This document shows positions 1 through 50,741 of a DNA stretch of 50,741 bases, piece after piece. The first letter of the stretch is position 1, and every line of letters starts with the position of its first letter. The notes beneath the pieces are model-generated. The model was not told the origin of the DNA. It was given only the letters and a program-made list of their open reading frames with translations, and did not search any database. The stretch is taken from IMG/VR virus record IMGVR_UViG_3300028027_000075, positions 1 to 50,741 of that record; one strand, 5' to 3'. This DNA is from a virus. The position numbers were made by a program, and so were the translations under genes.

Positions 1-84
1 GTAACGGAAAAAAATTGTAACTATTCAGAGGCTATAAACTACATCAAAGCCTTGAATTATAACGCTAAAAAGTCAATAGGTTAA
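1..84 (+). CDS. C-terminal end of a truncated hypothetical gene
   Basis: Frame 1 is open from the first base of the window for 27 codons and stops at TAA 82-84. The residues (ending NAKKSIG) have an ordinary polar, lysine-rich protein composition, and noncoding AT-rich DNA follows. The start lies outside the window and no function can be read from so short a tail. An open run of 27 codons at an edge could be chance, so this is tentative. Confidence 0.45.
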   Translation, partial: VTEKNCNYSEAINYIKALNYNAKKSIG

Positions 85-94
85 AAATTAAAAA

Positions 95-144
95 TTCCGT
101 AAAAGTTAGGCTTTTTTATCTTAGTCAGTTTATAAGATACGGAA
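95..144. repeat. nested inverted repeat in noncoding DNA
   Basis: TTCCGTA (95-101) is complementary to TACGGAA (138-144). Inside it TATCTTA (117-123) is complementary to TAAGATA (133-139), so the arms can form one composite stem. The structure lies just after the left partial gene and may be a transcription terminator or a protein-binding site. A T run (112-117) falls within the structure rather than after it, which is atypical for an intrinsic terminator. Confidence 0.4.
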
Positions 145-200
145 CAAACAAAGGTTTTTAATTACCTAAAAAATTAAAAAAAGTTCTTAGTACTACAAAA

Positions 201-347
201 ATGATTTTTAAAACTTTGGTTTTTATGCAATTGCTAAAAACTACTAAAAAAGTTTATCACGTCTTTACAATAGTAAGGCAAGAAAATCAAGTGCGGATTT
301 ATTGGAAATTTTACAAAGTATGGTTTTTTAAAAACCTAAATCGTTAA
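201..347 (+). CDS. possible 48-aa basic protein, doubtful
   Basis: ATG 201 to TAA 345-347 encodes 48 residues, with a hydrophobic start (MIFKTLVF) and a basic, aromatic second half (YWKFYKVWFFK). It fills an otherwise empty 370-base stretch and is followed by a terminator-like hairpin at 382-425, which fits a real small gene. There is no recognisable AT-rich leader like those of the neighbouring genes and no family is recognised, so it may be a chance frame. Confidence 0.3.
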   Translation: MIFKTLVFMQLLKTTKKVYHVFTIVRQENQVRIYWKFYKVWFFKNLNR

Positions 348-381
348 GTTGAGATACTTAAATACTTAACTACATTTAAAT

Positions 382-425
382 AAATGGCGTTTATTAATAA
401 AATAGTATTGACGCTATTTTTATTT
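382..425 (+). terminator. terminator-like hairpin with T-rich tail
   Basis: AAATGGCGT (382-390) pairs with ACGCTATTT (411-419) over nine positions with one G-T pair. The T-rich tract TTTTTATTT continues to 424. It would end transcripts arriving from the left edge before the early gene cluster. Confidence 0.5.
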
Positions 426-459
426 AGTTGTTTATTTATGTAGTGTAAAGAAAATATAA

Positions 460-528
460 ATATACGTATGGTTACTTTATGCAGTGGTGAAAACTGGATA
501 AATTAGGGTTCGATTCCCTTTGTATATT
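460..528 (+). tRNA. degenerate tRNA-like element
   Basis: ATATACG (460-466) pairs with TGTATAT (521-527), giving a seven-pair acceptor-like stem with one G-T pair. It is followed by TA, as at tRNA positions 8-9. A canonical T loop TTCGATT (509-515) closes a four-pair stem AGGG/CCCT. A short stem CAGT/ACTG (482-485/493-496) has a seven-base loop GGTGAAA, but it lacks the T expected before the anticodon. The D arm is too short to fold normally and total length is about 69. It may be a decayed tRNA, a tRNA mimic or an attachment-site relic rather than a working tRNA. Confidence 0.3.
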
Positions 529-626
529 CTAAATTATAAAAAAATGAATGATTTTAAAAACCAAGTTAAAATCGCCTTATTTATAAAGGTGGTTATTATT
601 TTATTAATCTTAATACAAATTTAATT

Positions 627-788
627 ATGAAAAGTTCAGACAAAAATCAAAAAAGAAAAGTATTAATTGAAAGATACAATCGTTTTTACGACTACTTAAA
701 CAAAGGAATGTTTAATGAGTCAAGATTGCATACAATAGGAGACTGTTTAAATAAAATAGAATATCAAATATTACTATTAAATAAATAA
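627..788 (+). CDS. hypothetical 53-aa protein
   Basis: ATG 627 follows the leader AAATTTAATT typical of this genome and the frame stops at TAA 786-788. The product is basic at the N-terminus (SSDKNQKRKVLIERYNRF) and appears helical (LNKIEYQILLLNK). It is the first gene of a tight run: the next start is two bases after its stop. No family is recognised. Short basic proteins at the head of early phage operons often act on host processes, but nothing here shows that directly. Confidence 0.6.
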   Translation: MKSSDKNQKRKVLIERYNRFYDYLNKGMFNESRLHTIGDCLNKIEYQILLLNK

Positions 789-790
789 TT

Positions 791-961
791 ATGAACAAAA
801 TGTATTTTATTTCTGTAATATTATTTGTAATGGTATTACTTATCGGTCTATTCAATAGTGAATTAAGACTAACAGACGGCTATATGTTTGTGTTGGTATT
901 ATCTGTATTCAATATGTTAATATGGATAGTAAACGAAGTAAGAAACGAAATTAAAAATTAA
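791..961 (+). CDS. small membrane protein, two predicted TM segments
   Basis: 56 residues from ATG 791 to TAA 959-961. Two hydrophobic stretches (about residues 5-20 and 31-47) are separated by a short polar loop (NSELRLTDG), and a charged C-terminus (NEVRNEIKN) follows. This suggests a two-pass inner-membrane protein. It starts two bases after the preceding gene. A holin-like or superinfection-exclusion role is possible, but the position in the early cluster with no endolysin nearby argues against calling it a holin. Confidence 0.6.
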   Translation: MNKMYFISVILFVMVLLIGLFNSELRLTDGYMFVLVLSVFNMLIWIVNEVRNEIKN

Positions 962-972
962 CTAATCGTGTA

Positions 973-1003
973 AAGATAGACCCTATTTTCTGGGGTTTAT
1001 CTT
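973..1003 (+). other. intergenic hairpin
   Basis: AAGATA (973-978) pairs with TATCTT (998-1003), and an inner ACCC/GGGT extends the stem. It lies between two small membrane-protein genes. The T run after it is weak, so it may be a processing or attenuation site rather than a terminator. Confidence 0.4.
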
Positions 1004-1021
1004 GCTTTAAAAAGTAATCAA

Positions 1022-1159
1022 ATGAAAAAATTATTATTATTATTATCGGCAACCATTGGGGTATTATCTGAGAATGGTTATGTAATTGCATTATGTATGG
1101 CAATTTGTGCCTTACTTATTTATTTAGAAACCAAAACCGACCGAGAAGATGCGAAGTAG
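1022..1159 (+). CDS. small membrane protein
   Basis: 45 residues from ATG 1022 to TAG 1157-1159. The N-terminus is signal-like (MKKLLLLLSATIGVL). A second hydrophobic stretch (about residues 20-35) and a charged tail (ETKTDREDAK) follow. It could be a two-pass membrane protein or an exported peptide with one membrane anchor. Its end overlaps the next gene by 11 bases, indicating translational coupling. No family recognised. Confidence 0.55.
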   Translation: MKKLLLLLSATIGVLSENGYVIALCMAICALLIYLETKTDREDAK

Positions 1160-1349
1160 AATTAAAAAACTAACCGATAAAGAAATAGAGTTAATCGGTC
1201 TATTAGAGGAACGTAAAGCAACTTTAAAAGAAAAAGTAATACGAAGTATAGTAAGCGAAGGAATGTCTTTTAAAAACGCTAAAAAGGAATTGAAATTTAG
1301 AATAAAAATATCTTGTATAAAGAGAGAGATACAACAATTAAACAATTAA
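1149..1349 (+). CDS. hypothetical basic helical protein
   Basis: 66 residues, strongly basic and predicted helical throughout (KEIELIGLLEERKATLKEK, then SFKNAKKELKFRIK). The segment around residues 30-50 could form a helix-turn-helix, since 'IVSEGMSFKNAKKEL' reads like a recognition arrangement. This suggests nucleic-acid binding, but no named family is recognised. It overlaps the upstream membrane-protein gene and is followed by the repeated leader TTAATCACACTCAAC of the next gene. Confidence 0.6.
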   Translation: MRSRIKKLTDKEIELIGLLEERKATLKEKVIRSIVSEGMSFKNAKKELKFRIKISCIKREIQQLNN

Positions 1350-1360
1350 TCACACTCAAC
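1346..1360 (+). repeat. repeated leader TTAATCACACTCAAC, copy 1 of 3
   Basis: The identical 15-mer occurs at 1346-1360, 3140-3154 and 4981-4995. Each copy overlaps or directly follows the stop of one gene and lies 2-9 bases before the ATG of the next (1363, 3157, 5005). The strict position suggests a translation-leader or regulator-binding cassette rather than chance. Confidence 0.6.
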
Positions 1361-1362
1361 TT

Positions 1363-1665
1363 ATGGAATATTCAGAATTATTAAGGGAAGAACTGCAAAA
1401 TTGCGGAAAGATAAACGTCTTCGAGATAGAAGTATTAAATAAAAAAACGAACGAGGAAGATTATGTGGTTTTTGATATAGAAATAATAGGAAACCAATTT
1501 AGAGCTTATCACATACCATTAACAAAACAAGAAGTAAAGAGCCAAAAAATAGCTTTTGAATATGTAGAAGTGTTCGAAGATTGGTCTTTAGATGGACACT
1601 TGCAAGATCTTTATGACGCATGTATGACCGCTATATTAGATAGCGAATTTTACGATTTAGTATAA
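1363..1665 (+). CDS. hypothetical acidic protein
   Basis: 100 residues, net acidic, with alternating strands and helices (NVFEIEVLNKKTNEEDYVVF, then YVEVFEDWSLDG). There are no cysteine motifs, signal peptide or membrane segment, so it is likely cytoplasmic. The start is fixed by the repeated leader ending two bases upstream. No family recognised. It sits in the early cluster, where acidic proteins commonly bind or inhibit host proteins. Confidence 0.65.
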   Translation: MEYSELLREELQNCGKINVFEIEVLNKKTNEEDYVVFDIEIIGNQFRAYHIPLTKQEVKSQKIAFEYVEVFEDWSLDGHLQDLYDACMTAILDSEFYDLV

Positions 1666-1671
1666 ATAAAC

Positions 1672-1694
1672 AACTTTAAAATTTAAGAATTATG
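1672..1694 (+). repeat. duplicated translation leader
   Basis: AACTTTAAAATTTAAGAATT plus ATG (1672-1694) recurs exactly at 2515-2537. Close variants precede 3372 and 5240. It is purine-poor and has no Shine-Dalgarno sequence, as is usual for Bacteroidetes genes. The identity over more than 20 bases shows the leader itself has been copied along the early operon. Confidence 0.6.
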
Positions 1695-2516
1695 AAAACA
1701 GTATTTAGCAATTCAGATTTAGTGCACACATTCGCACAAAGAAGCCAAAGTGAGGGTAGAACATCTAACGGAGGGATGTTTTTTAGAGACAATAAGATAT
1801 ATTCTTATGGACATCACTACCTACTAGGAGAATTTATAGATGAAAAGACTATTGTAATTAATGACAAAGGTTATTCTTCATCTACTGGAAAACATATTAG
1901 TATGCTAAGAAGTGCGACAAGGCAATACAGACAGATATTCACGACAGATACAGATATTAAACAAGTTAAGTATAGAATTGACGAGAACGCAAACAAATTA
2001 AAGACTGCTAGGAAACCTGAGAAGTATATAACCGAAATAATTAGAGACTTCGAGAACTTAGACGAGCACCTAAAAGAGTTTAAGAAAGTAAACGTAATCA
2101 AGTCGGATGAATACAAAGAAATTAAAAAGATCTATTCATCACTTAAGAAAGACGAGGGCAAGTATATTGAATTAGCAAAGGAAAGAGGCAAGGAAGAAAA
2201 AGAGAAAGCCATTAAGTTATTCAATGAGAAGTTAAATAAGTTTTTCAATTACGAGATAGATAGAATCTATGACAATAATATAAAAGAAGACTATCTAAGA
2301 ATATCTCAAGACGGCACACAAGTAGAGACCACACAATCTGTAAAGATAGATGTTGATGACGCTAGAACTCTATATCTAATGATTAAGGCAGGAAAAGATA
2401 TTGCAGGAGAAAGAATAGGTAGCTACACAGTTAAGTCTTTAAATGGACACTTAACAGTAGGGTGTCATAGTATAAACGTGAAGAACATGCACGAAGTAGG
2501 ATGTAAATTAATATAA
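1692..2516 (+). CDS. hypothetical phage protein with central coiled coil
   Basis: 274 residues in three parts. The N-terminal beta-rich domain (about 1-75) contains SNGGMFFRDNKIYSYGHHY, a pattern I associate with uncharacterised phage and plasmid proteins. A long charged helical region (about 90-200) is rich in K and E. The C-terminal domain (about 215-274) contains DARTLYLMIKAGKDIAGERI and ends with conserved-looking histidines and cysteines. The N-terminal pattern may belong to a DUF family, but I cannot name it securely. No enzyme motif is visible. Probably cytoplasmic. Confidence 0.7.
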   Translation: MKTVFSNSDLVHTFAQRSQSEGRTSNGGMFFRDNKIYSYGHHYLLGEFIDEKTIVINDKGYSSSTGKHISMLRSATRQYRQIFTTDTDIKQVKYRIDENANKLKTARKPEKYITEIIRDFENLDEHLKEFKKVNVIKSDEYKEIKKIYSSLKKDEGKYIELAKERGKEEKEKAIKLFNEKLNKFFNYEIDRIYDNNIKEDYLRISQDGTQVETTQSVKIDVDDARTLYLMIKAGKDIAGERIGSYTVKSLNGHLTVGCHSINVKNMHEVGCKLI

Positions 2517-2534
2517 CTTTAAAATTTAAGAATT

Positions 2535-3143
2535 ATGAGAACAATTGTAAAAGAAGAAATCATCTACTCATGGGAAGATGTAAAGAACAACCCAGAATTT
2601 CTGGAAAAAGTATTAGATAGGCATAGAGATATAAATACGTTAGATGATTGGTGGGATTTTGTTTACGATGACTTCGCACAAGAAAATAAATATTTCAATG
2701 TAAAAGATATGTACTTTAGTGGTTTTTGGAGTCAAGGAGACGGAGCTATGTTTGAGTATAATTATATAGATGACAGACTAAAGTATGAATTTATTGATTC
2801 TTTAAACTTAACACCAATGCGTAAAAAATGGCTAATAAACAATGCTAATTTTTATGGGAAAGGAAAGCATTCTGGCAGATATTATCATGAGAATAGTTGT
2901 GACCATAACGTAGGATGTGAAGTAGATAATGGAGACATATTATGTGGAACAAACTTTAGAAATTGGATAGAGTCATTTGATGATTTATTTAGTGACTTCG
3001 TAATAGATAGATATAAAGATATGTGCTTAGAGTTGTATAACAAACTAAGTAAAACATACGACTACCTACATAGCGACCAATCAGTATGCGACACACTAGA
3101 AGCAAACGATTACGAATTTGACGAACAAGGAAATATAATTTAA
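2535..3143 (+). CDS. hypothetical phage protein with SGFWSQGDG motif
   Basis: 202 residues, acidic. The motif FSGFWSQGDGAMFEY (about residues 63-77) is a recognisable signature shared by uncharacterised proteins of many phages. The C-terminal half is helical with an acidic end (DYEFDEQGN). The leader before ATG 2535 duplicates the one before 1692. The biochemical role of this family is not known to me. The invariant Trp, Gly and Asp pattern suggests a ligand-binding or catalytic site. Confidence 0.7.
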   Translation: MRTIVKEEIIYSWEDVKNNPEFLEKVLDRHRDINTLDDWWDFVYDDFAQENKYFNVKDMYFSGFWSQGDGAMFEYNYIDDRLKYEFIDSLNLTPMRKKWLINNANFYGKGKHSGRYYHENSCDHNVGCEVDNGDILCGTNFRNWIESFDDLFSDFVIDRYKDMCLELYNKLSKTYDYLHSDQSVCDTLEANDYEFDEQGNII

Positions 3144-3156
3144 TCACACTCAACTC

Positions 3157-3351
3157 ATGGAAAAACTATTAAGATTAACAGACAAAAACGGAAAAACAAT
3201 TCTAATTGGTGTCGAAAGCATTATAAGTGTAGAAGATGTCACTAAAAGTGGAGAGCCACAACTTACTAAGATATTCAGCAGATCAGCTATGGCTTCAAGC
3301 TATTGGGTAATAGAAAGTGTAGAAGAAATATACAAACAATACAAACAATAA
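3157..3351 (+). CDS. hypothetical 64-aa protein
   Basis: 64 residues with a beta-rich first half (LLRLTDKNGKTILIGVESI) and a helical basic end (IYKQYKQ). The start lies two bases after the second copy of the TTAATCACACTCAAC leader. It resembles small SH3-like or PH-like phage proteins that accompany larger early proteins, but no family can be named. Confidence 0.6.
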   Translation: MEKLLRLTDKNGKTILIGVESIISVEDVTKSGEPQLTKIFSRSAMASSYWVIESVEEIYKQYKQ

Positions 3352-3371
3352 ACATTTAAAAATTAAGAATT

Positions 3372-3791
3372 ATGAAAACAAGAGTAGAAAAAATTGAAGA
3401 CTTCTTAAGAGGTCTTAATGTAGAAAACCTAGACATATTAGAGTATGTAGATGTTGAAGAAGTAAACGATTTCGATGATGTTTACGAGGCTATTGACAAC
3501 GCTAATGGCTTCGATGTGGAGATTATCTATTACGGAAGTGCTATGGAATACCTGACGCAAAACGATACGTCATTAAGTCAATCATTAGAAATAGCAAATG
3601 ACATAGGTTATGAAGTAAGCAGTCTGAGTTCAGAAGTATTGGCTTCACTATTGGCTTCTAGTAAATGTAGAGAAGACTTCCAAGAATTAGAGAGAGAGAT
3701 AGACGACTTCTTTAATGATCTGGAAGATGATGAGGAAGAAGATGAAGAAGATGACGAAGAAGATGAGGAAGAAGAAATATTAGAATACTAG
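3372..3791 (+). CDS. highly acidic protein, candidate DNA mimic
   Basis: 139 residues. The body is acidic (VENLDILEYVDVEEVNDFDDVYE). The last 25-30 residues are almost all Asp and Glu, coded by a GA-rich tract at 3720-3780. Known anti-restriction and nucleoid-blocking phage proteins (ArdA, Ocr and Gam types) mimic DNA with such charge, but no diagnostic motif of those families is visible. The role is therefore inference from composition and early location. A histone-binding or chaperone-like acidic tail is an alternative. Confidence 0.65.
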   Translation: MKTRVEKIEDFLRGLNVENLDILEYVDVEEVNDFDDVYEAIDNANGFDVEIIYYGSAMEYLTQNDTSLSQSLEIANDIGYEVSSLSSEVLASLLASSKCREDFQELEREIDDFFNDLEDDEEEDEEDDEEDEEEEILEY

Positions 3792-3794
3792 TAT

Positions 3795-3947
3795 ATGAAT
3801 TTAATATTCAAAGTAAGCAACGAAGAATGGGAGGGAAGATTGTATATAAAAGGAGAGCTCGTTACTCTCCTTGCTTTCTCCTTAAAAGAATTAATTAGAC
3901 AAGCAGAAGATTTTTATGGTATAAATCTTCTCGAGAATCTTAACTAA
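3795..3947 (+). CDS. hypothetical 50-aa protein
   Basis: ATG 3795 to TAA 3945-3947, three bases after the acidic-protein gene. The product (MNLIFKVSNEEWEGRLYIKG...) is beta-strand then helix (LKELIRQAEDFYGI). The coding sequence contains a strong hairpin, AAGGAGAG/CTCTCCTT around 3849-3872, which could slow ribosomes or attenuate transcription. No family recognised. Confidence 0.55.
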   Translation: MNLIFKVSNEEWEGRLYIKGELVTLLAFSLKELIRQAEDFYGINLLENLN

Positions 3948-3958
3948 AATAAATAACT

Positions 3959-4069
3959 ATGGAAAGTGATTGTTGTGGAGCTCCTGAATGGATTGAGGGA
4001 ACTGGTATTTGTGGCGAGTGTAAAGAACACGCTGAATTTGAAGATATAGATGATTACCCAAGAGATTAA
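3959..4069 (+). CDS. Cys-rich mini-protein, possible zinc site
   Basis: 36 residues starting MESDCCGAPEW and containing CGECKEH. The CC plus CxxC spacing (C5, C6, C18, C21) with a nearby His fits a single small zinc ribbon, followed by an acidic tail (EFEDIDDYPRD). Mini-proteins with this layout recur in phages of many hosts, but their role is unknown. The start is preceded by AAATAACT, and the gene lies between two other small early genes. Confidence 0.6.
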   Translation: MESDCCGAPEWIEGTGICGECKEHAEFEDIDDYPRD

Positions 4070-4093
4070 TTAAACAATTAAATATTAAGCATT

Positions 4094-4372
4094 ATGATAG
4101 TATTAGAAGAAAGAAGAATAGTATACTGTTCAGGAGATGACAGAACTATATTAATTTTAAAACAAGGAGACGAAGTAATTGGTCTCAACTATTGTCAAGG
4201 AGAGGTTGACATAAATTGGTTTAAGGCTAACTACGGAGACATAGAAGAAGACTTATCATTCTTCTATAATGCAATAGCACCTTACTTAGGAGGAGAGACT
4301 GAGGTCGATAGAATAAACCAAGCAATATGGGCACACTTTGAATACAGAAACCTTAAAGACCAACACCAATAG
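4094..4372 (+). CDS. hypothetical acidic protein
   Basis: 92 residues with a beta-rich first half (RRIVYCSGDDRTILILKQGD) and helical second half ending in YRNLKDQHQ. No membrane or metal motif. The leader AATATTAAGCATT precedes the start, and the next gene begins six bases after the stop, so the two are probably co-translated. Function unrecognised. Confidence 0.65.
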   Translation: MIVLEERRIVYCSGDDRTILILKQGDEVIGLNYCQGEVDINWFKANYGDIEEDLSFFYNAIAPYLGGETEVDRINQAIWAHFEYRNLKDQHQ

Positions 4373-4378
4373 ATAATT

Positions 4379-4597
4379 ATGAAACCAATTAAACACACTG
4401 CACACTACAAGAATTTCGATTTCGATTTCTGTTACAACTATACCCCAGGTAGGAAAGCTACTTGGGAAGACCCCGAAGAATACGAGGAGTTTGAGATATA
4501 CGATGTGACATTAAATGGTATTGATGCGGACTTTCTTTTAGATAGTCAAAGAGATGAGTTTGAAGAAGAAGTTATTAAACAATTAAAAGATAATTAA
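4379..4597 (+). CDS. hypothetical acidic protein
   Basis: 72 residues, with an aromatic and acidic composition (NFDFDFCYNYTPGRK, EDPEEYEEFEIYDV). It looks like a small beta domain followed by a C-terminal helix. It ends one base before the start of the lipoprotein gene. No family recognised. Likely a cytoplasmic early protein. Confidence 0.65.
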   Translation: MKPIKHTAHYKNFDFDFCYNYTPGRKATWEDPEEYEEFEIYDVTLNGIDADFLLDSQRDEFEEEVIKQLKDN

Positions 4598-4598
4598 C

Positions 4599-4832
4599 AT
4601 GAAGAAGTATATTTTAATATTAGTTGGGTCGGTTTTTATTTCAAGTTGTACAGATGTTGATGATGTGCCAAAAGATTGTAAATGCAATAGAGTAGTAGAA
4701 GTTCACAGCTTTACACTACCTGACAGGAGTACGTTCGGAACGTACATCTCAATAAACGACTGCACTGGAGTACAAAGACAAGGACAATGGAAATACGAAA
4801 ATAATAAACCAAAGAAAGGAGACTGTAAATAA
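4599..4832 (+). CDS. phage-encoded lipoprotein
   Basis: 77 residues. A type II signal peptide (MKKYILILVGSVFISSC) has its lipobox ending at Cys17. The mature part is polar, with a Cys pair (DCKCNRV) and further cysteines near the end (DCTGV, GDCK), suggesting disulfides in the periplasm or at the outer membrane. Early-expressed phage lipoproteins such as T5 Llp are known to block receptors or DNA entry of competing phages. That role fits here but is inference. It overlaps the next gene by one base (TAATG). Confidence 0.7.
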   Translation: MKKYILILVGSVFISSCTDVDDVPKDCKCNRVVEVHSFTLPDRSTFGTYISINDCTGVQRQGQWKYENNKPKKGDCK

Positions 4833-4984
4833 TGGAAACTAAACAAGAATTACTAGCGTTTTTACAATGGATAAGCGAAACACCTAAACTATATCAAGAG
4901 CCTGATGGATGGTCGTTTTATAATGTAGAAATGACTGATGAAATGTTAGTAGAGATGTATATGAAGCATAAAAATTTAATTTAA
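4832..4984 (+). CDS. hypothetical 50-aa protein
   Basis: ATG 4832 overlaps the lipoprotein stop as TAATG. The 50-residue product is acidic and helical (TKQELLAFLQWISETPK, then TDEMLVEMYMKHKNLI). Its stop overlaps the third copy of the TTAATCACACTCAAC repeat. No family recognised. Coupled translation with the lipoprotein suggests related timing of expression. Confidence 0.6.
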   Translation: METKQELLAFLQWISETPKLYQEPDGWSFYNVEMTDEMLVEMYMKHKNLI

Positions 4985-5004
4985 TCACACTCAACTTAAG
5001 AATT

Positions 5005-5229
5005 ATGACAACAGTAGAACAAGCTAAACAAGTATTAAGAGATAATGGGTATAACGTTGATAATATTTGGCATATAGACGATGTGTTACAGACTTATGAT
5101 TGTACAACAGAAGAAGCTCAATCTGTATTAGATGCAGCATTAAGCAGTGATTACATAGTAAACGAGATCTTTTCTTGGATAGATAGGTACGCAGAAAATT
5201 ATGGTTTAACAGAAAAATTAGAAAAATAA
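5005..5229 (+). CDS. conserved small phage protein of unknown function
   Basis: 74 residues: TVEQAKQVLRDNGYNVDNIW, then CTTEEAQSVLDAALSSDYIV. This layout of two helical repeats around an IDDV core is one I associate with many Bacteroidetes phages and prophages, without known function. The start is set by the leader TTAAGAATT after the third 15-base repeat. Likely a small all-helical cytoplasmic protein. Confidence 0.65.
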   Translation: MTTVEQAKQVLRDNGYNVDNIWHIDDVLQTYDCTTEEAQSVLDAALSSDYIVNEIFSWIDRYAENYGLTEKLEK

Positions 5230-5239
5230 ATTAAGAATT

Positions 5240-5479
5240 ATGAGTTTTAAAATAGTAAATGGTCGATGGGTAAATCAAAACAACGATAAGCTAAACCCAG
5301 TGGAAGCAGTAGAGTTTGAATCATCACTACTTAGAGTAAGATACTTTGCAGGAGATAAACGATTGTCACATGAAAAAATAAATGTAATGATGGACATACT
5401 AAACTCTGACGAAGAAACAGACAGAACATTATCATTCGTAGTAAACAACAAAGAAATAGCTAACAAAATCTTTAATTAA
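5240..5479 (+). CDS. hypothetical 79-aa protein
   Basis: 79 residues of mixed alpha and beta character (FKIVNGRWVNQNNDKLNPVE, then RTLSFVVNNKEIANKIF). No signal, membrane or metal motif. The leader TAAATTAAGAATT is the common form of this cluster, and the next gene starts one base after the stop. Function unknown. Confidence 0.6.
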   Translation: MSFKIVNGRWVNQNNDKLNPVEAVEFESSLLRVRYFAGDKRLSHEKINVMMDILNSDEETDRTLSFVVNNKEIANKIFN

Positions 5480-5480
5480 A

Positions 5481-5711
5481 ATGGAAAATAGAATAAATAA
5501 TCTACAAGAATTATCAAAAGAAATTAGCCTTGACCTATTTTATTCAATAAGTTTCTTTGCATTATCTGAAACTTCATTACAAGGAAAAGCAAGTGAAGCG
5601 TTAAATGAAATTACCTCATACTGCAATGACGATTTTAAATACAGTAATGGAAATCTAGTAGGAAAGTTTGAATATAACGGATACAATTACAGGGTAGTAT
5701 TAACATTTTAA
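5481..5711 (+). CDS. hypothetical 76-aa protein
   Basis: 76 residues. The N-terminal half is a helical, partly hydrophobic segment (LSKEISLDLFYSISFFALSE). The second half is a beta hairpin (LVGKFEYNGYNYRVVLTF). The hydrophobic stretch is too polar for a confident membrane call. Tightly packed between neighbours of the same strand. No family recognised. Confidence 0.6.
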   Translation: MENRINNLQELSKEISLDLFYSISFFALSETSLQGKASEALNEITSYCNDDFKYSNGNLVGKFEYNGYNYRVVLTF

Positions 5712-5721
5712 TTATAAAATC

Positions 5722-6003
5722 ATGAGACAACAAATATTCATAAACGATGAATATAATTTCGACTACGAATTAGTAGATGAAAACAAGCATACTTTATATT
5801 ACTGTAATTCAGAAGAATGGCTTATATCCCTTAGAGGAGAGATAGCATTTCAAATAGCAAACACTGGAAACGGATTAAAAATTACAACTAATCTTTACTC
5901 AGAAGATAAGCTGAGCTATTGTGAATCTGAAATGCTTTTAATATTGCTAAAGATCATTCATAATGATGAAAGATACGAAATAGCACAAAAAAGATTGTTA
6001 TAA
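5722..6003 (+). CDS. hypothetical 93-aa protein
   Basis: 93 residues, acidic, beta-rich in the middle (EWLISLRGEIAFQIANTGNG) with a helical C-terminus (LLILLKIIHNDERYEIAQKR). It ends the first early block. The following 91 bases before the SSB gene hold no gene and no TAnnTTTG element. Function unknown. Confidence 0.6.
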   Translation: MRQQIFINDEYNFDYELVDENKHTLYYCNSEEWLISLRGEIAFQIANTGNGLKITTNLYSEDKLSYCESEMLLILLKIIHNDERYEIAQKRLL

Positions 6004-6094
6004 ACACTTGGTATTTAAACAATAATTAACTAAATTTACACAGTCAATAGCGGACAAGACTACAAAAAGGTACGCATTTAAACATATATACATT

Positions 6095-6397
6095 ATGGCA
6101 GCAATTTGCACTGTAAAAATCGACTTGAGTAAAATTGACAAGTCTAAAATCTACAAAACAGAAAAAGGAAGCTCTTATTACGAGTTCACATTATCAATCA
6201 ATGATAAGACCAGTGAATACGGAGACAACATCTCAGCAACAGAGTCACAGACTAAAGAGCAACGAGATAACAAAGAAAAGAAAACATTCATTGGTGGTGG
6301 TAAAGTTATTTGGGTAGGAGATGGTATCTCAGTAGCAGAAAAGAGAGGTTCACTTACTACTGCTTCAGCACCTAGTGATGATTTACCTTTTAATTAA
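6095..6397 (+). CDS. single-stranded DNA-binding protein, SSB-like
   Basis: 100 residues. The beta-rich body has aromatic and basic residues (SYYEFTLSINDKTSEYG, KTFIGGGKVIWVG). The C-terminus is disordered, Ser/Thr-rich and ends PSDDLPFN. The acidic-hydrophobic tip DDLPF matches the tail by which bacterial SSB (DDDIPF) and phage SSBs recruit partners, although here one Asn follows. It is shorter than E. coli SSB. Context supports the call, since the ERF annealing protein, FEN nuclease and primase-helicase lie downstream. It would coat ssDNA at replication forks. Confidence 0.7.
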   Translation: MAAICTVKIDLSKIDKSKIYKTEKGSSYYEFTLSINDKTSEYGDNISATESQTKEQRDNKEKKTFIGGGKVIWVGDGISVAEKRGSLTTASAPSDDLPFN

Positions 6398-6443
6398 GGG
6401 TTTTCAGTAATCCCGTAATAATAAAACTGATAATTTAAAACAA

Positions 6444-6480
6444 TTAGAATGGTAGTTAGTTTACCATTCTAATTTTTTTT
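6444..6480 (+). terminator. intrinsic terminator after the SSB gene
   Basis: TTAGAATGGTA (6444-6454) pairs perfectly with TACCATTCTAA (6462-6472), followed by eight Ts (6473-6480). This is one of the strongest terminators in the window. It separates SSB from the HNH gene. Confidence 0.85.
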
Positions 6481-6482
6481 AT

Positions 6483-6490
6483 TAAATTTG
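6483..6490 (+). promoter_or_regulatory. Bacteroidetes-type -7 element TAAATTTG
   Basis: TAAATTTG fits the TAnnTTTG consensus and lies 26 bases before the ATG of the HNH gene, directly after a strong terminator. A clear -33 TTG is not seen. It implies the HNH gene is transcribed as its own unit. Confidence 0.5.
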
Positions 6491-6516
6491 TACCATAACC
6501 ATAAATAAAAACAAAC

Positions 6517-7026
6517 ATGGAACAAGTTAAGAAATGCTTTAAGTGCAATATATCTAAATCTCTATCTGATTTTTATAAACATAAAAAAATGGCTGATGGC
6601 TACTTAAACAAGTGTAAGGAGTGTAATAAAAAAGATGTTAAAAATAATTATTTAGAAAAGTCAAATGATATTAACTTCATGGAAAAAGAAAGAGCCAGGA
6701 ATCGTGAAAAGTATTATAGATTAAGCTATAAAGAATCACAAAAAAATTGGGATAAAGATAAAGAATGGAAAAAAAGCAGTGCGTACAAAAATTTAAGAAA
6801 AAAGTTTAAAGAAGTTCCTGACACGCATCATTTACACCACTGGAATTATAATGATGAATATATAAGAGACATAATAGTTATCGAGAGATTCAATCACAGA
6901 AGAGCTCATAACTTTATAGTTGTCGATGTAGAGAAGAAAATTTTTAAAACACTAGAAGGAGATTTTTTAGACACAAAAGAAAAGCATATGTTACACTTAA
7001 TCAAAAACGGAATATCTTTTGAATAA
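6517..7026 (+). CDS. free-standing HNH endonuclease with N-terminal zinc finger
   Basis: 169 residues. The N-terminal zinc ribbon (C7, C10, C33, C36) has the pattern seen in phage HNH proteins. A basic linker follows. The nuclease core lies around residues 103-131 (HHLHHWNYN ... NHRRAHNF), giving the His and Asn metal ligands of the beta-beta-alpha metal fold. It would nick or cut DNA at a homing site. The gene is bracketed by a strong terminator and a promoter-like element and lies between two recombination genes, so it looks like an inserted homing gene. Confidence 0.8.
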   Translation: MEQVKKCFKCNISKSLSDFYKHKKMADGYLNKCKECNKKDVKNNYLEKSNDINFMEKERARNREKYYRLSYKESQKNWDKDKEWKKSSAYKNLRKKFKEVPDTHHLHHWNYNDEYIRDIIVIERFNHRRAHNFIVVDVEKKIFKTLEGDFLDTKEKHMLHLIKNGISFE

Positions 7027-7066
7027 AGTTAATTATAAACAATTAAACAATTAAAACTTAAATATT

Positions 7067-7675
7067 ATGGCAGTTAAAAAAGAAACATCTCAAGAATTAA
7101 CATTCCAAGAAAAACTATCTAACATTCAATTTGAATTAAAATCTCCTAAGTCTCAATACAATGCTTTTGGAAAATATAAATTCAGAAATTGCGAAGACAT
7201 TCTTGAATCTGTTAAACCTTTATTGAATCAAAATAAATTATGTATGTCTATATCTGATGACATCGTAGAAGTAGGTGGTAGAATATATGTTAAGGCAACC
7301 GTTAGAATCTACGATAATACTTGCGAGGAAATGTCTACTGCATTCGCAAGAGAAGAAGAGAATAAGAAAGGAATGGACTCAGCACAATTAACTGGTGCTA
7401 CATCATCATACGCTAGAAAGTATGCGTTGAATGGTATGTTCTTAATTGATGATACTAAAGACTCTGATGCTACTAACACGCATGGTAAAGAGTTAGAGAA
7501 ACCATCTGCTCCAGTAAGGTCTAAAATATCTGACTTAAACAAAGTTAAGACTGCATTAGAAAACAACAGAGAAGCTGTCTTATCTCAATTAAGAACAAGC
7601 TATACTATGACATTAGAAGAAGCAAAATATATTGGTCTTACAGAAGAAGAGATTAAAAAACAAGCAGTTAAATAA
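7067..7675 (+). CDS. erf: ERF-family single-strand annealing recombinase
   Basis: 202 residues. The core (about 15-130) shows the ERF family layout: EKLSNIQFELKSPKSQYNAF ... YKFRNCEDILESVKPLL, then the conserved QLTGATSSYARKYALNGMF and DDTKDSD. Proteins of this family anneal complementary single strands and circularise or recombine phage genomes, working with SSB. The C-terminal third is variable and helical. It lies downstream of SSB, from which it is split by the HNH gene. A perfect-stem terminator follows it. Confidence 0.85.
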   Translation: MAVKKETSQELTFQEKLSNIQFELKSPKSQYNAFGKYKFRNCEDILESVKPLLNQNKLCMSISDDIVEVGGRIYVKATVRIYDNTCEEMSTAFAREEENKKGMDSAQLTGATSSYARKYALNGMFLIDDTKDSDATNTHGKELEKPSAPVRSKISDLNKVKTALENNREAVLSQLRTSYTMTLEEAKYIGLTEEEIKKQAVK

Positions 7676-7687
7676 TTAAACATTATA

Positions 7688-7715
7688 GGGTTGGTTTATC
7701 ACAATCAACCCTTTT
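7688..7715 (+). terminator. terminator after the ERF gene
   Basis: GGGTTG (7688-7693) pairs with CAACCC (7706-7711), followed by TTTT. Read-through to the next gene would be partial, given the short T run. Confidence 0.7.
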
Positions 7716-7729
7716 AAAAATTAAAACTT

Positions 7730-8002
7730 ATGACAGTATACAACAAAGACTTCGGATTTAGTTCATTAGATATTGAGAACTGCAATACATTGAAAGAATT
7801 AAAAGATTACAAATATAAAAACTACCAAACAATCTCTAAACTTGAATTGAGAGAACAAGACAAGATCAAGTCATCAAGAGAAGGTAATGATTTAGAAAAT
7901 GAATTTCAGTACATAAAAATCAAGAAGGCTTTGATAAGTATGAGACTATTAGATAAGATAATAGAGCACCAAATTGAAAATATCAATAACAATATAATTT
8001 AA
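7730..8002 (+). CDS. hypothetical charged helical protein
   Basis: 90 residues, rich in K, E and I, predicted almost fully helical (NTLKELKDYKYKNYQTISKL, LRLLDKIIEHQIENINN-like end). It may form a coiled coil. It lies six bases before the exonuclease gene and is probably co-transcribed with it. No family recognised. Confidence 0.65.
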   Translation: MTVYNKDFGFSSLDIENCNTLKELKDYKYKNYQTISKLELREQDKIKSSREGNDLENEFQYIKIKKALISMRLLDKIIEHQIENINNNII

Positions 8003-8007
8003 TTATT

Positions 8008-8718
8008 ATGGAAACTGTGTGTTTAATTGACGCTGATAGCTTGGTCTACAAAAATATAGAAGACCTCAATGAATATAAAGATAGGATTGATGAGATAATG
8101 TCTCAGATAATACACGAGACTGGAGCTACTCATTATAGAGTTTTTCTTGAGACACCTGGTAACTATACTTTTAGAAAAGCATTATTCACTGACTACAAAG
8201 CCAATAGGGTCAACAAAGAACTTCCGTTTAACTTTAAAGAGATTAAAGATTATATGATTGAGGTTTACAATCCACTGTTAAGCATTGGAGTAGAGACCGA
8301 TGATACTATAATAAGCACAGTTAAATACCTTAATGAAAACTACCCACTAACTGAAGTTATAATAGCTGCAAACGACAAGGATTATCAAACATTCCCAATA
8401 ACTTATTATGATTTATATTATGCACGTTTCGCAGAGATTAAAACTATATCTAAAGAGGAAGCTGATTTCAACTTCTGGCTTCAGATGGCAATGGGAGATG
8501 GAGCAGATAATGTCAAGGCTATACCTAACATTGGAAAGGTTAAGGCAGGTAAGATGCTAAAGGACTCTACAAACCTATTTAAAACGGTTTACAGACACTA
8601 CTACATACATTATGGTAGAAAGTCTAGGGAAATGTTTTTCAAGGCTTATACGCTCTTAAAATTGAGAGACAATGTAAAGCCATGTAGAAAGTTTGATGAA
8701 GCTATATTCTCTGAGTAA
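8008..8718 (+). CDS. 5'-3' exonuclease, FEN/T5-type PIN domain
   Basis: 236 residues. The catalytic N-terminus has LIDADSLVY (Asp8, Asp10). Further metal ligands are at ETDDTI (96-101) and ANDKDYQ (121-127). The helix-3-turn-helix DNA-binding motif is GDGADNVKAIPNIGKVKAG (163-181), matching the GDxxDNxPGxxGIGxKTA pattern of FEN nucleases. It would remove RNA primers and flaps during phage replication. Length fits phage FEN proteins without the polymerase part. It overlaps the next gene by one base. Confidence 0.85.
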   Translation: METVCLIDADSLVYKNIEDLNEYKDRIDEIMSQIIHETGATHYRVFLETPGNYTFRKALFTDYKANRVNKELPFNFKEIKDYMIEVYNPLLSIGVETDDTIISTVKYLNENYPLTEVIIAANDKDYQTFPITYYDLYYARFAEIKTISKEEADFNFWLQMAMGDGADNVKAIPNIGKVKAGKMLKDSTNLFKTVYRHYYIHYGRKSREMFFKAYTLLKLRDNVKPCRKFDEAIFSE

Positions 8719-9026
8719 TGGCAAAAAGAAGAGCCAAAGTGGTCTTCTCCCCTAATGAAGAAGATATTGAAACCATTATGTTTGTAATTGAAAATGTAAT
8801 GGTTGGTTTTTCTCCAGAGAGAGTAGATAATTACAGAGATGCTTATTATTTAGCACGAACAAATTTAAAGAACTTTGATTGTAACTATGCAAGAATAGAT
8901 ACCACAAAGAAAGATACGCCTAGAAATAGAGTTGTATTCAGCGAAGAAGATGTATGGAAAGAATTACTTAAGAATTATAAAATTATAAAAGAAAAATGGA
9001 TTACAAACACGTCAAAGAAACAATAG
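8718..9026 (+). CDS. hypothetical basic protein
   Basis: 102 residues, starting MAKRRAKVVFSPNEEDIETI and ending KWITNTSKKQ. Mostly helical, with basic ends that could contact nucleic acid. It begins inside the exonuclease stop (TAATG) and overlaps the DnaA-like gene by 31 bases, so it is firmly part of the replication operon. No family recognised. Confidence 0.65.
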   Translation: MAKRRAKVVFSPNEEDIETIMFVIENVMVGFSPERVDNYRDAYYLARTNLKNFDCNYARIDTTKKDTPRNRVVFSEEDVWKELLKNYKIIKEKWITNTSKKQ

Positions 9027-9400
9027 AAAGTTATTTTGGAATAGATGATATATTCTCAAAATCAAGAGAGAGAAACTTTATAGAAGCAAGAGGATTCTTC
9101 AATAAAATCCTATATGATTCAGGACTTACTCAACAACAAGTATCTGATATATCTAAGATGAATAGGACAACAGTTCTGTTCTCACTAAACAATACAAACA
9201 ACCTAATAGAATTATATGAGCCATATAGGACTCAATACGAAGAGATAGTTAAGTCACTTGATGATGATGACTTCTCAATTAGAACAGTTGAACTAAGGTC
9301 TGTTCTTAAATCTAAGAAAGGGATATTGAACATAGAGTCAGACTTAATCAATTGGTTTTCTAAATACCACGCAAACATTCAGTCAAATGATGTTAATTAA
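8996..9400 (+). CDS. protein with DnaA domain IV-like helix-turn-helix
   Basis: 134 residues. The region from about residue 9 to 70 (IESYFGIDDIFSKSRERNFI, then GLTQQQVSDISKMNRTTVLF) resembles the DNA-binding domain IV of DnaA, which reads V..YF.I...D..S..R...I...R....L......S...IG...GRDHTTVLHA. The AAA+ part of DnaA is absent. A stand-alone domain IV could mark an origin or compete with host DnaA. The match is by pattern only. The strong overlap with the upstream gene supports co-expression with replication proteins. Confidence 0.6.
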   Translation: MDYKHVKETIESYFGIDDIFSKSRERNFIEARGFFNKILYDSGLTQQQVSDISKMNRTTVLFSLNNTNNLIELYEPYRTQYEEIVKSLDDDDFSIRTVELRSVLKSKKGILNIESDLINWFSKYHANIQSNDVN

Positions 9401-9569
9401 AGACTTACTATTCTTTGTTTATGTATATGCAATTATGTTCTTGATAGTATCTTTTTTTATCACAATCAACATTGCGTTAACAGATAGTCTTGATAAGTTA
9501 TTATTTGCACTATGTGTTCAGGCAAAGGCATTAATTATTGCTTTGTGTTTAAATAGATTTTTATTTTAA
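9387..9569 (+). CDS. small membrane protein
   Basis: 60 residues with two hydrophobic segments (about 6-30 and 40-58), separated by a short polar loop (TDSLDK). It overlaps the end of the DnaA-like gene. Probably a two-pass inner-membrane protein. A holin-like role is possible by topology only. It is the last gene before a promoter and a structured RNA. Confidence 0.55.
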   Translation: MMLIKDLLFFVYVYAIMFLIVSFFITINIALTDSLDKLLFALCVQAKALIIALCLNRFLF

Positions 9570-9580
9570 AAATATTTTTG

Positions 9581-9588
9581 TATATTTG
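9581..9588 (+). promoter_or_regulatory. Bacteroidetes-type -7 element TATATTTG
   Basis: TATATTTG matches TAnnTTTG exactly and is embedded in a T-rich stretch. The predicted transcript would start near 9594, just before the structured RNA. Only this element lies between the membrane-protein gene and that RNA. Confidence 0.6.
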
Positions 9589-9593
9589 CAATG

Positions 9594-9700
9594 TTATTTG
9601 AGGTGAGAGACAAATAACTATATATCGGAAAATTAATAAACAATCTCTTAGATTGAAGGCATCTCTCACACAACTGCCTGATTTCTAAGGGATTTTTTGT
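9594..9700 (+). ncRNA. compact structured RNA with pseudoknot potential and terminator end
   Basis: A long stem AATCTCTTAGA (9642-9652) / TCTAAGGGATT (9684-9694) has 11 pairs including one G-T and runs into TTTTTT, as in a terminator. Inside it AGGCA/TGCCT (9657-9661/9675-9679) forms a second stem. Its loop contains TCTCTCAC (9662-9669), fully complementary to the upstream GTGAGAGA (9603-9610). The loop pairing makes a pseudoknot, or a switch between two folds. With the promoter just upstream this is a roughly 105-base transcription unit: a small RNA, or a leader controlling the gene at 9719. No known RNA family is recognised. Confidence 0.65.
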
Positions 9701-9718
9701 TTTAAAAAATATAATAAA

Positions 9719-9955
9719 ATGATTGTAGAAAACCACAGAAACGCTTTCCCAGAAATTATTGAGTCAATTTTAATGTTAGCAAGACCAAATGATATAGATT
9801 GTATTTTTTCTATTAAAAACCACGAAGGTAGTTTGGAATTAATTTTTAAAGAAATGCCTGATTCAGACTTCGTCAACTTAATAAAATCTATTTGGTTTTA
9901 TTCAGAACAAAACGAAAACTATTCTTTAAGTGTACTAACCACTCTTGATTTTTAA
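9719..9955 (+). CDS. hypothetical 78-aa protein
   Basis: 78 residues, acidic, alpha/beta (NAFPEIIESILMLARPNDID, EGSLELIFKEMPDSDFVNLI). It begins shortly after the U-tract of the structured RNA, so its expression may depend on read-through of that element. No motif or family recognised. Confidence 0.6.
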   Translation: MIVENHRNAFPEIIESILMLARPNDIDCIFSIKNHEGSLELIFKEMPDSDFVNLIKSIWFYSEQNENYSLSVLTTLDF

Positions 9956-10010
9956 TAAAAAAACCATTAAATAAAGTTTTGTTTGTTTTAGTAAAAAACA
10001 TTCATCAATT

Positions 10011-10247
10011 ATGGCAAATGTCAAATTAATTTTTCAGGGAACTGAAAACACTGGAACAAATGAAGTGGAATTACAATGCTATTCTACTTCATACAACAAT
10101 ATTTATATATCAATTAAAGATTATGAATGTGGTCACGATTATTCTGTTCAACATATTTGTTTAGATAAAGAAACAGCCATAAAACTACATCGTGAATTAA
10201 AAAAACATATTTCTTTTTTAGAAAGCGAAGGAGGTCAAAATGGCTAA
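10011..10247 (+). CDS. hypothetical 78-aa protein
   Basis: 78 residues, with a beta-rich first half (VKLIFQGTENTGTNEVELQC) and a helix at the end (ETAIKLHRELKKHISFLESE). Its last codons overlap the start of the replication-initiator gene by eight bases. No family recognised. The pattern of strands followed by a long helix is typical of small regulators, but that is not evidence of function. Confidence 0.6.
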   Translation: MANVKLIFQGTENTGTNEVELQCYSTSYNNIYISIKDYECGHDYSVQHICLDKETAIKLHRELKKHISFLESEGGQNG

Positions 10248-11016
10248 AGATTTACCATACTTTAAGTTCTTTTGCTCAGAGTGGAGTGATGGAGATATTA
10301 CACTAGAGTCTTACGAAGTTCAAGGTTTATTTATAAATATTTGCTCGTATTATTGGAGTAATAACTGTGAAATGACATTTACAAAACTAAAAAAGAAGTT
10401 TAAAGACAGCGATTTTTTACTTGAAGAACTCATATATTCAGGAGCAATAAAAGTTGTTGATGACATTGTCTGCATTAACTTTTTAAACGAGCAACTAACT
10501 GAGAGAGAGTATAGTTCGACTCAGAGAAGTAAGGCAGGTAAAGCATCGGCAGAAGCAAGGAAGTTAACGAAGTCTCAACACGAGTTCAACGAGAGTTCAA
10601 CGGAAATTCAACATGTGTTAAATTCTCGTTCAACGGAAAGTCAACTATTAAGAGAAGAGAAGATAAGAGAAGAGAAGATAAGAGAAGAGAAGATAAGAGA
10701 AGAGGAAACCAAAGAAGATAATCATCTGTTTAATGAGTTCTGGAATCTGTATGATAAAAAGGTTGGGAGTAAATCTAAGATAGAGAAAAAGTTTAATGGT
10801 TTAAAATTAGATATTCAAAACAAAGTAATAGAGACATTACCATTATTCTTGAAACAATTCTCAGATAAGAAATACCAACCATATCCAGAAACTTATTTAA
10901 ACAATGAAAGATGGAATGATGAGTTAGGTAATTTGGTTAATACTTCAAAAGAAAGTTTACCTTCAAACGTATATAGAAACAGTAGCGGATTATTAAAAAT
11001 GAAAACCCCATTTTAA
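10240..11016 (+). CDS. phage replication initiator, Lin1244/DUF4373-like
   Basis: 258 residues. The N-terminal domain (about 1-90: YFKFFCSEWSDGDITLESYE, VQGLFINICSYYWSNNCEMT) matches the winged-helix N-terminal domain of phage replisome organisers (Lin1244/Lin1753-like). A low-complexity linker (about 95-160) includes repeated KIREE units. The C-terminal domain has FWNLYDKKVGSKSKIEKKF and PYPETYLNNERW, the common end of DnaD/phage O-type proteins that recruit the helicase. The DNA for the linker holds a periodic repeat array, so the gene may contain the origin, as in lambda O. The primase-helicase gene follows directly. Confidence 0.75.
   Translation: MAKDLPYFKFFCSEWSDGDITLESYEVQGLFINICSYYWSNNCEMTFTKLKKKFKDSDFLLEELIYSGAIKVVDDIVCINFLNEQLTEREYSSTQRSKAGKASAEARKLTKSQHEFNESSTEIQHVLNSRSTESQLLREEKIREEKIREEKIREEETKEDNHLFNEFWNLYDKKVGSKSKIEKKFNGLKLDIQNKVIETLPLFLKQFSDKKYQPYPETYLNNERWNDELGNLVNTSKESLPSNVYRNSSGLLKMKTPF
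10564..10645 (+). repeat. 11-bp-phased TCAAC iteron array, candidate replication origin
   Basis: TCAAC (TTAAC in the first) occurs at 10564, 10575, 10586, 10597, 10608, 10630 and 10641, steps of exactly 11 bases with one missing phase at 10619. Three copies extend to GTTCAACG. Eleven is not a multiple of three, so the period is not caused by a protein repeat. One copy per helical turn on the same DNA face is typical of initiator binding sites. It lies within the initiator's linker, as origins of lambdoid and lactococcal phages do. Confidence 0.6.
10651..10705 (+). repeat. 15-bp tandem repeat, 3.7 copies
   Basis: AGAGAAGAGAAGATA repeats at 10651, 10666 and 10681, with a partial fourth copy from 10696. 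It encodes the repeated REEKI motif in frame. It is an all-purine run apart from one T per unit and lies immediately after the TCAAC array. It may help strand opening at an origin, or may simply be a slippage expansion. Confidence 0.8.
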
Positions 11017-11018
11017 TT

Positions 11019-12812
11019 ATGAATAGATTTATTGATTGGAACACTTTAGATTTTAAAAAGTCTAGTGGTACAGAGAAATTAAGATGTCCTTCTTGTGATA
11101 GTACTAGATCAGATAAGAAAGATAAGAGCTTGGTTGTTAATCATACTGGTGGTTTTGCAAAATGTTTTTACTGTGAAAATCTATCGTTTAGAGAAAATGT
11201 AACCAAGATAATTGACAATTCTTACACACTGCCTTCTCAAGACTGGGTAAACCATACTAAATTATCAGATGTGATTGTTAAATTCTTAGAGTCAAGAGGC
11301 ATATCTCAAAGAACAGCTAATGAATTAGGTTTAACAGAAGAAGACTGGTATCAGCCTACTGCGTCTAAGAATAGATTGAATATTGTGTTTAATTATTTTG
11401 AAGGAGATGTGGTTGTAAATAAAAAATACAGAACATCTGACAAATTATTCACTCAGTCAGCAAATGGTAAATCAATTTTCTACAACATAAACTCAGTAAT
11501 AAATGAGAAGGAATGTTACATAGTTGAAGGAGAGTTTGATGTGTTAGCTGTTCATCAGGTTGGAATAAAGAATGTCATATCAGTTCCGAATGGCGCAAAT
11601 GACAATGATAAGTATTGGTTAAACTCAGAGAAGTATCTAAAGAATGTAGAGAAGTTCTATATAGCTACTGATAATGACGAGAAGGGAAATGATTTAGCTG
11701 ATAAGATTGCGCAAAGACTGGGTAGATGGAGATGTGAAAGGATTAATTTCAATGGCAAGGATGCTAATGACGATTTAATAAACAACTGTTTACTACAATC
11801 TCTTGGAAATAGAACATCATATCCAGTTGCAGGAACTCACTTAGTAAATGATTTAATAGAGGATATTAAAGATCTTTATGATAATGGCTTTCCTGATACT
11901 ATATACCCTAAACATAAATGCTTTGGAGAATTAAAAAAAGTGTTCTCTGTAATGAGGGGTCACTTAGTTGTAGGCACTGGGATACCGTCTCATGGTAAAA
12001 GTAATTTTACAGAATGGTATGTGCTGAATCTAATATCTGATTACAATATGAAAGCTTCGTTCTATTCTCCAGAACACCATCCGTTTAGTTTACACCATGC
12101 GACCTTCATACAGAAGGTTTACGGCAAGAACTTTTTTAAAGAGTATGATGGAGTGCCTAGAGTAACAAAAGACGAAATAGAGAGGTATAAAGAGTGGGCT
12201 AACGATAAGATATACTTAACAGCTCCAGACAATAGTCAATCTCCAAATTGGAGTTGGTTATTAGAAAGATTTAAAGAGCAGATGTTTTGTTACGGTATTG
12301 ACATATTTGTTATTGATGCTTTTAATAAGTTAGAGTTTGATAAAGGCGGAAATAAATTAGAACAAATTAACGAGGTCCTTACAAAACTAACTACATTTGC
12401 TCAAATGAATAACGTAATGATATTCTTAATTGCGCATCCAACAAAGATGAAGAAGAGTGAGTCTGGGATTTACGATTCTCCTACGCTTTACGATGTTAGT
12501 GGATCTGCTGACTTTAGAAACCAAACTCACGATGGGTATTGCATCTATAGAAACTTTGATAATGGTAGTGATGGAGACTTTACTACATTTACAAACCTAA
12601 AGACTAAGATGAGTTTTCAAGGAGAGATTGGGGCATTTACTGAATTTGAATATGATATTCCATCAGGCAGGTATTATGAGAGAGGAACAGGATGTCCTAC
12701 TCATTGCTTAATTGATAAACAAAACCATTTTGAAGAAGAAATAATAACAGAAACAAAGTTACCATTCATTAGTCCATTAGATGCTTTTGATGTTAACGAT
12801 ATTCCATTTTAA
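11019..12812 (+). CDS. bifunctional primase-helicase, T7 gp4-like
   Basis: 597 residues. A zinc ribbon has C23, C26, C49, C52 (CPSC...CFYC). The TOPRIM primase domain has Glu170 (IVEGEFD) and TDND (217-220). A linker leads to the RecA-like DnaB-type helicase, with Walker A GIPSHGKSN (321-329), Walker B IFVID (429-433) and FLIAHPTKM further on. This domain order is that of T7 gp4 and Twinkle. It would unwind DNA 5' to 3' as a hexamer and make primers for lagging-strand synthesis. It starts two bases after the initiator gene. Confidence 0.9.
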   Translation: MNRFIDWNTLDFKKSSGTEKLRCPSCDSTRSDKKDKSLVVNHTGGFAKCFYCENLSFRENVTKIIDNSYTLPSQDWVNHTKLSDVIVKFLESRGISQRTANELGLTEEDWYQPTASKNRLNIVFNYFEGDVVVNKKYRTSDKLFTQSANGKSIFYNINSVINEKECYIVEGEFDVLAVHQVGIKNVISVPNGANDNDKYWLNSEKYLKNVEKFYIATDNDEKGNDLADKIAQRLGRWRCERINFNGKDANDDLINNCLLQSLGNRTSYPVAGTHLVNDLIEDIKDLYDNGFPDTIYPKHKCFGELKKVFSVMRGHLVVGTGIPSHGKSNFTEWYVLNLISDYNMKASFYSPEHHPFSLHHATFIQKVYGKNFFKEYDGVPRVTKDEIERYKEWANDKIYLTAPDNSQSPNWSWLLERFKEQMFCYGIDIFVIDAFNKLEFDKGGNKLEQINEVLTKLTTFAQMNNVMIFLIAHPTKMKKSESGIYDSPTLYDVSGSADFRNQTHDGYCIYRNFDNGSDGDFTTFTNLKTKMSFQGEIGAFTEFEYDIPSGRYYERGTGCPTHCLIDKQNHFEEEIITETKLPFISPLDAFDVNDIPF

Positions 12813-12822
12813 ATTAAATATT

Positions 12823-13281
12823 ATGAAACAACAACCTAAACTTTCAAACATCTGTATTAAATGTGGTGTAGATTTATATGCTACAGAAGATAAATTTATC
12901 TGTCAAAAACATCCTAAAGAATGTAAAGGTATTTATCTTTCAGAAGAAACTCTATTAACACATGCAGCTGAACAAAAACAACATCTTATTGATATGATGA
13001 AATCAGATGAAGAATTGGGATTGTATGAAGAATCTAAACAAGAAACCACTCTTGAAGAAGCTGCTGAAAGGTTCTATCATTTAGGTATATGGACAGAAAA
13101 AGAATCCTTAATAAGAAGATTAGCATTTATTAATGGTGCTATTTACCAAGCTAAAAGAAGTTATAGCGATAAAGATATGAAGTCATTTGGAGACTGGTGT
13201 AGAAATGGACTTTTGAATACTGAGTATGGAGTTGAAAAATTAGATGTTCATTTAGAACAATGGAAACAATTTAAAAAATAA
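12823..13281 (+). CDS. hypothetical zinc-ribbon protein
   Basis: 152 residues from ATG 12823, chosen because it follows the leader AAATTAAATATT. An upstream ATG at 12781 would lie inside the helicase gene. Residues 9-30 carry CIKC ... CQKHPKEC, a likely single zinc site. The remainder is helical (LEEAAERFYHLGIWTEKESL) and ends KFKK-like. The C-terminal part resembles small helical phage proteins found with replication genes. No function can be named. Confidence 0.65.
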   Translation: MKQQPKLSNICIKCGVDLYATEDKFICQKHPKECKGIYLSEETLLTHAAEQKQHLIDMMKSDEELGLYEESKQETTLEEAAERFYHLGIWTEKESLIRRLAFINGAIYQAKRSYSDKDMKSFGDWCRNGLLNTEYGVEKLDVHLEQWKQFKK

Positions 13282-13286
13282 AAGTT

Positions 13287-13697
13287 ATGGAATCATCATT
13301 AGAAAAATTATCGTCTCAAGAATTGAGCGATGTTGTAATACAAAGCCTTTCGTTATCAGTATCTCTATTAGAGAGATTTGAAATTATGAATAAAAATGGA
13401 CTACTAGTTCAGAAAGCAAAGCAGTCTTTAAACACAGTGATACCTCACATCGAGGAGTATGTTAGTAAACTCATAACTCCTAAAGATAAAGATGAAGAGG
13501 AGCACATGAAGAAAGGTGCTACTGTTGTTAATGAATTATGTACAAGGATAGAGAGTTCTTTACAAGGAACTAATGTCTTAGATATTTCTGCAAGGAAAGA
13601 TATTCTTAAAGAGATTATAGATGAGACTACGCTCACAAAGCCAAAGAAAACCAAACTGTATGAACTTATTCGTGATTCTGGCATCTTAGAATATTAA
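13287..13697 (+). CDS. hypothetical helical protein
   Basis: 136 residues, predicted entirely helical (LSDVVIQSLSLSVSLLERFE, then HIEEYVSKLITPKDKDEEE). No metal, membrane or nucleotide motif. It lies five bases after the zinc-ribbon gene and 18 before the methyltransferase gene, within the same operon. Could be a small oligomeric accessory protein. Confidence 0.65.
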   Translation: MESSLEKLSSQELSDVVIQSLSLSVSLLERFEIMNKNGLLVQKAKQSLNTVIPHIEEYVSKLITPKDKDEEEHMKKGATVVNELCTRIESSLQGTNVLDISARKDILKEIIDETTLTKPKKTKLYELIRDSGILEY

Positions 13698-13715
13698 TAA
13701 ATTAAAAAATAAATT

Positions 13716-14576
13716 ATGAAAAAATTAAATGCATTAAGTTTATTCGATGGAATAAGCGCAGGACAAGTAGCATTAGAAAGATCTGGAATTGAAGTTGAAA
13801 ACTATTATGCAAGTGAAATAGATAAGTATGCTATTCAAGTAACAAATAAAAACTACCCAAATACTATTCAATTAGGTAGCGTTACTGATTGGAATAAATG
13901 GGATATTGATTTCTCTAAAATAGATATTGTAATAGGTGGAAGTCCTTGTCAAGGATTTAGTTTTGCAGGTAAGCAATTAAACTTTGAAGATAGTAGAAGT
14001 AAATTGTTTTTTGACTTTGTAAATATATTAAATCATATAAGAGTTTTAAATCCTAATGTTAAGTTCTTACTTGAGAATGTTAGAATGAAGAAAGAATACC
14101 AGGATGTAATAAGTAAATACATGGGTGTTGAGCCAATTCAAATCAATAGCTCTACGCTATCAGGTCAGAATCGTTTGAGACTTTATTGGACTAACATAGA
14201 GAATGTAATTCAGCCAGAAGATAAAGGAGTTTTATTAAGAGATATTATCTTGGAAGATGTAGAGGAAAAGTATTATCTAACTGCTGAAGCTGTTGATTAC
14301 ATGAGTAGACTAAGGAATGGAAAACCTAGATGGGAGTATCATAAAAATCCTATTGACGGTAAAGCTGCTTGTTTAACTGCTAATATGTATAAAGGTGTTC
14401 CTTATGGCGTGTTAAAAGAATTGTCTAGAAAACTAACTCCAATAGAATGCGAAAGACTTCAGACATTTCCCGATAACTATACAGAAGGAGTTAGTAACAC
14501 TCAAAGATATAAAGCACTAGGTAACTCATGGACTGTGGATGTGGTATCTCATATTTTTAATAACTTAAAAGAATAG
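13716..14576 (+). CDS. C5-cytosine DNA methyltransferase
   Basis: 286 residues. Motif I FDGISAG (10-16) binds S-adenosylmethionine. Motif IV GGSPCQGFSFAG has catalytic Cys78. Motif VI is ENV (120-122) and motif VIII is QNRLR (151-155). Motifs IX-X are LTPIECERLQTFPDNYT and YKALGNSWTVDVV near the end. All catalytic motifs are present although the protein is short, so the target-recognition region is small. It would methylate cytosines in the phage DNA and protect it from host restriction. No cognate endonuclease is adjacent. Confidence 0.92.
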   Translation: MKKLNALSLFDGISAGQVALERSGIEVENYYASEIDKYAIQVTNKNYPNTIQLGSVTDWNKWDIDFSKIDIVIGGSPCQGFSFAGKQLNFEDSRSKLFFDFVNILNHIRVLNPNVKFLLENVRMKKEYQDVISKYMGVEPIQINSSTLSGQNRLRLYWTNIENVIQPEDKGVLLRDIILEDVEEKYYLTAEAVDYMSRLRNGKPRWEYHKNPIDGKAACLTANMYKGVPYGVLKELSRKLTPIECERLQTFPDNYTEGVSNTQRYKALGNSWTVDVVSHIFNNLKE

Positions 14577-14578
14577 AT

Positions 14579-14737
14579 ATGAAAAAATTAAATGTATTAG
14601 ACAAAATAAATACCCTAATTGATTACGCAAGTGCAGCAGAAAACCTATATTTGCTTAATGAATTAACTATTATTAGACAAGAGATTATTAACGAGATAAA
14701 AGTATCACAATCAACAACTGTAAATTATGGGAGCTAA
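14579..14737 (+). CDS. hypothetical 52-aa protein
   Basis: ATG 14579 to TAA 14735-14737, two bases after the methyltransferase gene. The protein is a helical repeat-like chain (KINTLIDYASAAENLYLLNE, TIIRQEIINEIK) with a short polar tail. It overlaps the following DUF3310-like gene by 11 bases. Its first eight bases (ATGAAAAAATTAAATG) copy the start of the methyltransferase gene. No family recognised. Confidence 0.6.
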   Translation: MKKLNVLDKINTLIDYASAAENLYLLNELTIIRQEIINEIKVSQSTTVNYGS

Positions 14738-15077
14738 CAAAACACTAAGTGAAAACATGTACAACACAACGTACAACACTGGATATAGTCACGAAATATT
14801 AAGCATAAACGAATTAATGAAAAGAAGAGAGGCTGCCGAATCATCTGAAGAAATAGTTACTCCATCTCATTATGACAATAGTAAAGGAAGTTTATATAAA
14901 GTAGCTAATGAGAGAGGATGGAATCCTTATATCACAGATGCCATTAAGAGATTAGAGAGAGCTGAGAAGAAAGGAGAGTTTATATCTGATATTAAAAAGT
15001 CAATTGTGGTTTTAGAACTTTACTTAGAGGAACAAGGTCATAGGTTTCCTGGACAATACGAAAAACTAAATAAGTAG
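14727..15077 (+). CDS. DUF3310-like phage protein
   Basis: 116 residues. From about residue 45 it shows TPSHYDNSKGSLYKVANERG, AIKRLERAEKKGEFISDIKK and SIVVLELYLEEQG. This HY ... R ... K ... D..K layout is that of DUF3310, the family sometimes labelled nucleotide kinase-like because it accompanies nucleotide metabolism genes in phages. No P-loop is present, so kinase activity is not supported. It lies a few genes upstream of thyX, fitting a link to nucleotide supply. Confidence 0.6.
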   Translation: MGANKTLSENMYNTTYNTGYSHEILSINELMKRREAAESSEEIVTPSHYDNSKGSLYKVANERGWNPYITDAIKRLERAEKKGEFISDIKKSIVVLELYLEEQGHRFPGQYEKLNK

Positions 15078-15079
15078 TT

Positions 15080-15325
15080 ATGAAGTGCACGATTAGTTTT
15101 AATGGAAGTATTGAAGACCAGATCTTGTTTAAAAGATGTATGAAAGCAGATGATTTTACATTTGCAATCTATGATATTCTAAAACTTAGAAAGAAGATGG
15201 AAAGAATATTTGAGAGTATGGATAATACCAATAACGATGTGTTCGATGGTATTAATGAATATTCCAATGAAGTGTTTGAGATACTTAATAATTATAATAT
15301 AAATATAGATGAATATGTTATGTAA
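15080..15325 (+). CDS. hypothetical 81-aa protein
   Basis: 81 residues, starting with a strand (MKCTISFNGSIEDQ), then helices rich in acidic and Asn residues (NNDVFDGINEYSNEVFEILN). It starts two bases after the DUF3310-like gene and overlaps the following small membrane-protein gene. No family recognised. Confidence 0.6.
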   Translation: MKCTISFNGSIEDQILFKRCMKADDFTFAIYDILKLRKKMERIFESMDNTNNDVFDGINEYSNEVFEILNNYNINIDEYVM

Positions 15326-15410
15326 CACACAGATTATTTTAGCAATAGTATTAATATCATTTTGTTTGATATATGTTGGAGTATTAATTGAGAATATAAA
15401 TAGAAAGTAA
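15315..15410 (+). CDS. single-pass membrane mini-protein
   Basis: 31 residues from ATG 15315 to TAA 15408-15410: a short polar start, one hydrophobic helix (IILAIVLISFCLIYVGVLI) and a basic tail (NINRK). It overlaps the previous gene and ends two bases before thyX. Its coupled position argues that it is translated, but the function is unknown. Confidence 0.5.
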   Translation: MLCNTQIILAIVLISFCLIYVGVLIENINRK

Positions 15411-15412
15411 TT

Positions 15413-16078
15413 ATGAAAGTTGAATTAATTTCAAAAACAATAGGTCTTGGAAGTTATAAAGAACTAACATCTGAAGAGATTGTATCAGCAGTAGCAAGAC
15501 ACGGTGTAGTTAAAGAGGACAATGGAAAGCTAATCAAATATCTTATGGATAATGCTCATTGGAGTCCACTTCAGCATGTGTCATTTGGTTTTAAAATAGA
15601 AACCTCAAGAGCTATATCAGCACAGATATTCAGACATAGAAGTCTGCATTTTCAAGAGACATCTCAAAGATACCAAGAGATACAAGAATTTGAAGATGTT
15701 GAGTTAAGAATGGAGCATCCTACAAACAGACAAAGTAGTACAGAAGTTTTTGATAAGGTTATAAATAAAAACTGGGAAGACTGGAGTTTATCAGATGAAG
15801 TTAGAGCAGCATTAGATGGCGCACTAGAGAGCTATAATTTGCTAATAAAGCATGGAGTAGCTAAAGAATGCGCTAGAATGATTCTTCCTATGTGTAGTAA
15901 AACTACCATACATGTTTCAGGAACACTAAGAGATCTATTAGCTTTCTTAAATGTTAGGTTAGATATTCATAGTCAAAAAGAAGTTAGAGATATTGCAAAC
16001 GCTATTGGAGAAGCATTAGAAAAAGAAATGCCTGGTGTGTTTAGTAATATAGATTGGAAGAACGGAATGTTTATGTAA
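15413..16078 (+). CDS. thyX: flavin-dependent thymidylate synthase ThyX
   Basis: 221 residues. The ThyX signature RHR-x7-S is present as RHRSLHFQETS (74-84) followed by QRYQ. The remaining layout (WSPLQHVSFGFKIETSRAIS; ARMILPMCSKTTIHVSGTLR; LRDLLAFLNVRLD) fits the family throughout. The enzyme makes dTMP from dUMP using FAD, NADPH and methylene-tetrahydrofolate, supplying thymidine for AT-rich phage DNA. Length is typical of the family. It is the last recognisable gene before the cassette block. Confidence 0.92.
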   Translation: MKVELISKTIGLGSYKELTSEEIVSAVARHGVVKEDNGKLIKYLMDNAHWSPLQHVSFGFKIETSRAISAQIFRHRSLHFQETSQRYQEIQEFEDVELRMEHPTNRQSSTEVFDKVINKNWEDWSLSDEVRAALDGALESYNLLIKHGVAKECARMILPMCSKTTIHVSGTLRDLLAFLNVRLDIHSQKEVRDIANAIGEALEKEMPGVFSNIDWKNGMFM

Positions 16079-16094
16079 TTAATACACTTAAATT

Positions 16095-16313
16095 ATGAAA
16101 TTAAAAATAACATTTGAACACTGGCACTATCAATGTGGGGATGGTTGTTGTGATAATTATGGAACTAATTTATACCTTAATGGTAAACAATTAGAACATC
16201 CTAATCCAGAAATACACGATAACGGATATTTAGGGGAAGATATAGAAACAGGATTACACGCAGTTTTAAAAGAATTAGGATACGAAGTTGAATTTAATAG
16301 CGAAATGGAATAA
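16095..16313 (+). CDS. hypothetical protein with Cys-rich patch
   Basis: 72 residues. A strand and the motif HWHYQCGDGCCDNYGTNLYL (about 9-28) suggest a metal or disulfide site. The rest is acidic with a helix (TGLHAVLKELGYEVEF). The stop codon lies inside the first hairpin of the cassette block, so the gene ends at the left border of that array. No complementary left end is seen upstream, hence it is probably resident rather than cassette-borne. Family unknown. Confidence 0.65.
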   Translation: MKLKITFEHWHYQCGDGCCDNYGTNLYLNGKQLEHPNPEIHDNGYLGEDIETGLHAVLKELGYEVEFNSEME

Positions 16314-16336
16314 CGTGTATATATGCGGTTATAGCC
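16309..16336 (+). repeat. attC-like site 1 (left border of cassette block)
   Basis: AATAAC (16309-16314) and GTTATAGCC (16328-16336) form the outer arms, with TAAC/GTTA pairing. The right-hand GTTATAGC belongs to the next unit, being complementary to that unit's distal end. AATAAC itself is complementary to GTTATT at 17814-17819, the right border of the block. It resembles an integron site core (AAC ... GTT) with a very short loop. Confidence 0.55.
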
Positions 16337-16352
16337 AGTTAATTTATTTATT

Positions 16353-16568
16353 ATGAAACATGTTTTAAGACAAGGCGAAATTGGATTAGTACAAGATTTA
16401 CTAATTTATGGCAAGGAATACGATTTATGGAGAGATGGCGATTACATTGGAACTGCAACTTATACTGATGACCCCAATATTGGTGATTGTTTTTTGAAAA
16501 CCATTATAAATGATAAAGGAGAGAAAGAATTTGAAGTTCATATTTCAGACCAGTGGATGTTTGCTTAA
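16353..16568 (+). CDS. cassette-borne hypothetical protein (unit 1)
   Basis: 71 residues, beta-rich (EIGLVQDLLIYGKEYDLWRD, YIGTATYTDDPNIGDCF), ending VHISDQWMFA. It could be a small SH3-like or OB-like fold. It is the only gene of unit 1 and starts 17 bases after the attC-like core, with the usual AT-rich leader (AATTTATTTATT). No family recognised. Typical of cassette genes, it is small, soluble and of unknown role. Confidence 0.65.
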   Translation: MKHVLRQGEIGLVQDLLIYGKEYDLWRDGDYIGTATYTDDPNIGDCFLKTIINDKGEKEFEVHISDQWMFA

Positions 16569-16571
16569 TTA

Positions 16572-16605
16572 GCCATAACGTTATCTCGCTTGCTCGTCGT
16601 TGTGG
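16572..16605 (+). repeat. attC-like site 2
   Basis: CCATAAC (16573-16579) pairs with GTTGTGG (16599-16605) over seven positions with one G-T pair. The 19 bases between are weakly paired. GCCATAAC is also complementary to the left end of unit 1 (16328-16335), and TTGTGG to the distal end of unit 2. It begins three bases after the unit 1 stop codon. Confidence 0.55.
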
Positions 16606-16675
16606 ATTTTTATGACAGATGCTTAGATTCAAGACAAATTATTATTCACTCAACAAACTATAAATTAATCCAGAT

Positions 16676-16707
16676 GCCACAATAGAGCAAAACACGCATT
16701 ATAATGC
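16676..16707 (+). repeat. attC-like site 3, degenerate, ending a noncoding unit
   Basis: CCACAA (16677-16682) matches the left end of unit 2 by complementarity. The right core TTATAATGC (16699-16707) matches the far end of unit 3 but is preceded by A instead of the usual G. A palindrome CGCATTATAATGCG spans the junction. The unit it closes (16600-16698) has no open frame longer than about 15 codons. Confidence 0.45.
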
Positions 16708-16736
16708 GTATGTGTGGTTAAAAACAAAAAGAACTT

Positions 16737-17090
16737 ATGAAAAATTTAAAAGTAGTATCATTAAATTCAGACGAAATTACGTTTGATAACGGAGTAAAAT
16801 TATACTCAAGTCACGACCAAGATTGTTGTGAGAATCATTATTTATCAATGAGTGATTTAACTATCGCTGATTTTGAAGGATTAGAATTTGACTTATCGAA
16901 TGATGATTTCTTTGAAAGAATTGAAGATTATGGAATTGCATTAAAACCTTTAAATGGTTTTCCTGTTAGAATACCTGGTTATGGAGATAACAATGGTTAT
17001 TATTCATCAAATTTAGATTTAATAATTACAAATGCTGACGGTCAAGGAGTTTATAAAGAATATAACATTTCCGAGTGTCAAGATTATTAG
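16737..17090 (+). CDS. cassette-borne protein, DUF7448-like (unit 3)
   Basis: 117 residues, acidic. KVVSLNSDEITFDNGVKLYS, then SSHDQDCCENHYLSMSDLTI matches a pattern I associate with an uncharacterised family (DUF7448-like) whose members carry DQDCCE-N/H-Y. The Cys-Cys-Glu-x-His cluster could bind metal. The C-terminal half holds a Gly/Tyr/Asn-rich stretch (IPGYGDNNGYYSSNLD). It is the only gene of unit 3, and the leader includes ACTT just before ATG 16737. Family assignment is by memory of the motif only. Confidence 0.6.
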   Translation: MKNLKVVSLNSDEITFDNGVKLYSSHDQDCCENHYLSMSDLTIADFEGLEFDLSNDDFFERIEDYGIALKPLNGFPVRIPGYGDNNGYYSSNLDLIITNADGQGVYKEYNISECQDY

Positions 17091-17116
17091 TTGTAGTAGA
17101 AACGATAAAGTAATAT

Positions 17117-17150
17117 GCATTATAACGTTTATCGACTTTGCGTTAGTGCC
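17117..17150 (+). repeat. attC-like site 4
   Basis: GCATTATAAC (17117-17126) and GTTAGTGCC (17142-17150) form the ends. TAACG pairs with CGTTA. GCATTATAA is the perfect complement of the left end of unit 3 (16699-16707), and GTTAGTG of the distal end of unit 4. It lies 26 bases after the unit 3 stop. Confidence 0.6.
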
Positions 17151-17191
17151 GTAATAGAATTACTAATAATCATTAAATTACAAGAGTTGAT

Positions 17192-17437
17192 ATGAAAAAC
17201 AAAAGTTCAAAACAAGCACCAAAGAAGGCATTACGCAAAACCGATGTTAGTGGCAGGTTATCTTCTTACCAAAAGATGAAACAGAATTACGAAGCAAGCA
17301 TACGTCAACTTACTGATGATATAATTACTTTGGTTGAAGAAAAAGACTTTGTGAAAGTAACAACCGTAAAAATGCAATGGCGTATGCGATTAGATAATGA
17401 AAAGATGATATGGTTCGGTTCGCCAACTTGCCACTAA
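17192..17437 (+). CDS. cassette-borne basic protein (unit 4)
   Basis: 81 residues with a strongly basic start (MKNKSSKQAPKKALRKTDVS) and a helical middle (YQKMKQNYEASIRQLTDDII). The basic tail may bind nucleic acid. Its stop codon lies inside the R'' core of attC-like site 5, a common arrangement in integron cassettes. Codons for the last residues (GSPTCH) run into the recombination-site sequence. No family recognised. Confidence 0.6.
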   Translation: MKNKSSKQAPKKALRKTDVSGRLSSYQKMKQNYEASIRQLTDDIITLVEEKDFVKVTTVKMQWRMRLDNEKMIWFGSPTCH

Positions 17438-17497
17438 CGTTTTGCAAATAGGCGAAGCGAAGCGATAGCAGAGTTTTGCTTATTTGCTGTTAGCACC
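17430..17497 (+). repeat. attC-like site 5, with long inner stem
   Basis: Outer arms CTAAC (17434-17438) and GTTAG (17489-17493) pair. After unpaired spacers the inner arms GCAAATAGGC (17444-17453) and GCTTATTTGC (17478-17487) pair over ten positions. The loop contains GAAGCGAAGCG, more GC-rich than the surrounding phage DNA. The order R''-spacer-L''-loop-L'-spacer-R' is that of classical attC sites. Confidence 0.7.
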
Positions 17498-17528
17498 AGT
17501 ACGGATTAATTAACTAAAAATAAATAAT

Positions 17529-17762
17529 ATGCACAATTTTAAATTAGGAGATAAGGTTTACCACCGAGCAGATGTTGCGCCTTTTGAAGTGGTAGGAGTA
17601 AGAAAAACAACAGTTGAAATACAAGGAGATTGGTCGGGTGGAACTCACAACGTAAATCAAAAGGCGTGGGTTAATCACACTGAAATTCAACCTTACGATG
17701 AAACTAAAGTGAAATACTATATTGAAGGTAAACCGTATCGTAATGGAATACCACTCACGTAG
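17529..17762 (+). CDS. cassette-borne hypothetical protein (unit 5)
   Basis: 77 residues. A beta-barrel-like pattern starts at MHNFKLGDKVYHRADVAPFE, with VVGVRKTTVEIQGDWSGG next, reminiscent of small SH3-like or KOW-type domains. It ends KPYRNGIPLT. The only gene of unit 5, with leader TAAAAATAAATAAT. No precise family. Its borders are the best conserved of the array (9 of 9 complementary bases). Confidence 0.65.
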   Translation: MHNFKLGDKVYHRADVAPFEVVGVRKTTVEIQGDWSGGTHNVNQKAWVNHTEIQPYDETKVKYYIEGKPYRNGIPLT

Positions 17763-17766
17763 TATT

Positions 17767-17822
17767 GGTGCTAACTGTCAGCTACACACTCGTTTTAATG
17801 GTGTGTAGCGCAAGTTATTGAT
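17767..17822 (+). repeat. attC-like site 6 (right border)
   Basis: GGTGCTAAC (17767-17775) is followed by the spacer TGTCA and the perfect nine-base stem GCTACACAC (17781-17789) / GTGTGTAGC (17801-17809). A loop of 11 bases, the spacer GCAA and the right core GTTATTG (17814-17820) complete it. TAAC pairs with GTTA. This is the clearest attC-type architecture in the window. Confidence 0.75.
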
Positions 17823-17853
17823 ATATTTATTTCACATAAAATTAAAAAAAACT

Positions 17854-18390
17854 ATGAATATAACAGAAGATTATTTACCAAAAGAAATGTTTTTAAAACT
17901 CAGAGATTATGTATTTAACTCTGAGTTTAAAGAATTTGATTCAGGAGAAAAGCTATTCTCTTATATAGAGACTCCAGATGATGTAAAAGAATTTATATCT
18001 AACGAACATGGAAAACCTATACTTACATTCATTAGAAGAGCTTATGAAGGATTCGATGAAGACCCAAGAATACATTGTGATGGTATCATAGCAGGAGTGA
18101 AACCACATAAGGCTATGGTATTGTATCTTAATGAAGAAGGGGAAGTTGATGAGAATGGTACTGCTTTTTATAGACACCAAGAACATGGGTGGGTATTTAA
18201 TTCAGATGAGGTTGAGTTTAATAGATTGCTACTTGAAGATAGTAATGACCTAAGTAAATGGGATCTAGTTTCTTATATACATTCAAAACCAAATAGAGCT
18301 ATTGTATATGATTGCAATATGTTTCATTCTAAATATCCTTATAAGATAACTAGTGGTGTTAGATATGTATTAGTAGCATTTTTAAAATAA
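17854..18390 (+). CDS. 2OG-Fe(II) oxygenase-like protein
   Basis: 178 residues from ATG 17854. A TTG start at 17818 is possible but lies in the cassette border, and the ATG has the usual A-rich leader. The C-terminal two thirds resemble the double-stranded beta helix of prolyl-hydroxylase-like oxygenases: RIHCDG (HxD iron ligands), a central EVDENGTAFYRHQEHGW, a distal MFHSKYPY (third iron ligand) and GVRYVLVAFLK (2-oxoglutarate-binding Arg). Phage members may modify proteins or bases. The substrate here is unknown. Confidence 0.65.
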   Translation: MNITEDYLPKEMFLKLRDYVFNSEFKEFDSGEKLFSYIETPDDVKEFISNEHGKPILTFIRRAYEGFDEDPRIHCDGIIAGVKPHKAMVLYLNEEGEVDENGTAFYRHQEHGWVFNSDEVEFNRLLLEDSNDLSKWDLVSYIHSKPNRAIVYDCNMFHSKYPYKITSGVRYVLVAFLK

Positions 18391-18395
18391 TAAGT

Positions 18396-18734
18396 ATGGA
18401 ACATTTAAAAGTAGGAGATATAGTTTGGACTATGCAGACAGGTTACGCACTTGTGACGAGTATATCGGATACAAAAAATTACCCGATAATGGTCGATGGA
18501 TGGGCATCGTATACAACAGAAGGTATGTGGGGATGCAGAGATAAGTATAAGTCTTTGTATTTGAACAATCCATTTGAAGAGATAGATGATTTTGCTATTG
18601 GATTTGCAGAGTGGTGTACTAGGTATCATGACAAGAACAGAAATGTTAATGGAGAAATGTTACATGCAAAAAGTAAATATGATGAAACTTATCTAACAAA
18701 AGAACTATTAGAAATCTATAAAAAAGAAAGATAA
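18396..18734 (+). CDS. hypothetical 112-aa protein
   Basis: 112 residues. The N-terminal small beta-barrel-like part begins KVGDIVWTMQTGYALVTSIS, similar to the start of the unit 5 cassette protein (LGDKVYH). A helical end (IGFAEWCTRYHDKNR) follows. Located five bases after the oxygenase gene and in the same operon. The VGDIVW opening is common in phage proteins with SH3-like folds. Function unknown. Confidence 0.6.
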   Translation: MEHLKVGDIVWTMQTGYALVTSISDTKNYPIMVDGWASYTTEGMWGCRDKYKSLYLNNPFEEIDDFAIGFAEWCTRYHDKNRNVNGEMLHAKSKYDETYLTKELLEIYKKER

Positions 18735-18736
18735 CT

Positions 18737-18979
18737 ATGAAAACAAAGCTGTTAAAGAAAATTCGTAAAGCGTTTTCAATTAAATATGTTCTTGATTATA
18801 CTAAGTATAACAAACAACTAATATTATTTGATAAGAGAGAAAAATCAATTAAAAAAAATACATGGGATGGAATATATACAATTCCTGATTTAGAATTTGT
18901 ATTAAGAGAATTACAAGATAAAAAACTTCTTAATAAGTATTTAGATAAAAAATCATATAAAATGTTTAAAAAGTTATGA
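18737..18979 (+). CDS. hypothetical basic protein
   Basis: 80 residues, very basic (MKTKLLKKIRKAFSIKYVLD; later KKLLNKYLDKKSYKMFKKL), helical with an aromatic middle (WDGIYTIPDLEFVLRE). It could bind nucleic acid or membranes. It overlaps the start of the next small gene by four bases (ATGA). No family recognised. Confidence 0.6.
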   Translation: MKTKLLKKIRKAFSIKYVLDYTKYNKQLILFDKREKSIKKNTWDGIYTIPDLEFVLRELQDKKLLNKYLDKKSYKMFKKL

Positions 18980-19152
18980 AACCACCTTGCCCACCTAAGA
19001 CTGATTGTTGGTGTGAAACACATCCCAATCATCCTAATTGCGTTCCTGATTTAGCTATTGAAAGCGTATTCTTTGGAATGATGATAGTAATAATGATAAT
19101 GATAATAATAATAAAAAATGACAGAAAAAGAAAAGGCGAAAGAGTTAGTTGA
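18976..19152 (+). CDS. Cys/Pro/His-rich small protein with one TM helix
   Basis: 58 residues. The N-terminal part (MKPPCPPKTDCWCETHPNHP, then NC) has four cysteines and paired HP motifs, suggesting a metal-binding or disulfide knot. A long hydrophobic helix (FFGMMIVIMIMIIIIK) and a basic tail (NDRKRKGERVS) follow. The likely topology is N-out, C-in. It overlaps the next gene by 35 bases. An envelope function is possible. No family assigned. Confidence 0.55.
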   Translation: MKPPCPPKTDCWCETHPNHPNCVPDLAIESVFFGMMIVIMIMIIIIKNDRKRKGERVS

Positions 19153-19321
19153 CAAAATGGATATGGTTGTAGGAGGTGGTAATTATGATGCTAAAGAGTA
19201 TGCACTGATTGCAGTTAATTATATAATAACATCAAATCCGCATAGCAATCCATTTAATACTGATGTCCATTCAACTATGGCTTACTGGATGAATGTAAAA
19301 AAAGAAATACAAAAATTATGA
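19118..19321 (+). CDS. hypothetical 67-aa protein
   Basis: 67 residues, helical: EKEKAKELVDKMDMVVGGGN, then KEYALIAVNYIITSNPHSNP. This pattern (KAKELV.K....A...A...V..I) recurs in small proteins of Bacteroidetes phages and prophages in my recollection, without known function. Start codon overlaps the preceding gene, and its stop overlaps the next (ATGAG). Confidence 0.6.
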   Translation: MTEKEKAKELVDKMDMVVGGGNYDAKEYALIAVNYIITSNPHSNPFNTDVHSTMAYWMNVKKEIQKL

Positions 19322-19584
19322 GTACAACATTTGGAATATTAAGAGAGGGAATAGATCACAACAAAATTGTTGATGATGAAGGAGAATTGCTTGATTATAT
19401 ATCAGAAAATGTTTTTGAACCTATTTGGTTTAGAACTATGAAAAATAGTCGTTGGCTAAATGCTGTAGGACCATATTTAATTGATGATGCAAAAGTTTAT
19501 GCTTTAGATAACTCACAACAAGGTATATATACAATAGGAGATATTAAAGAATATATGAAAAAACAAGATGAAGCCAATTTATAA
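19318..19584 (+). CDS. hypothetical 88-aa protein
   Basis: 88 residues, acidic, mixed alpha/beta (FGILREGIDHNKIVDDEGEL, then VFEPIWFRTMKNSRWLNAVG). It may be a small regulator, but no known motif is present. It overlaps its neighbours at both ends by 4 and 17 bases, consistent with a tightly packed translationally coupled run. Confidence 0.6.
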   Translation: MSTTFGILREGIDHNKIVDDEGELLDYISENVFEPIWFRTMKNSRWLNAVGPYLIDDAKVYALDNSQQGIYTIGDIKEYMKKQDEANL

Positions 19585-19816
19585 ATTCAATAATGGAAGA
19601 GGGGGAGTGCTTTGCAACGGATGTAGAACAATAATATCTATAGGTCAAAAAACAGAAGAGTTACTTTGTACAAAATGTAAAGAAGAATGTAAAAATGAAC
19701 TTTGTAGTGCTTGTCAAATTTACGCAGCTCAAAAAAATTCAAGTCATTGTTCTTCTTGTAGTCCATTAATTAAACATTGGATTGAAAATAAATTTAAAAC
19801 TAATAAAAATGGATAA
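19568..19816 (+). CDS. small double zinc-ribbon protein
   Basis: 82 residues with many cysteines in CxxC pairs: CNGC (about 15-18), CTKCKEEC (36-43), CSAC (48-51) and CSSC (62-65). Two zinc ribbons are likely. Small multi-ribbon proteins often bind nucleic acid or act as adaptors for RNA polymerase, but nothing specific is visible. The first 17 bases overlap the preceding gene, and the last codons overlap the next small gene. Confidence 0.65.
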   Translation: MKPIYKFNNGRGGVLCNGCRTIISIGQKTEELLCTKCKEECKNELCSACQIYAAQKNSSHCSSCSPLIKHWIENKFKTNKNG

Positions 19817-19913
19817 AGAAGAATATGATTTTATAATAAGACAATCTAAAAAAGTTATGGTTGGAATATTAATTTTAATAATTATATTAGGTTTTGTTAT
19901 TTTTTATAAGTAA
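19809..19913 (+). CDS. single-pass membrane mini-protein
   Basis: 34 residues from ATG 19809 to TAA 19911-19913: a charged start (MDKEEYDFIIRQSKK) then one membrane helix (MVGILILIIILGFVIFYK). It overlaps the zinc-ribbon gene by eight bases. It is similar in design to the 31-residue membrane protein before thyX. Function unknown. Confidence 0.5.
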   Translation: MDKEEYDFIIRQSKKVMVGILILIIILGFVIFYK

Positions 19914-19918
19914 ATTTG
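19911..19918 (+). promoter_or_regulatory. possible -7 element TAAATTTG
   Basis: TAAATTTG fits TAnnTTTG and precedes the resolvase gene by 22 bases. TTTTG lies upstream, but its spacing of 14 bases is shorter than usual for Bacteroidetes promoters. Overlap with the preceding stop codon makes a chance match possible. Confidence 0.35.
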
Positions 19919-19939
19919 ATACCGTAATAGACAAAAATT

Positions 19940-20398
19940 ATGGTAGCATACAGAAAGAAGGGTAGCGGAAAGAAATTAATAAATGCTAAAGAGCAAGTTG
20001 TAGACGGAATTAAACTGAAGAGTAGATTAGAGGCATATATGTTTGTTGCACTAAAAAAAGCTGGGATACCATTTTCTTATGAAGAGGTATCCTTTGTTGT
20101 TTTAGATAGCTTCGTATTCAAAAACGAATCATTTGAAAGAAAGAGTAATGGTACTGGAGATTTAATTGATAGAGGGTTAAATAAAAAAGTTCTTGAAATA
20201 AAATACACTCCAGACTTTGTTGGAGATGGTTTCATAATAGAGACCAAAGGTTTAAGAACCGAATCATTTAATCTTAGATTTAAAATGTTTAAGAAGCATA
20301 TGAATGACAATAAATTAAAACAAACCCTATATATGCCTCAAACTCAATTAGAGTGCGATAAAGTAATACAACTTATATTAAATAAAAACCAATTATAA
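19940..20398 (+). CDS. endonuclease I-like (DUF1064-type) Holliday junction resolvase
   Basis: 152 residues. Catalytic-type residues follow the T7 endonuclease I order: SRLEAYM (Glu31), KYTPDFV (Asp92) and IIETKG (Glu101, Lys103, the ExK motif). Further basic helices (RFKMFKKHM) follow. It also has the basic N-terminus (MVAYRKKGSGKK) seen in DUF1064 phage nucleases. It would cleave branched DNA made during recombination-dependent replication, before packaging. It overlaps the next gene by one base. Confidence 0.75.
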   Translation: MVAYRKKGSGKKLINAKEQVVDGIKLKSRLEAYMFVALKKAGIPFSYEEVSFVVLDSFVFKNESFERKSNGTGDLIDRGLNKKVLEIKYTPDFVGDGFIIETKGLRTESFNLRFKMFKKHMNDNKLKQTLYMPQTQLECDKVIQLILNKNQL

Positions 20399-20640
20399 TG
20401 ACACAGAGACAACTAAATAACTATCTCCTATCAAACACAAGAGTAGAGAGAATTAACAGATACACAAAAAAACTAAATGATACCTGCGATTCACTTTACG
20501 AATCAATGATGGATGGAAATTCAACCATATTCATTGAGTTGTATTGCAACAAATTAATAGAATTAGCTGAAAGCATAAAAGAAAAATCAAACCAATTAAA
20601 ACTAACTGATGAAGAGAAAGAATACAAGTTACACAAATAG
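20398..20640 (+). CDS. hypothetical helical protein
   Basis: 80 residues, fully helical and charged (RQLNNYLLSNTRVERINRYT; NKLIELAESIKEKSNQLKLT). A coiled-coil adaptor is plausible. It starts in the resolvase stop (TAATG) and overlaps the metallophosphoesterase start by 32 bases, implying translational coupling. No family recognised. Confidence 0.6.
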   Translation: MTQRQLNNYLLSNTRVERINRYTKKLNDTCDSLYESMMDGNSTIFIELYCNKLIELAESIKEKSNQLKLTDEEKEYKLHK

Positions 20641-22201
20641 TTTTAGAGACTTCGTGAGGAATTTAGTGTCAAGTGGAACTAACATTACACAAGCATCTAA
20701 AAAGGCATGTGATGAGTTTAATCTTGAGTATAACGACAATGTAAGAAGAGTTATGTCAAGATCTCTTGAAGCTAGTGGAGTTACAGATTGCAGTGAGCAA
20801 AATGTAGAGGAGTCAGATGACTTTAAAAAAGCAAAAGAGAGAGAGTTTGATAAGTCTAAGAATAGATTTATAATAACTTGGTGTCAGAATGAAACTGATA
20901 TTCACGAGCAATTCTTATCTAACATAGAGAAGTACGCTAAAGTAATAGACGCTTCTATACATGTTATACTTGGTAGGTATAGAAACCCAAGTTCACTCTC
21001 AACAAGTAAGAATATGGAAAAAAGAGAGGAAGATATTGAAACCTTTTGGGATAAAAGAGTCATTCCTTATGCTGATGCTAATAGACATAATATTCACAAA
21101 CACTTGTGCATATTGTCAGATATTAAAGTACAGCCTACTGCTTCAAATCCCTTATCAGGATTAAATGGCATAACAGGTCTTGAGAGCTGTATATTAGGTC
21201 ATCCAAGAGTTCATTTAAAATCTCTTCCTATATTGGATGGTTACCCACACAAGTTACTACTAACAACTGGAGCTGTATCTGTAGAGAATTACACTGACAC
21301 AAAGGTTGGTGCTAAGGGAGCGTTTCATCATACACTTGGTTTTGCTATTGTAGAGTTAGATGGAGATAATTTCCACGTTAGACAAGTAACTGCGTCTGAA
21401 GATGGTAGCTTTTATGATTTAGATTTGTTTGTTGATGAAGAAGGAGTATCTTATCATAGTGGAGCAGATCACATAGTATTCGGAGATTTACACTTAGGAG
21501 AGACCAATGAAGAAGTTCTAGAGGCATCTTTTGAAATGGCTAAAAAACTACAGTGTAAGGATATTATACTTCACGATGTATTTAATGGTCATAGTATATC
21601 ACATCACGAGAGAAACAATCCATTCTTATTATTAAAGAGAGAGGAAGATGGAAGTGATAACTTGTTTAAAGAACTTGATTCTGTGTTAGACTTCTTTAAC
21701 GAATACCACGAATATAACTTCACTGTAATTAAGAGTAATCACGATGTGTTTTTAGATAGATGGCTTAATGATGTAGATTGGAGAAAATCTAACAACAAAA
21801 TGGCTTATTTGAAGTTAGCAAATCTATTAGCTGATTCAAAAGGAGATAAAGGAGTTCTTGAGTTGTATTTAAAAGAGTGTGGTATTGAAAACGCATTTTG
21901 CTTAGGTTTAAACGATAGTTATGTTGTAGGTGGTATAGAATGTGGTCAGCACGGTCATATTGGTGCAAATGGAAGTAGAGGAGGTTCTAATCAGTTTAAA
22001 GAGTTAAACACAAGAATAATAACTGGACACAGCCACTCGCCTATTAGGGTTGATGGTCACTCAGCAGTTGGAACATTAACTCATTTAAGAGTTGGGTATA
22101 ATTCTGGAGCATCAAGTTGGATGAATACAAACATAGCTGTATATCCAAATGGTAAATACCAACATATAAATATCATTAATAATAAATACACCACACTATG
22201 A
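20609..22201 (+). CDS. calcineurin-like metallophosphoesterase with DNA-binding-like N-terminus
   Basis: 530 residues. The N-terminal helical segment (NLVSSGTNITQASKKACDEF, about 19-38) reads like a helix-turn-helix. The metallophosphoesterase core begins at FGDLHLGE (291-298), followed by LHDVFNG (321-327), KSNHDVF (about 375), GQHGHIGANG and TGHSHSP (about 474). These are the D-x-H, GD-like, GNH[DE]-like and GHxH metal ligands. The middle (about 85-260) is unassigned. Proteins of this plan occur in many phages. The substrate, nucleotide or nucleic acid, is unknown. Confidence 0.75.
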   Translation: MKRKNTSYTNSFRDFVRNLVSSGTNITQASKKACDEFNLEYNDNVRRVMSRSLEASGVTDCSEQNVEESDDFKKAKEREFDKSKNRFIITWCQNETDIHEQFLSNIEKYAKVIDASIHVILGRYRNPSSLSTSKNMEKREEDIETFWDKRVIPYADANRHNIHKHLCILSDIKVQPTASNPLSGLNGITGLESCILGHPRVHLKSLPILDGYPHKLLLTTGAVSVENYTDTKVGAKGAFHHTLGFAIVELDGDNFHVRQVTASEDGSFYDLDLFVDEEGVSYHSGADHIVFGDLHLGETNEEVLEASFEMAKKLQCKDIILHDVFNGHSISHHERNNPFLLLKREEDGSDNLFKELDSVLDFFNEYHEYNFTVIKSNHDVFLDRWLNDVDWRKSNNKMAYLKLANLLADSKGDKGVLELYLKECGIENAFCLGLNDSYVVGGIECGQHGHIGANGSRGGSNQFKELNTRIITGHSHSPIRVDGHSAVGTLTHLRVGYNSGASSWMNTNIAVYPNGKYQHINIINNKYTTL

Positions 22202-22587
22202 AACAAATAGTTTACAATCAGGTTACTTGTATGGAATGTAACGAGGTAATTGTAAGTCATCATAGACATGACTACAAGACTTGTTCTTGTCCTAACAAAG
22301 CTATGGTTGATGGAGGTACTACTTATTTAAGATACGGAGCTGTAGATATGAGCAAGATAAAAATATTTGCTGTGTATGATGATGACCCATTTGAAATGAT
22401 TAGGGAATACGCTGAGAGAGGTGGTAGAGGTCTTAATGGAGACCAACCACTAAATTGGGTAAAGCTAAAAGATATGGATGATGATTGGTTAGAGGCTGTG
22501 CTAGATTATGGTGGACCAGAATGGCATATAAACCTAATGAAGAAAGAAATTGAATATCGTAAAATAAATAAAGATGAATCAGCCTAA
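22198..22587 (+). CDS. hypothetical zinc-ribbon protein
   Basis: 129 residues. A zinc ribbon at the start (CMECNEVI ... CSCPNKA, about C11, C14, C29, C31) is followed by GGTTYLRYGAVD and a domain with YAERGGRGLNGDQPLNWVKL and KDMDDDWLEAVLDYGG. This recurs in uncharacterised phage proteins. It overlaps the metallophosphoesterase stop (ATGA) and the PhoH gene start. Function unknown, possibly nucleic-acid linked. Confidence 0.65.
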   Translation: MKQIVYNQVTCMECNEVIVSHHRHDYKTCSCPNKAMVDGGTTYLRYGAVDMSKIKIFAVYDDDPFEMIREYAERGGRGLNGDQPLNWVKLKDMDDDWLEAVLDYGGPEWHINLMKKEIEYRKINKDESA

Positions 22588-23239
22588 AAAAACAGATAAT
22601 AAGGAGAAAAGAGTTCCTAAATCTACTCCTAAATTAAAGATAGAGCTTGCTGAAGAACAGAAGGAAATTGTTAGGTTGTTTTATCAGTATGATGTGGTTT
22701 TCGTACATGGAGACTTTGGAACTGGTAAGACTCTATCAGCAGTACATACAGCACTAACTCACTTTAACAAGAGAGAGTGTAACAACATCTGGCTAACAAG
22801 ACCAATGTTAAAAAACCAATTAGCAGCTCTTCCAGGTACTCTTGAAGAAAAACTAGCACCATATACATTTCCATTACAACAGAATTTAGAGGTGTGTCAG
22901 GGTAAAGAAACCACAGAGAAGATGCTTAGAGAAGGTGTTATTAAAATCATGCCAATTGAAGTAGCTAAGGGAGTTTCATTTATGGATGCTGTAGTTATAG
23001 TTGATGAGTATCAGGATATGGATTATCAAGATTTCAGAACTATACTAACAAGGCTATCTAAGGGAAGTAAGATGATTTTCTGTGGGTCTAAGCAACAAAT
23101 AGATAGACAGATAGGAAAGAATAGTTGTATTCATAGAGTAGAGAAGTTAGATGGGTCTGGTATCGTAGGGTATATGACATTAACAGCTAATCATAGGAAT
23201 CCAATTTTAACAGATATAATTAGATTCTTAGAAGAATAA
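22574..23239 (+). CDS. phoH: PhoH-like ATPase
   Basis: 221 residues. A lysine-rich start leads to Walker A GDFGTGKT (46-53). LTRPMLK (74-80) and GTLEEKLAPYTFPLQ (88-102) match the PhoH signature (RP....G.LPG...EK..P...P). Walker B is VIVDEYQDM (141-149), and the sensor region is IFCGSKQQID. These are the hallmarks of PhoH, the helicase superfamily 1-like ATPase of unknown cellular role that many phages carry. Length fits the core domain alone. A TAnnTTTG element starts five bases after its stop. Confidence 0.88.
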   Translation: MNQPKKTDNKEKRVPKSTPKLKIELAEEQKEIVRLFYQYDVVFVHGDFGTGKTLSAVHTALTHFNKRECNNIWLTRPMLKNQLAALPGTLEEKLAPYTFPLQQNLEVCQGKETTEKMLREGVIKIMPIEVAKGVSFMDAVVIVDEYQDMDYQDFRTILTRLSKGSKMIFCGSKQQIDRQIGKNSCIHRVEKLDGSGIVGYMTLTANHRNPILTDIIRFLEE

Positions 23240-23243
23240 TTGT

Positions 23244-23251
23244 TATCTTTG
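23244..23251 (+). promoter_or_regulatory. Bacteroidetes-type -7 element TATCTTTG
   Basis: TATCTTTG fits TAnnTTTG and lies directly before the structured RNA that begins near 23256. This suggests the RNA/HNH element has its own transcript. The -33 part is not clear. Confidence 0.5.
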
Positions 23252-23585
23252 ATATGGGATTAGGGTGTCTCCTGGTCGAGAAGGTTAAACATTGAATACC
23301 TTTGTAAGAGAACCGTTATCTGCACCTTATTGGTAGTAGAGAGCAGACGTCATACTTGCATAAAGATACTATCAGTAATGGTAGACATGCAGCATCCTTG
23401 AGAAAGATGTGGTATATCTCAGTAACAAACACTGACTGCATGAATGAGTTCTCAGCTTGACCCTACTCTTATAAAAGCTCCGTAACTGATAACTCGGTAA
23501 GCTATAAGAAAGGGTGCTAAACAATATTTAAGATTCGAGGCACGGTCATTTGACTTGTGCTAGATGTAATAAAAAATGATTAATT

Positions 23586-24062
23586 ATGGAAAACTGGAAA
23601 GATATTGTTGGTTATGAAGGACTTTATCAAATTAGCAATTTTGGTAACGTTAAACGAATATATTTTGATAAAGAAAAAATGTTAAATCTTACACTCAATA
23701 ACCGTAGTTATTTAAGAATTTGCTTGTCTAAAAACGGAATAAAGAAAACTAAACAAGTTCATCAATTAGTAGCTATGGCTTTTAAGAATCATATTCCATG
23801 CGGAATGAAATTTGTTATAAATCATATAGATTACAATAAATTAAACAACAGAGAAGATAATCTAGAAATTGTAACTAATAGAGAGAATACAAATAGAAAA
23901 CATTTAAAAAGCAGCAGTAAATATACAGGAGTATATTGGAATAACAATACAAAAAAATGGCAATCTGCTATTAAAATAAACAATAAAACAAAATATCTAG
24001 GAGCATATGAAAATGAAATAATTGCTAGTAACGCATATGAATTAGCACTAACTCTTATATAA
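23586..24062 (+). CDS. HNH homing endonuclease with NUMOD4 and AP2-like domains
   Basis: 158 residues. The NUMOD4 motif is at the start ([20 protein letters not shown]). The HNH core runs from VHQLVAMAF (58-66) through [18 protein letters not shown] (77-94). A C-terminal AP2-like DNA-binding domain ([14 protein letters not shown] ... [15 protein letters not shown], about 112-152) ends it. This domain order is typical of group I intron-encoded HNH enzymes, such as those of SPO1-like phages. It would cut or nick an allele lacking the element. The reading frame ends just before structured RNA resumes. Confidence 0.85.
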
Positions 24063-24283
24063 TGATATTTAAGAATTCGTCCTCTACCAAATACATTAAT
24101 GTAAATGGAGATTAAGAGGGAGCTACCGAAATGACAAGTGCCTTCACACGAGGGATATAATGAAGTGGCGGAAAGCTAGATATACTAATAGAGTATAGTC
24201 AGCATGGAAGACGCTATGAGCAGAACACAGCCTATGTTATTCGTTTGTAGATAACGCACAGGTCAATCCAAAAATGCGTTCGT

Positions 24284-24308
24284 ATGGGTTCGAATCCCAT
24301 CTTCATTA
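24284..24308 (+). tRNA. tRNA-like 3' end (T arm and acceptor strand)
   Basis: ATGGG-TTCGAAT-CCCAT (24284-24300) is a perfect T arm with a canonical loop. CTTCATT plus A (24301-24308) would be the acceptor strand and discriminator, with no encoded CCA. Upstream AATGAAG (24159-24165) is an exact partner of CTTCATT and is followed by TGGCGGAA, as in tRNA-Leu genes. A full cloverleaf cannot be closed, because extra hairpins lie between. It is either a tRNA interrupted by the intron-like element or a tRNA mimic. Confidence 0.45.
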
Positions 24309-24332
24309 CTAATAATTAAAACCAAATATATA

Positions 24333-24740
24333 ATGAATAAACTATCTCTAGTAAGAGGATTCCAATCAGCTTGTGGTCAAGAATTAAATGAGAAACCAAC
24401 TCTACCAAGCAAAGAAGCAATGAAACTTAGAATTGAACTTCTTAAAGAAGAGGTTAAGGAATTAGAGGATGCTTTTAAAGCTAATGATCTAGTAGAAGTA
24501 TTAGATGCTTTTGTAGATATTGACTATATCCTAAAAGGAGGAGTTAATGAATGTGGTCTTCAAGACTCAGTAGAAGAGGCTTTCTTATTAGTTCACGAGA
24601 ATAATATGACTAAAGTTGGAGAAGATGGAAAAGTAGTTAAGGATAAAAATGGAAAAGTGATTAAGCCTAAGGGTTTTGTCTCAGTTAGTCTTAACCACTT
24701 AGTTGATTATCCAAAGAAAAAGAAATCTTGGATTAAATAA
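24333..24740 (+). CDS. MazG/HisE-like nucleotide pyrophosphohydrolase
   Basis: 135 residues, all-helical. The signature ELLKEEVKELEDAFKAND (about 34-51) and LVEVLDAFVDIDYILKGG (52-69) provide the ExxE and ExxD metal ligands of MazG-like NTP pyrophosphatases. The start FQSACGQELNEKPTLPS is common to phage members. The enzyme hydrolyses NTPs or dNTPs to monophosphates, balancing pools or blocking ppGpp signalling. It is the last + strand gene before the convergent terminator. Confidence 0.8.
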   Translation: MNKLSLVRGFQSACGQELNEKPTLPSKEAMKLRIELLKEEVKELEDAFKANDLVEVLDAFVDIDYILKGGVNECGLQDSVEEAFLLVHENNMTKVGEDGKVVKDKNGKVIKPKGFVSVSLNHLVDYPKKKKSWIK

Positions 24741-24747
24741 GGTTTAT

Positions 24748-24780
24748 AAAGAGGGGTTATTTAGCCCCTCTTTTATTTTA
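24748..24780. terminator. bidirectional terminator between convergent halves
   Basis: AAAGAGGGG (24748-24756) pairs perfectly with CCCCTCTTT (24765-24773), followed by a T-rich tail on + and preceded by an A-rich stretch (Ts on -). It separates the + strand early/middle genes from the - strand virion genes, which end at 24782. Confidence 0.8.
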
Positions 24781-24781
24781 T

Positions 24782-27700
24782 CTAAAATCCGTATTTCTTA
24801 AGGAAGTTCTTAATTTTAGATTTATTATCTTTCTTTTCTTCTTTAGCTTCAACTTTCTGCTGTTCTATATAGTCTCTAGCTTTAGTTCCCTTTTTATAAG
24901 CTCTTCTAATTGATTCAGGTGTTTTTGCTGTCATATTTATAGACTTTCTAGCAAAAGAAGTTGTCTCTGTAGAACCAACACCAATTAATGAGGATAAAAA
25001 CAATATTCCAAGTAAAGGAGCTGTGTATAGTTGAGCAGATTCAGTCTGAACTCCTTTTCCTTTTACTTGACCAGTTACTACTGTAATTGTATCATTAATT
25101 GCATTTACCATATTTTTCAAGTATATAGTTGTCAATCCTATTCCAGAACCCCATGTTGTATTATTGTATTTCTCAAACATTTGTGGTTTCATGTTTTCAG
25201 GAGTTTCTTGATCTATCATACTAGAAGCAAAATTAATAGCCATTACAAGAAGCTCATCTGTAGCTGGAATTGGAGATAAAGCATCTACCAGAGGTCTACC
25301 AATTATTTCTAAATACATATTCGCAGTCTCTTTATCTTCAGCCATTTTCTTCAGCTTCTTCATTTTTTCACTTTGAATCTCTTCATCATCATCTTCTCCA
25401 ACAAAAGCGGTAGCAGCAGCTGTTATCGCAAATGTTATAGACCTTGTTAATACTTTAAATGTGTACAATTGAGCCATACTTGCTGCAACTCCCCTATAAG
25501 CTAGTTTTCTATCCTCATTACTAGTGTGTTTACTAAAAGCTATAACTATATTTTTATTTAGGTTTGATTTTGTATTTATAGAAAATCTAGCTAATGGCAA
25601 AGCATTCTTCAACAATCCTCCTGCTAATCCCTTCTTTCTAAATACTTCCCCAACTAAATTAGCACTTGAAGCTCCTTGATCTGCTTCAACCATTGTATCT
25701 GCATAATTAGCGGCTTTGTCATTTATCTTATGTGAACTCCAGTCCGTTACTTTTCCGTTTTTTTGTTGGTAATATGAAGCCCAAGATACAGATGCTATAA
25801 AGTTGTCTGAATTTTTAAGTGTATATTCTAATGCTTCATCTCTTTTATTTCGTATTATTTGAGCTAACTTTCCATCAAATCCTTCTTCATTTGCTTTTAA
25901 TACTTCAGCGGCAGAATCAAATGAAATTAATGAACCTAAACCTCTAATTGCAGCACTTCTTCCGCTATTAGCTAAGAAATCTATATAATCTTTATTACCA
26001 ATAACAGTGTAATCAAATTGACCTGAATTTATAAGTGTACTAGGTATCATTGGAATTACTTGTTTAAGAGGTTGCGTAAATCCTATTAATGACTGAGCTA
26101 CTGCTAGTCTTCCAAACTTATCAAATACTTTACTCATCCCCTGCCATTCTCTCTCGAATTTATCAATATTAACTCCTTGAGCAGCTATTATATAATTATC
26201 CAAAATAGTTGTTATAAGACTTCTAGTTCCATCATCTTTTATTATAGAACCAAAATCATTTGTGTTTTTAAAAGATTGGTATTGAACAGCAAATGGAATT
26301 ACCTCATTTGCTATAGCTACTTTTTCAAAATCCTGATGAGCAATTCTATCAAAATCTAAATCTATATACTTGTCTCCAAGACTTTTAGACCTAATATCTT
26401 CATTCATAGACCCAGCTTTCTGTCTCAAACTAACTTTTTTATTATTCCCAAGATAAGTGTCTGTTACATCAGAACCTGTTGAGAAGTCAACATTTCCAAA
26501 TCTAACTGGGAATGAATACCCATTGTCTTGTCTAAAATCTTTATTAAAGTAAGAGTCCATAGTGAATTTTGTGTCTTCATACACAGCTTTATATGCTCCA
26601 GTATAAACATCAACTGAATTAATATTTGCTTCATTCACTTTTGATTTTACATCTTCAATTGAATTAGAGTCTTTTAATAGTTTATCATATACATTTTTAT
26701 AATGTTTCCCTTTTTTAACTTGGTCTGAATCACTACTTCCTAATAGGTTTTCATAAGACTGTCTCATCCAATCCTTTACCTTTAAAAAGTTATCTTGTAT
26801 TTCAGTAGAATCATTTCCAACTTCTCTTTTTACATGAGCCCACATAGCTCTCTCGTAAATATTCTCAATATCCATAAAAGAATTATCTTCTCTAAAAGAC
26901 TCAAATATTTTTAACACGACACTTGCTTTTTTAATTCCTTTAGACTCTCCATTTTGCACACCTCTTAATCCAGATGCTTCCCAAAACTCTTCTCCTACGC
27001 TTTGACCTCTAAATATCTCATCAACAATAAGTCTTGGATTTACCAAATACCTACCCATAGCTGCTCCTAAATCCTTTCGGAAATATCTTTTAAATGGTAA
27101 AGCTCTTTTCTTTTTATTATTTAAATTAGATGCGTTTCTATTACCATTAATCTTAGACGCAATATCTCCCATTCCACCAACAACACCATTCCTATAAAAG
27201 TTATCTAACCTATTAATCAAGTTAACCATTTCTTTAGTAGACAATTCTTTTACTTGAAAACCAATTACTGAATTAACTATATCAACAACTCTTTGATTAA
27301 GAGGTTCTCCAGTTAAAGGATTAACACCACTGCTTAATACTTCCTTAGCAGATGCTTTAGAATCATTTAGCATAATTTCAGCTACTTTTTGGTAGTCTTC
27401 AGTAAATTTATCCTCTACAGTTTCATTCTCTGATTCTTCAAATATTTTTTCAGATATTTTCTCAAGACTCATATTACCTGCGTCTTTACCAGTAAGTTTT
27501 TTATATATACTTCTAGCAGAACGCATCTCAGCTATTTTTTGTTTTACATAAGAAGCATCAAAGTCATCTTCAGGTTCAAAACCAAATACTTCCTTGTATT
27601 CTTTCTTAGCTTCTTCAAACTCATAAGCCGCTTGTTCATCTATGTATTTAGATGTTTCTTCAATACTCATTGGTTTTCTACCAACAATAGTCTTATCTCC

Positions 27701-30700
27701 TGCTTTGGTCTCTATAGTAGTTCCTTTTAATCCATCTATAGCATCATTTAATACTTGGATATGCTTATCTATATCCTTAACTCTTGAAGGGTCTATAGCG
27801 GCTAATTTTCTAGCTACAGCTACAACTTTATTATCTTTTGATTTGTCTTTAGTTAAAGCCTTTAATTTCTTAGATAGTTTATCTGACTCATCTATTTTAG
27901 CATACTTATCTGACTTTAAGAATACATTGTCAACGTAGTCTAAGAAGTCTCTGATGTCTTGTTCACTCTCAACATTTAATTCAGATAATTTTTTAGCTAT
28001 GTCAGAAGCCTGTCTTTGAGTTAGCTTACCTTTATTTGCTAAAGACTTAATAGCTCCTCCAACTTCAAATCTAACTTTGTTGTTTTTGTCAGCTCTATTT
28101 TTAACTTGTTTTATTGCTTCTAATGATGCACTAAATATATCCTTTACTTTATCTTTAAGTTCTTTTACTTCAGACTTAACTTCTTTAACTTCTGCTTTAG
28201 CTTCAGATACTTTTGCTTTTTGACGTTGTTTTTGTTCTTTTGCTTTTTCAGATGAAACACCAACTGTTTTCTTTCTTGGTTGTTTAGTTGGTTCTGTTAT
28301 TTCTGTTGCTTCTGTTGCTTTTGTTGACTTAGTTCCTAATAATTCCTTTTTAAATTCGTTTTCTGTAATACTATATCCCTGACTAACAATATAATCATAA
28401 CCCTCTTTTATAGCAGCAGCCATATTTTTAGAAGCCACATAAGATGCTCTAACTATTTTTGTAGCGTTATTAATTATAATTAATGGCAACGCTCCGCTAT
28501 ACATTTTTCCTCTTGTATCTGTAGCGTTTATAATCCTAGTAAGAGCCTTGTATATTCTATCTTCTTTTTCTGATTCTATTGATTTTTCAAGATCTGCTTT
28601 ATCCTTGTTTATCTTTTCAGTTAATTTATTTTTATTTGACTCAAATCTACCAACAGCCTCTTTTATTTTCTTTTTATCTATTACCACTATTGATTTTCCG
28701 TCTGCTGTAGTAGTTGTAACTTTACGAGATACACTTCCATCTTTATGAGTTGTTTCTGTAACAGTTACCTTTTCTCCACTACTTAGTGTTATATCGGCTT
28801 TTTTTAGTTTTTTTAAGTCTGATTGAGATAATTTATTAACAGATTCTTTTTTCTTTTCTGCTTCTTCCTCAGCATCTTTCTCTATCTTTTCTTTTTCAGC
28901 TTGAAACGCATCTTCTTGCTCTTTTCTTTTAGCTTCTTTTTCTGCTCTTCTGTTTTGAGCTATAGATGGTTCTGATTTATTAGTAGCATCATAGTCTTTA
29001 AATATTCCGTATTCCTGAATTGTTTTCCCTTCATTTGCCTCGACACTTCCTAATTCATGAGTAATACCGTCTTCAGTTTCAAAGATATATTTAACTCCAT
29101 TTTCTATCTTAAGGACACCAGGTTGGTCTCCATAAAACATTCTTTTATTTACGTTTGATTTTAAACCATATTCTCTTTCATTAAATTCAATGTCTTTTTG
29201 TATGGCATCAAATTCTTCTTCTGAAAAACCAGGTTGTTGATCTACTTTAGATTCTGATTTAGACCTTCTTTCTGCTTGTATCCTAGTTATTTCATTAGCA
29301 TCTTGACCAGTTATCTTCTTTATCTTTCCATTAGAATCTTTTAAATGTATAACTTTGTTTCCTTTAGAATCCTTTAAAGATTTTACATATTTGTATGTAC
29401 TTCCATCTATAACAAAATTACCTTCTTCATCAGTACCTACTCTTCTTTTTACATTTAAATCTATTGGTTCAGAAACCACATCTTCCTTAGTTGGAACTAA
29501 AGAAATAGGTTCAGATACAACATCAGGAGCTCCCTTTGCTTCAGTAGGTTTAGTTTTTAATTCTTCTATTCTTGCCTGAGCTTCCTCTTGTGTATTATAA
29601 GGTTTAGATAGTCCTACATTTTCATTACCTGCATTATCATTAAAAACCTCAATAGGTTGTTTTGTGTCTGAATCTATTAATATAAAACCATTAGACGAAT
29701 CAGCAACAATAATATTATCTTTGTTATCAGGTAATTTTAAATTAAAATCATTTATCTCTATTGGTTTTTCAGCAGAAGTTCCTTTTGCTTCAGTAGGTTT
29801 TGTTACTTCAGTAGGTTTAGTTACTTGCTCTTCTTTGCCATAGAAATTATCATAAGCATCTTGAATTTCCTCAGCAGTAGCTATTACACTATATCTTTGA
29901 GTTTGTTTTGTTTCTCCGTTTATAGTAGTTGTTCCCTTAGCACCAGGTTTAGCTATTGGTCTCATAAAATCAGGTACAGATTCTAAATCAGAATAAGATT
30001 CAGATACTCCAAGACCAGTTTTTACTTTAGTATCAATTACATCAGATGCCTTCTGTTTCTTCCAAAAATCTAATTCAGCACTATTAGAAACAGCTTGAGC
30101 ACTTGAATATCCATTAGGTAGTGTTTCAGGAGCAGACTCTACAGGTCCTCTCTTAGGGTCTGTATTATAGTAGTATACTTTATCTACTTCTTCTTGAACG
30201 CCAGGTACTCCAGTATCTCCTTCTCCTGTAGGCTGTGCAGGTTTGGTTGTTGTTTGGTCTCCTGTAGGTTCTTCTTGATTGGCTGCTTCCCTATCAGATT
30301 GTTGTTTTCTTTCATTGCCATAATCTTCTACTGCTTTTTTAGTTATTTGTGCATCGTCAAAAGAGGCTTTCTCTTCTCCTTTAGCTTTCGCTTCGTTTAA
30401 TAAATCTATTCCTGCCTTATCTTTTCTATCTATTTTTTCTGTATCAGATAATTTATTGAAGTCATCATAAATATATGTTCCTTCTATTATCTTTAATTTT
30501 CTATCCGTAAGAGCTTTAGCTTGAGACTTAATATATTCTATCATAGCAACTTTCGCTTCTTTTGATAGTACGAAGTTATCTTCTAAATCAAGTGCCTCGC
30601 TTTTTAATTTATCTAAGGAGCTGTTTATTTCTAAAACTTCAGTTTTAACTTGATTTGGTAAAGCCTTTATTTTTTCTAAACCACCCCCTACTATAGTCTT

Positions 30701-32215
30701 ATTATCAGTTATTAATTTATCTATTATTTTAGATAATGACTGTTTTTGAGATTCTGTTACATTAGGATTTGATAACTCTTGTGTTAATCTAAATATCTCT
30801 TTATTAGTTTCCTTTACTTTTTTATAATCGGATGCTTTTATATATCCTTTAGCTCCATATACGGCAACTGTATTGGTAATACCTATTCCTAATGAAGATA
30901 AACCAGCATTATTTGCTTGTCTAGCATCAAGTTCTTTTCTTGTTCCGTTGGCTATTTCAATAAGTTGGTTTCCAATATCTACACTATACTCTTCTGCATA
31001 TTCTCCTATAGTAGCTACCACAGGATTCTTCTCTATAACTTCAGCAGCCATAGCTCTAAATCCTTTAGATATAGCTTTAGCACCTTCTTTAGCTCCTTTT
31101 TCAATCAATATCTTTTTAGCTGCAAATCCAGAAACTCCAGAGAAAAAATTACCTAAATATCCCTCTAACAAACCAGAACCAACAGCACTAGCTAGTTGAG
31201 CTTCTTTAGCCATTTCAGGATTTTTTTCTTGTAATTCAGAATAAGTCATACCAGCAGAAATAGCAGATATTCCAGCTGATGCTGCTGCACCTCCTCCAGT
31301 AGCCATAGCTGCCAAGATTAAAGGAGATGATTGAAGGGTTATTCCAGTCATCATTTTGGTAGCACCCATAATGTTACCATCTTGAAGAGCTGCTAATACA
31401 TCTCCTCCATTTTTTTTATTATACTCCTCTATCTTTTTATTAGAGCTTTTTATTATAGTATCTAATGAGTCAGCCATCTCGTTTTTAATTCCTAAAGCAC
31501 CCATTATATCTTTAGCATTATATTTAGATATGCCTTGTTCCATACCAAAAGCGTCAGCTAGATTTCTAGTTGCAACTTGATTTATATCAAAAAGTAACTC
31601 GGGAACATCTTGAATCGCAGACTTAGTAGCACTAAGAAAACCAGAAGATAATGATGCCTCAGCATAATCAATAAAGTCAGTTTCTTCCTTTGCAATTGGT
31701 TTTAACCCTTCAGCTTTAATCTTAGATAACTCATCAGTTTTTCTCTGTATCTCATCTTGGTTTTCAGGAGTTACTACAGCAGTAGAAAGCTCTCTTTGTA
31801 GCTTTAATTGTTTAGCATACAAAGGAGCTTTATTAACTGATTTTAAAGGTTGTTTCTCTTCTTGTTTAATTACAGACTCAGGTTTTTTCATTTGAGCCTG
31901 TTCTTCTTTAGAGAATCCTTTGAATGGCGTTATCTTAACTCCAGTTGAAGTAGCCGAAGCCTTTGCCGTTGGAATTTTTTCTCCACCCAATGAAGTGACT
32001 GGTTGAGTTTTTGAAGAAGATACCGAAGGAGTTTCTTTTGTAGTAGAACCTCCATTCCCAACTTGATTTTTTTTTTGAGAGATAAATGCTTTTTTAAATT
32101 CAATTAAATCATTATCAGAAGCCCCTTCCTCTGCATACTTTGTTAATTCAGAAACAAGTTGTTTTTGATCTAAATCATTTAATCCATTTGGATTGTTTTT
32201 AGGTCTTTGTAGCAT
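24782..32215 (-). CDS. giant 2477-aa virion-associated/ejected protein
   Basis: 2477 residues, 15 percent of the window. An N-terminal low-complexity part begins LQRPKNNPNGLNDLDQKQLV. An Ala/Gly-rich hydrophobic region (about 280-330) could enter a membrane. Long K/E-rich coiled coils and Thr/Glu/Pro repeat linkers (KPTEVTKPTEAKGTSAEKP) form the centre. The C-terminal part (about 2050-2400: FGRLAVAQSLIGFTQPLKQV ... ALPLARFSINTKSN) resembles the last domain of large polyvalent phage proteins (LPD38-like). It is the final gene of the virion operon, as giant ejection proteins often are. Enzymatic domains may be hidden, and none is recognised. Confidence 0.65.
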   Translation of the reverse strand: MLQRPKNNPNGLNDLDQKQLVSELTKYAEEGASDNDLIEFKKAFISQKKNQVGNGGSTTKETPSVSSSKTQPVTSLGGEKIPTAKASATSTGVKITPFKGFSKEEQAQMKKPESVIKQEEKQPLKSVNKAPLYAKQLKLQRELSTAVVTPENQDEIQRKTDELSKIKAEGLKPIAKEETDFIDYAEASLSSGFLSATKSAIQDVPELLFDINQVATRNLADAFGMEQGISKYNAKDIMGALGIKNEMADSLDTIIKSSNKKIEEYNKKNGGDVLAALQDGNIMGATKMMTGITLQSSPLILAAMATGGGAAASAGISAISAGMTYSELQEKNPEMAKEAQLASAVGSGLLEGYLGNFFSGVSGFAAKKILIEKGAKEGAKAISKGFRAMAAEVIEKNPVVATIGEYAEEYSVDIGNQLIEIANGTRKELDARQANNAGLSSLGIGITNTVAVYGAKGYIKASDYKKVKETNKEIFRLTQELSNPNVTESQKQSLSKIIDKLITDNKTIVGGGLEKIKALPNQVKTEVLEINSSLDKLKSEALDLEDNFVLSKEAKVAMIEYIKSQAKALTDRKLKIIEGTYIYDDFNKLSDTEKIDRKDKAGIDLLNEAKAKGEEKASFDDAQITKKAVEDYGNERKQQSDREAANQEEPTGDQTTTKPAQPTGEGDTGVPGVQEEVDKVYYYNTDPKRGPVESAPETLPNGYSSAQAVSNSAELDFWKKQKASDVIDTKVKTGLGVSESYSDLESVPDFMRPIAKPGAKGTTTINGETKQTQRYSVIATAEEIQDAYDNFYGKEEQVTKPTEVTKPTEAKGTSAEKPIEINDFNLKLPDNKDNIIVADSSNGFILIDSDTKQPIEVFNDNAGNENVGLSKPYNTQEEAQARIEELKTKPTEAKGAPDVVSEPISLVPTKEDVVSEPIDLNVKRRVGTDEEGNFVIDGSTYKYVKSLKDSKGNKVIHLKDSNGKIKKITGQDANEITRIQAERRSKSESKVDQQPGFSEEEFDAIQKDIEFNEREYGLKSNVNKRMFYGDQPGVLKIENGVKYIFETEDGITHELGSVEANEGKTIQEYGIFKDYDATNKSEPSIAQNRRAEKEAKRKEQEDAFQAEKEKIEKDAEEEAEKKKESVNKLSQSDLKKLKKADITLSSGEKVTVTETTHKDGSVSRKVTTTTADGKSIVVIDKKKIKEAVGRFESNKNKLTEKINKDKADLEKSIESEKEDRIYKALTRIINATDTRGKMYSGALPLIIINNATKIVRASYVASKNMAAAIKEGYDYIVSQGYSITENEFKKELLGTKSTKATEATEITEPTKQPRKKTVGVSSEKAKEQKQRQKAKVSEAKAEVKEVKSEVKELKDKVKDIFSASLEAIKQVKNRADKNNKVRFEVGGAIKSLANKGKLTQRQASDIAKKLSELNVESEQDIRDFLDYVDNVFLKSDKYAKIDESDKLSKKLKALTKDKSKDNKVVAVARKLAAIDPSRVKDIDKHIQVLNDAIDGLKGTTIETKAGDKTIVGRKPMSIEETSKYIDEQAAYEFEEAKKEYKEVFGFEPEDDFDASYVKQKIAEMRSARSIYKKLTGKDAGNMSLEKISEKIFEESENETVEDKFTEDYQKVAEIMLNDSKASAKEVLSSGVNPLTGEPLNQRVVDIVNSVIGFQVKELSTKEMVNLINRLDNFYRNGVVGGMGDIASKINGNRNASNLNNKKKRALPFKRYFRKDLGAAMGRYLVNPRLIVDEIFRGQSVGEEFWEASGLRGVQNGESKGIKKASVVLKIFESFREDNSFMDIENIYERAMWAHVKREVGNDSTEIQDNFLKVKDWMRQSYENLLGSSDSDQVKKGKHYKNVYDKLLKDSNSIEDVKSKVNEANINSVDVYTGAYKAVYEDTKFTMDSYFNKDFRQDNGYSFPVRFGNVDFSTGSDVTDTYLGNNKKVSLRQKAGSMNEDIRSKSLGDKYIDLDFDRIAHQDFEKVAIANEVIPFAVQYQSFKNTNDFGSIIKDDGTRSLITTILDNYIIAAQGVNIDKFEREWQGMSKVFDKFGRLAVAQSLIGFTQPLKQVIPMIPSTLINSGQFDYTVIGNKDYIDFLANSGRSAAIRGLGSLISFDSAAEVLKANEEGFDGKLAQIIRNKRDEALEYTLKNSDNFIASVSWASYYQQKNGKVTDWSSHKINDKAANYADTMVEADQGASSANLVGEVFRKKGLAGGLLKNALPLARFSINTKSNLNKNIVIAFSKHTSNEDRKLAYRGVAASMAQLYTFKVLTRSITFAITAAATAFVGEDDDEEIQSEKMKKLKKMAEDKETANMYLEIIGRPLVDALSPIPATDELLVMAINFASSMIDQETPENMKPQMFEKYNNTTWGSGIGLTTIYLKNMVNAINDTITVVTGQVKGKGVQTESAQLYTAPLLGILFLSSLIGVGSTETTSFARKSINMTAKTPESIRRAYKKGTKARDYIEQQKVEAKEEKKDNKSKIKNFLKKYGF

Positions 32216-32230
32216 AGTTTTTATTTGTTA

Positions 32231-33796
32231 TTATTTTCCAGAAGCTATTCTAATTGCTCTTTCTGATGCCGTCTCTTTCTTATTGTTGGTATTACTACTC
32301 TTGGTTTTATTAGAAGCTCCAGTGCTTACAGTTTTAGTTTTTAATCCCTTTCCTCCTCTTGACTTTTCTAATTCATCAAAATAGTTGAATACGTCTTTTG
32401 CTGTTCTAATTTGTCTTACTCTTCCATTTATCTCCAAATCAGGCTGTGTATTTAAGAATCCTCTAAGAGCATTTGCAAATTCAGTTCCGTTTGTTTTATA
32501 AGAGAAAACATATTCTTCTCCACTAGTAGTTGTTGATTCAGAATACCCTTCTCCTGCAATCTTTTCTCCAGCCTTTGCTGTAGCGTGTAAAAGTAAGTCT
32601 CCATCTGGAGATACATAAAATGATTTTGGTGTTATTGTGAATCCATTCTTACCACCTATACTAGAATCTAGTAATTCAGGTTTATCCATTCCTGAAGGGT
32701 TTATTGGAAATGACAATGAATTAACAGGAACTGTTGTTACATTTTCATTTTTACCATTATTGTACCCTTGAACTTCTCCTACTTTTATTAACTTATATGG
32801 ATTGTCAATTGCTACTGTAGCTTGACCTTTAATTGCTTTTCCATCTCCTTTAGAAGGCGTTGGTGCTTGTTTTACATCAACAGTTTTATCAACTCCGTAC
32901 AAACTAATCAATTGTTTTTTATAAGCCTCTATAGCTTTTGCTTTTTCTGTATCTTTAAATCCTGATGTTCTAAGGTCATCATCTGTAGTCGCTCCAATTT
33001 CGGAAAGATATACCGCTAAAAATCTATCGTCATTCATTTTACTTTCAGCAAGTTTACCTATAGCTATTTCTGTAGCTCCTGATATTGCTTTAGTACCTTC
33101 TTTTCTAAGTGCATTAACTTGTGTTTCTGTTAAATTTCTTTCAAATAAATTTTTATCTTCTTGAAGAACCTTTGTGAAATTAACTGCATTAGGAGCATTA
33201 TTAATTACAGACAACCAATCTGGATATTTCTCTTCCATTTTTAATTGCATAGCTCCATCAGGCGTTTTCTCATAAGTAGCTACTGCTCCATTTCCATCAT
33301 TTCCTCTTCCAAATACAATTTCCCCATTACCCAAAGACTTTATTTTTTGAATACCTGCCTTTGACCACTTAGAAGCTATTTCATCTTTTCCTGCTGCTAT
33401 AGCAAATCTATCTACACTTTCCTTTAATACCTTAGTGTTTTTATTAACACCATTTATATATCCAAGAATCCTTTGTCCTTCAGTAAAGTATTTAGGATCT
33501 TTAGTTTCTTCATAAAGCCTCTTGTTTTCTAGCCATTTAGGCAATAAGTCCATAGCTTCTTTATTGCTGTATTGGTCTTGCAAACTAACGCCAGAAGCAT
33601 CGAATGTAACGAAGTCTCCAAATTCCTTAGATCTTTCAGCCTTAGCCTTGTCTTCAGCAGCTTTCTTAGCAACTTTTAACTGTTCATCTTCCTTAGCTGA
33701 CTTTACTAAATTATCTATATTTAATTGCGCTACTGCTCCGAAATCAGCTTTAGGAGCGTCTACTGTAGCATAAGCATTTAATTTTCCTATAGCCAT
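32231..33796 (-). CDS. internal virion/ejection-type protein
   Basis: 521 residues. The N-terminal third is Ala/Lys/Glu-rich and helical (QLKVAKKAAEDKAKAERSKE). The middle is mixed, and the end is Ser/Thr/Asn/Lys-rich (STGASNKTKSSNTNNKKE). It sits between the 247-aa and 2477-aa proteins, in the position of internal core or cargo proteins of short-tailed phages, and its stop lies 15 bases upstream of the giant gene. No motif names a function. The assignment rests on composition and location. Confidence 0.6.
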   Translation of the reverse strand: MAIGKLNAYATVDAPKADFGAVAQLNIDNLVKSAKEDEQLKVAKKAAEDKAKAERSKEFGDFVTFDASGVSLQDQYSNKEAMDLLPKWLENKRLYEETKDPKYFTEGQRILGYINGVNKNTKVLKESVDRFAIAAGKDEIASKWSKAGIQKIKSLGNGEIVFGRGNDGNGAVATYEKTPDGAMQLKMEEKYPDWLSVINNAPNAVNFTKVLQEDKNLFERNLTETQVNALRKEGTKAISGATEIAIGKLAESKMNDDRFLAVYLSEIGATTDDDLRTSGFKDTEKAKAIEAYKKQLISLYGVDKTVDVKQAPTPSKGDGKAIKGQATVAIDNPYKLIKVGEVQGYNNGKNENVTTVPVNSLSFPINPSGMDKPELLDSSIGGKNGFTITPKSFYVSPDGDLLLHATAKAGEKIAGEGYSESTTTSGEEYVFSYKTNGTEFANALRGFLNTQPDLEINGRVRQIRTAKDVFNYFDELEKSRGGKGLKTKTVSTGASNKTKSSNTNNKKETASERAIRIASGK

Positions 33797-34539
33797 TATT
33801 CTACGTATTGTTGGTTATACAATGTTTGACCCATGTTTGGAATAGAACCAAATCCAGAATAATTTAAAGGAACTGGTGTAGATGCAAATCCTTGATTAAT
33901 ATTACTACTAAGTGGATTAGATGCTCCTGGGAATTTAGGTGTTGGTACTTTTAATCCTAATGAAGAAGGAACTGCTGATCCAGCAGCTTTAAATCCTTCT
34001 GCTGACTTTGCCGCTGTAGACAAACCTTTTAGCTGAGCATATCCACTAGCCGCTGCTGCTGCACTTTGAAACATACCTTGTAATCCTTGATATTGTTGTT
34101 GTTGACCTGCTGAGAACTGAGAAGATAATGCAGCTAAATTTTCTCTTCTTCTTTGCTCTTCAATTTGCTGAACAGTCATATCTCCAGAGGCTATAGCTTG
34201 GTCAATGGCTTTTCTTTGAGCGTCTAAGTCTGCGCCTATTTCTTGAGCTACTGCTTGATTTCCAGCCTCTACTCTACCAAGACCGCCAACAACCCCTCTA
34301 ACTCCAGCTCCTTGCAAAGCCTCTACTTGAGACGCTGCTAAATTCTGTTGTGCTTCCTGCTTCAAATCAGCACCATATCTAGTGATGTTTAAGTCTCTAT
34401 AAGAGTTTTTTAACTCTTGAACAGGTTGATTTTCTAAATCTTTCCTAGCTTGTTCCGCTTGTTTAGAGCCACTATATGCCTGATATGCAGACATTCCTAC
34501 TCCTACAGCTCCTATCGCAACTGATGTTACTACTGCCAT
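33796..34539 (-). CDS. internal virion protein, T7 gp14/ejection-like
   Basis: 247 residues. A short N-terminal hydrophobic segment (VVTSVAIGAVGVGMSAYQAY) precedes a helical Gln/Ala-rich body (EAQQNLAASQVEALQGAGVR, QQIEEQRRRENLAALSSQFS) and a Pro/Gly/Asn-rich tail. This layout of one hydrophobic helix plus Gln/Ala helices is shared with small ejection proteins that line the DNA channel in the envelope. It overlaps the next gene by one base. Homology is inferred from architecture, not from a clear motif. Confidence 0.6.
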   Translation of the reverse strand: MAVVTSVAIGAVGVGMSAYQAYSGSKQAEQARKDLENQPVQELKNSYRDLNITRYGADLKQEAQQNLAASQVEALQGAGVRGVVGGLGRVEAGNQAVAQEIGADLDAQRKAIDQAIASGDMTVQQIEEQRRRENLAALSSQFSAGQQQQYQGLQGMFQSAAAAASGYAQLKGLSTAAKSAEGFKAAGSAVPSSLGLKVPTPKFPGASNPLSSNINQGFASTPVPLNYSGFGSIPNMGQTLYNQQYVE

Positions 34540-34540
34540 G

Positions 34541-34954
34541 TTATATATTTTTATTTGTTATTTTAATCATTTCAGTGCAATTATCACTCCCTTTAATAAA
34601 ACCACAACTTAAATACTTATTAATTAAATTTTGGTTCTTAACAGAAGTATATATTATAGAATATCCATTTACTTCAGATAAATAAGATAACCCATCTATC
34701 AAAAACTTTATGCACTCATCTCTAGTTACTTTATCCTTTACATTTGGATTAGAAACTATATATTCCATCCAACACATATTAGAGTTTGTAAAGTATAAGA
34801 AACCAGCACATACCTCAACTCCATCTTTTGTGACCATGATACCACACTTGCCATTTTCAGGTAGTGTTACTTTAGGTGGTGGAGCGAATCTAAACCACTT
34901 CCACCACTCTACTAAAGTATCATAATCGTAATCATTTAACCATCTTGTTTCCAT
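34541..34954 (-). CDS. GNAT-like acetyltransferase in virion operon
   Basis: 137 residues. Strand and helix order fits a small GNAT fold: GIMVTKDGVEVCAGFLYFTN (beta hairpin), WMEYIVSNPNVKDKVTRDEC (motif A region with a degenerate acetyl-CoA loop), then SIIYTSVKNQNLINKYLSCG (N-terminal of motif B). Acetyltransferase-like genes at this position, between tail and internal virion genes, are frequent in podoviruses. The classic RxxGxG loop is not intact, so activity is uncertain. Confidence 0.6.
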   Translation of the reverse strand: METRWLNDYDYDTLVEWWKWFRFAPPPKVTLPENGKCGIMVTKDGVEVCAGFLYFTNSNMCWMEYIVSNPNVKDKVTRDECIKFLIDGLSYLSEVNGYSIIYTSVKNQNLINKYLSCGFIKGSDNCTEMIKITNKNI

Positions 34955-34973
34955 ACTTACAAAAGTAGGTAAA

Positions 34974-37900
34974 TTAAGAGAAACTTTTTATCGCTTCACT
35001 ATTAACCGAATAAACTTCTGAGTATGTATTACTGCTTAATTTAGCATCAACTTTCATATAGTACCCAAGTAAACCACTGGTCTCTGAAGATTGTGATTTA
35101 GATGAAACCAAGAATGTTCCAATAGAAGCTCCAATAACACTACTCAAAGTTATAGTTTGTCCCAATATACTTGTTATATTTCCAATAAAAACCAAGTTAG
35201 AATCTAAAACTCTATCTCCAACACTAACTAATCCAGAAGAGAATCCATTAACAGTAACTACATTACCAACAATTAAAGAAACACTTCCTAACCCTTGTAC
35301 GCTTAATGTAGCTGTGTCCACTGCGTTTTCTCCTTCTCCTCTAACATATCCGTACCAAACACCTTCTTTCTTGCTTAAATCAGCTTTATTCAAGTATCCA
35401 TTCTGAAGGTCTGTTTTAAGAGTTATATCCCAAGAATTAGTTCCTTCAATCTCTATGGTTTTAAAATTCTTTCTTGTACTTGGTTCTTGAGAGAAGTTAA
35501 ATGAAAATGTACTGTCAGATTGAACTCCGTAAAAAGTACTGTAATTGCTTGTCGCATTATGGTTGTGTTTGTAAACTTCTCCATTCTTAAACGACAACAA
35601 GTGATTATTTACTCTTAACATTTCTTCAGGATTAAATGTTTGCTTAGTTGCAAATCCATCAGCATCTGTAGAATAAACCCAAGTTACATATTTACTTTCA
35701 TTGGTCTTAGTTGTGTATTTTATATTACAGATATAAATATCGTAAAATGAATCGTATTGACCTATGATGTTATCTATCTTGTTATCTCTAAACAATCTCT
35801 TGAAGTAATCCTTCATTCCATTATTAGATATTTCAGTAAGACCATTTGAATCATTGAATCTTAATACCACTCCTCTCTTAACATCCGTACAAAACATATT
35901 TCTTCCATACTCATCAAAACTTTCTGCGTGAGTAGATATTCCATATTCTCCACCATAAGGCACTTGCTGACCTAAAACATTCTGTATTCTAGATAAGTTT
36001 GTTGTTGCATCTGAATTGTAAAGTAAATCTTTACCATATAACACTTTACTCCACTTATCTTCTTGAATAATCAACAAATCTGTTTCGGTAGGGTGCATTC
36101 TAATAATCCTTCCAAACCTTTTATCTATATCATCTTTATAGTTTGCTGTAGATAAATTAAACTCATTAAGTTTGTTTACAGAAGTTGAAGATTGATAAAC
36201 ATCGCTATATGTAATATCAGCATATCTATTAATCTGTTTGTATTTGTCTTCTGTTGTTGATGTTGGGCAGAAATCAATGAATAACTTTTGCTTATTAAAC
36301 GAATCTTTTATTTGATTGCTCTCTACTCCATTTCCAAACGAAAAGCAATTGAATGCTCTTGTTAGTAAGTGGTCTCCAGGTTGATGTGCTCCATTAGTTA
36401 TTTGGTAAATTTCTGGAGTTTCAAAATATACTATAGAATCATTTTCTTTTGGTATCGTTTCAAACACAAATAAACCAGACGTTATTCTTATAGATATATC
36501 TACATAAATTTCTGCATATACACTATCATATCCAATTTCAGTACCTTCTATGCTTAGTTCACATTTTCCAGTTACGATATTAGTAGGACCTACCGTTACA
36601 TTAAATTCTTTGTCTGGATTAGATGTAGATTCAAAACCAAGTGGTAGCACTTCTTCATTAAAGAAATCTTCAAACTTGTCATAAGATTTAGAACTTACAT
36701 ACGTTTTATTAAATAATACTTTAGAATTTACCTCAGAATACTTACTTACAAAATCCAACGTCATTATACTTCCTTGCGGTATTGCTAAGGGGGCGGTGTC
36801 ATCGTTAAAAGCATTTATGATTGCGATAGGTTTTCCGAGTGAAGATGCGTTAGCTTTGTTGTATTCTATGAACTCATTTTCAGAATATTGATAATCTATA
36901 TAAGTACCATCTAATTCTGCATAAAATCCGCTTGGTTCTACAATTAATTTATTGTTAGAGTCTCTGTTGTCTGCTAAGAAATCTTCATCTTTATCTAAAA
37001 GACTTAGAACTCTTGTTTTAACGATTTTGTCTAAAGCACCACTCTTATCTCTCTTTACAACAAGTTCATCTCCTACTCTGATTTTATCCTTTGTCTGACC
37101 CTTTATTAATACCCAGAACTTGCTTTCATCATAAAAGAATTGATTGGCATATATAGTTTCGTAATCTACCCTATTTTGTTTTATAGCAAAACCATATCTC
37201 TTAGCCCAAACAGGTGGATTTTGAATACTAGGTATTGATACTTTTATAATATTCTTTGTGTCAGATGAAGAAGCAGGAATATAAGTAGTGTTGTTTTCAG
37301 ATGTGAGTGCCGTTGTCTTTCTACCCTCCTCATCTTCGTAGTACATACAAACCTCATAACTTCTATTTGACTTCATACTGCTATTAACACCAACTTCTCT
37401 GTAATACACATCCGAAGAAGTGGGTTCGAAAAATTCGTACTCAAATTCATCTGGAGTAGGGTCTGGATTATCCTTTATATAAGTTATAGAAGGAAGTTTT
37501 ATACTTACCTTATTAGGAGAAGGACTAGTTACTATAAACTCTTCAGATGAGCTAAGCACAAATCCTAATGGTGGTTCTGACATAGCGTCAACAAAAGAAA
37601 TACTAAGCGTGTCTTGTATGTCGCTTACAAAAGATGAGTTAGCGAAGAAGTCATCAAAATCATAGAAGTCATTTAGGAATATATAAGTATAGTAATTAGT
37701 AAAAAAATTATCTTCGTGACCAACATAGTTAGACTTTATTCTAAGTTTAATTTGAATAGAAGTTCCTTTTTTATAAGTCACATAACTAGGAAATGTAAAA
37801 GATACATACCATCTAATGTACGGATACGCAGCGTCTAACTGTAGAAAACGCAACGAATCTATCTCTTGTTCTGTTAGGTTTTGAGATATATATCCTACTG

Positions 37901-38966
37901 AATAATCTACTAGCACATCATTTCCGTCTTCATCAACTAAATCCCTTCCTTCAATATAATCTCCATACATCAATCTATTACCAGCTATTGCCTGAATATT
38001 TGCTGTCAACGGAACATTATCGAAACTTCTAAAGTATTGACTCTCTGGTAATGAACTATATATCTTATTGTTAGAGAAAGATACACTTTGAGTTGTATTA
38101 TCTCCCCACGATTCGTCTTTCTTTATAAACTTATCTACAACATAAACACTAGAACTTCCACTGTTCTTGAAAAACACATCAACACCAATAACATCTCGAC
38201 CTCCAGTATTAAAAAATACATCGGCAGAATTGTATTTATTCAACATTCCAACGTTCTCCATAGTCTCAAAATTTAACGAGAACACTTCAGGGTAAAAGAA
38301 GTATTCAGACCATTGAGATATAGCAGAATAATATCCATCATTATACTTGTATCTATACGAAAAGGAAATCATCTTATCCTCAATCTCGTTAGACTCTAAG
38401 TTTTCCGCATCAACCTTTCCTGTAATAGTTGGAGATTCTTCAGGAGAAGGCTTTATAACGCTTATTTCTAATGAAGTGAATACATAAGCAGGGTCTGCTG
38501 TAAATAACGCTTTAAATCTATCTATATTAGCAATTCTTGGAGGATTGAAACCATCTGTCCAAGCCATTAACGTATCTTGGTTTTCTGAGTTAACTACAAA
38601 GTGAGCGTGAGTTATTCTATATCCTAAATTAAAATTTAAAGCTCCTCCAACTATACTTTTTAAAACCACAATTGTAGTCTCAGTCTCTACATTATATTCA
38701 ATAACATAATCGTGATTAGTTCCCTTTATAAAGTAGAATAATCTATTGTTGGCATCATCAGACATAGACCCAATTACCACAGCCCCAGGAATATTTAATG
38801 AAGTAGTCTTAAAGTTTCCTAAGACCACCTTCCCAACACCAGCAGCTCCTCCATCTTCAGAAGTAACCATAAAGTTCTCCGCATCTGTTAACTGCCCATT
38901 AGGGGTTAACCTTTCGTCAAAGTCTTTATTTACTTTAGCTTGAAGAAAATTATTTTGTATTTTCAT
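34974..38966 (-). CDS. large tail/stabilisation (muzzle-like) protein
   Basis: 1330 residues. The opening MKIQNNFLQAKVNKDFDERL, TPNGQLTDAENFMVTSEDGG is characteristic of tail tubular or stabilisation proteins (P22 gp10 and T7 gp12 class, and the muzzle of crAss-like phages). It is followed by beta-propeller-like repeats with YFIKG, GFNPPRI and EDKWSKVLYG segments. The C-terminal 150 residues (SVQGLGSVSLIVGNVVTVNG) look like a beta domain. It would extend the short tail and bind the receptor apparatus. It precedes the connector genes in the usual inverse order. Confidence 0.75.
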   Translation of the reverse strand: MKIQNNFLQAKVNKDFDERLTPNGQLTDAENFMVTSEDGGAAGVGKVVLGNFKTTSLNIPGAVVIGSMSDDANNRLFYFIKGTNHDYVIEYNVETETTIVVLKSIVGGALNFNLGYRITHAHFVVNSENQDTLMAWTDGFNPPRIANIDRFKALFTADPAYVFTSLEISVIKPSPEESPTITGKVDAENLESNEIEDKMISFSYRYKYNDGYYSAISQWSEYFFYPEVFSLNFETMENVGMLNKYNSADVFFNTGGRDVIGVDVFFKNSGSSSVYVVDKFIKKDESWGDNTTQSVSFSNNKIYSSLPESQYFRSFDNVPLTANIQAIAGNRLMYGDYIEGRDLVDEDGNDVLVDYSVGYISQNLTEQEIDSLRFLQLDAAYPYIRWYVSFTFPSYVTYKKGTSIQIKLRIKSNYVGHEDNFFTNYYTYIFLNDFYDFDDFFANSSFVSDIQDTLSISFVDAMSEPPLGFVLSSSEEFIVTSPSPNKVSIKLPSITYIKDNPDPTPDEFEYEFFEPTSSDVYYREVGVNSSMKSNRSYEVCMYYEDEEGRKTTALTSENNTTYIPASSSDTKNIIKVSIPSIQNPPVWAKRYGFAIKQNRVDYETIYANQFFYDESKFWVLIKGQTKDKIRVGDELVVKRDKSGALDKIVKTRVLSLLDKDEDFLADNRDSNNKLIVEPSGFYAELDGTYIDYQYSENEFIEYNKANASSLGKPIAIINAFNDDTAPLAIPQGSIMTLDFVSKYSEVNSKVLFNKTYVSSKSYDKFEDFFNEEVLPLGFESTSNPDKEFNVTVGPTNIVTGKCELSIEGTEIGYDSVYAEIYVDISIRITSGLFVFETIPKENDSIVYFETPEIYQITNGAHQPGDHLLTRAFNCFSFGNGVESNQIKDSFNKQKLFIDFCPTSTTEDKYKQINRYADITYSDVYQSSTSVNKLNEFNLSTANYKDDIDKRFGRIIRMHPTETDLLIIQEDKWSKVLYGKDLLYNSDATTNLSRIQNVLGQQVPYGGEYGISTHAESFDEYGRNMFCTDVKRGVVLRFNDSNGLTEISNNGMKDYFKRLFRDNKIDNIIGQYDSFYDIYICNIKYTTKTNESKYVTWVYSTDADGFATKQTFNPEEMLRVNNHLLSFKNGEVYKHNHNATSNYSTFYGVQSDSTFSFNFSQEPSTRKNFKTIEIEGTNSWDITLKTDLQNGYLNKADLSKKEGVWYGYVRGEGENAVDTATLSVQGLGSVSLIVGNVVTVNGFSSGLVSVGDRVLDSNLVFIGNITSILGQTITLSSVIGASIGTFLVSSKSQSSETSGLLGYYMKVDAKLSSNTYSEVYSVNSEAIKSFS

Positions 38967-38974
38967 CTATATAT

Positions 38975-39847
38975 TTATTTTAGCCATTGTTTTCTATTAT
39001 TCAATATGCCATGAAGATTAACTTTTCTCAACTCTAACAATCTAATCTTTGCATTTTGAAGTGCTGAATGGTAGTCTCTCTTAGCTCTATTGATAACATA
39101 TTCTTGAACACCATACTTGTTATTAAGAATCATATACTTAACATACTCGTAAAGAGCTTGTTCTGCAAACTTATGAACACTAATAAACTCAGGGTCTCCC
39201 TCTAGTCCATCAGAGATGTATTCTATAACAACTATTTTAGAGAAAATGTTTGAAGAGAAATTCATTCTACCAGTTCTCTTATCTATTACAAATGTTCCAT
39301 TACCATTTTGAGACGTATCAAAATTAAAGTTTGGAGATGCTGACACTGTATAGTTACCTTTAGCTTCATCGCTTGGAACTTTTATGTATGTAGAACCTGA
39401 GAAGTTATTCTCAACAACACTTGGTGTAGCCTCCAATGGATACCCATCTTGGTCAAATAAGATATTGTATTGGTGGTCTTGTAAGTATGATCTAGCAATA
39501 GTTGTTTTATTATTAATTGCTAAAGGTTGAAGAGTTCCATCGTCTCCGACTACAGACACTCTAACATAAGAAATATAATCAACTGGAAGTGGAACACTAA
39601 GTGTATCTCCAATCTCTAGCTCTACATTTCTAATATCTTTCAAAGCATCATAAGACAATTCTGATATACCTCTCTTCATGTGGTATAAGACATTATATCT
39701 CTTTACATTAGACAATAGTTTATCATCTCCAACCATATTGGTAATGAAGTTGTTTACTAACTCCGTCAATGTAACATATTGGTATTCTCCCCATTTAGCC
39801 TCATCTTCATAATAATTGATAGGAGGAGTAGTTATATCGTGACTCAT
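38975..39847 (-). CDS. head-tail connector/ring protein
   Basis: 290 residues. The middle (RYNVLYHMKRGISELSYDAL, then LEIGDTLSVPLPVDYISYVR) matches short-tailed-phage connector or tail-ring proteins that stack below the portal. The C-terminal helix (KFAEQALYEYVKYMILNNKY) is followed by a basic end. It lies between the large tail protein and the 235-aa adaptor, as expected for ring proteins. Ring identity (first or second) is not resolved. Confidence 0.7.
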   Translation of the reverse strand: MSHDITTPPINYYEDEAKWGEYQYVTLTELVNNFITNMVGDDKLLSNVKRYNVLYHMKRGISELSYDALKDIRNVELEIGDTLSVPLPVDYISYVRVSVVGDDGTLQPLAINNKTTIARSYLQDHQYNILFDQDGYPLEATPSVVENNFSGSTYIKVPSDEAKGNYTVSASPNFNFDTSQNGNGTFVIDKRTGRMNFSSNIFSKIVVIEYISDGLEGDPEFISVHKFAEQALYEYVKYMILNNKYGVQEYVINRAKRDYHSALQNAKIRLLELRKVNLHGILNNRKQWLK

Positions 39848-39858
39848 AGTTTATATTT

Positions 39859-40566
39859 TTATAATCCGTTTCTTTGGTCCTTGTATGTCTCTTCTGCTTT
39901 TACAGCTTGTGTAACCTCAGCTTCTCTTATTGATATTCCACAGTATCCTAAAATCTTTGTGATTAATTCTACCTCACAAGATTGGTGTAATTCAAAGTCT
40001 TGTCTATCTACAGCAGAAGCATTATAAACTGGATTTCCTGCTATCTCTATATAAGTCCACTTAGGTTGTTTTGGAACTCTAATGTATGTAGCTGATAAAT
40101 CAGTATCTAATAACGTATTTGGATATACTTTGTATTTACCACCAATGTTTACATAGATAGGATATTCTGCTGACGGAGCAATAAGACTATTGTTTACAAC
40201 TCTATTTATCTCTAGTTTAGAAACCTCCTCTACATCGTACTTATCCTTGTAAGTAATGTTTAACATTCTATACAAGTCTGTAGCATCTACTGAAAGCATA
40301 TTATTTGAGTCATAAGACATATCTCCAACTTCAGTAAGCTCATCTATCCTCTCTCTTAGTTGCTTTGGAATATCAGAGTATTCTGAATGATACATTCTAT
40401 TGTTTTGCTTTAAAATAGCTTTTGCGTACTTGTGGAAGTCATCTTCAAATATAGCCATTTGAGCCATGTCTGAGAAACTGTTGAACTCATTAGGAGTAAT
40501 AAATCCACGATTTTCTTTATTTAATACAAAGAGAACAGTGTTTCTTATTTTGTTAATATTAATCAT
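39859..40566 (-). CDS. head-tail adaptor/ring protein
   Basis: 235 residues, starting INKIRNTVLFVLNKENRGFI, TPNEFNSFSDMAQMAIFEDD. Motifs such as YPIYVNIGGKYKVYPNTLLD and TYIRVPKQPKWTYIEIAGNP are like those of ring proteins in crAss-like and P22-like heads. Helical ends flank a beta core. Its promoter-like element lies 18 bases upstream, so connectors and tail genes may form a separate late unit from the capsid genes. Confidence 0.7.
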   Translation of the reverse strand: MININKIRNTVLFVLNKENRGFITPNEFNSFSDMAQMAIFEDDFHKYAKAILKQNNRMYHSEYSDIPKQLRERIDELTEVGDMSYDSNNMLSVDATDLYRMLNITYKDKYDVEEVSKLEINRVVNNSLIAPSAEYPIYVNIGGKYKVYPNTLLDTDLSATYIRVPKQPKWTYIEIAGNPVYNASAVDRQDFELHQSCEVELITKILGYCGISIREAEVTQAVKAEETYKDQRNGL

Positions 40567-40583
40567 ATTATATTAGTTTTGTA

Positions 40584-40591
40584 CAAAGATA
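40584..40591 (-). promoter_or_regulatory. -7 element TATCTTTG (minus strand)
   Basis: The reverse strand reads TATCTTTG at 40591-40584, upstream of the 235-aa gene start and just downstream of a terminator that ends the preceding gene. The pairing of terminator and promoter marks an operon boundary inside the virion cluster. Confidence 0.6.
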
Positions 40592-40603
40592 CTTAATTTA
40601 TAA

Positions 40604-40636
40604 AATAAAAAAACCACCGAGATTTACAAGGTGGCT
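40604..40636 (-). terminator. terminator after the 248-aa gene (minus strand)
   Basis: On the minus strand, GCCACC and GGTGG pair around an 11-base loop and are followed by a run of Ts (the A run at 40604-40613 on +). It lies directly after the stop of the 248-aa gene. Confidence 0.75.
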
Positions 40637-40659
40637 TTTCTTACAATTATATTATTATG

Positions 40660-41406
40660 TTAAACTAACTTCGCTTCAAGGAATTGCATAAACAATTTAC
40701 CTTCTTTAGATGTGTGAAGCCACCTAGCTAAAGTATCATTAGGCTCGCTATCATAAGGTACTCTACATAGTACATTTCCTTCGTTATAGAAAACCAAATC
40801 TTTTAATTGAACTAATCCTAATTCTTGAGATTTAATAGCTACCGCTTTTAATTTAGTTAAATCATCAGCAACTAAATGTAAGAATGTAGCTGGGTCTTGT
40901 TTAGCGTACATTAATACGTCTCTCTTAATCTCACTTGTTTTCTTCTTAGTAACAGATGTTCCGAATAAAGCCAATGCGATGCTCTCTAATTCTAGAGCTT
41001 CTAAATCAAAAGCCACTTTCATAGCTTCAGCTTCTACAACTAAATTATTCAATTCTGATTCAGCATCTTTCTCAGGATTGTGTTCTTCAAACAATAATCC
41101 TTTGTGTGGATGTAATTCAAGAAATTGCTGTAATGTCGGGTTGGTTTTAGGAACTTCTAATTTTCCATTTTTAAATACAATGAACCCTAAGATACTATCA
41201 TCAAATTGTTCATCTTGAAATACAGAGGCATTGTTTGTAGTATATCTTAATGCTCTACTTCTGTTTTTAGCTTCATCATAGTATTGAAGAGCCGAATGTT
41301 GTTTGTGTCTGTTCTGTAAAAAGAACTGCAAAGGAGTTTGTTCTCCTATTAAAAAATATACTCTGTCCTTGATAGAGTCCTCTACCATTTTTTTTCTTAT
41401 TGCCAT
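40660..41406 (-). CDS. virion-cluster protein of unknown role
   Basis: 248 residues, helical and acidic. LIGEQTPLQFFLQNRHKQHS, then DEQFDDSILGFIVFKNGKLE and TNPTLQQFLELHPHKG near the middle. TSVTKKKTSEIKRDVLMYAK follows. It occupies the place between the capsid gene and the connector genes and has its own promoter and terminator. The pattern LxxFLxLHPHxG and KxNPTLQ is typical of a conserved structural protein of Bacteroidetes phages. It may be a capsid-associated or decoration protein, which is inference. Confidence 0.6.
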   Translation of the reverse strand: MAIRKKMVEDSIKDRVYFLIGEQTPLQFFLQNRHKQHSALQYYDEAKNRSRALRYTTNNASVFQDEQFDDSILGFIVFKNGKLEVPKTNPTLQQFLELHPHKGLLFEEHNPEKDAESELNNLVVEAEAMKVAFDLEALELESIALALFGTSVTKKKTSEIKRDVLMYAKQDPATFLHLVADDLTKLKAVAIKSQELGLVQLKDLVFYNEGNVLCRVPYDSEPNDTLARWLHTSKEGKLFMQFLEAKLV

Positions 41407-41431
41407 TGTTTGATTAAATTAAATATTTATG

Positions 41432-41439
41432 CAAAGTTA
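41432..41439 (-). promoter_or_regulatory. -7 element TAACTTTG (minus strand)
   Basis: The reverse strand reads TAACTTTG at 41439-41432, 26 bases before the ATG of the 248-aa gene. It is divergent from, and 15 bases away from, a plus-strand element serving the GIY-YIG gene. Confidence 0.6.
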
Positions 41440-41453
41440 TGTAAAAAAATGAC

Positions 41454-41461
41454 TATATTTG
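41454..41461 (+). promoter_or_regulatory. -7 element TATATTTG for the GIY-YIG gene
   Basis: TATATTTG fits TAnnTTTG exactly, 50 bases before ATG 41512. It lies on the strand opposite to the surrounding virion genes and so can only serve the endonuclease gene. Confidence 0.6.
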
Positions 41462-41511
41462 CATTAATCATACTTAACGCTGTGAAGCAGGGAGTTTTTT
41501 AAAACTAAAGT

Positions 41512-42411
41512 ATGGCTTACTTATATAGACACATTAGAAAAGACAAAAATGAAGTCTTTTATGTTGGAATAGGAACTGGAGCAAAAGGAAACTACGAAAG
41601 AGCTTTCAGTAAAAACAGAAATCACTTCTGGAAAAAAATCACAAGTATTACGGAATACGAAGTGGAAATAATGATTGAAGATGATAATATTGAATTTATT
41701 ATTGAAAAGGAAATAGAGTTTATATCTCTATACGGAAGAAAAGATTTAAAGAACGGAACTTTATGCAATCTAACTAACGGAGGAGAAGGGATTGTAAATT
41801 GTAGTAAAGAATCTAGACTTAAAATATCAGAGGCTAGAAGAAACCACAAAACATCAGACAAAGCTAAATTAGCTATCAGTAAGGCTACAAAGGGAGGTAA
41901 TAACCCAAGAGCATTAAAAGTGATAAACAAGGTATCTATGGAAGTATTTAATTGCCTGTCTGACGCAGCTTTATCTTTCGGAATTAATAAGAGAACATTA
42001 GGGTATAATTTGAACGGTAGGTTTTCTAATAATACAGATTTCTTTTACTACAACGAGTATTTAGAAAAAGGACTTGAAAAGCTAGAAGAAGAAAGATTAG
42101 CTAAAATAAACAAAATTAAAAATAGTGTTATTGAAAATACTAAGAATAGAATCGTGTCAGAAGAAACGAGATCTAAATTGTCAAAAACACTAAAAGGGAA
42201 GAAACCTTCTCGGAAGACTTTAGATGCACTAACAATTAGAAATCTACCAGAAAATAATCATATTAGTAAAAAGGTTGTGAATTTAGATACTGGAGAAGTT
42301 TTCTTTTCCATAAAAGATGCAGCTGAATCAGTAGGAAAATATAGAACGTGGTTGTCTATTAAACTAAGAGGCAAGATTAAAAACAATACTTCTTTTAGGT
42401 ATTGCAAATAA
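41512..42411 (+). CDS. GIY-YIG homing endonuclease with NUMOD DNA-binding repeats
   Basis: 299 residues. The GIY-YIG domain lies at about 1-95: AYLYRHIRK (GIY strand), FYVGIG (YIG strand), NHFWKKI and the catalytic Glu region IEKEIEFISLYGRK. NUMOD3 repeats follow at SKESRLKISEARRNHKTSDK and SEETRSKLSKTLKGKKPS, each before a linker. NUMOD1-like helix-turn-helix elements (NCLSDAALSFGINKRTLGYN and FFSIKDAAESVGKYRTWLSI) end it. It is read against the virion operon with its own promoter and terminator, so it is a free-standing mobile gene. Confidence 0.88.
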   Translation: MAYLYRHIRKDKNEVFYVGIGTGAKGNYERAFSKNRNHFWKKITSITEYEVEIMIEDDNIEFIIEKEIEFISLYGRKDLKNGTLCNLTNGGEGIVNCSKESRLKISEARRNHKTSDKAKLAISKATKGGNNPRALKVINKVSMEVFNCLSDAALSFGINKRTLGYNLNGRFSNNTDFFYYNEYLEKGLEKLEEERLAKINKIKNSVIENTKNRIVSEETRSKLSKTLKGKKPSRKTLDALTIRNLPENNHISKKVVNLDTGEVFFSIKDAAESVGKYRTWLSIKLRGKIKNNTSFRYCK

Positions 42412-42413
42412 AA

Positions 42414-42438
42414 AAAGGAGGCTGATGTAGCCTCCTTT
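42414..42438. terminator. bidirectional terminator between GIY-YIG and capsid genes
   Basis: AAAGGAGGCT (42414-42423) pairs perfectly with AGCCTCCTTT (42429-42438) around the loop GATGT. Toward the minus strand it is followed by seven Ts, giving a strong terminator for the capsid gene. On + it ends the GIY-YIG gene. Confidence 0.85.
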
Positions 42439-42457
42439 AGTTTTGCATACAAAACCC

Positions 42458-43801
42458 TTATGATTTTAACATAACGAAGTTATTACGAGAACATACACAT
42501 AAAGCACGCTCCGATAATAAATGCAATTCGTTAGCATCTAAATCACTATTGTTAGCACCACCAGCTGAACCAGTAGCCCATACTTTGTAACGTCTGTCTT
42601 CTGTAGCAGATTTACGGTATTTAACGTGTAAGAAAGGTAATGTAGCATTAACTCCTAATACGTTATCGTAAACTGTTTTAGTTCCAGATGGAGCTAAAAG
42701 ACCGTTAACTTGAGCAGTACCTGTGAAAAGACCACGAGCAGTAGCGTCATCTAAGTATCTCCATTGGTTTTTGTAGATTTCATAACCAGCCAATTTGAAT
42801 CCTGTGAATCCTAAGTTCAAAGCCATATCTTCAGAATTGTTGAAAGCTCCGTAAGAAGTTCCACCAACACCGTAAGAGTTTAATCCAGCTAACATAGTGT
42901 CGATAGCTCTATCTTGAGTAAATGTATTGAACATCAAGTATTCAGAGATAGCACCTTGCTTGTTAAGACGAGCTAAGATTTCATCAACTTCAGTAATACT
43001 GTCAACTAAACCATTAAAGATGTTTCCTTTAGAAGCAGCTTCAAAAAGACCTTCTGTACCTGTGTAACCAGCAGTTGCAGCAGCAGAACCTGATTCGAAA
43101 GCAGTACCTTCAACCATAGCCATTTCCAAGTAGTCATCAAATCTTTGACGAGTTTGAGCTCTTGATTTCAAATACCAAAGGTATCCTGCACCATCTTCTC
43201 CTTGTACTTCAACCCACCCAATTTGAGCCATATCAGAACCATTAACTGAATCTTTCTCTTTGATGATGATTGGTTTGTTTGAAAAGATTTCTGGTTGAGA
43301 CTCAAGAGACTCTTCACGACCATTAGTTCCTTTTCTGTATTCGTTAGCATAAGTAAATACGCTTAATCCTGTAGTAGCCAAAGTACCAAAACCAGCAGCT
43401 AAAGTAGAAGCTACAGTAAAGGTATCAGCAGTGACAGCAGTAACCAAACCTTTTTTCTCAACACCAGCACCATCATTGATGATTACAGTATCATTTTTAC
43501 GGAATGGGTGTGCTACAAGTGTAAATACAGCAGCTACACGAGTTACAGCTTGACCTACTGGTCTCAAACGACCTTCTTCACTCCATTTAATCAAATCAGA
43601 TTGAATAGGCATTTCTTGAGACATTTTCTCTAAGAAACCTTTTAAAGATTGGTTACCATAACGAGCAAATTCTTTCTCGTGTAATTCAGGTAAGTATTGG
43701 TTAGTAAAATCAAAGTTTGTTGCGTCTAAGTAGTTAGATGCTAAAATTTCTTTTGAAGCAGAAGGTGTTAGCTTTACTGCTGGAGTTCCATTAAGTGCCA
43801 T
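42458..43801 (-). CDS. major capsid protein
   Basis: 447 residues. ATNFDFTNQYLPELHEKEFA (N-arm), KGFLEKMSQEMPIQSDLIKW, and SAAATAGYTGTEGLFEAASK and GYEIYKNQWRYLD later match capsid proteins of Bacteroidetes short-tailed phages with an HK97-like fold. A beta insertion (about 85-160, AVFTLVAHPFRKNDTVIIND) may sit on the capsid surface. Codon choice is G/C-richer at third positions than in its neighbours, as expected for the most abundant protein. It follows the scaffold gene and is closed by a strong terminator. Confidence 0.8.
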   Translation of the reverse strand: MALNGTPAVKLTPSASKEILASNYLDATNFDFTNQYLPELHEKEFARYGNQSLKGFLEKMSQEMPIQSDLIKWSEEGRLRPVGQAVTRVAAVFTLVAHPFRKNDTVIINDGAGVEKKGLVTAVTADTFTVASTLAAGFGTLATTGLSVFTYANEYRKGTNGREESLESQPEIFSNKPIIIKEKDSVNGSDMAQIGWVEVQGEDGAGYLWYLKSRAQTRQRFDDYLEMAMVEGTAFESGSAAATAGYTGTEGLFEAASKGNIFNGLVDSITEVDEILARLNKQGAISEYLMFNTFTQDRAIDTMLAGLNSYGVGGTSYGAFNNSEDMALNLGFTGFKLAGYEIYKNQWRYLDDATARGLFTGTAQVNGLLAPSGTKTVYDNVLGVNATLPFLHVKYRKSATEDRRYKVWATGSAGGANNSDLDANELHLLSERALCVCSRNNFVMLKS

Positions 43802-43826
43802 TGTTTATTGTTTTATTTATTTGTTT

Positions 43827-44894
43827 TTATTGTACGATTTTCATTGTTAGTCCTCCAGTTTTTAATGTGGATTGAGATGGTCTCATTCCCATGTCGATAT
43901 TCTTAGAATTTTTAACTTCACTCTCTATTGCTTTAGCTGTTGCAGTTTCATACACATTTTTTAAAATGCTATCATAATTCATTGCTACATAAAGAGCTTT
44001 GTGGTATCCCTCAATATCTTTTAATGCTCCATTCTCGTCTAAAAACTTTTGAAAAAAATTGACGATATTGGATTGAGTTTTCTTAACATCTTCTACATTA
44101 CCTGGCTTGTGTACTAAAGACTCTTCCCCTACTTTGAACTCAAAACCTTTGAAATCATTAGAGAAAAATTCTTCGGTTTTACCCAAGAAATGTTTCGTTT
44201 GTTGTTCTACTCCTTCTTGTTGTGCAGATTGCTCTGCTTTTAATTGCTCTAAAGCTGTCTTAGCTTCTTTATAATCTTCAGGTACATTCTCATTATTAAC
44301 CAATAATGGTACTTTGTATTTCTCCCTTAGTTCATTAAAATGCTCAGTAGCTTCGGCAATTGCTTTTTTATATTCTCTTTGTTTCTTTCTAATATCTTTT
44401 TCGTCATCTAAATCTTCATCATAACCATAAGTATCTAGAAACTCATCTTCAATCTCTTCATCGTTTAAATCAGGATTCCTATCCTTAATTAATTTACGAA
44501 CAAGATCTTCTTCTTCAAAATCAGATGCTTCTCTTTGGTATTCTACAAAGTCAGAATAACTTCTTCCAGTTTCTTTTTTGAACTCAAGAAACTTTTTTAC
44601 ATCCTCATCAAGTTCTACCTCTTGATTTGGTTTTAATTTGTCAAGTAAGTCTGGGTTATTTTTCAAAAACTCAGATACTTTCTCTTCATTTAATTCTTCA
44701 ATATTTTTAAGAACCTCATCAGAGGCAGGAGGTGTGACTTCTTCTTTTTGTTCAATCACACCATTGCCATCTGCTACATTTTCTAATACTCCCTCTTCGG
44801 GTAAATTATCTTGTTTTGTATCTACTACTTCTTCACTAATTGGATTTGGGTCGTGAAATTCTTCACTTCCCTCTAGTCGGAATTTGTAATCCAT
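43827..44894 (-). CDS. scaffolding protein
   Basis: 355 residues, very acidic and helical: EVDTKQDNLPEEGVLENVAD at the start, then KKFLEFKKETGRSYSDFVEY, DRNPDLNDEEIEDEFLDTYG and QLKAEQSAQQEGVEQQTKHF. It ends with a disordered, Gly/Ser/Thr tail (MRPSQSTLKTGGLTMKIVQ). Location between portal and capsid genes, length and low complexity are those of phage scaffolds, which guide procapsid assembly and leave before DNA entry. No protease signature is visible. Confidence 0.75.
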   Translation of the reverse strand: MDYKFRLEGSEEFHDPNPISEEVVDTKQDNLPEEGVLENVADGNGVIEQKEEVTPPASDEVLKNIEELNEEKVSEFLKNNPDLLDKLKPNQEVELDEDVKKFLEFKKETGRSYSDFVEYQREASDFEEEDLVRKLIKDRNPDLNDEEIEDEFLDTYGYDEDLDDEKDIRKKQREYKKAIAEATEHFNELREKYKVPLLVNNENVPEDYKEAKTALEQLKAEQSAQQEGVEQQTKHFLGKTEEFFSNDFKGFEFKVGEESLVHKPGNVEDVKKTQSNIVNFFQKFLDENGALKDIEGYHKALYVAMNYDSILKNVYETATAKAIESEVKNSKNIDMGMRPSQSTLKTGGLTMKIVQ

Positions 44895-44926
44895 ATTCTT
44901 GTTTAAATTAAATTGAAATTATTTTA

Positions 44927-44934
44927 CAAAATTA
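44927..44934 (-). promoter_or_regulatory. -7 element TAATTTTG (minus strand)
   Basis: The reverse strand reads TAATTTTG at 44934-44927 in the 68-base gap between the portal and scaffold genes. It could boost scaffold and capsid transcription over the upstream genes. Confidence 0.45.
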
Positions 44935-44962
44935 GTAAAAATTAATATATTTTTCGTATAGA

Positions 44963-47407
44963 CTATCTAGGTTCAAATCCTGAGAAATCGAAACCATCTA
45001 AGCTATCTTCTTCTGACTCAAAGTTAATAGCTGGAGATGCTTGTTTTCTTTGTTCTACCATCTTACTTTGTTGTGTAGCTTGTAGCTTTGTTCTCTCGTC
45101 TTTCCTATCTTCCTTGAATGTTTCTACGCTCTTTTTATTCTCTACCTCAGCATTTCTAAGTTGCATATTGTAATTAAACTCAATCTCCATTAATTGTTTT
45201 TTAAGTTCAACCTCCATTTGCATTTTAGCAATCTCTCCTTTTATTCTTGCGTCTTCAACCTGAGCTTTAGATTGGCTTTCCATTTGTATAAGTTGAGCTT
45301 TTGATTCAGAAGCAGCTTGAGCAGACTGAATATTACCTTGAGTTTGAGCTTGAATTTCTTCATTCTTTCTTTTTGACATCTCCTCCATTCTTCTCTTTTT
45401 TCTGATAGAAAGGAAGTTTGATGCTAATTTTATGTTTTTAATATTTAGAATTGCGTATTTATCTTCAACTCCTAAGTTTCCTGATTGTATCTCAAATGAA
45501 ATGTCTTGCTCTAATTTAGCACGTTCTTCATCATCTGGATATAAATCTATATTGATAGCAAAGTCATATAAGTAAAGGTCCTTGATTTCGTCAAGATTGA
45601 TAACACTTGTTCTACCTATCTTTCTAATTAAATCATTTTTAGATTCAGCAAATTCAAGTACATCAGATATTCTTATTGATACACATCTAGCTAATTGTCT
45701 CATAACGTGAAGGCTTCCTTCTAAAATATGTCTTGTAGCTACATTAGAACTGTAAGCTGCCATTTTCTGAAGACCAACTAAGCTATTCTTATCAGGATTA
45801 CTTCCATCAACAGCTTGGTTTATACCAGTTACAGTTGCAATCATATCTAAAGAGATTCTAATTGATTCCCATAAAGACTGTATCTTATCGCTTCCTGATG
45901 AATGTCTTATCTCTTGAATTGGAACTTTTGCATTATTAAATTCCCCTCCAACCGAAGATGAACGACCAATAACCGTACCTGTTTGAAAGTACATATTTAA
46001 AGCATCATCTACCGTATAAGCGTTTCCATTTCCTAATGAAATATCAACAAGACCATCTACATCTAAGTATTGACCATCAGGCACAACTCTTTGTTTAATT
46101 TGTTGTAGTTTTAACCAAGACATTTGAATATCATCAGCAAAAGGAATAATCTTAGCTACTAATGAATCAATATACCCTTTATAGGTTTTAGGAGCACACA
46201 TAACATAATTAGGAAGAACTTTGTTTAAATTAGATTTCTCCTTAACCATATTCTTGCATACATGCCATTGTAATAAGATATTAGTTCCTAATACCAATAC
46301 TCCTTCAAACCAAACCTCTTCTACTTTTGTCAACTTCTCAAAGTTAACATCTCCTTGACCTTTATAAACGAAGTCGTTCCCTTTAGGAATTACTTTAAGA
46401 CCACCTTGGTTATTCTTTTTCTTTTTCCAAACTTTCTCTCTTGATGTTTTAAAGTTGAAATAAAGTAGTCCTACCTTACCATCAATACCATCGTCAGTTC
46501 CATTTGTTACATCAATTTCATAATAGTTGTTCCAAGATTTTCCTACGTCTTGTATTCTATCTTTCTCATCATTTGAAAGTCCTGGGAACTCCTTATATAC
46601 TTCTGATATATTTACATTTTTATATTCTCCAAAATAGAAACAATCTTTAAAGTAAGGGTCTTCTGTATAAGACCAAACTAAATTAGCAGGGTCTACATAC
46701 TCTATCTTAACGCCATCTGAGTGAGTAAATCTATGTTTAACAGCACCAAGACCAATCTCTACAATATCCTTCTCGTATCTGCTCTTAATTACATTATTGA
46801 AATCATTTTCTTCAAATACAGCTTGAATAGCTAATTCAGAAGATAACTCAATAGATGGTTTATAATCTAGTTGCATGTGCAAGTCTAACTCTTGCTCAGA
46901 TTGAGGAAGTTTATCTTTTGGTATTGTAGAAATATCTACTCCTAATCCACCCTTAACAGCTTCTATAAACTCTTGACCATCCATTTCGTCTTTTACTTTT
47001 TGACGATATGAGATTCTATTTTCAGTAGATACTGGGTCAACAGAAAACGCCTTAACAGAGTAATCTCTATTAGCCATTCCATTAACTATCAAATCACAGA
47101 ATTTAGGCACAACAGGAACAATACTCCAGTCAAGATTTAAATAAGATAAATCTCCGTTATTAGCCATGTAGTCTTTATACTTTGAAATGCTTTGCAATCC
47201 ATTAGCATATAGCCTTCTTCTGTGAAATTCAGTCTTGTTGTCAAAGAACTTACAACTCTGTCCTTGTTTTTTAAACCATTCGTATTGAATAGCTTGACCT
47301 ACTTGAAGTCCGTAATCGGAACTCTCTTGTATGTCAAATGGTTGATTTTGACTTGGAAAACCTTTGAATGTAATTGCTACACCATTTTGTTTTTTTACTC
47401 CACTCAT
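44963..47407 (-). CDS. portal protein
   Basis: 814 residues, long for a portal. SISKYKDYMANNGDLSYLNL and VPVVPKFCDLIVNGMANRDY near residue 75-115 form the clip/wing start. GNGNAYTVDDALNMYFQTGT (about 460) and SLWESIRISLDMIATVTGIN, NPDKNSLVGLQKMAAYSSN mark the central portal fold seen in P22-like and crAss-like portals. The C-terminus is a long Gln/Glu/Lys coiled coil (AQAASESKAQLIQMESQSKA) that could form a barrel. It follows the terminase gene with a nine-base gap. Confidence 0.8.
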   Translation of the reverse strand: MSGVKKQNGVAITFKGFPSQNQPFDIQESSDYGLQVGQAIQYEWFKKQGQSCKFFDNKTEFHRRRLYANGLQSISKYKDYMANNGDLSYLNLDWSIVPVVPKFCDLIVNGMANRDYSVKAFSVDPVSTENRISYRQKVKDEMDGQEFIEAVKGGLGVDISTIPKDKLPQSEQELDLHMQLDYKPSIELSSELAIQAVFEENDFNNVIKSRYEKDIVEIGLGAVKHRFTHSDGVKIEYVDPANLVWSYTEDPYFKDCFYFGEYKNVNISEVYKEFPGLSNDEKDRIQDVGKSWNNYYEIDVTNGTDDGIDGKVGLLYFNFKTSREKVWKKKKNNQGGLKVIPKGNDFVYKGQGDVNFEKLTKVEEVWFEGVLVLGTNILLQWHVCKNMVKEKSNLNKVLPNYVMCAPKTYKGYIDSLVAKIIPFADDIQMSWLKLQQIKQRVVPDGQYLDVDGLVDISLGNGNAYTVDDALNMYFQTGTVIGRSSSVGGEFNNAKVPIQEIRHSSGSDKIQSLWESIRISLDMIATVTGINQAVDGSNPDKNSLVGLQKMAAYSSNVATRHILEGSLHVMRQLARCVSIRISDVLEFAESKNDLIRKIGRTSVINLDEIKDLYLYDFAINIDLYPDDEERAKLEQDISFEIQSGNLGVEDKYAILNIKNIKLASNFLSIRKKRRMEEMSKRKNEEIQAQTQGNIQSAQAASESKAQLIQMESQSKAQVEDARIKGEIAKMQMEVELKKQLMEIEFNYNMQLRNAEVENKKSVETFKEDRKDERTKLQATQQSKMVEQRKQASPAINFESEEDSLDGFDFSGFEPR

Positions 47408-47415
47408 TTTTTATA

Positions 47416-50049
47416 TTATCTATTGTTGTTGTATCTTTTAATATTCACTACAATTGGTTTCGATTCAGAATGACTAGAATATAACTTTCTATTAACAGCC
47501 ATTATAGCTAAACCTGAACTGATAGCAGCATCAAATTTAGTTCTATTATTTATATCAAACTTCATCCAATCATCAAGAGTGTTGTTAAATGGCATATTAC
47601 CATAGTCTTCAGTCTCGTGATTCATTCCGACATACTTGTCAATATACGCTTCAATAGCAGATGCGTGTATTTGTTTTACGTCTTCAGATGAGTTAGGCAT
47701 ACCTCCGATTTCTTTCTCAGTAGGAGACAATCTGTTGGCTGCTTTGTCGAATCTAGTAATTGCAAAGTTACGATAACCTCTGTTCTTAAAATGGTATAGT
47801 AAACGAGGCTTATTGTTCTCTACTAATATAGGCATACCATAGAACACACAAGCCATAAGCACATCTTCAAAGAATATTTCTGCTGTAGATGGTCTTGCTA
47901 CATACTCTAAAAAGAACGCATTACTAGGTGCGTCTTTCATTGTAAAACCAGTTAATCCGTGTAAAGCTCCTTTAGATGCTCTACTTGTTTCTTCGTTATA
48001 ATGACCAGAAGCAGAAACTCCTTCTACCGTTCCAGATATATCGTAAGGGTCACATCCAAATGCACCTATATCATCATTTAATGGAGACTTACTATATCCT
48101 CCAAATCCAATCTTAGATTCAAATCTATTTCTAAAATCAATAGGTGGTATCCAAGAAACCAAAAACCTACCGTTATTATCAGGATGCCATTCTACAGACG
48201 TATCTGGTATTCCATCTTTCCAAGCAAATCTTCCTCTAACAATATCATTATTTACATTTATGCTATCATTAAATAATTTCTGCTCATTTATTTTCTCAAC
48301 ATTAAATAAAGCCTTTAGCAATTCATCTCTAAATGCTTCGTCAGTGGTCATTGGAAATGCTCTAAGCTCCTCATTATAAGCAACGTCATTTTCTTTCCTC
48401 TTAGCTTTCCTTTTAGCTTCTAAATAAGCAATAGACCCTACAGTCTTTCTAACTCCATTAACATTCGTAAATGATTCTCCTTTTTCTACTAATTCGTGAC
48501 ATACTCCATAAACATCTGTAAACTCAGTCATATTCTTGTGAGCTGGAAGGAAAAAAGAATATAAACCACTTGGTGTTCTATCTGTAGTCTTATCTCTTTT
48601 CTTTACATCAGATGCCAAGTATAAAGACTTAAATTCAGAACCACCCTTACTCATTGCATTAACTGTAGAACCTACAAATGCTTTCCCTACAATCTTTCCA
48701 CCCTCATCAAATGTAGGGGATACTTGACCCCAATGCTTTTCGAAGTTAGCTCCACGAACCCATTTAGAAGCCTCATCAGCTAAGTATCTAAACATCTTTT
48801 GTCCATCATAAGAACTCTCTACAGTAGGAAGGTAATCTATAAGTGTATTTAAATATCCGTCTGTATTGGTATCTTGCTTCTTCTTTGCAGCCTTACTTCT
48901 ATCACTTGGTTTAGCAAACTCTAATAATTTCTTAGAGTCTAATGTTCCTTTAACAACTGGTTGAAAAAAGAATGGTAGATTTAAAAATCCGTATGAGAAT
49001 TTAGAGAAAGCCTTTTCAGCATCGTTATCTGATTTAGATGTAATACCAAGTCTTGAGTTTATTGTTGATGTACTATCATTAAGCATCTCGCATATAATCT
49101 GATATGTGAAACCAGTTCTCCTTGACTTAACAAACATCTCTCCCAAGCATCTAGTATCTACAACACAAGCTCTTGAGAAGTAAAACATATCTCTTTGAGC
49201 GTATCTGAAATCCATATACCCACCACTATCCTCCATCTTTACCCACTGTAAAGCAAAGTAATGGCTTCCAGTTATATATACAGGTTCTCCATTATTATAA
49301 AACCAAACCCCTTCTCTTCTTCTTCTAAATTCCTCTACTATATAAGAAGCATAAGCATCTTCGTTCTCAGGAGACAATCCGCTTGGAACATCTAATCTTT
49401 CCCAGTATTGGTCTTTCTTTTTCTTATCGTGAAATAATATTTTCTTTTTATCTTTAGGAACTTCTGGAAGTGTAATCTTCAAGTTATCTAATTCGATAAC
49501 CTCTCCTCTAGTTCCAAAAGGACATATACAGACAGAATCATTTTCCTCTACATACCAACTCTTATAATAGTTTTTTAAAGGAAACAATTCTCCATTAGCA
49601 AACTTCTCAGGATAACCTCTTTTAAATTCATTATCCTTTAGGTTTATAGCATCAGCATCTAATTGCAATCTTAACTCAATAAGAGAAGAATCTATCTCTA
49701 CAATAGCCTGATGAATAATTGGTTTCGCACTAATAGCAGCAGCGTGTTTTGATGGGTCTAGGTCCGCATAGTCAATCCTCTCTCTTAACGCACTTCTAAG
49801 TACATTTAAAGACATATCTCCTGCTGATACTAATCTACCAACATACAGCTTTAGTTTTTCCTCTGAAGGGGCGTTATTTGAGTTTTGCCACTTTAACAGC
49901 AGTTCTTTTGTGTACTTGAAAGAATCGGTTTTAGCCTTCACAATACTCTTTAGTTTATCAGAATCTACAGCAGACGTATCAATAGGGTATTCTAATCCCT
50001 CTATTGTAATATCTACAGCAATCTCTATGTCTTTACTTAAACCTTGCAT
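47416..50049 (-). CDS. terL: large terminase subunit
   Basis: 877 residues. The ATPase domain carries an adenine-binding region, a Walker A-like loop VKSRRTGFT (307-315) and Walker B FRYLADEASK with Asp425-Glu426. The nuclease domain begins around FGCDPYDISGTVEGVSASGH, giving the first metal Asp. It continues with ILVENNKPRLLYHFKNRGYR and TRFDKAANRLSPTEKEIGG. An N-terminal extension of about 250 residues is unusual. It would cut and pump DNA through the portal, whose gene follows. It overlaps its upstream neighbour by 13 bases. Confidence 0.82.
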   Translation of the reverse strand: MQGLSKDIEIAVDITIEGLEYPIDTSAVDSDKLKSIVKAKTDSFKYTKELLLKWQNSNNAPSEEKLKLYVGRLVSAGDMSLNVLRSALRERIDYADLDPSKHAAAISAKPIIHQAIVEIDSSLIELRLQLDADAINLKDNEFKRGYPEKFANGELFPLKNYYKSWYVEENDSVCICPFGTRGEVIELDNLKITLPEVPKDKKKILFHDKKKKDQYWERLDVPSGLSPENEDAYASYIVEEFRRRREGVWFYNNGEPVYITGSHYFALQWVKMEDSGGYMDFRYAQRDMFYFSRACVVDTRCLGEMFVKSRRTGFTYQIICEMLNDSTSTINSRLGITSKSDNDAEKAFSKFSYGFLNLPFFFQPVVKGTLDSKKLLEFAKPSDRSKAAKKKQDTNTDGYLNTLIDYLPTVESSYDGQKMFRYLADEASKWVRGANFEKHWGQVSPTFDEGGKIVGKAFVGSTVNAMSKGGSEFKSLYLASDVKKRDKTTDRTPSGLYSFFLPAHKNMTEFTDVYGVCHELVEKGESFTNVNGVRKTVGSIAYLEAKRKAKRKENDVAYNEELRAFPMTTDEAFRDELLKALFNVEKINEQKLFNDSINVNNDIVRGRFAWKDGIPDTSVEWHPDNNGRFLVSWIPPIDFRNRFESKIGFGGYSKSPLNDDIGAFGCDPYDISGTVEGVSASGHYNEETSRASKGALHGLTGFTMKDAPSNAFFLEYVARPSTAEIFFEDVLMACVFYGMPILVENNKPRLLYHFKNRGYRNFAITRFDKAANRLSPTEKEIGGMPNSSEDVKQIHASAIEAYIDKYVGMNHETEDYGNMPFNNTLDDWMKFDINNRTKFDAAISSGLAIMAVNRKLYSSHSESKPIVVNIKRYNNNR

Positions 50050-50588
50050 AAGATTCTATTAGAGTTCATTAAATACAATCTTGTATTATGAATGTTAAAT
50101 TCGTATTCGCTATCTCTTTTAAAGAAAACCACATCCCCATTACTAAATCCTTCCTCCTCTAGCGATTTTGGAGTGGCGTATAATACTCCTTCTCTTTCCA
50201 CTTCAATAGTTCCTTCAAACTTAGAATCCTCATCAAATGGAGATACAAAACAAAATGGGTCTAAAGACTTTAATTCAGAATCATTATATATAATTCCGTA
50301 TATCAAACTCTCCTCTATGTAGTATAGGTTTTCTGTTATCTTATACATAGATGGTCTAGGGAATCCTTGGTTGTCATATTGCGTTCTAAATGTATTATGC
50401 TGAACCACAATAGTATCTCCTTCCTTTATCTCTCCTTTATAATCAATAGGAATAGTAATTACCACAGCCATTCTTTGCGTGTATGTGTGGTCTTCTATAG
50501 ATGTGTTTACAATTAAACCGCTATCTATTTTGTTTATGTATTCCTGATTCCTTAATGGTCTAATGATGAAATAAAGTGGACTCTTCAT
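50037..50588 (-). CDS. hypothetical protein upstream of terminase
   Basis: 183 residues, beta-rich (YFIIRPLRNQEYINKIDSGL; RMAVVITIPIDYKGEIKEGD; TIVVQHNTFRTQYDNQGFPR). It could be an oligomeric beta-barrel chaperonin-like or decoration protein. The EIKEGDTIVVQHNTFR segment resembles the GroES-type mobile-loop barrel, but I cannot confirm this. It overlaps the terminase start and follows another gene by three bases. A small-terminase role is possible by position, yet it lacks the expected helical DNA-binding domain. Confidence 0.6.
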   Translation of the reverse strand: MKSPLYFIIRPLRNQEYINKIDSGLIVNTSIEDHTYTQRMAVVITIPIDYKGEIKEGDTIVVQHNTFRTQYDNQGFPRPSMYKITENLYYIEESLIYGIIYNDSELKSLDPFCFVSPFDEDSKFEGTIEVEREGVLYATPKSLEEEGFSNGDVVFFKRDSEYEFNIHNTRLYLMNSNRILCKV

Positions 50589-50591
50589 ATT

Positions 50592-50741
50592 TTACTCCTT
50601 TGTGTTATATTCTATATGACTAATTGAATTTACATTAAATGATTTCCACTTAACCTTGTGGTCATCGTCTTGCAAATATACATCAAAGAAGTTCTCATTT
50701 CTTACTATATCAGATACAGTCTTATCTTTTAAAACCGTGCT
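50592..50741 (-). CDS. C-terminal end of a truncated hypothetical gene
   Basis: On the minus strand the frame is open from the window edge for 49 codons (STVLKDKTVSDIVRNENFFD ... SHIEYNTKE) and ends at TAA 50594-50592, three bases before the next ATG. Composition is normal for protein. The start lies outside. It is the first visible gene of the minus-strand run and may be a terminase small subunit or replication gene. No motif is seen. Confidence 0.6.
   Translation of the reverse strand, partial: STVLKDKTVSDIVRNENFFDVYLQDDDHKVKWKSFNVNSISHIEYNTKE

Follow-up and report, generated by a model that had tools for sequence, protein, structure and literature searches.

A record of 50,741 nucleotides from a Bacteroidota virus (50.7 kb; its whole length is "the window" below) probably carries a recombinase-less, CALIN-like array of four gene cassettes that belong to a distinct, widespread integron-like family. 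With less assurance, we favor a broader model in which Bacteroidota and their phages share a second capture system, independent of IntI, that would have its own XerA-like recombinase, an attI-like site and polarized sites, would hold genes in either orientation, and would have phages as a major cassette reservoir. Sequence comparison establishes the modularity of the cassettes, their compensating ends, an end signature, a polarity rule, linkage to a recombinase, and an attI-like motif in host genomes.

The portal protein encoded in the window shares 67% identity with its counterpart in Flavobacterium elemo phages. A series of small same-strand genes separates thyX (15413-16078) from a DUF6445/oxygenase-like gene (17854-18390); among them a Pfam search recognized a sole family, DUF7448, in one gene. 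An Rfam search gave no match, and PADLOC gave one weak hit only. All array features are on the plus strand. The left boundary site (16309..16331; AACGTGTATATATGCGGTT) is degenerate and folds with a z-score of -1.0. Cassette 1 (16328..16579) has arms GTTATAGCCAGTTAAT and CTTAATTAGCCATAAC, paired at 7 of 9 positions and extended across a position-11 mismatch, and encodes a 71-aa protein of no known family (16353-16568). It is followed by a long inter-cassette hairpin site (16580..16697), in whose top-strand fold TTGCTC..TTGTGG pairs with CCACAA..GAGCAA, and then by cassette 3 (16698..17126; arms ATTATAATGCGTAT and ATATGCATTATAAC, best own-end arms TTATAATGCGTAT and ATATGCATTATAA), which encodes the 117-aa DUF7448 protein (16737-17090). 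A second long hairpin site (17127..17245; stem GCGTTAGTGCC..GGCATTACGC), of a type also present in locus L173, overlaps the 5' part of an ORF at 17192-17437. Cassette 4 (17246..17438) has arms GTTAGTGGCAGGTT and AACTTGCCACTAAC with the position-11 mismatch and an in-cassette coding sequence of 53 aa (17276-17437), the longer ORF running from 17192. The fold of the next hairpin (17439..17488) reads AAC, a 5-nt spacer, the stem, a 1-nt spacer and GTT. Cassette 5 (17489..17775; arms GTTAGCACCAGTACGG and TAGTATTGGTGCTAAC) encodes 77 aa (17529-17762), and its best own-end arms, GTTAGCACCAGTAC and GTATTGGTGCTAAC, are paired at 13 of 14 positions. The right-hand hairpin (17776..17813; fold z about -4) has the loop TCGTTTTAATG and is followed by phage DNA, GTTATTGATA; the same loop is found with other stems in L071, L073, L148, L173 and Polaribacter phage P12002L. 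Elsewhere in the window, a lone plus-strand gene amid minus-strand structural genes (41512-42411) has NUMOD3/NUMOD1 motifs, which suggests a homing endonuclease.

An earlier note on this DNA had read the region as five units and six sites, with unit ends complementary over 6-9 bases. We used an end-pairing test derived from other phages, which requires at least 7 of the 9 arm positions to pair, position 11 not to pair, and at least 3 of positions 12-15 to pair; it replaced a simple AAC/GTT stem score that did not separate known arrays from background. The test detects four consecutive units in a 1.77-kb region. The maximum was three consecutive units in 2,000 Markov shuffles, reached 7 times, and two in 104 other windows of the same phage. 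The array itself, its small same-strand genes and the AAC...GTT hairpin sites between them are as the note described, but the end-pairing test and the folds identify four cassettes (1, 3, 4 and 5). The gene-less "unit 2" (16580-16697) was rejected as a cassette: it supplies both arms of a single long hairpin that separates cassette 1 from cassette 3. Similarly, a cassette 4 start at 17142 was rejected in favor of 17246, inside the predicted ORF, where the L168-L171 homologues also begin. The complementarity of each cassette's own ends is real, but 6-9 bases is too short: pairing extends to about 14 bp, with position 11 as a fixed mismatch.

The cassettes have the general form GTT-N6-N-G-N4 ... 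gene ... N4'-T-N-N6'-AAC, and in the inter-cassette hairpin the spacer is 5 nt long next to AAC and 1-3 nt long next to GTT. In a position profile of 105 unique viral cassettes, chosen solely on 9/9 arm pairing, 60% are paired at position 10, 2% at position 11 and 79-86% at positions 12-14, with background reached from position 16. The dip at position 11 to 2%, where chance alone would give roughly 25%, is not a selection artefact. This position is G opposite T in 69 of the 86 cassettes with extended pairing. In a set filtered for pairing, N6 matches its own end at 5.86 of 6 positions, compared with 2.43 between different cassettes. The 48 IntI-linked cassettes from the same phylum show contiguous pairing over about 11 bp and then none, without a fixed mismatch (position 11 paired in 67%, later positions at background). 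The R' core fits GTTRRRY in 13/48 of these controls versus 4/86 viral signature cassettes. The viral loci from which the signature was derived also supply part of the counts; its derivation did not draw on the host recombinase loci, the IntI loci or P12002L.

Folding, which the earlier note had proposed as a check, gives long hairpins for circularized cassettes 4 and 5. Circularized cassette 5 forms one long hairpin (-20.7 kcal/mol on the top strand, z -7.3), and in its bottom-strand fold the position-11 mismatch and the 5-nt spacer remain unpaired, resembling the unpaired features of attC.

The signature end architecture marks 86 viral cassettes of 72 unrelated protein families at about 40 viral loci. 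Isolated phages with such units include Polaribacter P12002L, with three signature cassettes, Cellulophaga phi13:2, where the cargo is a DNA methylase, Tenacibaculum JQ, and Winogradskyella Peternella_1. DNA methyltransferases or methyltransferase-like proteins are a recurrent phage cassette cargo (L157, L143, L164, L165, L225, L209). Many Bacteroidota phages, and some host MAGs, contain the same cassettes and the same end architecture in different surroundings and in a different order, with homology breaking at the cassette ends. The earlier proposal of integron-like modular cassettes is thereby strongly supported, and it survives the check for genes that always occur together in one order. 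The cassette-5 gene, for example, is present in L071-L077, and homology stops at or a few bases from GTT and AAC (window versus L071, and L073 versus L076). Homologues of cassette 3 are cassettes in L017, L018, L021, L022, L024 and L053, and the DUF7448 gene is found on 36 viral contigs, in some as cassettes with different yet self-complementary ends and in some as a plain phage gene. The 5'-end pattern of cassette 5 retrieves 21 viral stretches with many different genes, and nearly all 3' ends match their own 5' ends. An exact 27-base hairpin core is found in 12 contigs, with differing upstream arms and several downstream arms, and the hairpins flanking near-identical cassettes often differ on both sides. 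Such hairpin turnover is not predicted by a simple, classical integron model. In L173, at about 2350-2400 and 2840-2880, we observed a gene-less mini-cassette, GTTATAAAATCGTTTTAATGTTTTATAAC, in which two cassette arms are joined by the loop TCGTTTTAATG, a loop shared with many inter-cassette hairpins; it hints either that hairpins are cassettes that have lost their gene or that hairpin loops can capture genes.

We found no case in which thyX and the oxygenase gene flank a clean empty site. A near relative, L058, has an oxygenase 97% identical to the window's, with a different ThyX and no array (window 15413-17853), and the block of thyX plus array seems to have been exchanged whole at gene boundaries.

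As the earlier note had observed, no integrase is visible: a profile search of the whole window, whose record may be a fragment, revealed no PF00589 tyrosine recombinase, and 30 of 33 cassette-bearing viral records lack one. Because the DUF7448 gene and the pattern GTT-N6-AGTACGG are nearly absent from the sampled host genomes, host arrays were sought through the recombinase. One of the three viral records with PF00589, G430 (6 kb), has its last cassette ending directly before a gene for a 266-aa recombinase. This protein scores best against NF040815 XerA (191 bits, below the cut-off of 220), is also below the TIGR02249 cut-off, and resembles the solved structures of XerC-like (4a8e), IntI4 (2a3v) and XerA (5hxy) proteins. 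Its relatives are found in 98 of 396 sampled Bacteroidota genomes at E < 1e-45. Of 30 loci with such XerA-like recombinases, 12 have signature cassettes alongside, whereas 0 of 30 IntI loci of similar size do, with a Markov null of about 0.05 per 10 kb; recombinase loci with no detected array are the majority of those sampled. In genome G001, the carrier of the DUF7448 cassette at L053, such a recombinase lies 50 kb away on the same contig, beside further signature cassettes. A separate candidate, phi13:2 gp038, was rejected as an IntI and is a phage-type recombinase (PF13102).

The note had also suggested looking for an IntI-type recombinase; the window has none, and the recombinases beside sibling arrays lack the IntI insert, with 60-68 residues between motifs compared with 107-109 in IntI. 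In a tree, the six placeable IntI proteins form one group (100/100) apart from the XerA-like recombinases. The array-linked recombinases are scattered in this tree, and the subclade associated with G/T arrays (G430, G001, G105) is rare in the sampled genomes. Sibling host arrays share a conserved attI-like motif, AAC-TNNTNTATAT, at the array/recombinase junction; near recombinase ends it gives 24 hits versus 2.5 expected, including at loci with no detected cassette. In G105, a cytosine-methyltransferase-like gene ends at an attI-like site. The window itself contains no attI site, and the junction motif of the sibling host arrays differs in sequence from the attI of integrons. Its leftmost site (16312-16327; AACGTGTATATATGC) has TATATG 5 nt after AAC, like the attI-like sites beside recombinases, and may be what is left of one.

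The position-11 mismatch is mostly G/T in phages and mostly A/C in host arrays, the host A/C mismatch being the phage G/T site read with the gene reversed. The left spacer is longer in 89/90 G/T sites (with a few T/T sites counted among them) and the right spacer in 25/26 A/C sites, such that mismatch polarity and spacer asymmetry are concordant in 114/116 sites. Where a recombinase is adjacent, the T side points toward it. Together with the tracking of the mismatch by spacer asymmetry, this means that site polarity is constant with respect to the recombinase while gene orientation varies. The genes of the window phage point along the flanking operon and are inverted relative to classical cassettes. 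A polarity test on homologous cassettes is weak, as their flanking hairpins usually differ, and we used a hairpin-centered comparison and spacer asymmetry instead. Among 48 pairs of near-identical hairpins in different contexts, the upstream arm is common to none and the downstream arm to 17, mostly from one hairpin family and hence not independent. In these comparisons the phage hairpin tends to accompany the downstream gene, as expected for inverted genes.

For the window's own array, it is quite possible, though not our preferred reading, that we are looking at a relic, captured once with thyX and now decaying outside of cassette traffic, a view that does not conflict with our preferred explanation of the family overall. 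The arms of cassette 1 pair at only 7/9 positions, cassette 3 starts with ATT (a GTT whose first base has become A), the left site has no inner stem, and the window has no recombinase; the array may be inactive because cassettes 1 and 3 have decayed. Cassettes 4 and 5 are nevertheless intact, a cassette 95% identical to cassette 5 stands in an unrelated context in L071, and such cassettes are found in many phages. Another alternative would deny cassette recombination altogether, with the ends and hairpins serving as terminators or RNA-stabilizing stems for small phage genes that homologous recombination has moved around. The position of the hairpins between co-directional genes, the joint swap of thyX and array at gene boundaries in L058, and a gene common to L018 and L020 that has no cassette ends in L020 would all fit this idea. 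We nonetheless judge it highly improbable: the pairing joins two gene ends hundreds of bases apart, and such features leave the obligate mismatch, the spacer polarity, the attI-like sites and the recombinase linkage unexplained.

An unlikely but more serious alternative is that these are ordinary Bacteroidota integron cassettes (CALINs) moved by classical IntI, with end features that represent a local attC dialect. IntI is over the TIGR02249 curated cut-off in 105/396 sampled genomes of the phylum, IntI-linked arrays there also pair their own ends, and in E. coli IntI1 recombined an attC of P12002L that may or may not be a signature site (PMC9892861), leaving room for IntI. However, the signature is found at 0/30 IntI loci, IntI regions totalling 375 kb yield few hits, none of them G/T or A/C, signature arrays adjoin recombinases of another clade that has an attI-like motif of its own, and 10 of the 12 genomes with an array-linked recombinase have no IntI match at the cut used.

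We compared the proposed IntI-independent system with known ones. Integrons and CALINs likewise have single-gene cassettes, hairpin sites between AAC and GTT boxes and own-end complementarity, and the sibling arrays resemble integrons in running up to an attI-like recombination site next to a tyrosine recombinase gene. In circular form, the 5' end of a cassette would complete its own site (own-end pairing; fold of circular cassette 5), and the predicted single-strand fold leaves polarity features unpaired (114/116 sites; bottom strand of cassette 5). The signature sites differ in their 14-bp arms, obligate position-11 mismatch, asymmetric 5/1-3-nt spacer and R' core, which rarely fits GTTRRRY, and the system differs in its recombinase without the IntI insert, its attI-like AAC-TNNTNTATAT and the inversion of phage genes relative to site polarity. 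We found no intI with the insertion beside the array, either in the window or among the sibling recombinases, and no GTTRRRY R' core as a rule; in the hairpin pairs, which are mostly one family and not independent, the site is not 3' of the gene it travels with. These differences support the non-classical system that the earlier note had suspected.

Known Xer proteins resolve chromosome dimers at dif, whereas the signature-linked recombinases adjoin cassette arrays, even though that of G430 is most similar to XerA by profile score. XerA, XerC and XerD are simple tyrosine recombinases (PMC8138268). The IntI-linked arrays of Bacteroidota (L081-L130) share the phylum, single-gene cassettes and own-end pairing of about 11 bp with the signature arrays, but have contiguous pairing, other hairpin sequences, and an IntI with a roughly 40-residue insert. 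Classical IntI, as at these loci, is far commoner in our Bacteroidota sample than published complete-genome surveys suggest. The earlier view that such an array would be unusual for a phage was too strong: phage CALINs were reported in 2023 (Qi et al. 2023; PMC9892861), among them that of Polaribacter phage P12002L, which has DNA methyltransferases and whose attC sites are described as having "divergent directions", and these phage arrays resemble ours in having no recombinase. Since P12002L has three signature cassettes, part of the signature family has already been seen as ordinary integron material. A search of the open PMC literature turned up no account of the position-11 signature, of the inverted orientation or of the insert-free recombinase; within that literature, what is new compared with the published phage CALINs is the distinct site class and its linked recombinase.

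Because the window has no tyrosine recombinase, we infer that its cassettes would be mobilized in trans. An excised cassette circle would regain a matched folded site, composed of its own 3' arm, the hairpin and its own 5' arm. The host or another element could then provide a XerA-like tyrosine recombinase that joins the circle to another such site or, alternatively, to the attI-like AAC-TNNTNTATAT beside the recombinase gene. The substrate of the recombinase would be folded single-stranded DNA, in which the position-11 mismatch and asymmetric spacer would confer polarity, as extrahelical bases do for attC. In this manner, cassettes could be exchanged between phages and hosts.

On the prevailing view, a single enzyme family defines integrons: IntI, which reads folded single-stranded sites by means of its extra insertion. 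If our model is true, an insert-free, Xer-type cassette system would mean that gene capture through folded sites arose or diversified outside IntI. Such a system could explain the near-absence of integrons from standard searches of Bacteroidetes, where IntegronFinder 2.0 reported just one complete integron for Bacteroidetes proper (PMC9024848). With sites this compact and an attI-like motif, conjugation assays already in use could address the question. Phages, in turn, would gain a modular route for swapping small genes, DNA methylases included.
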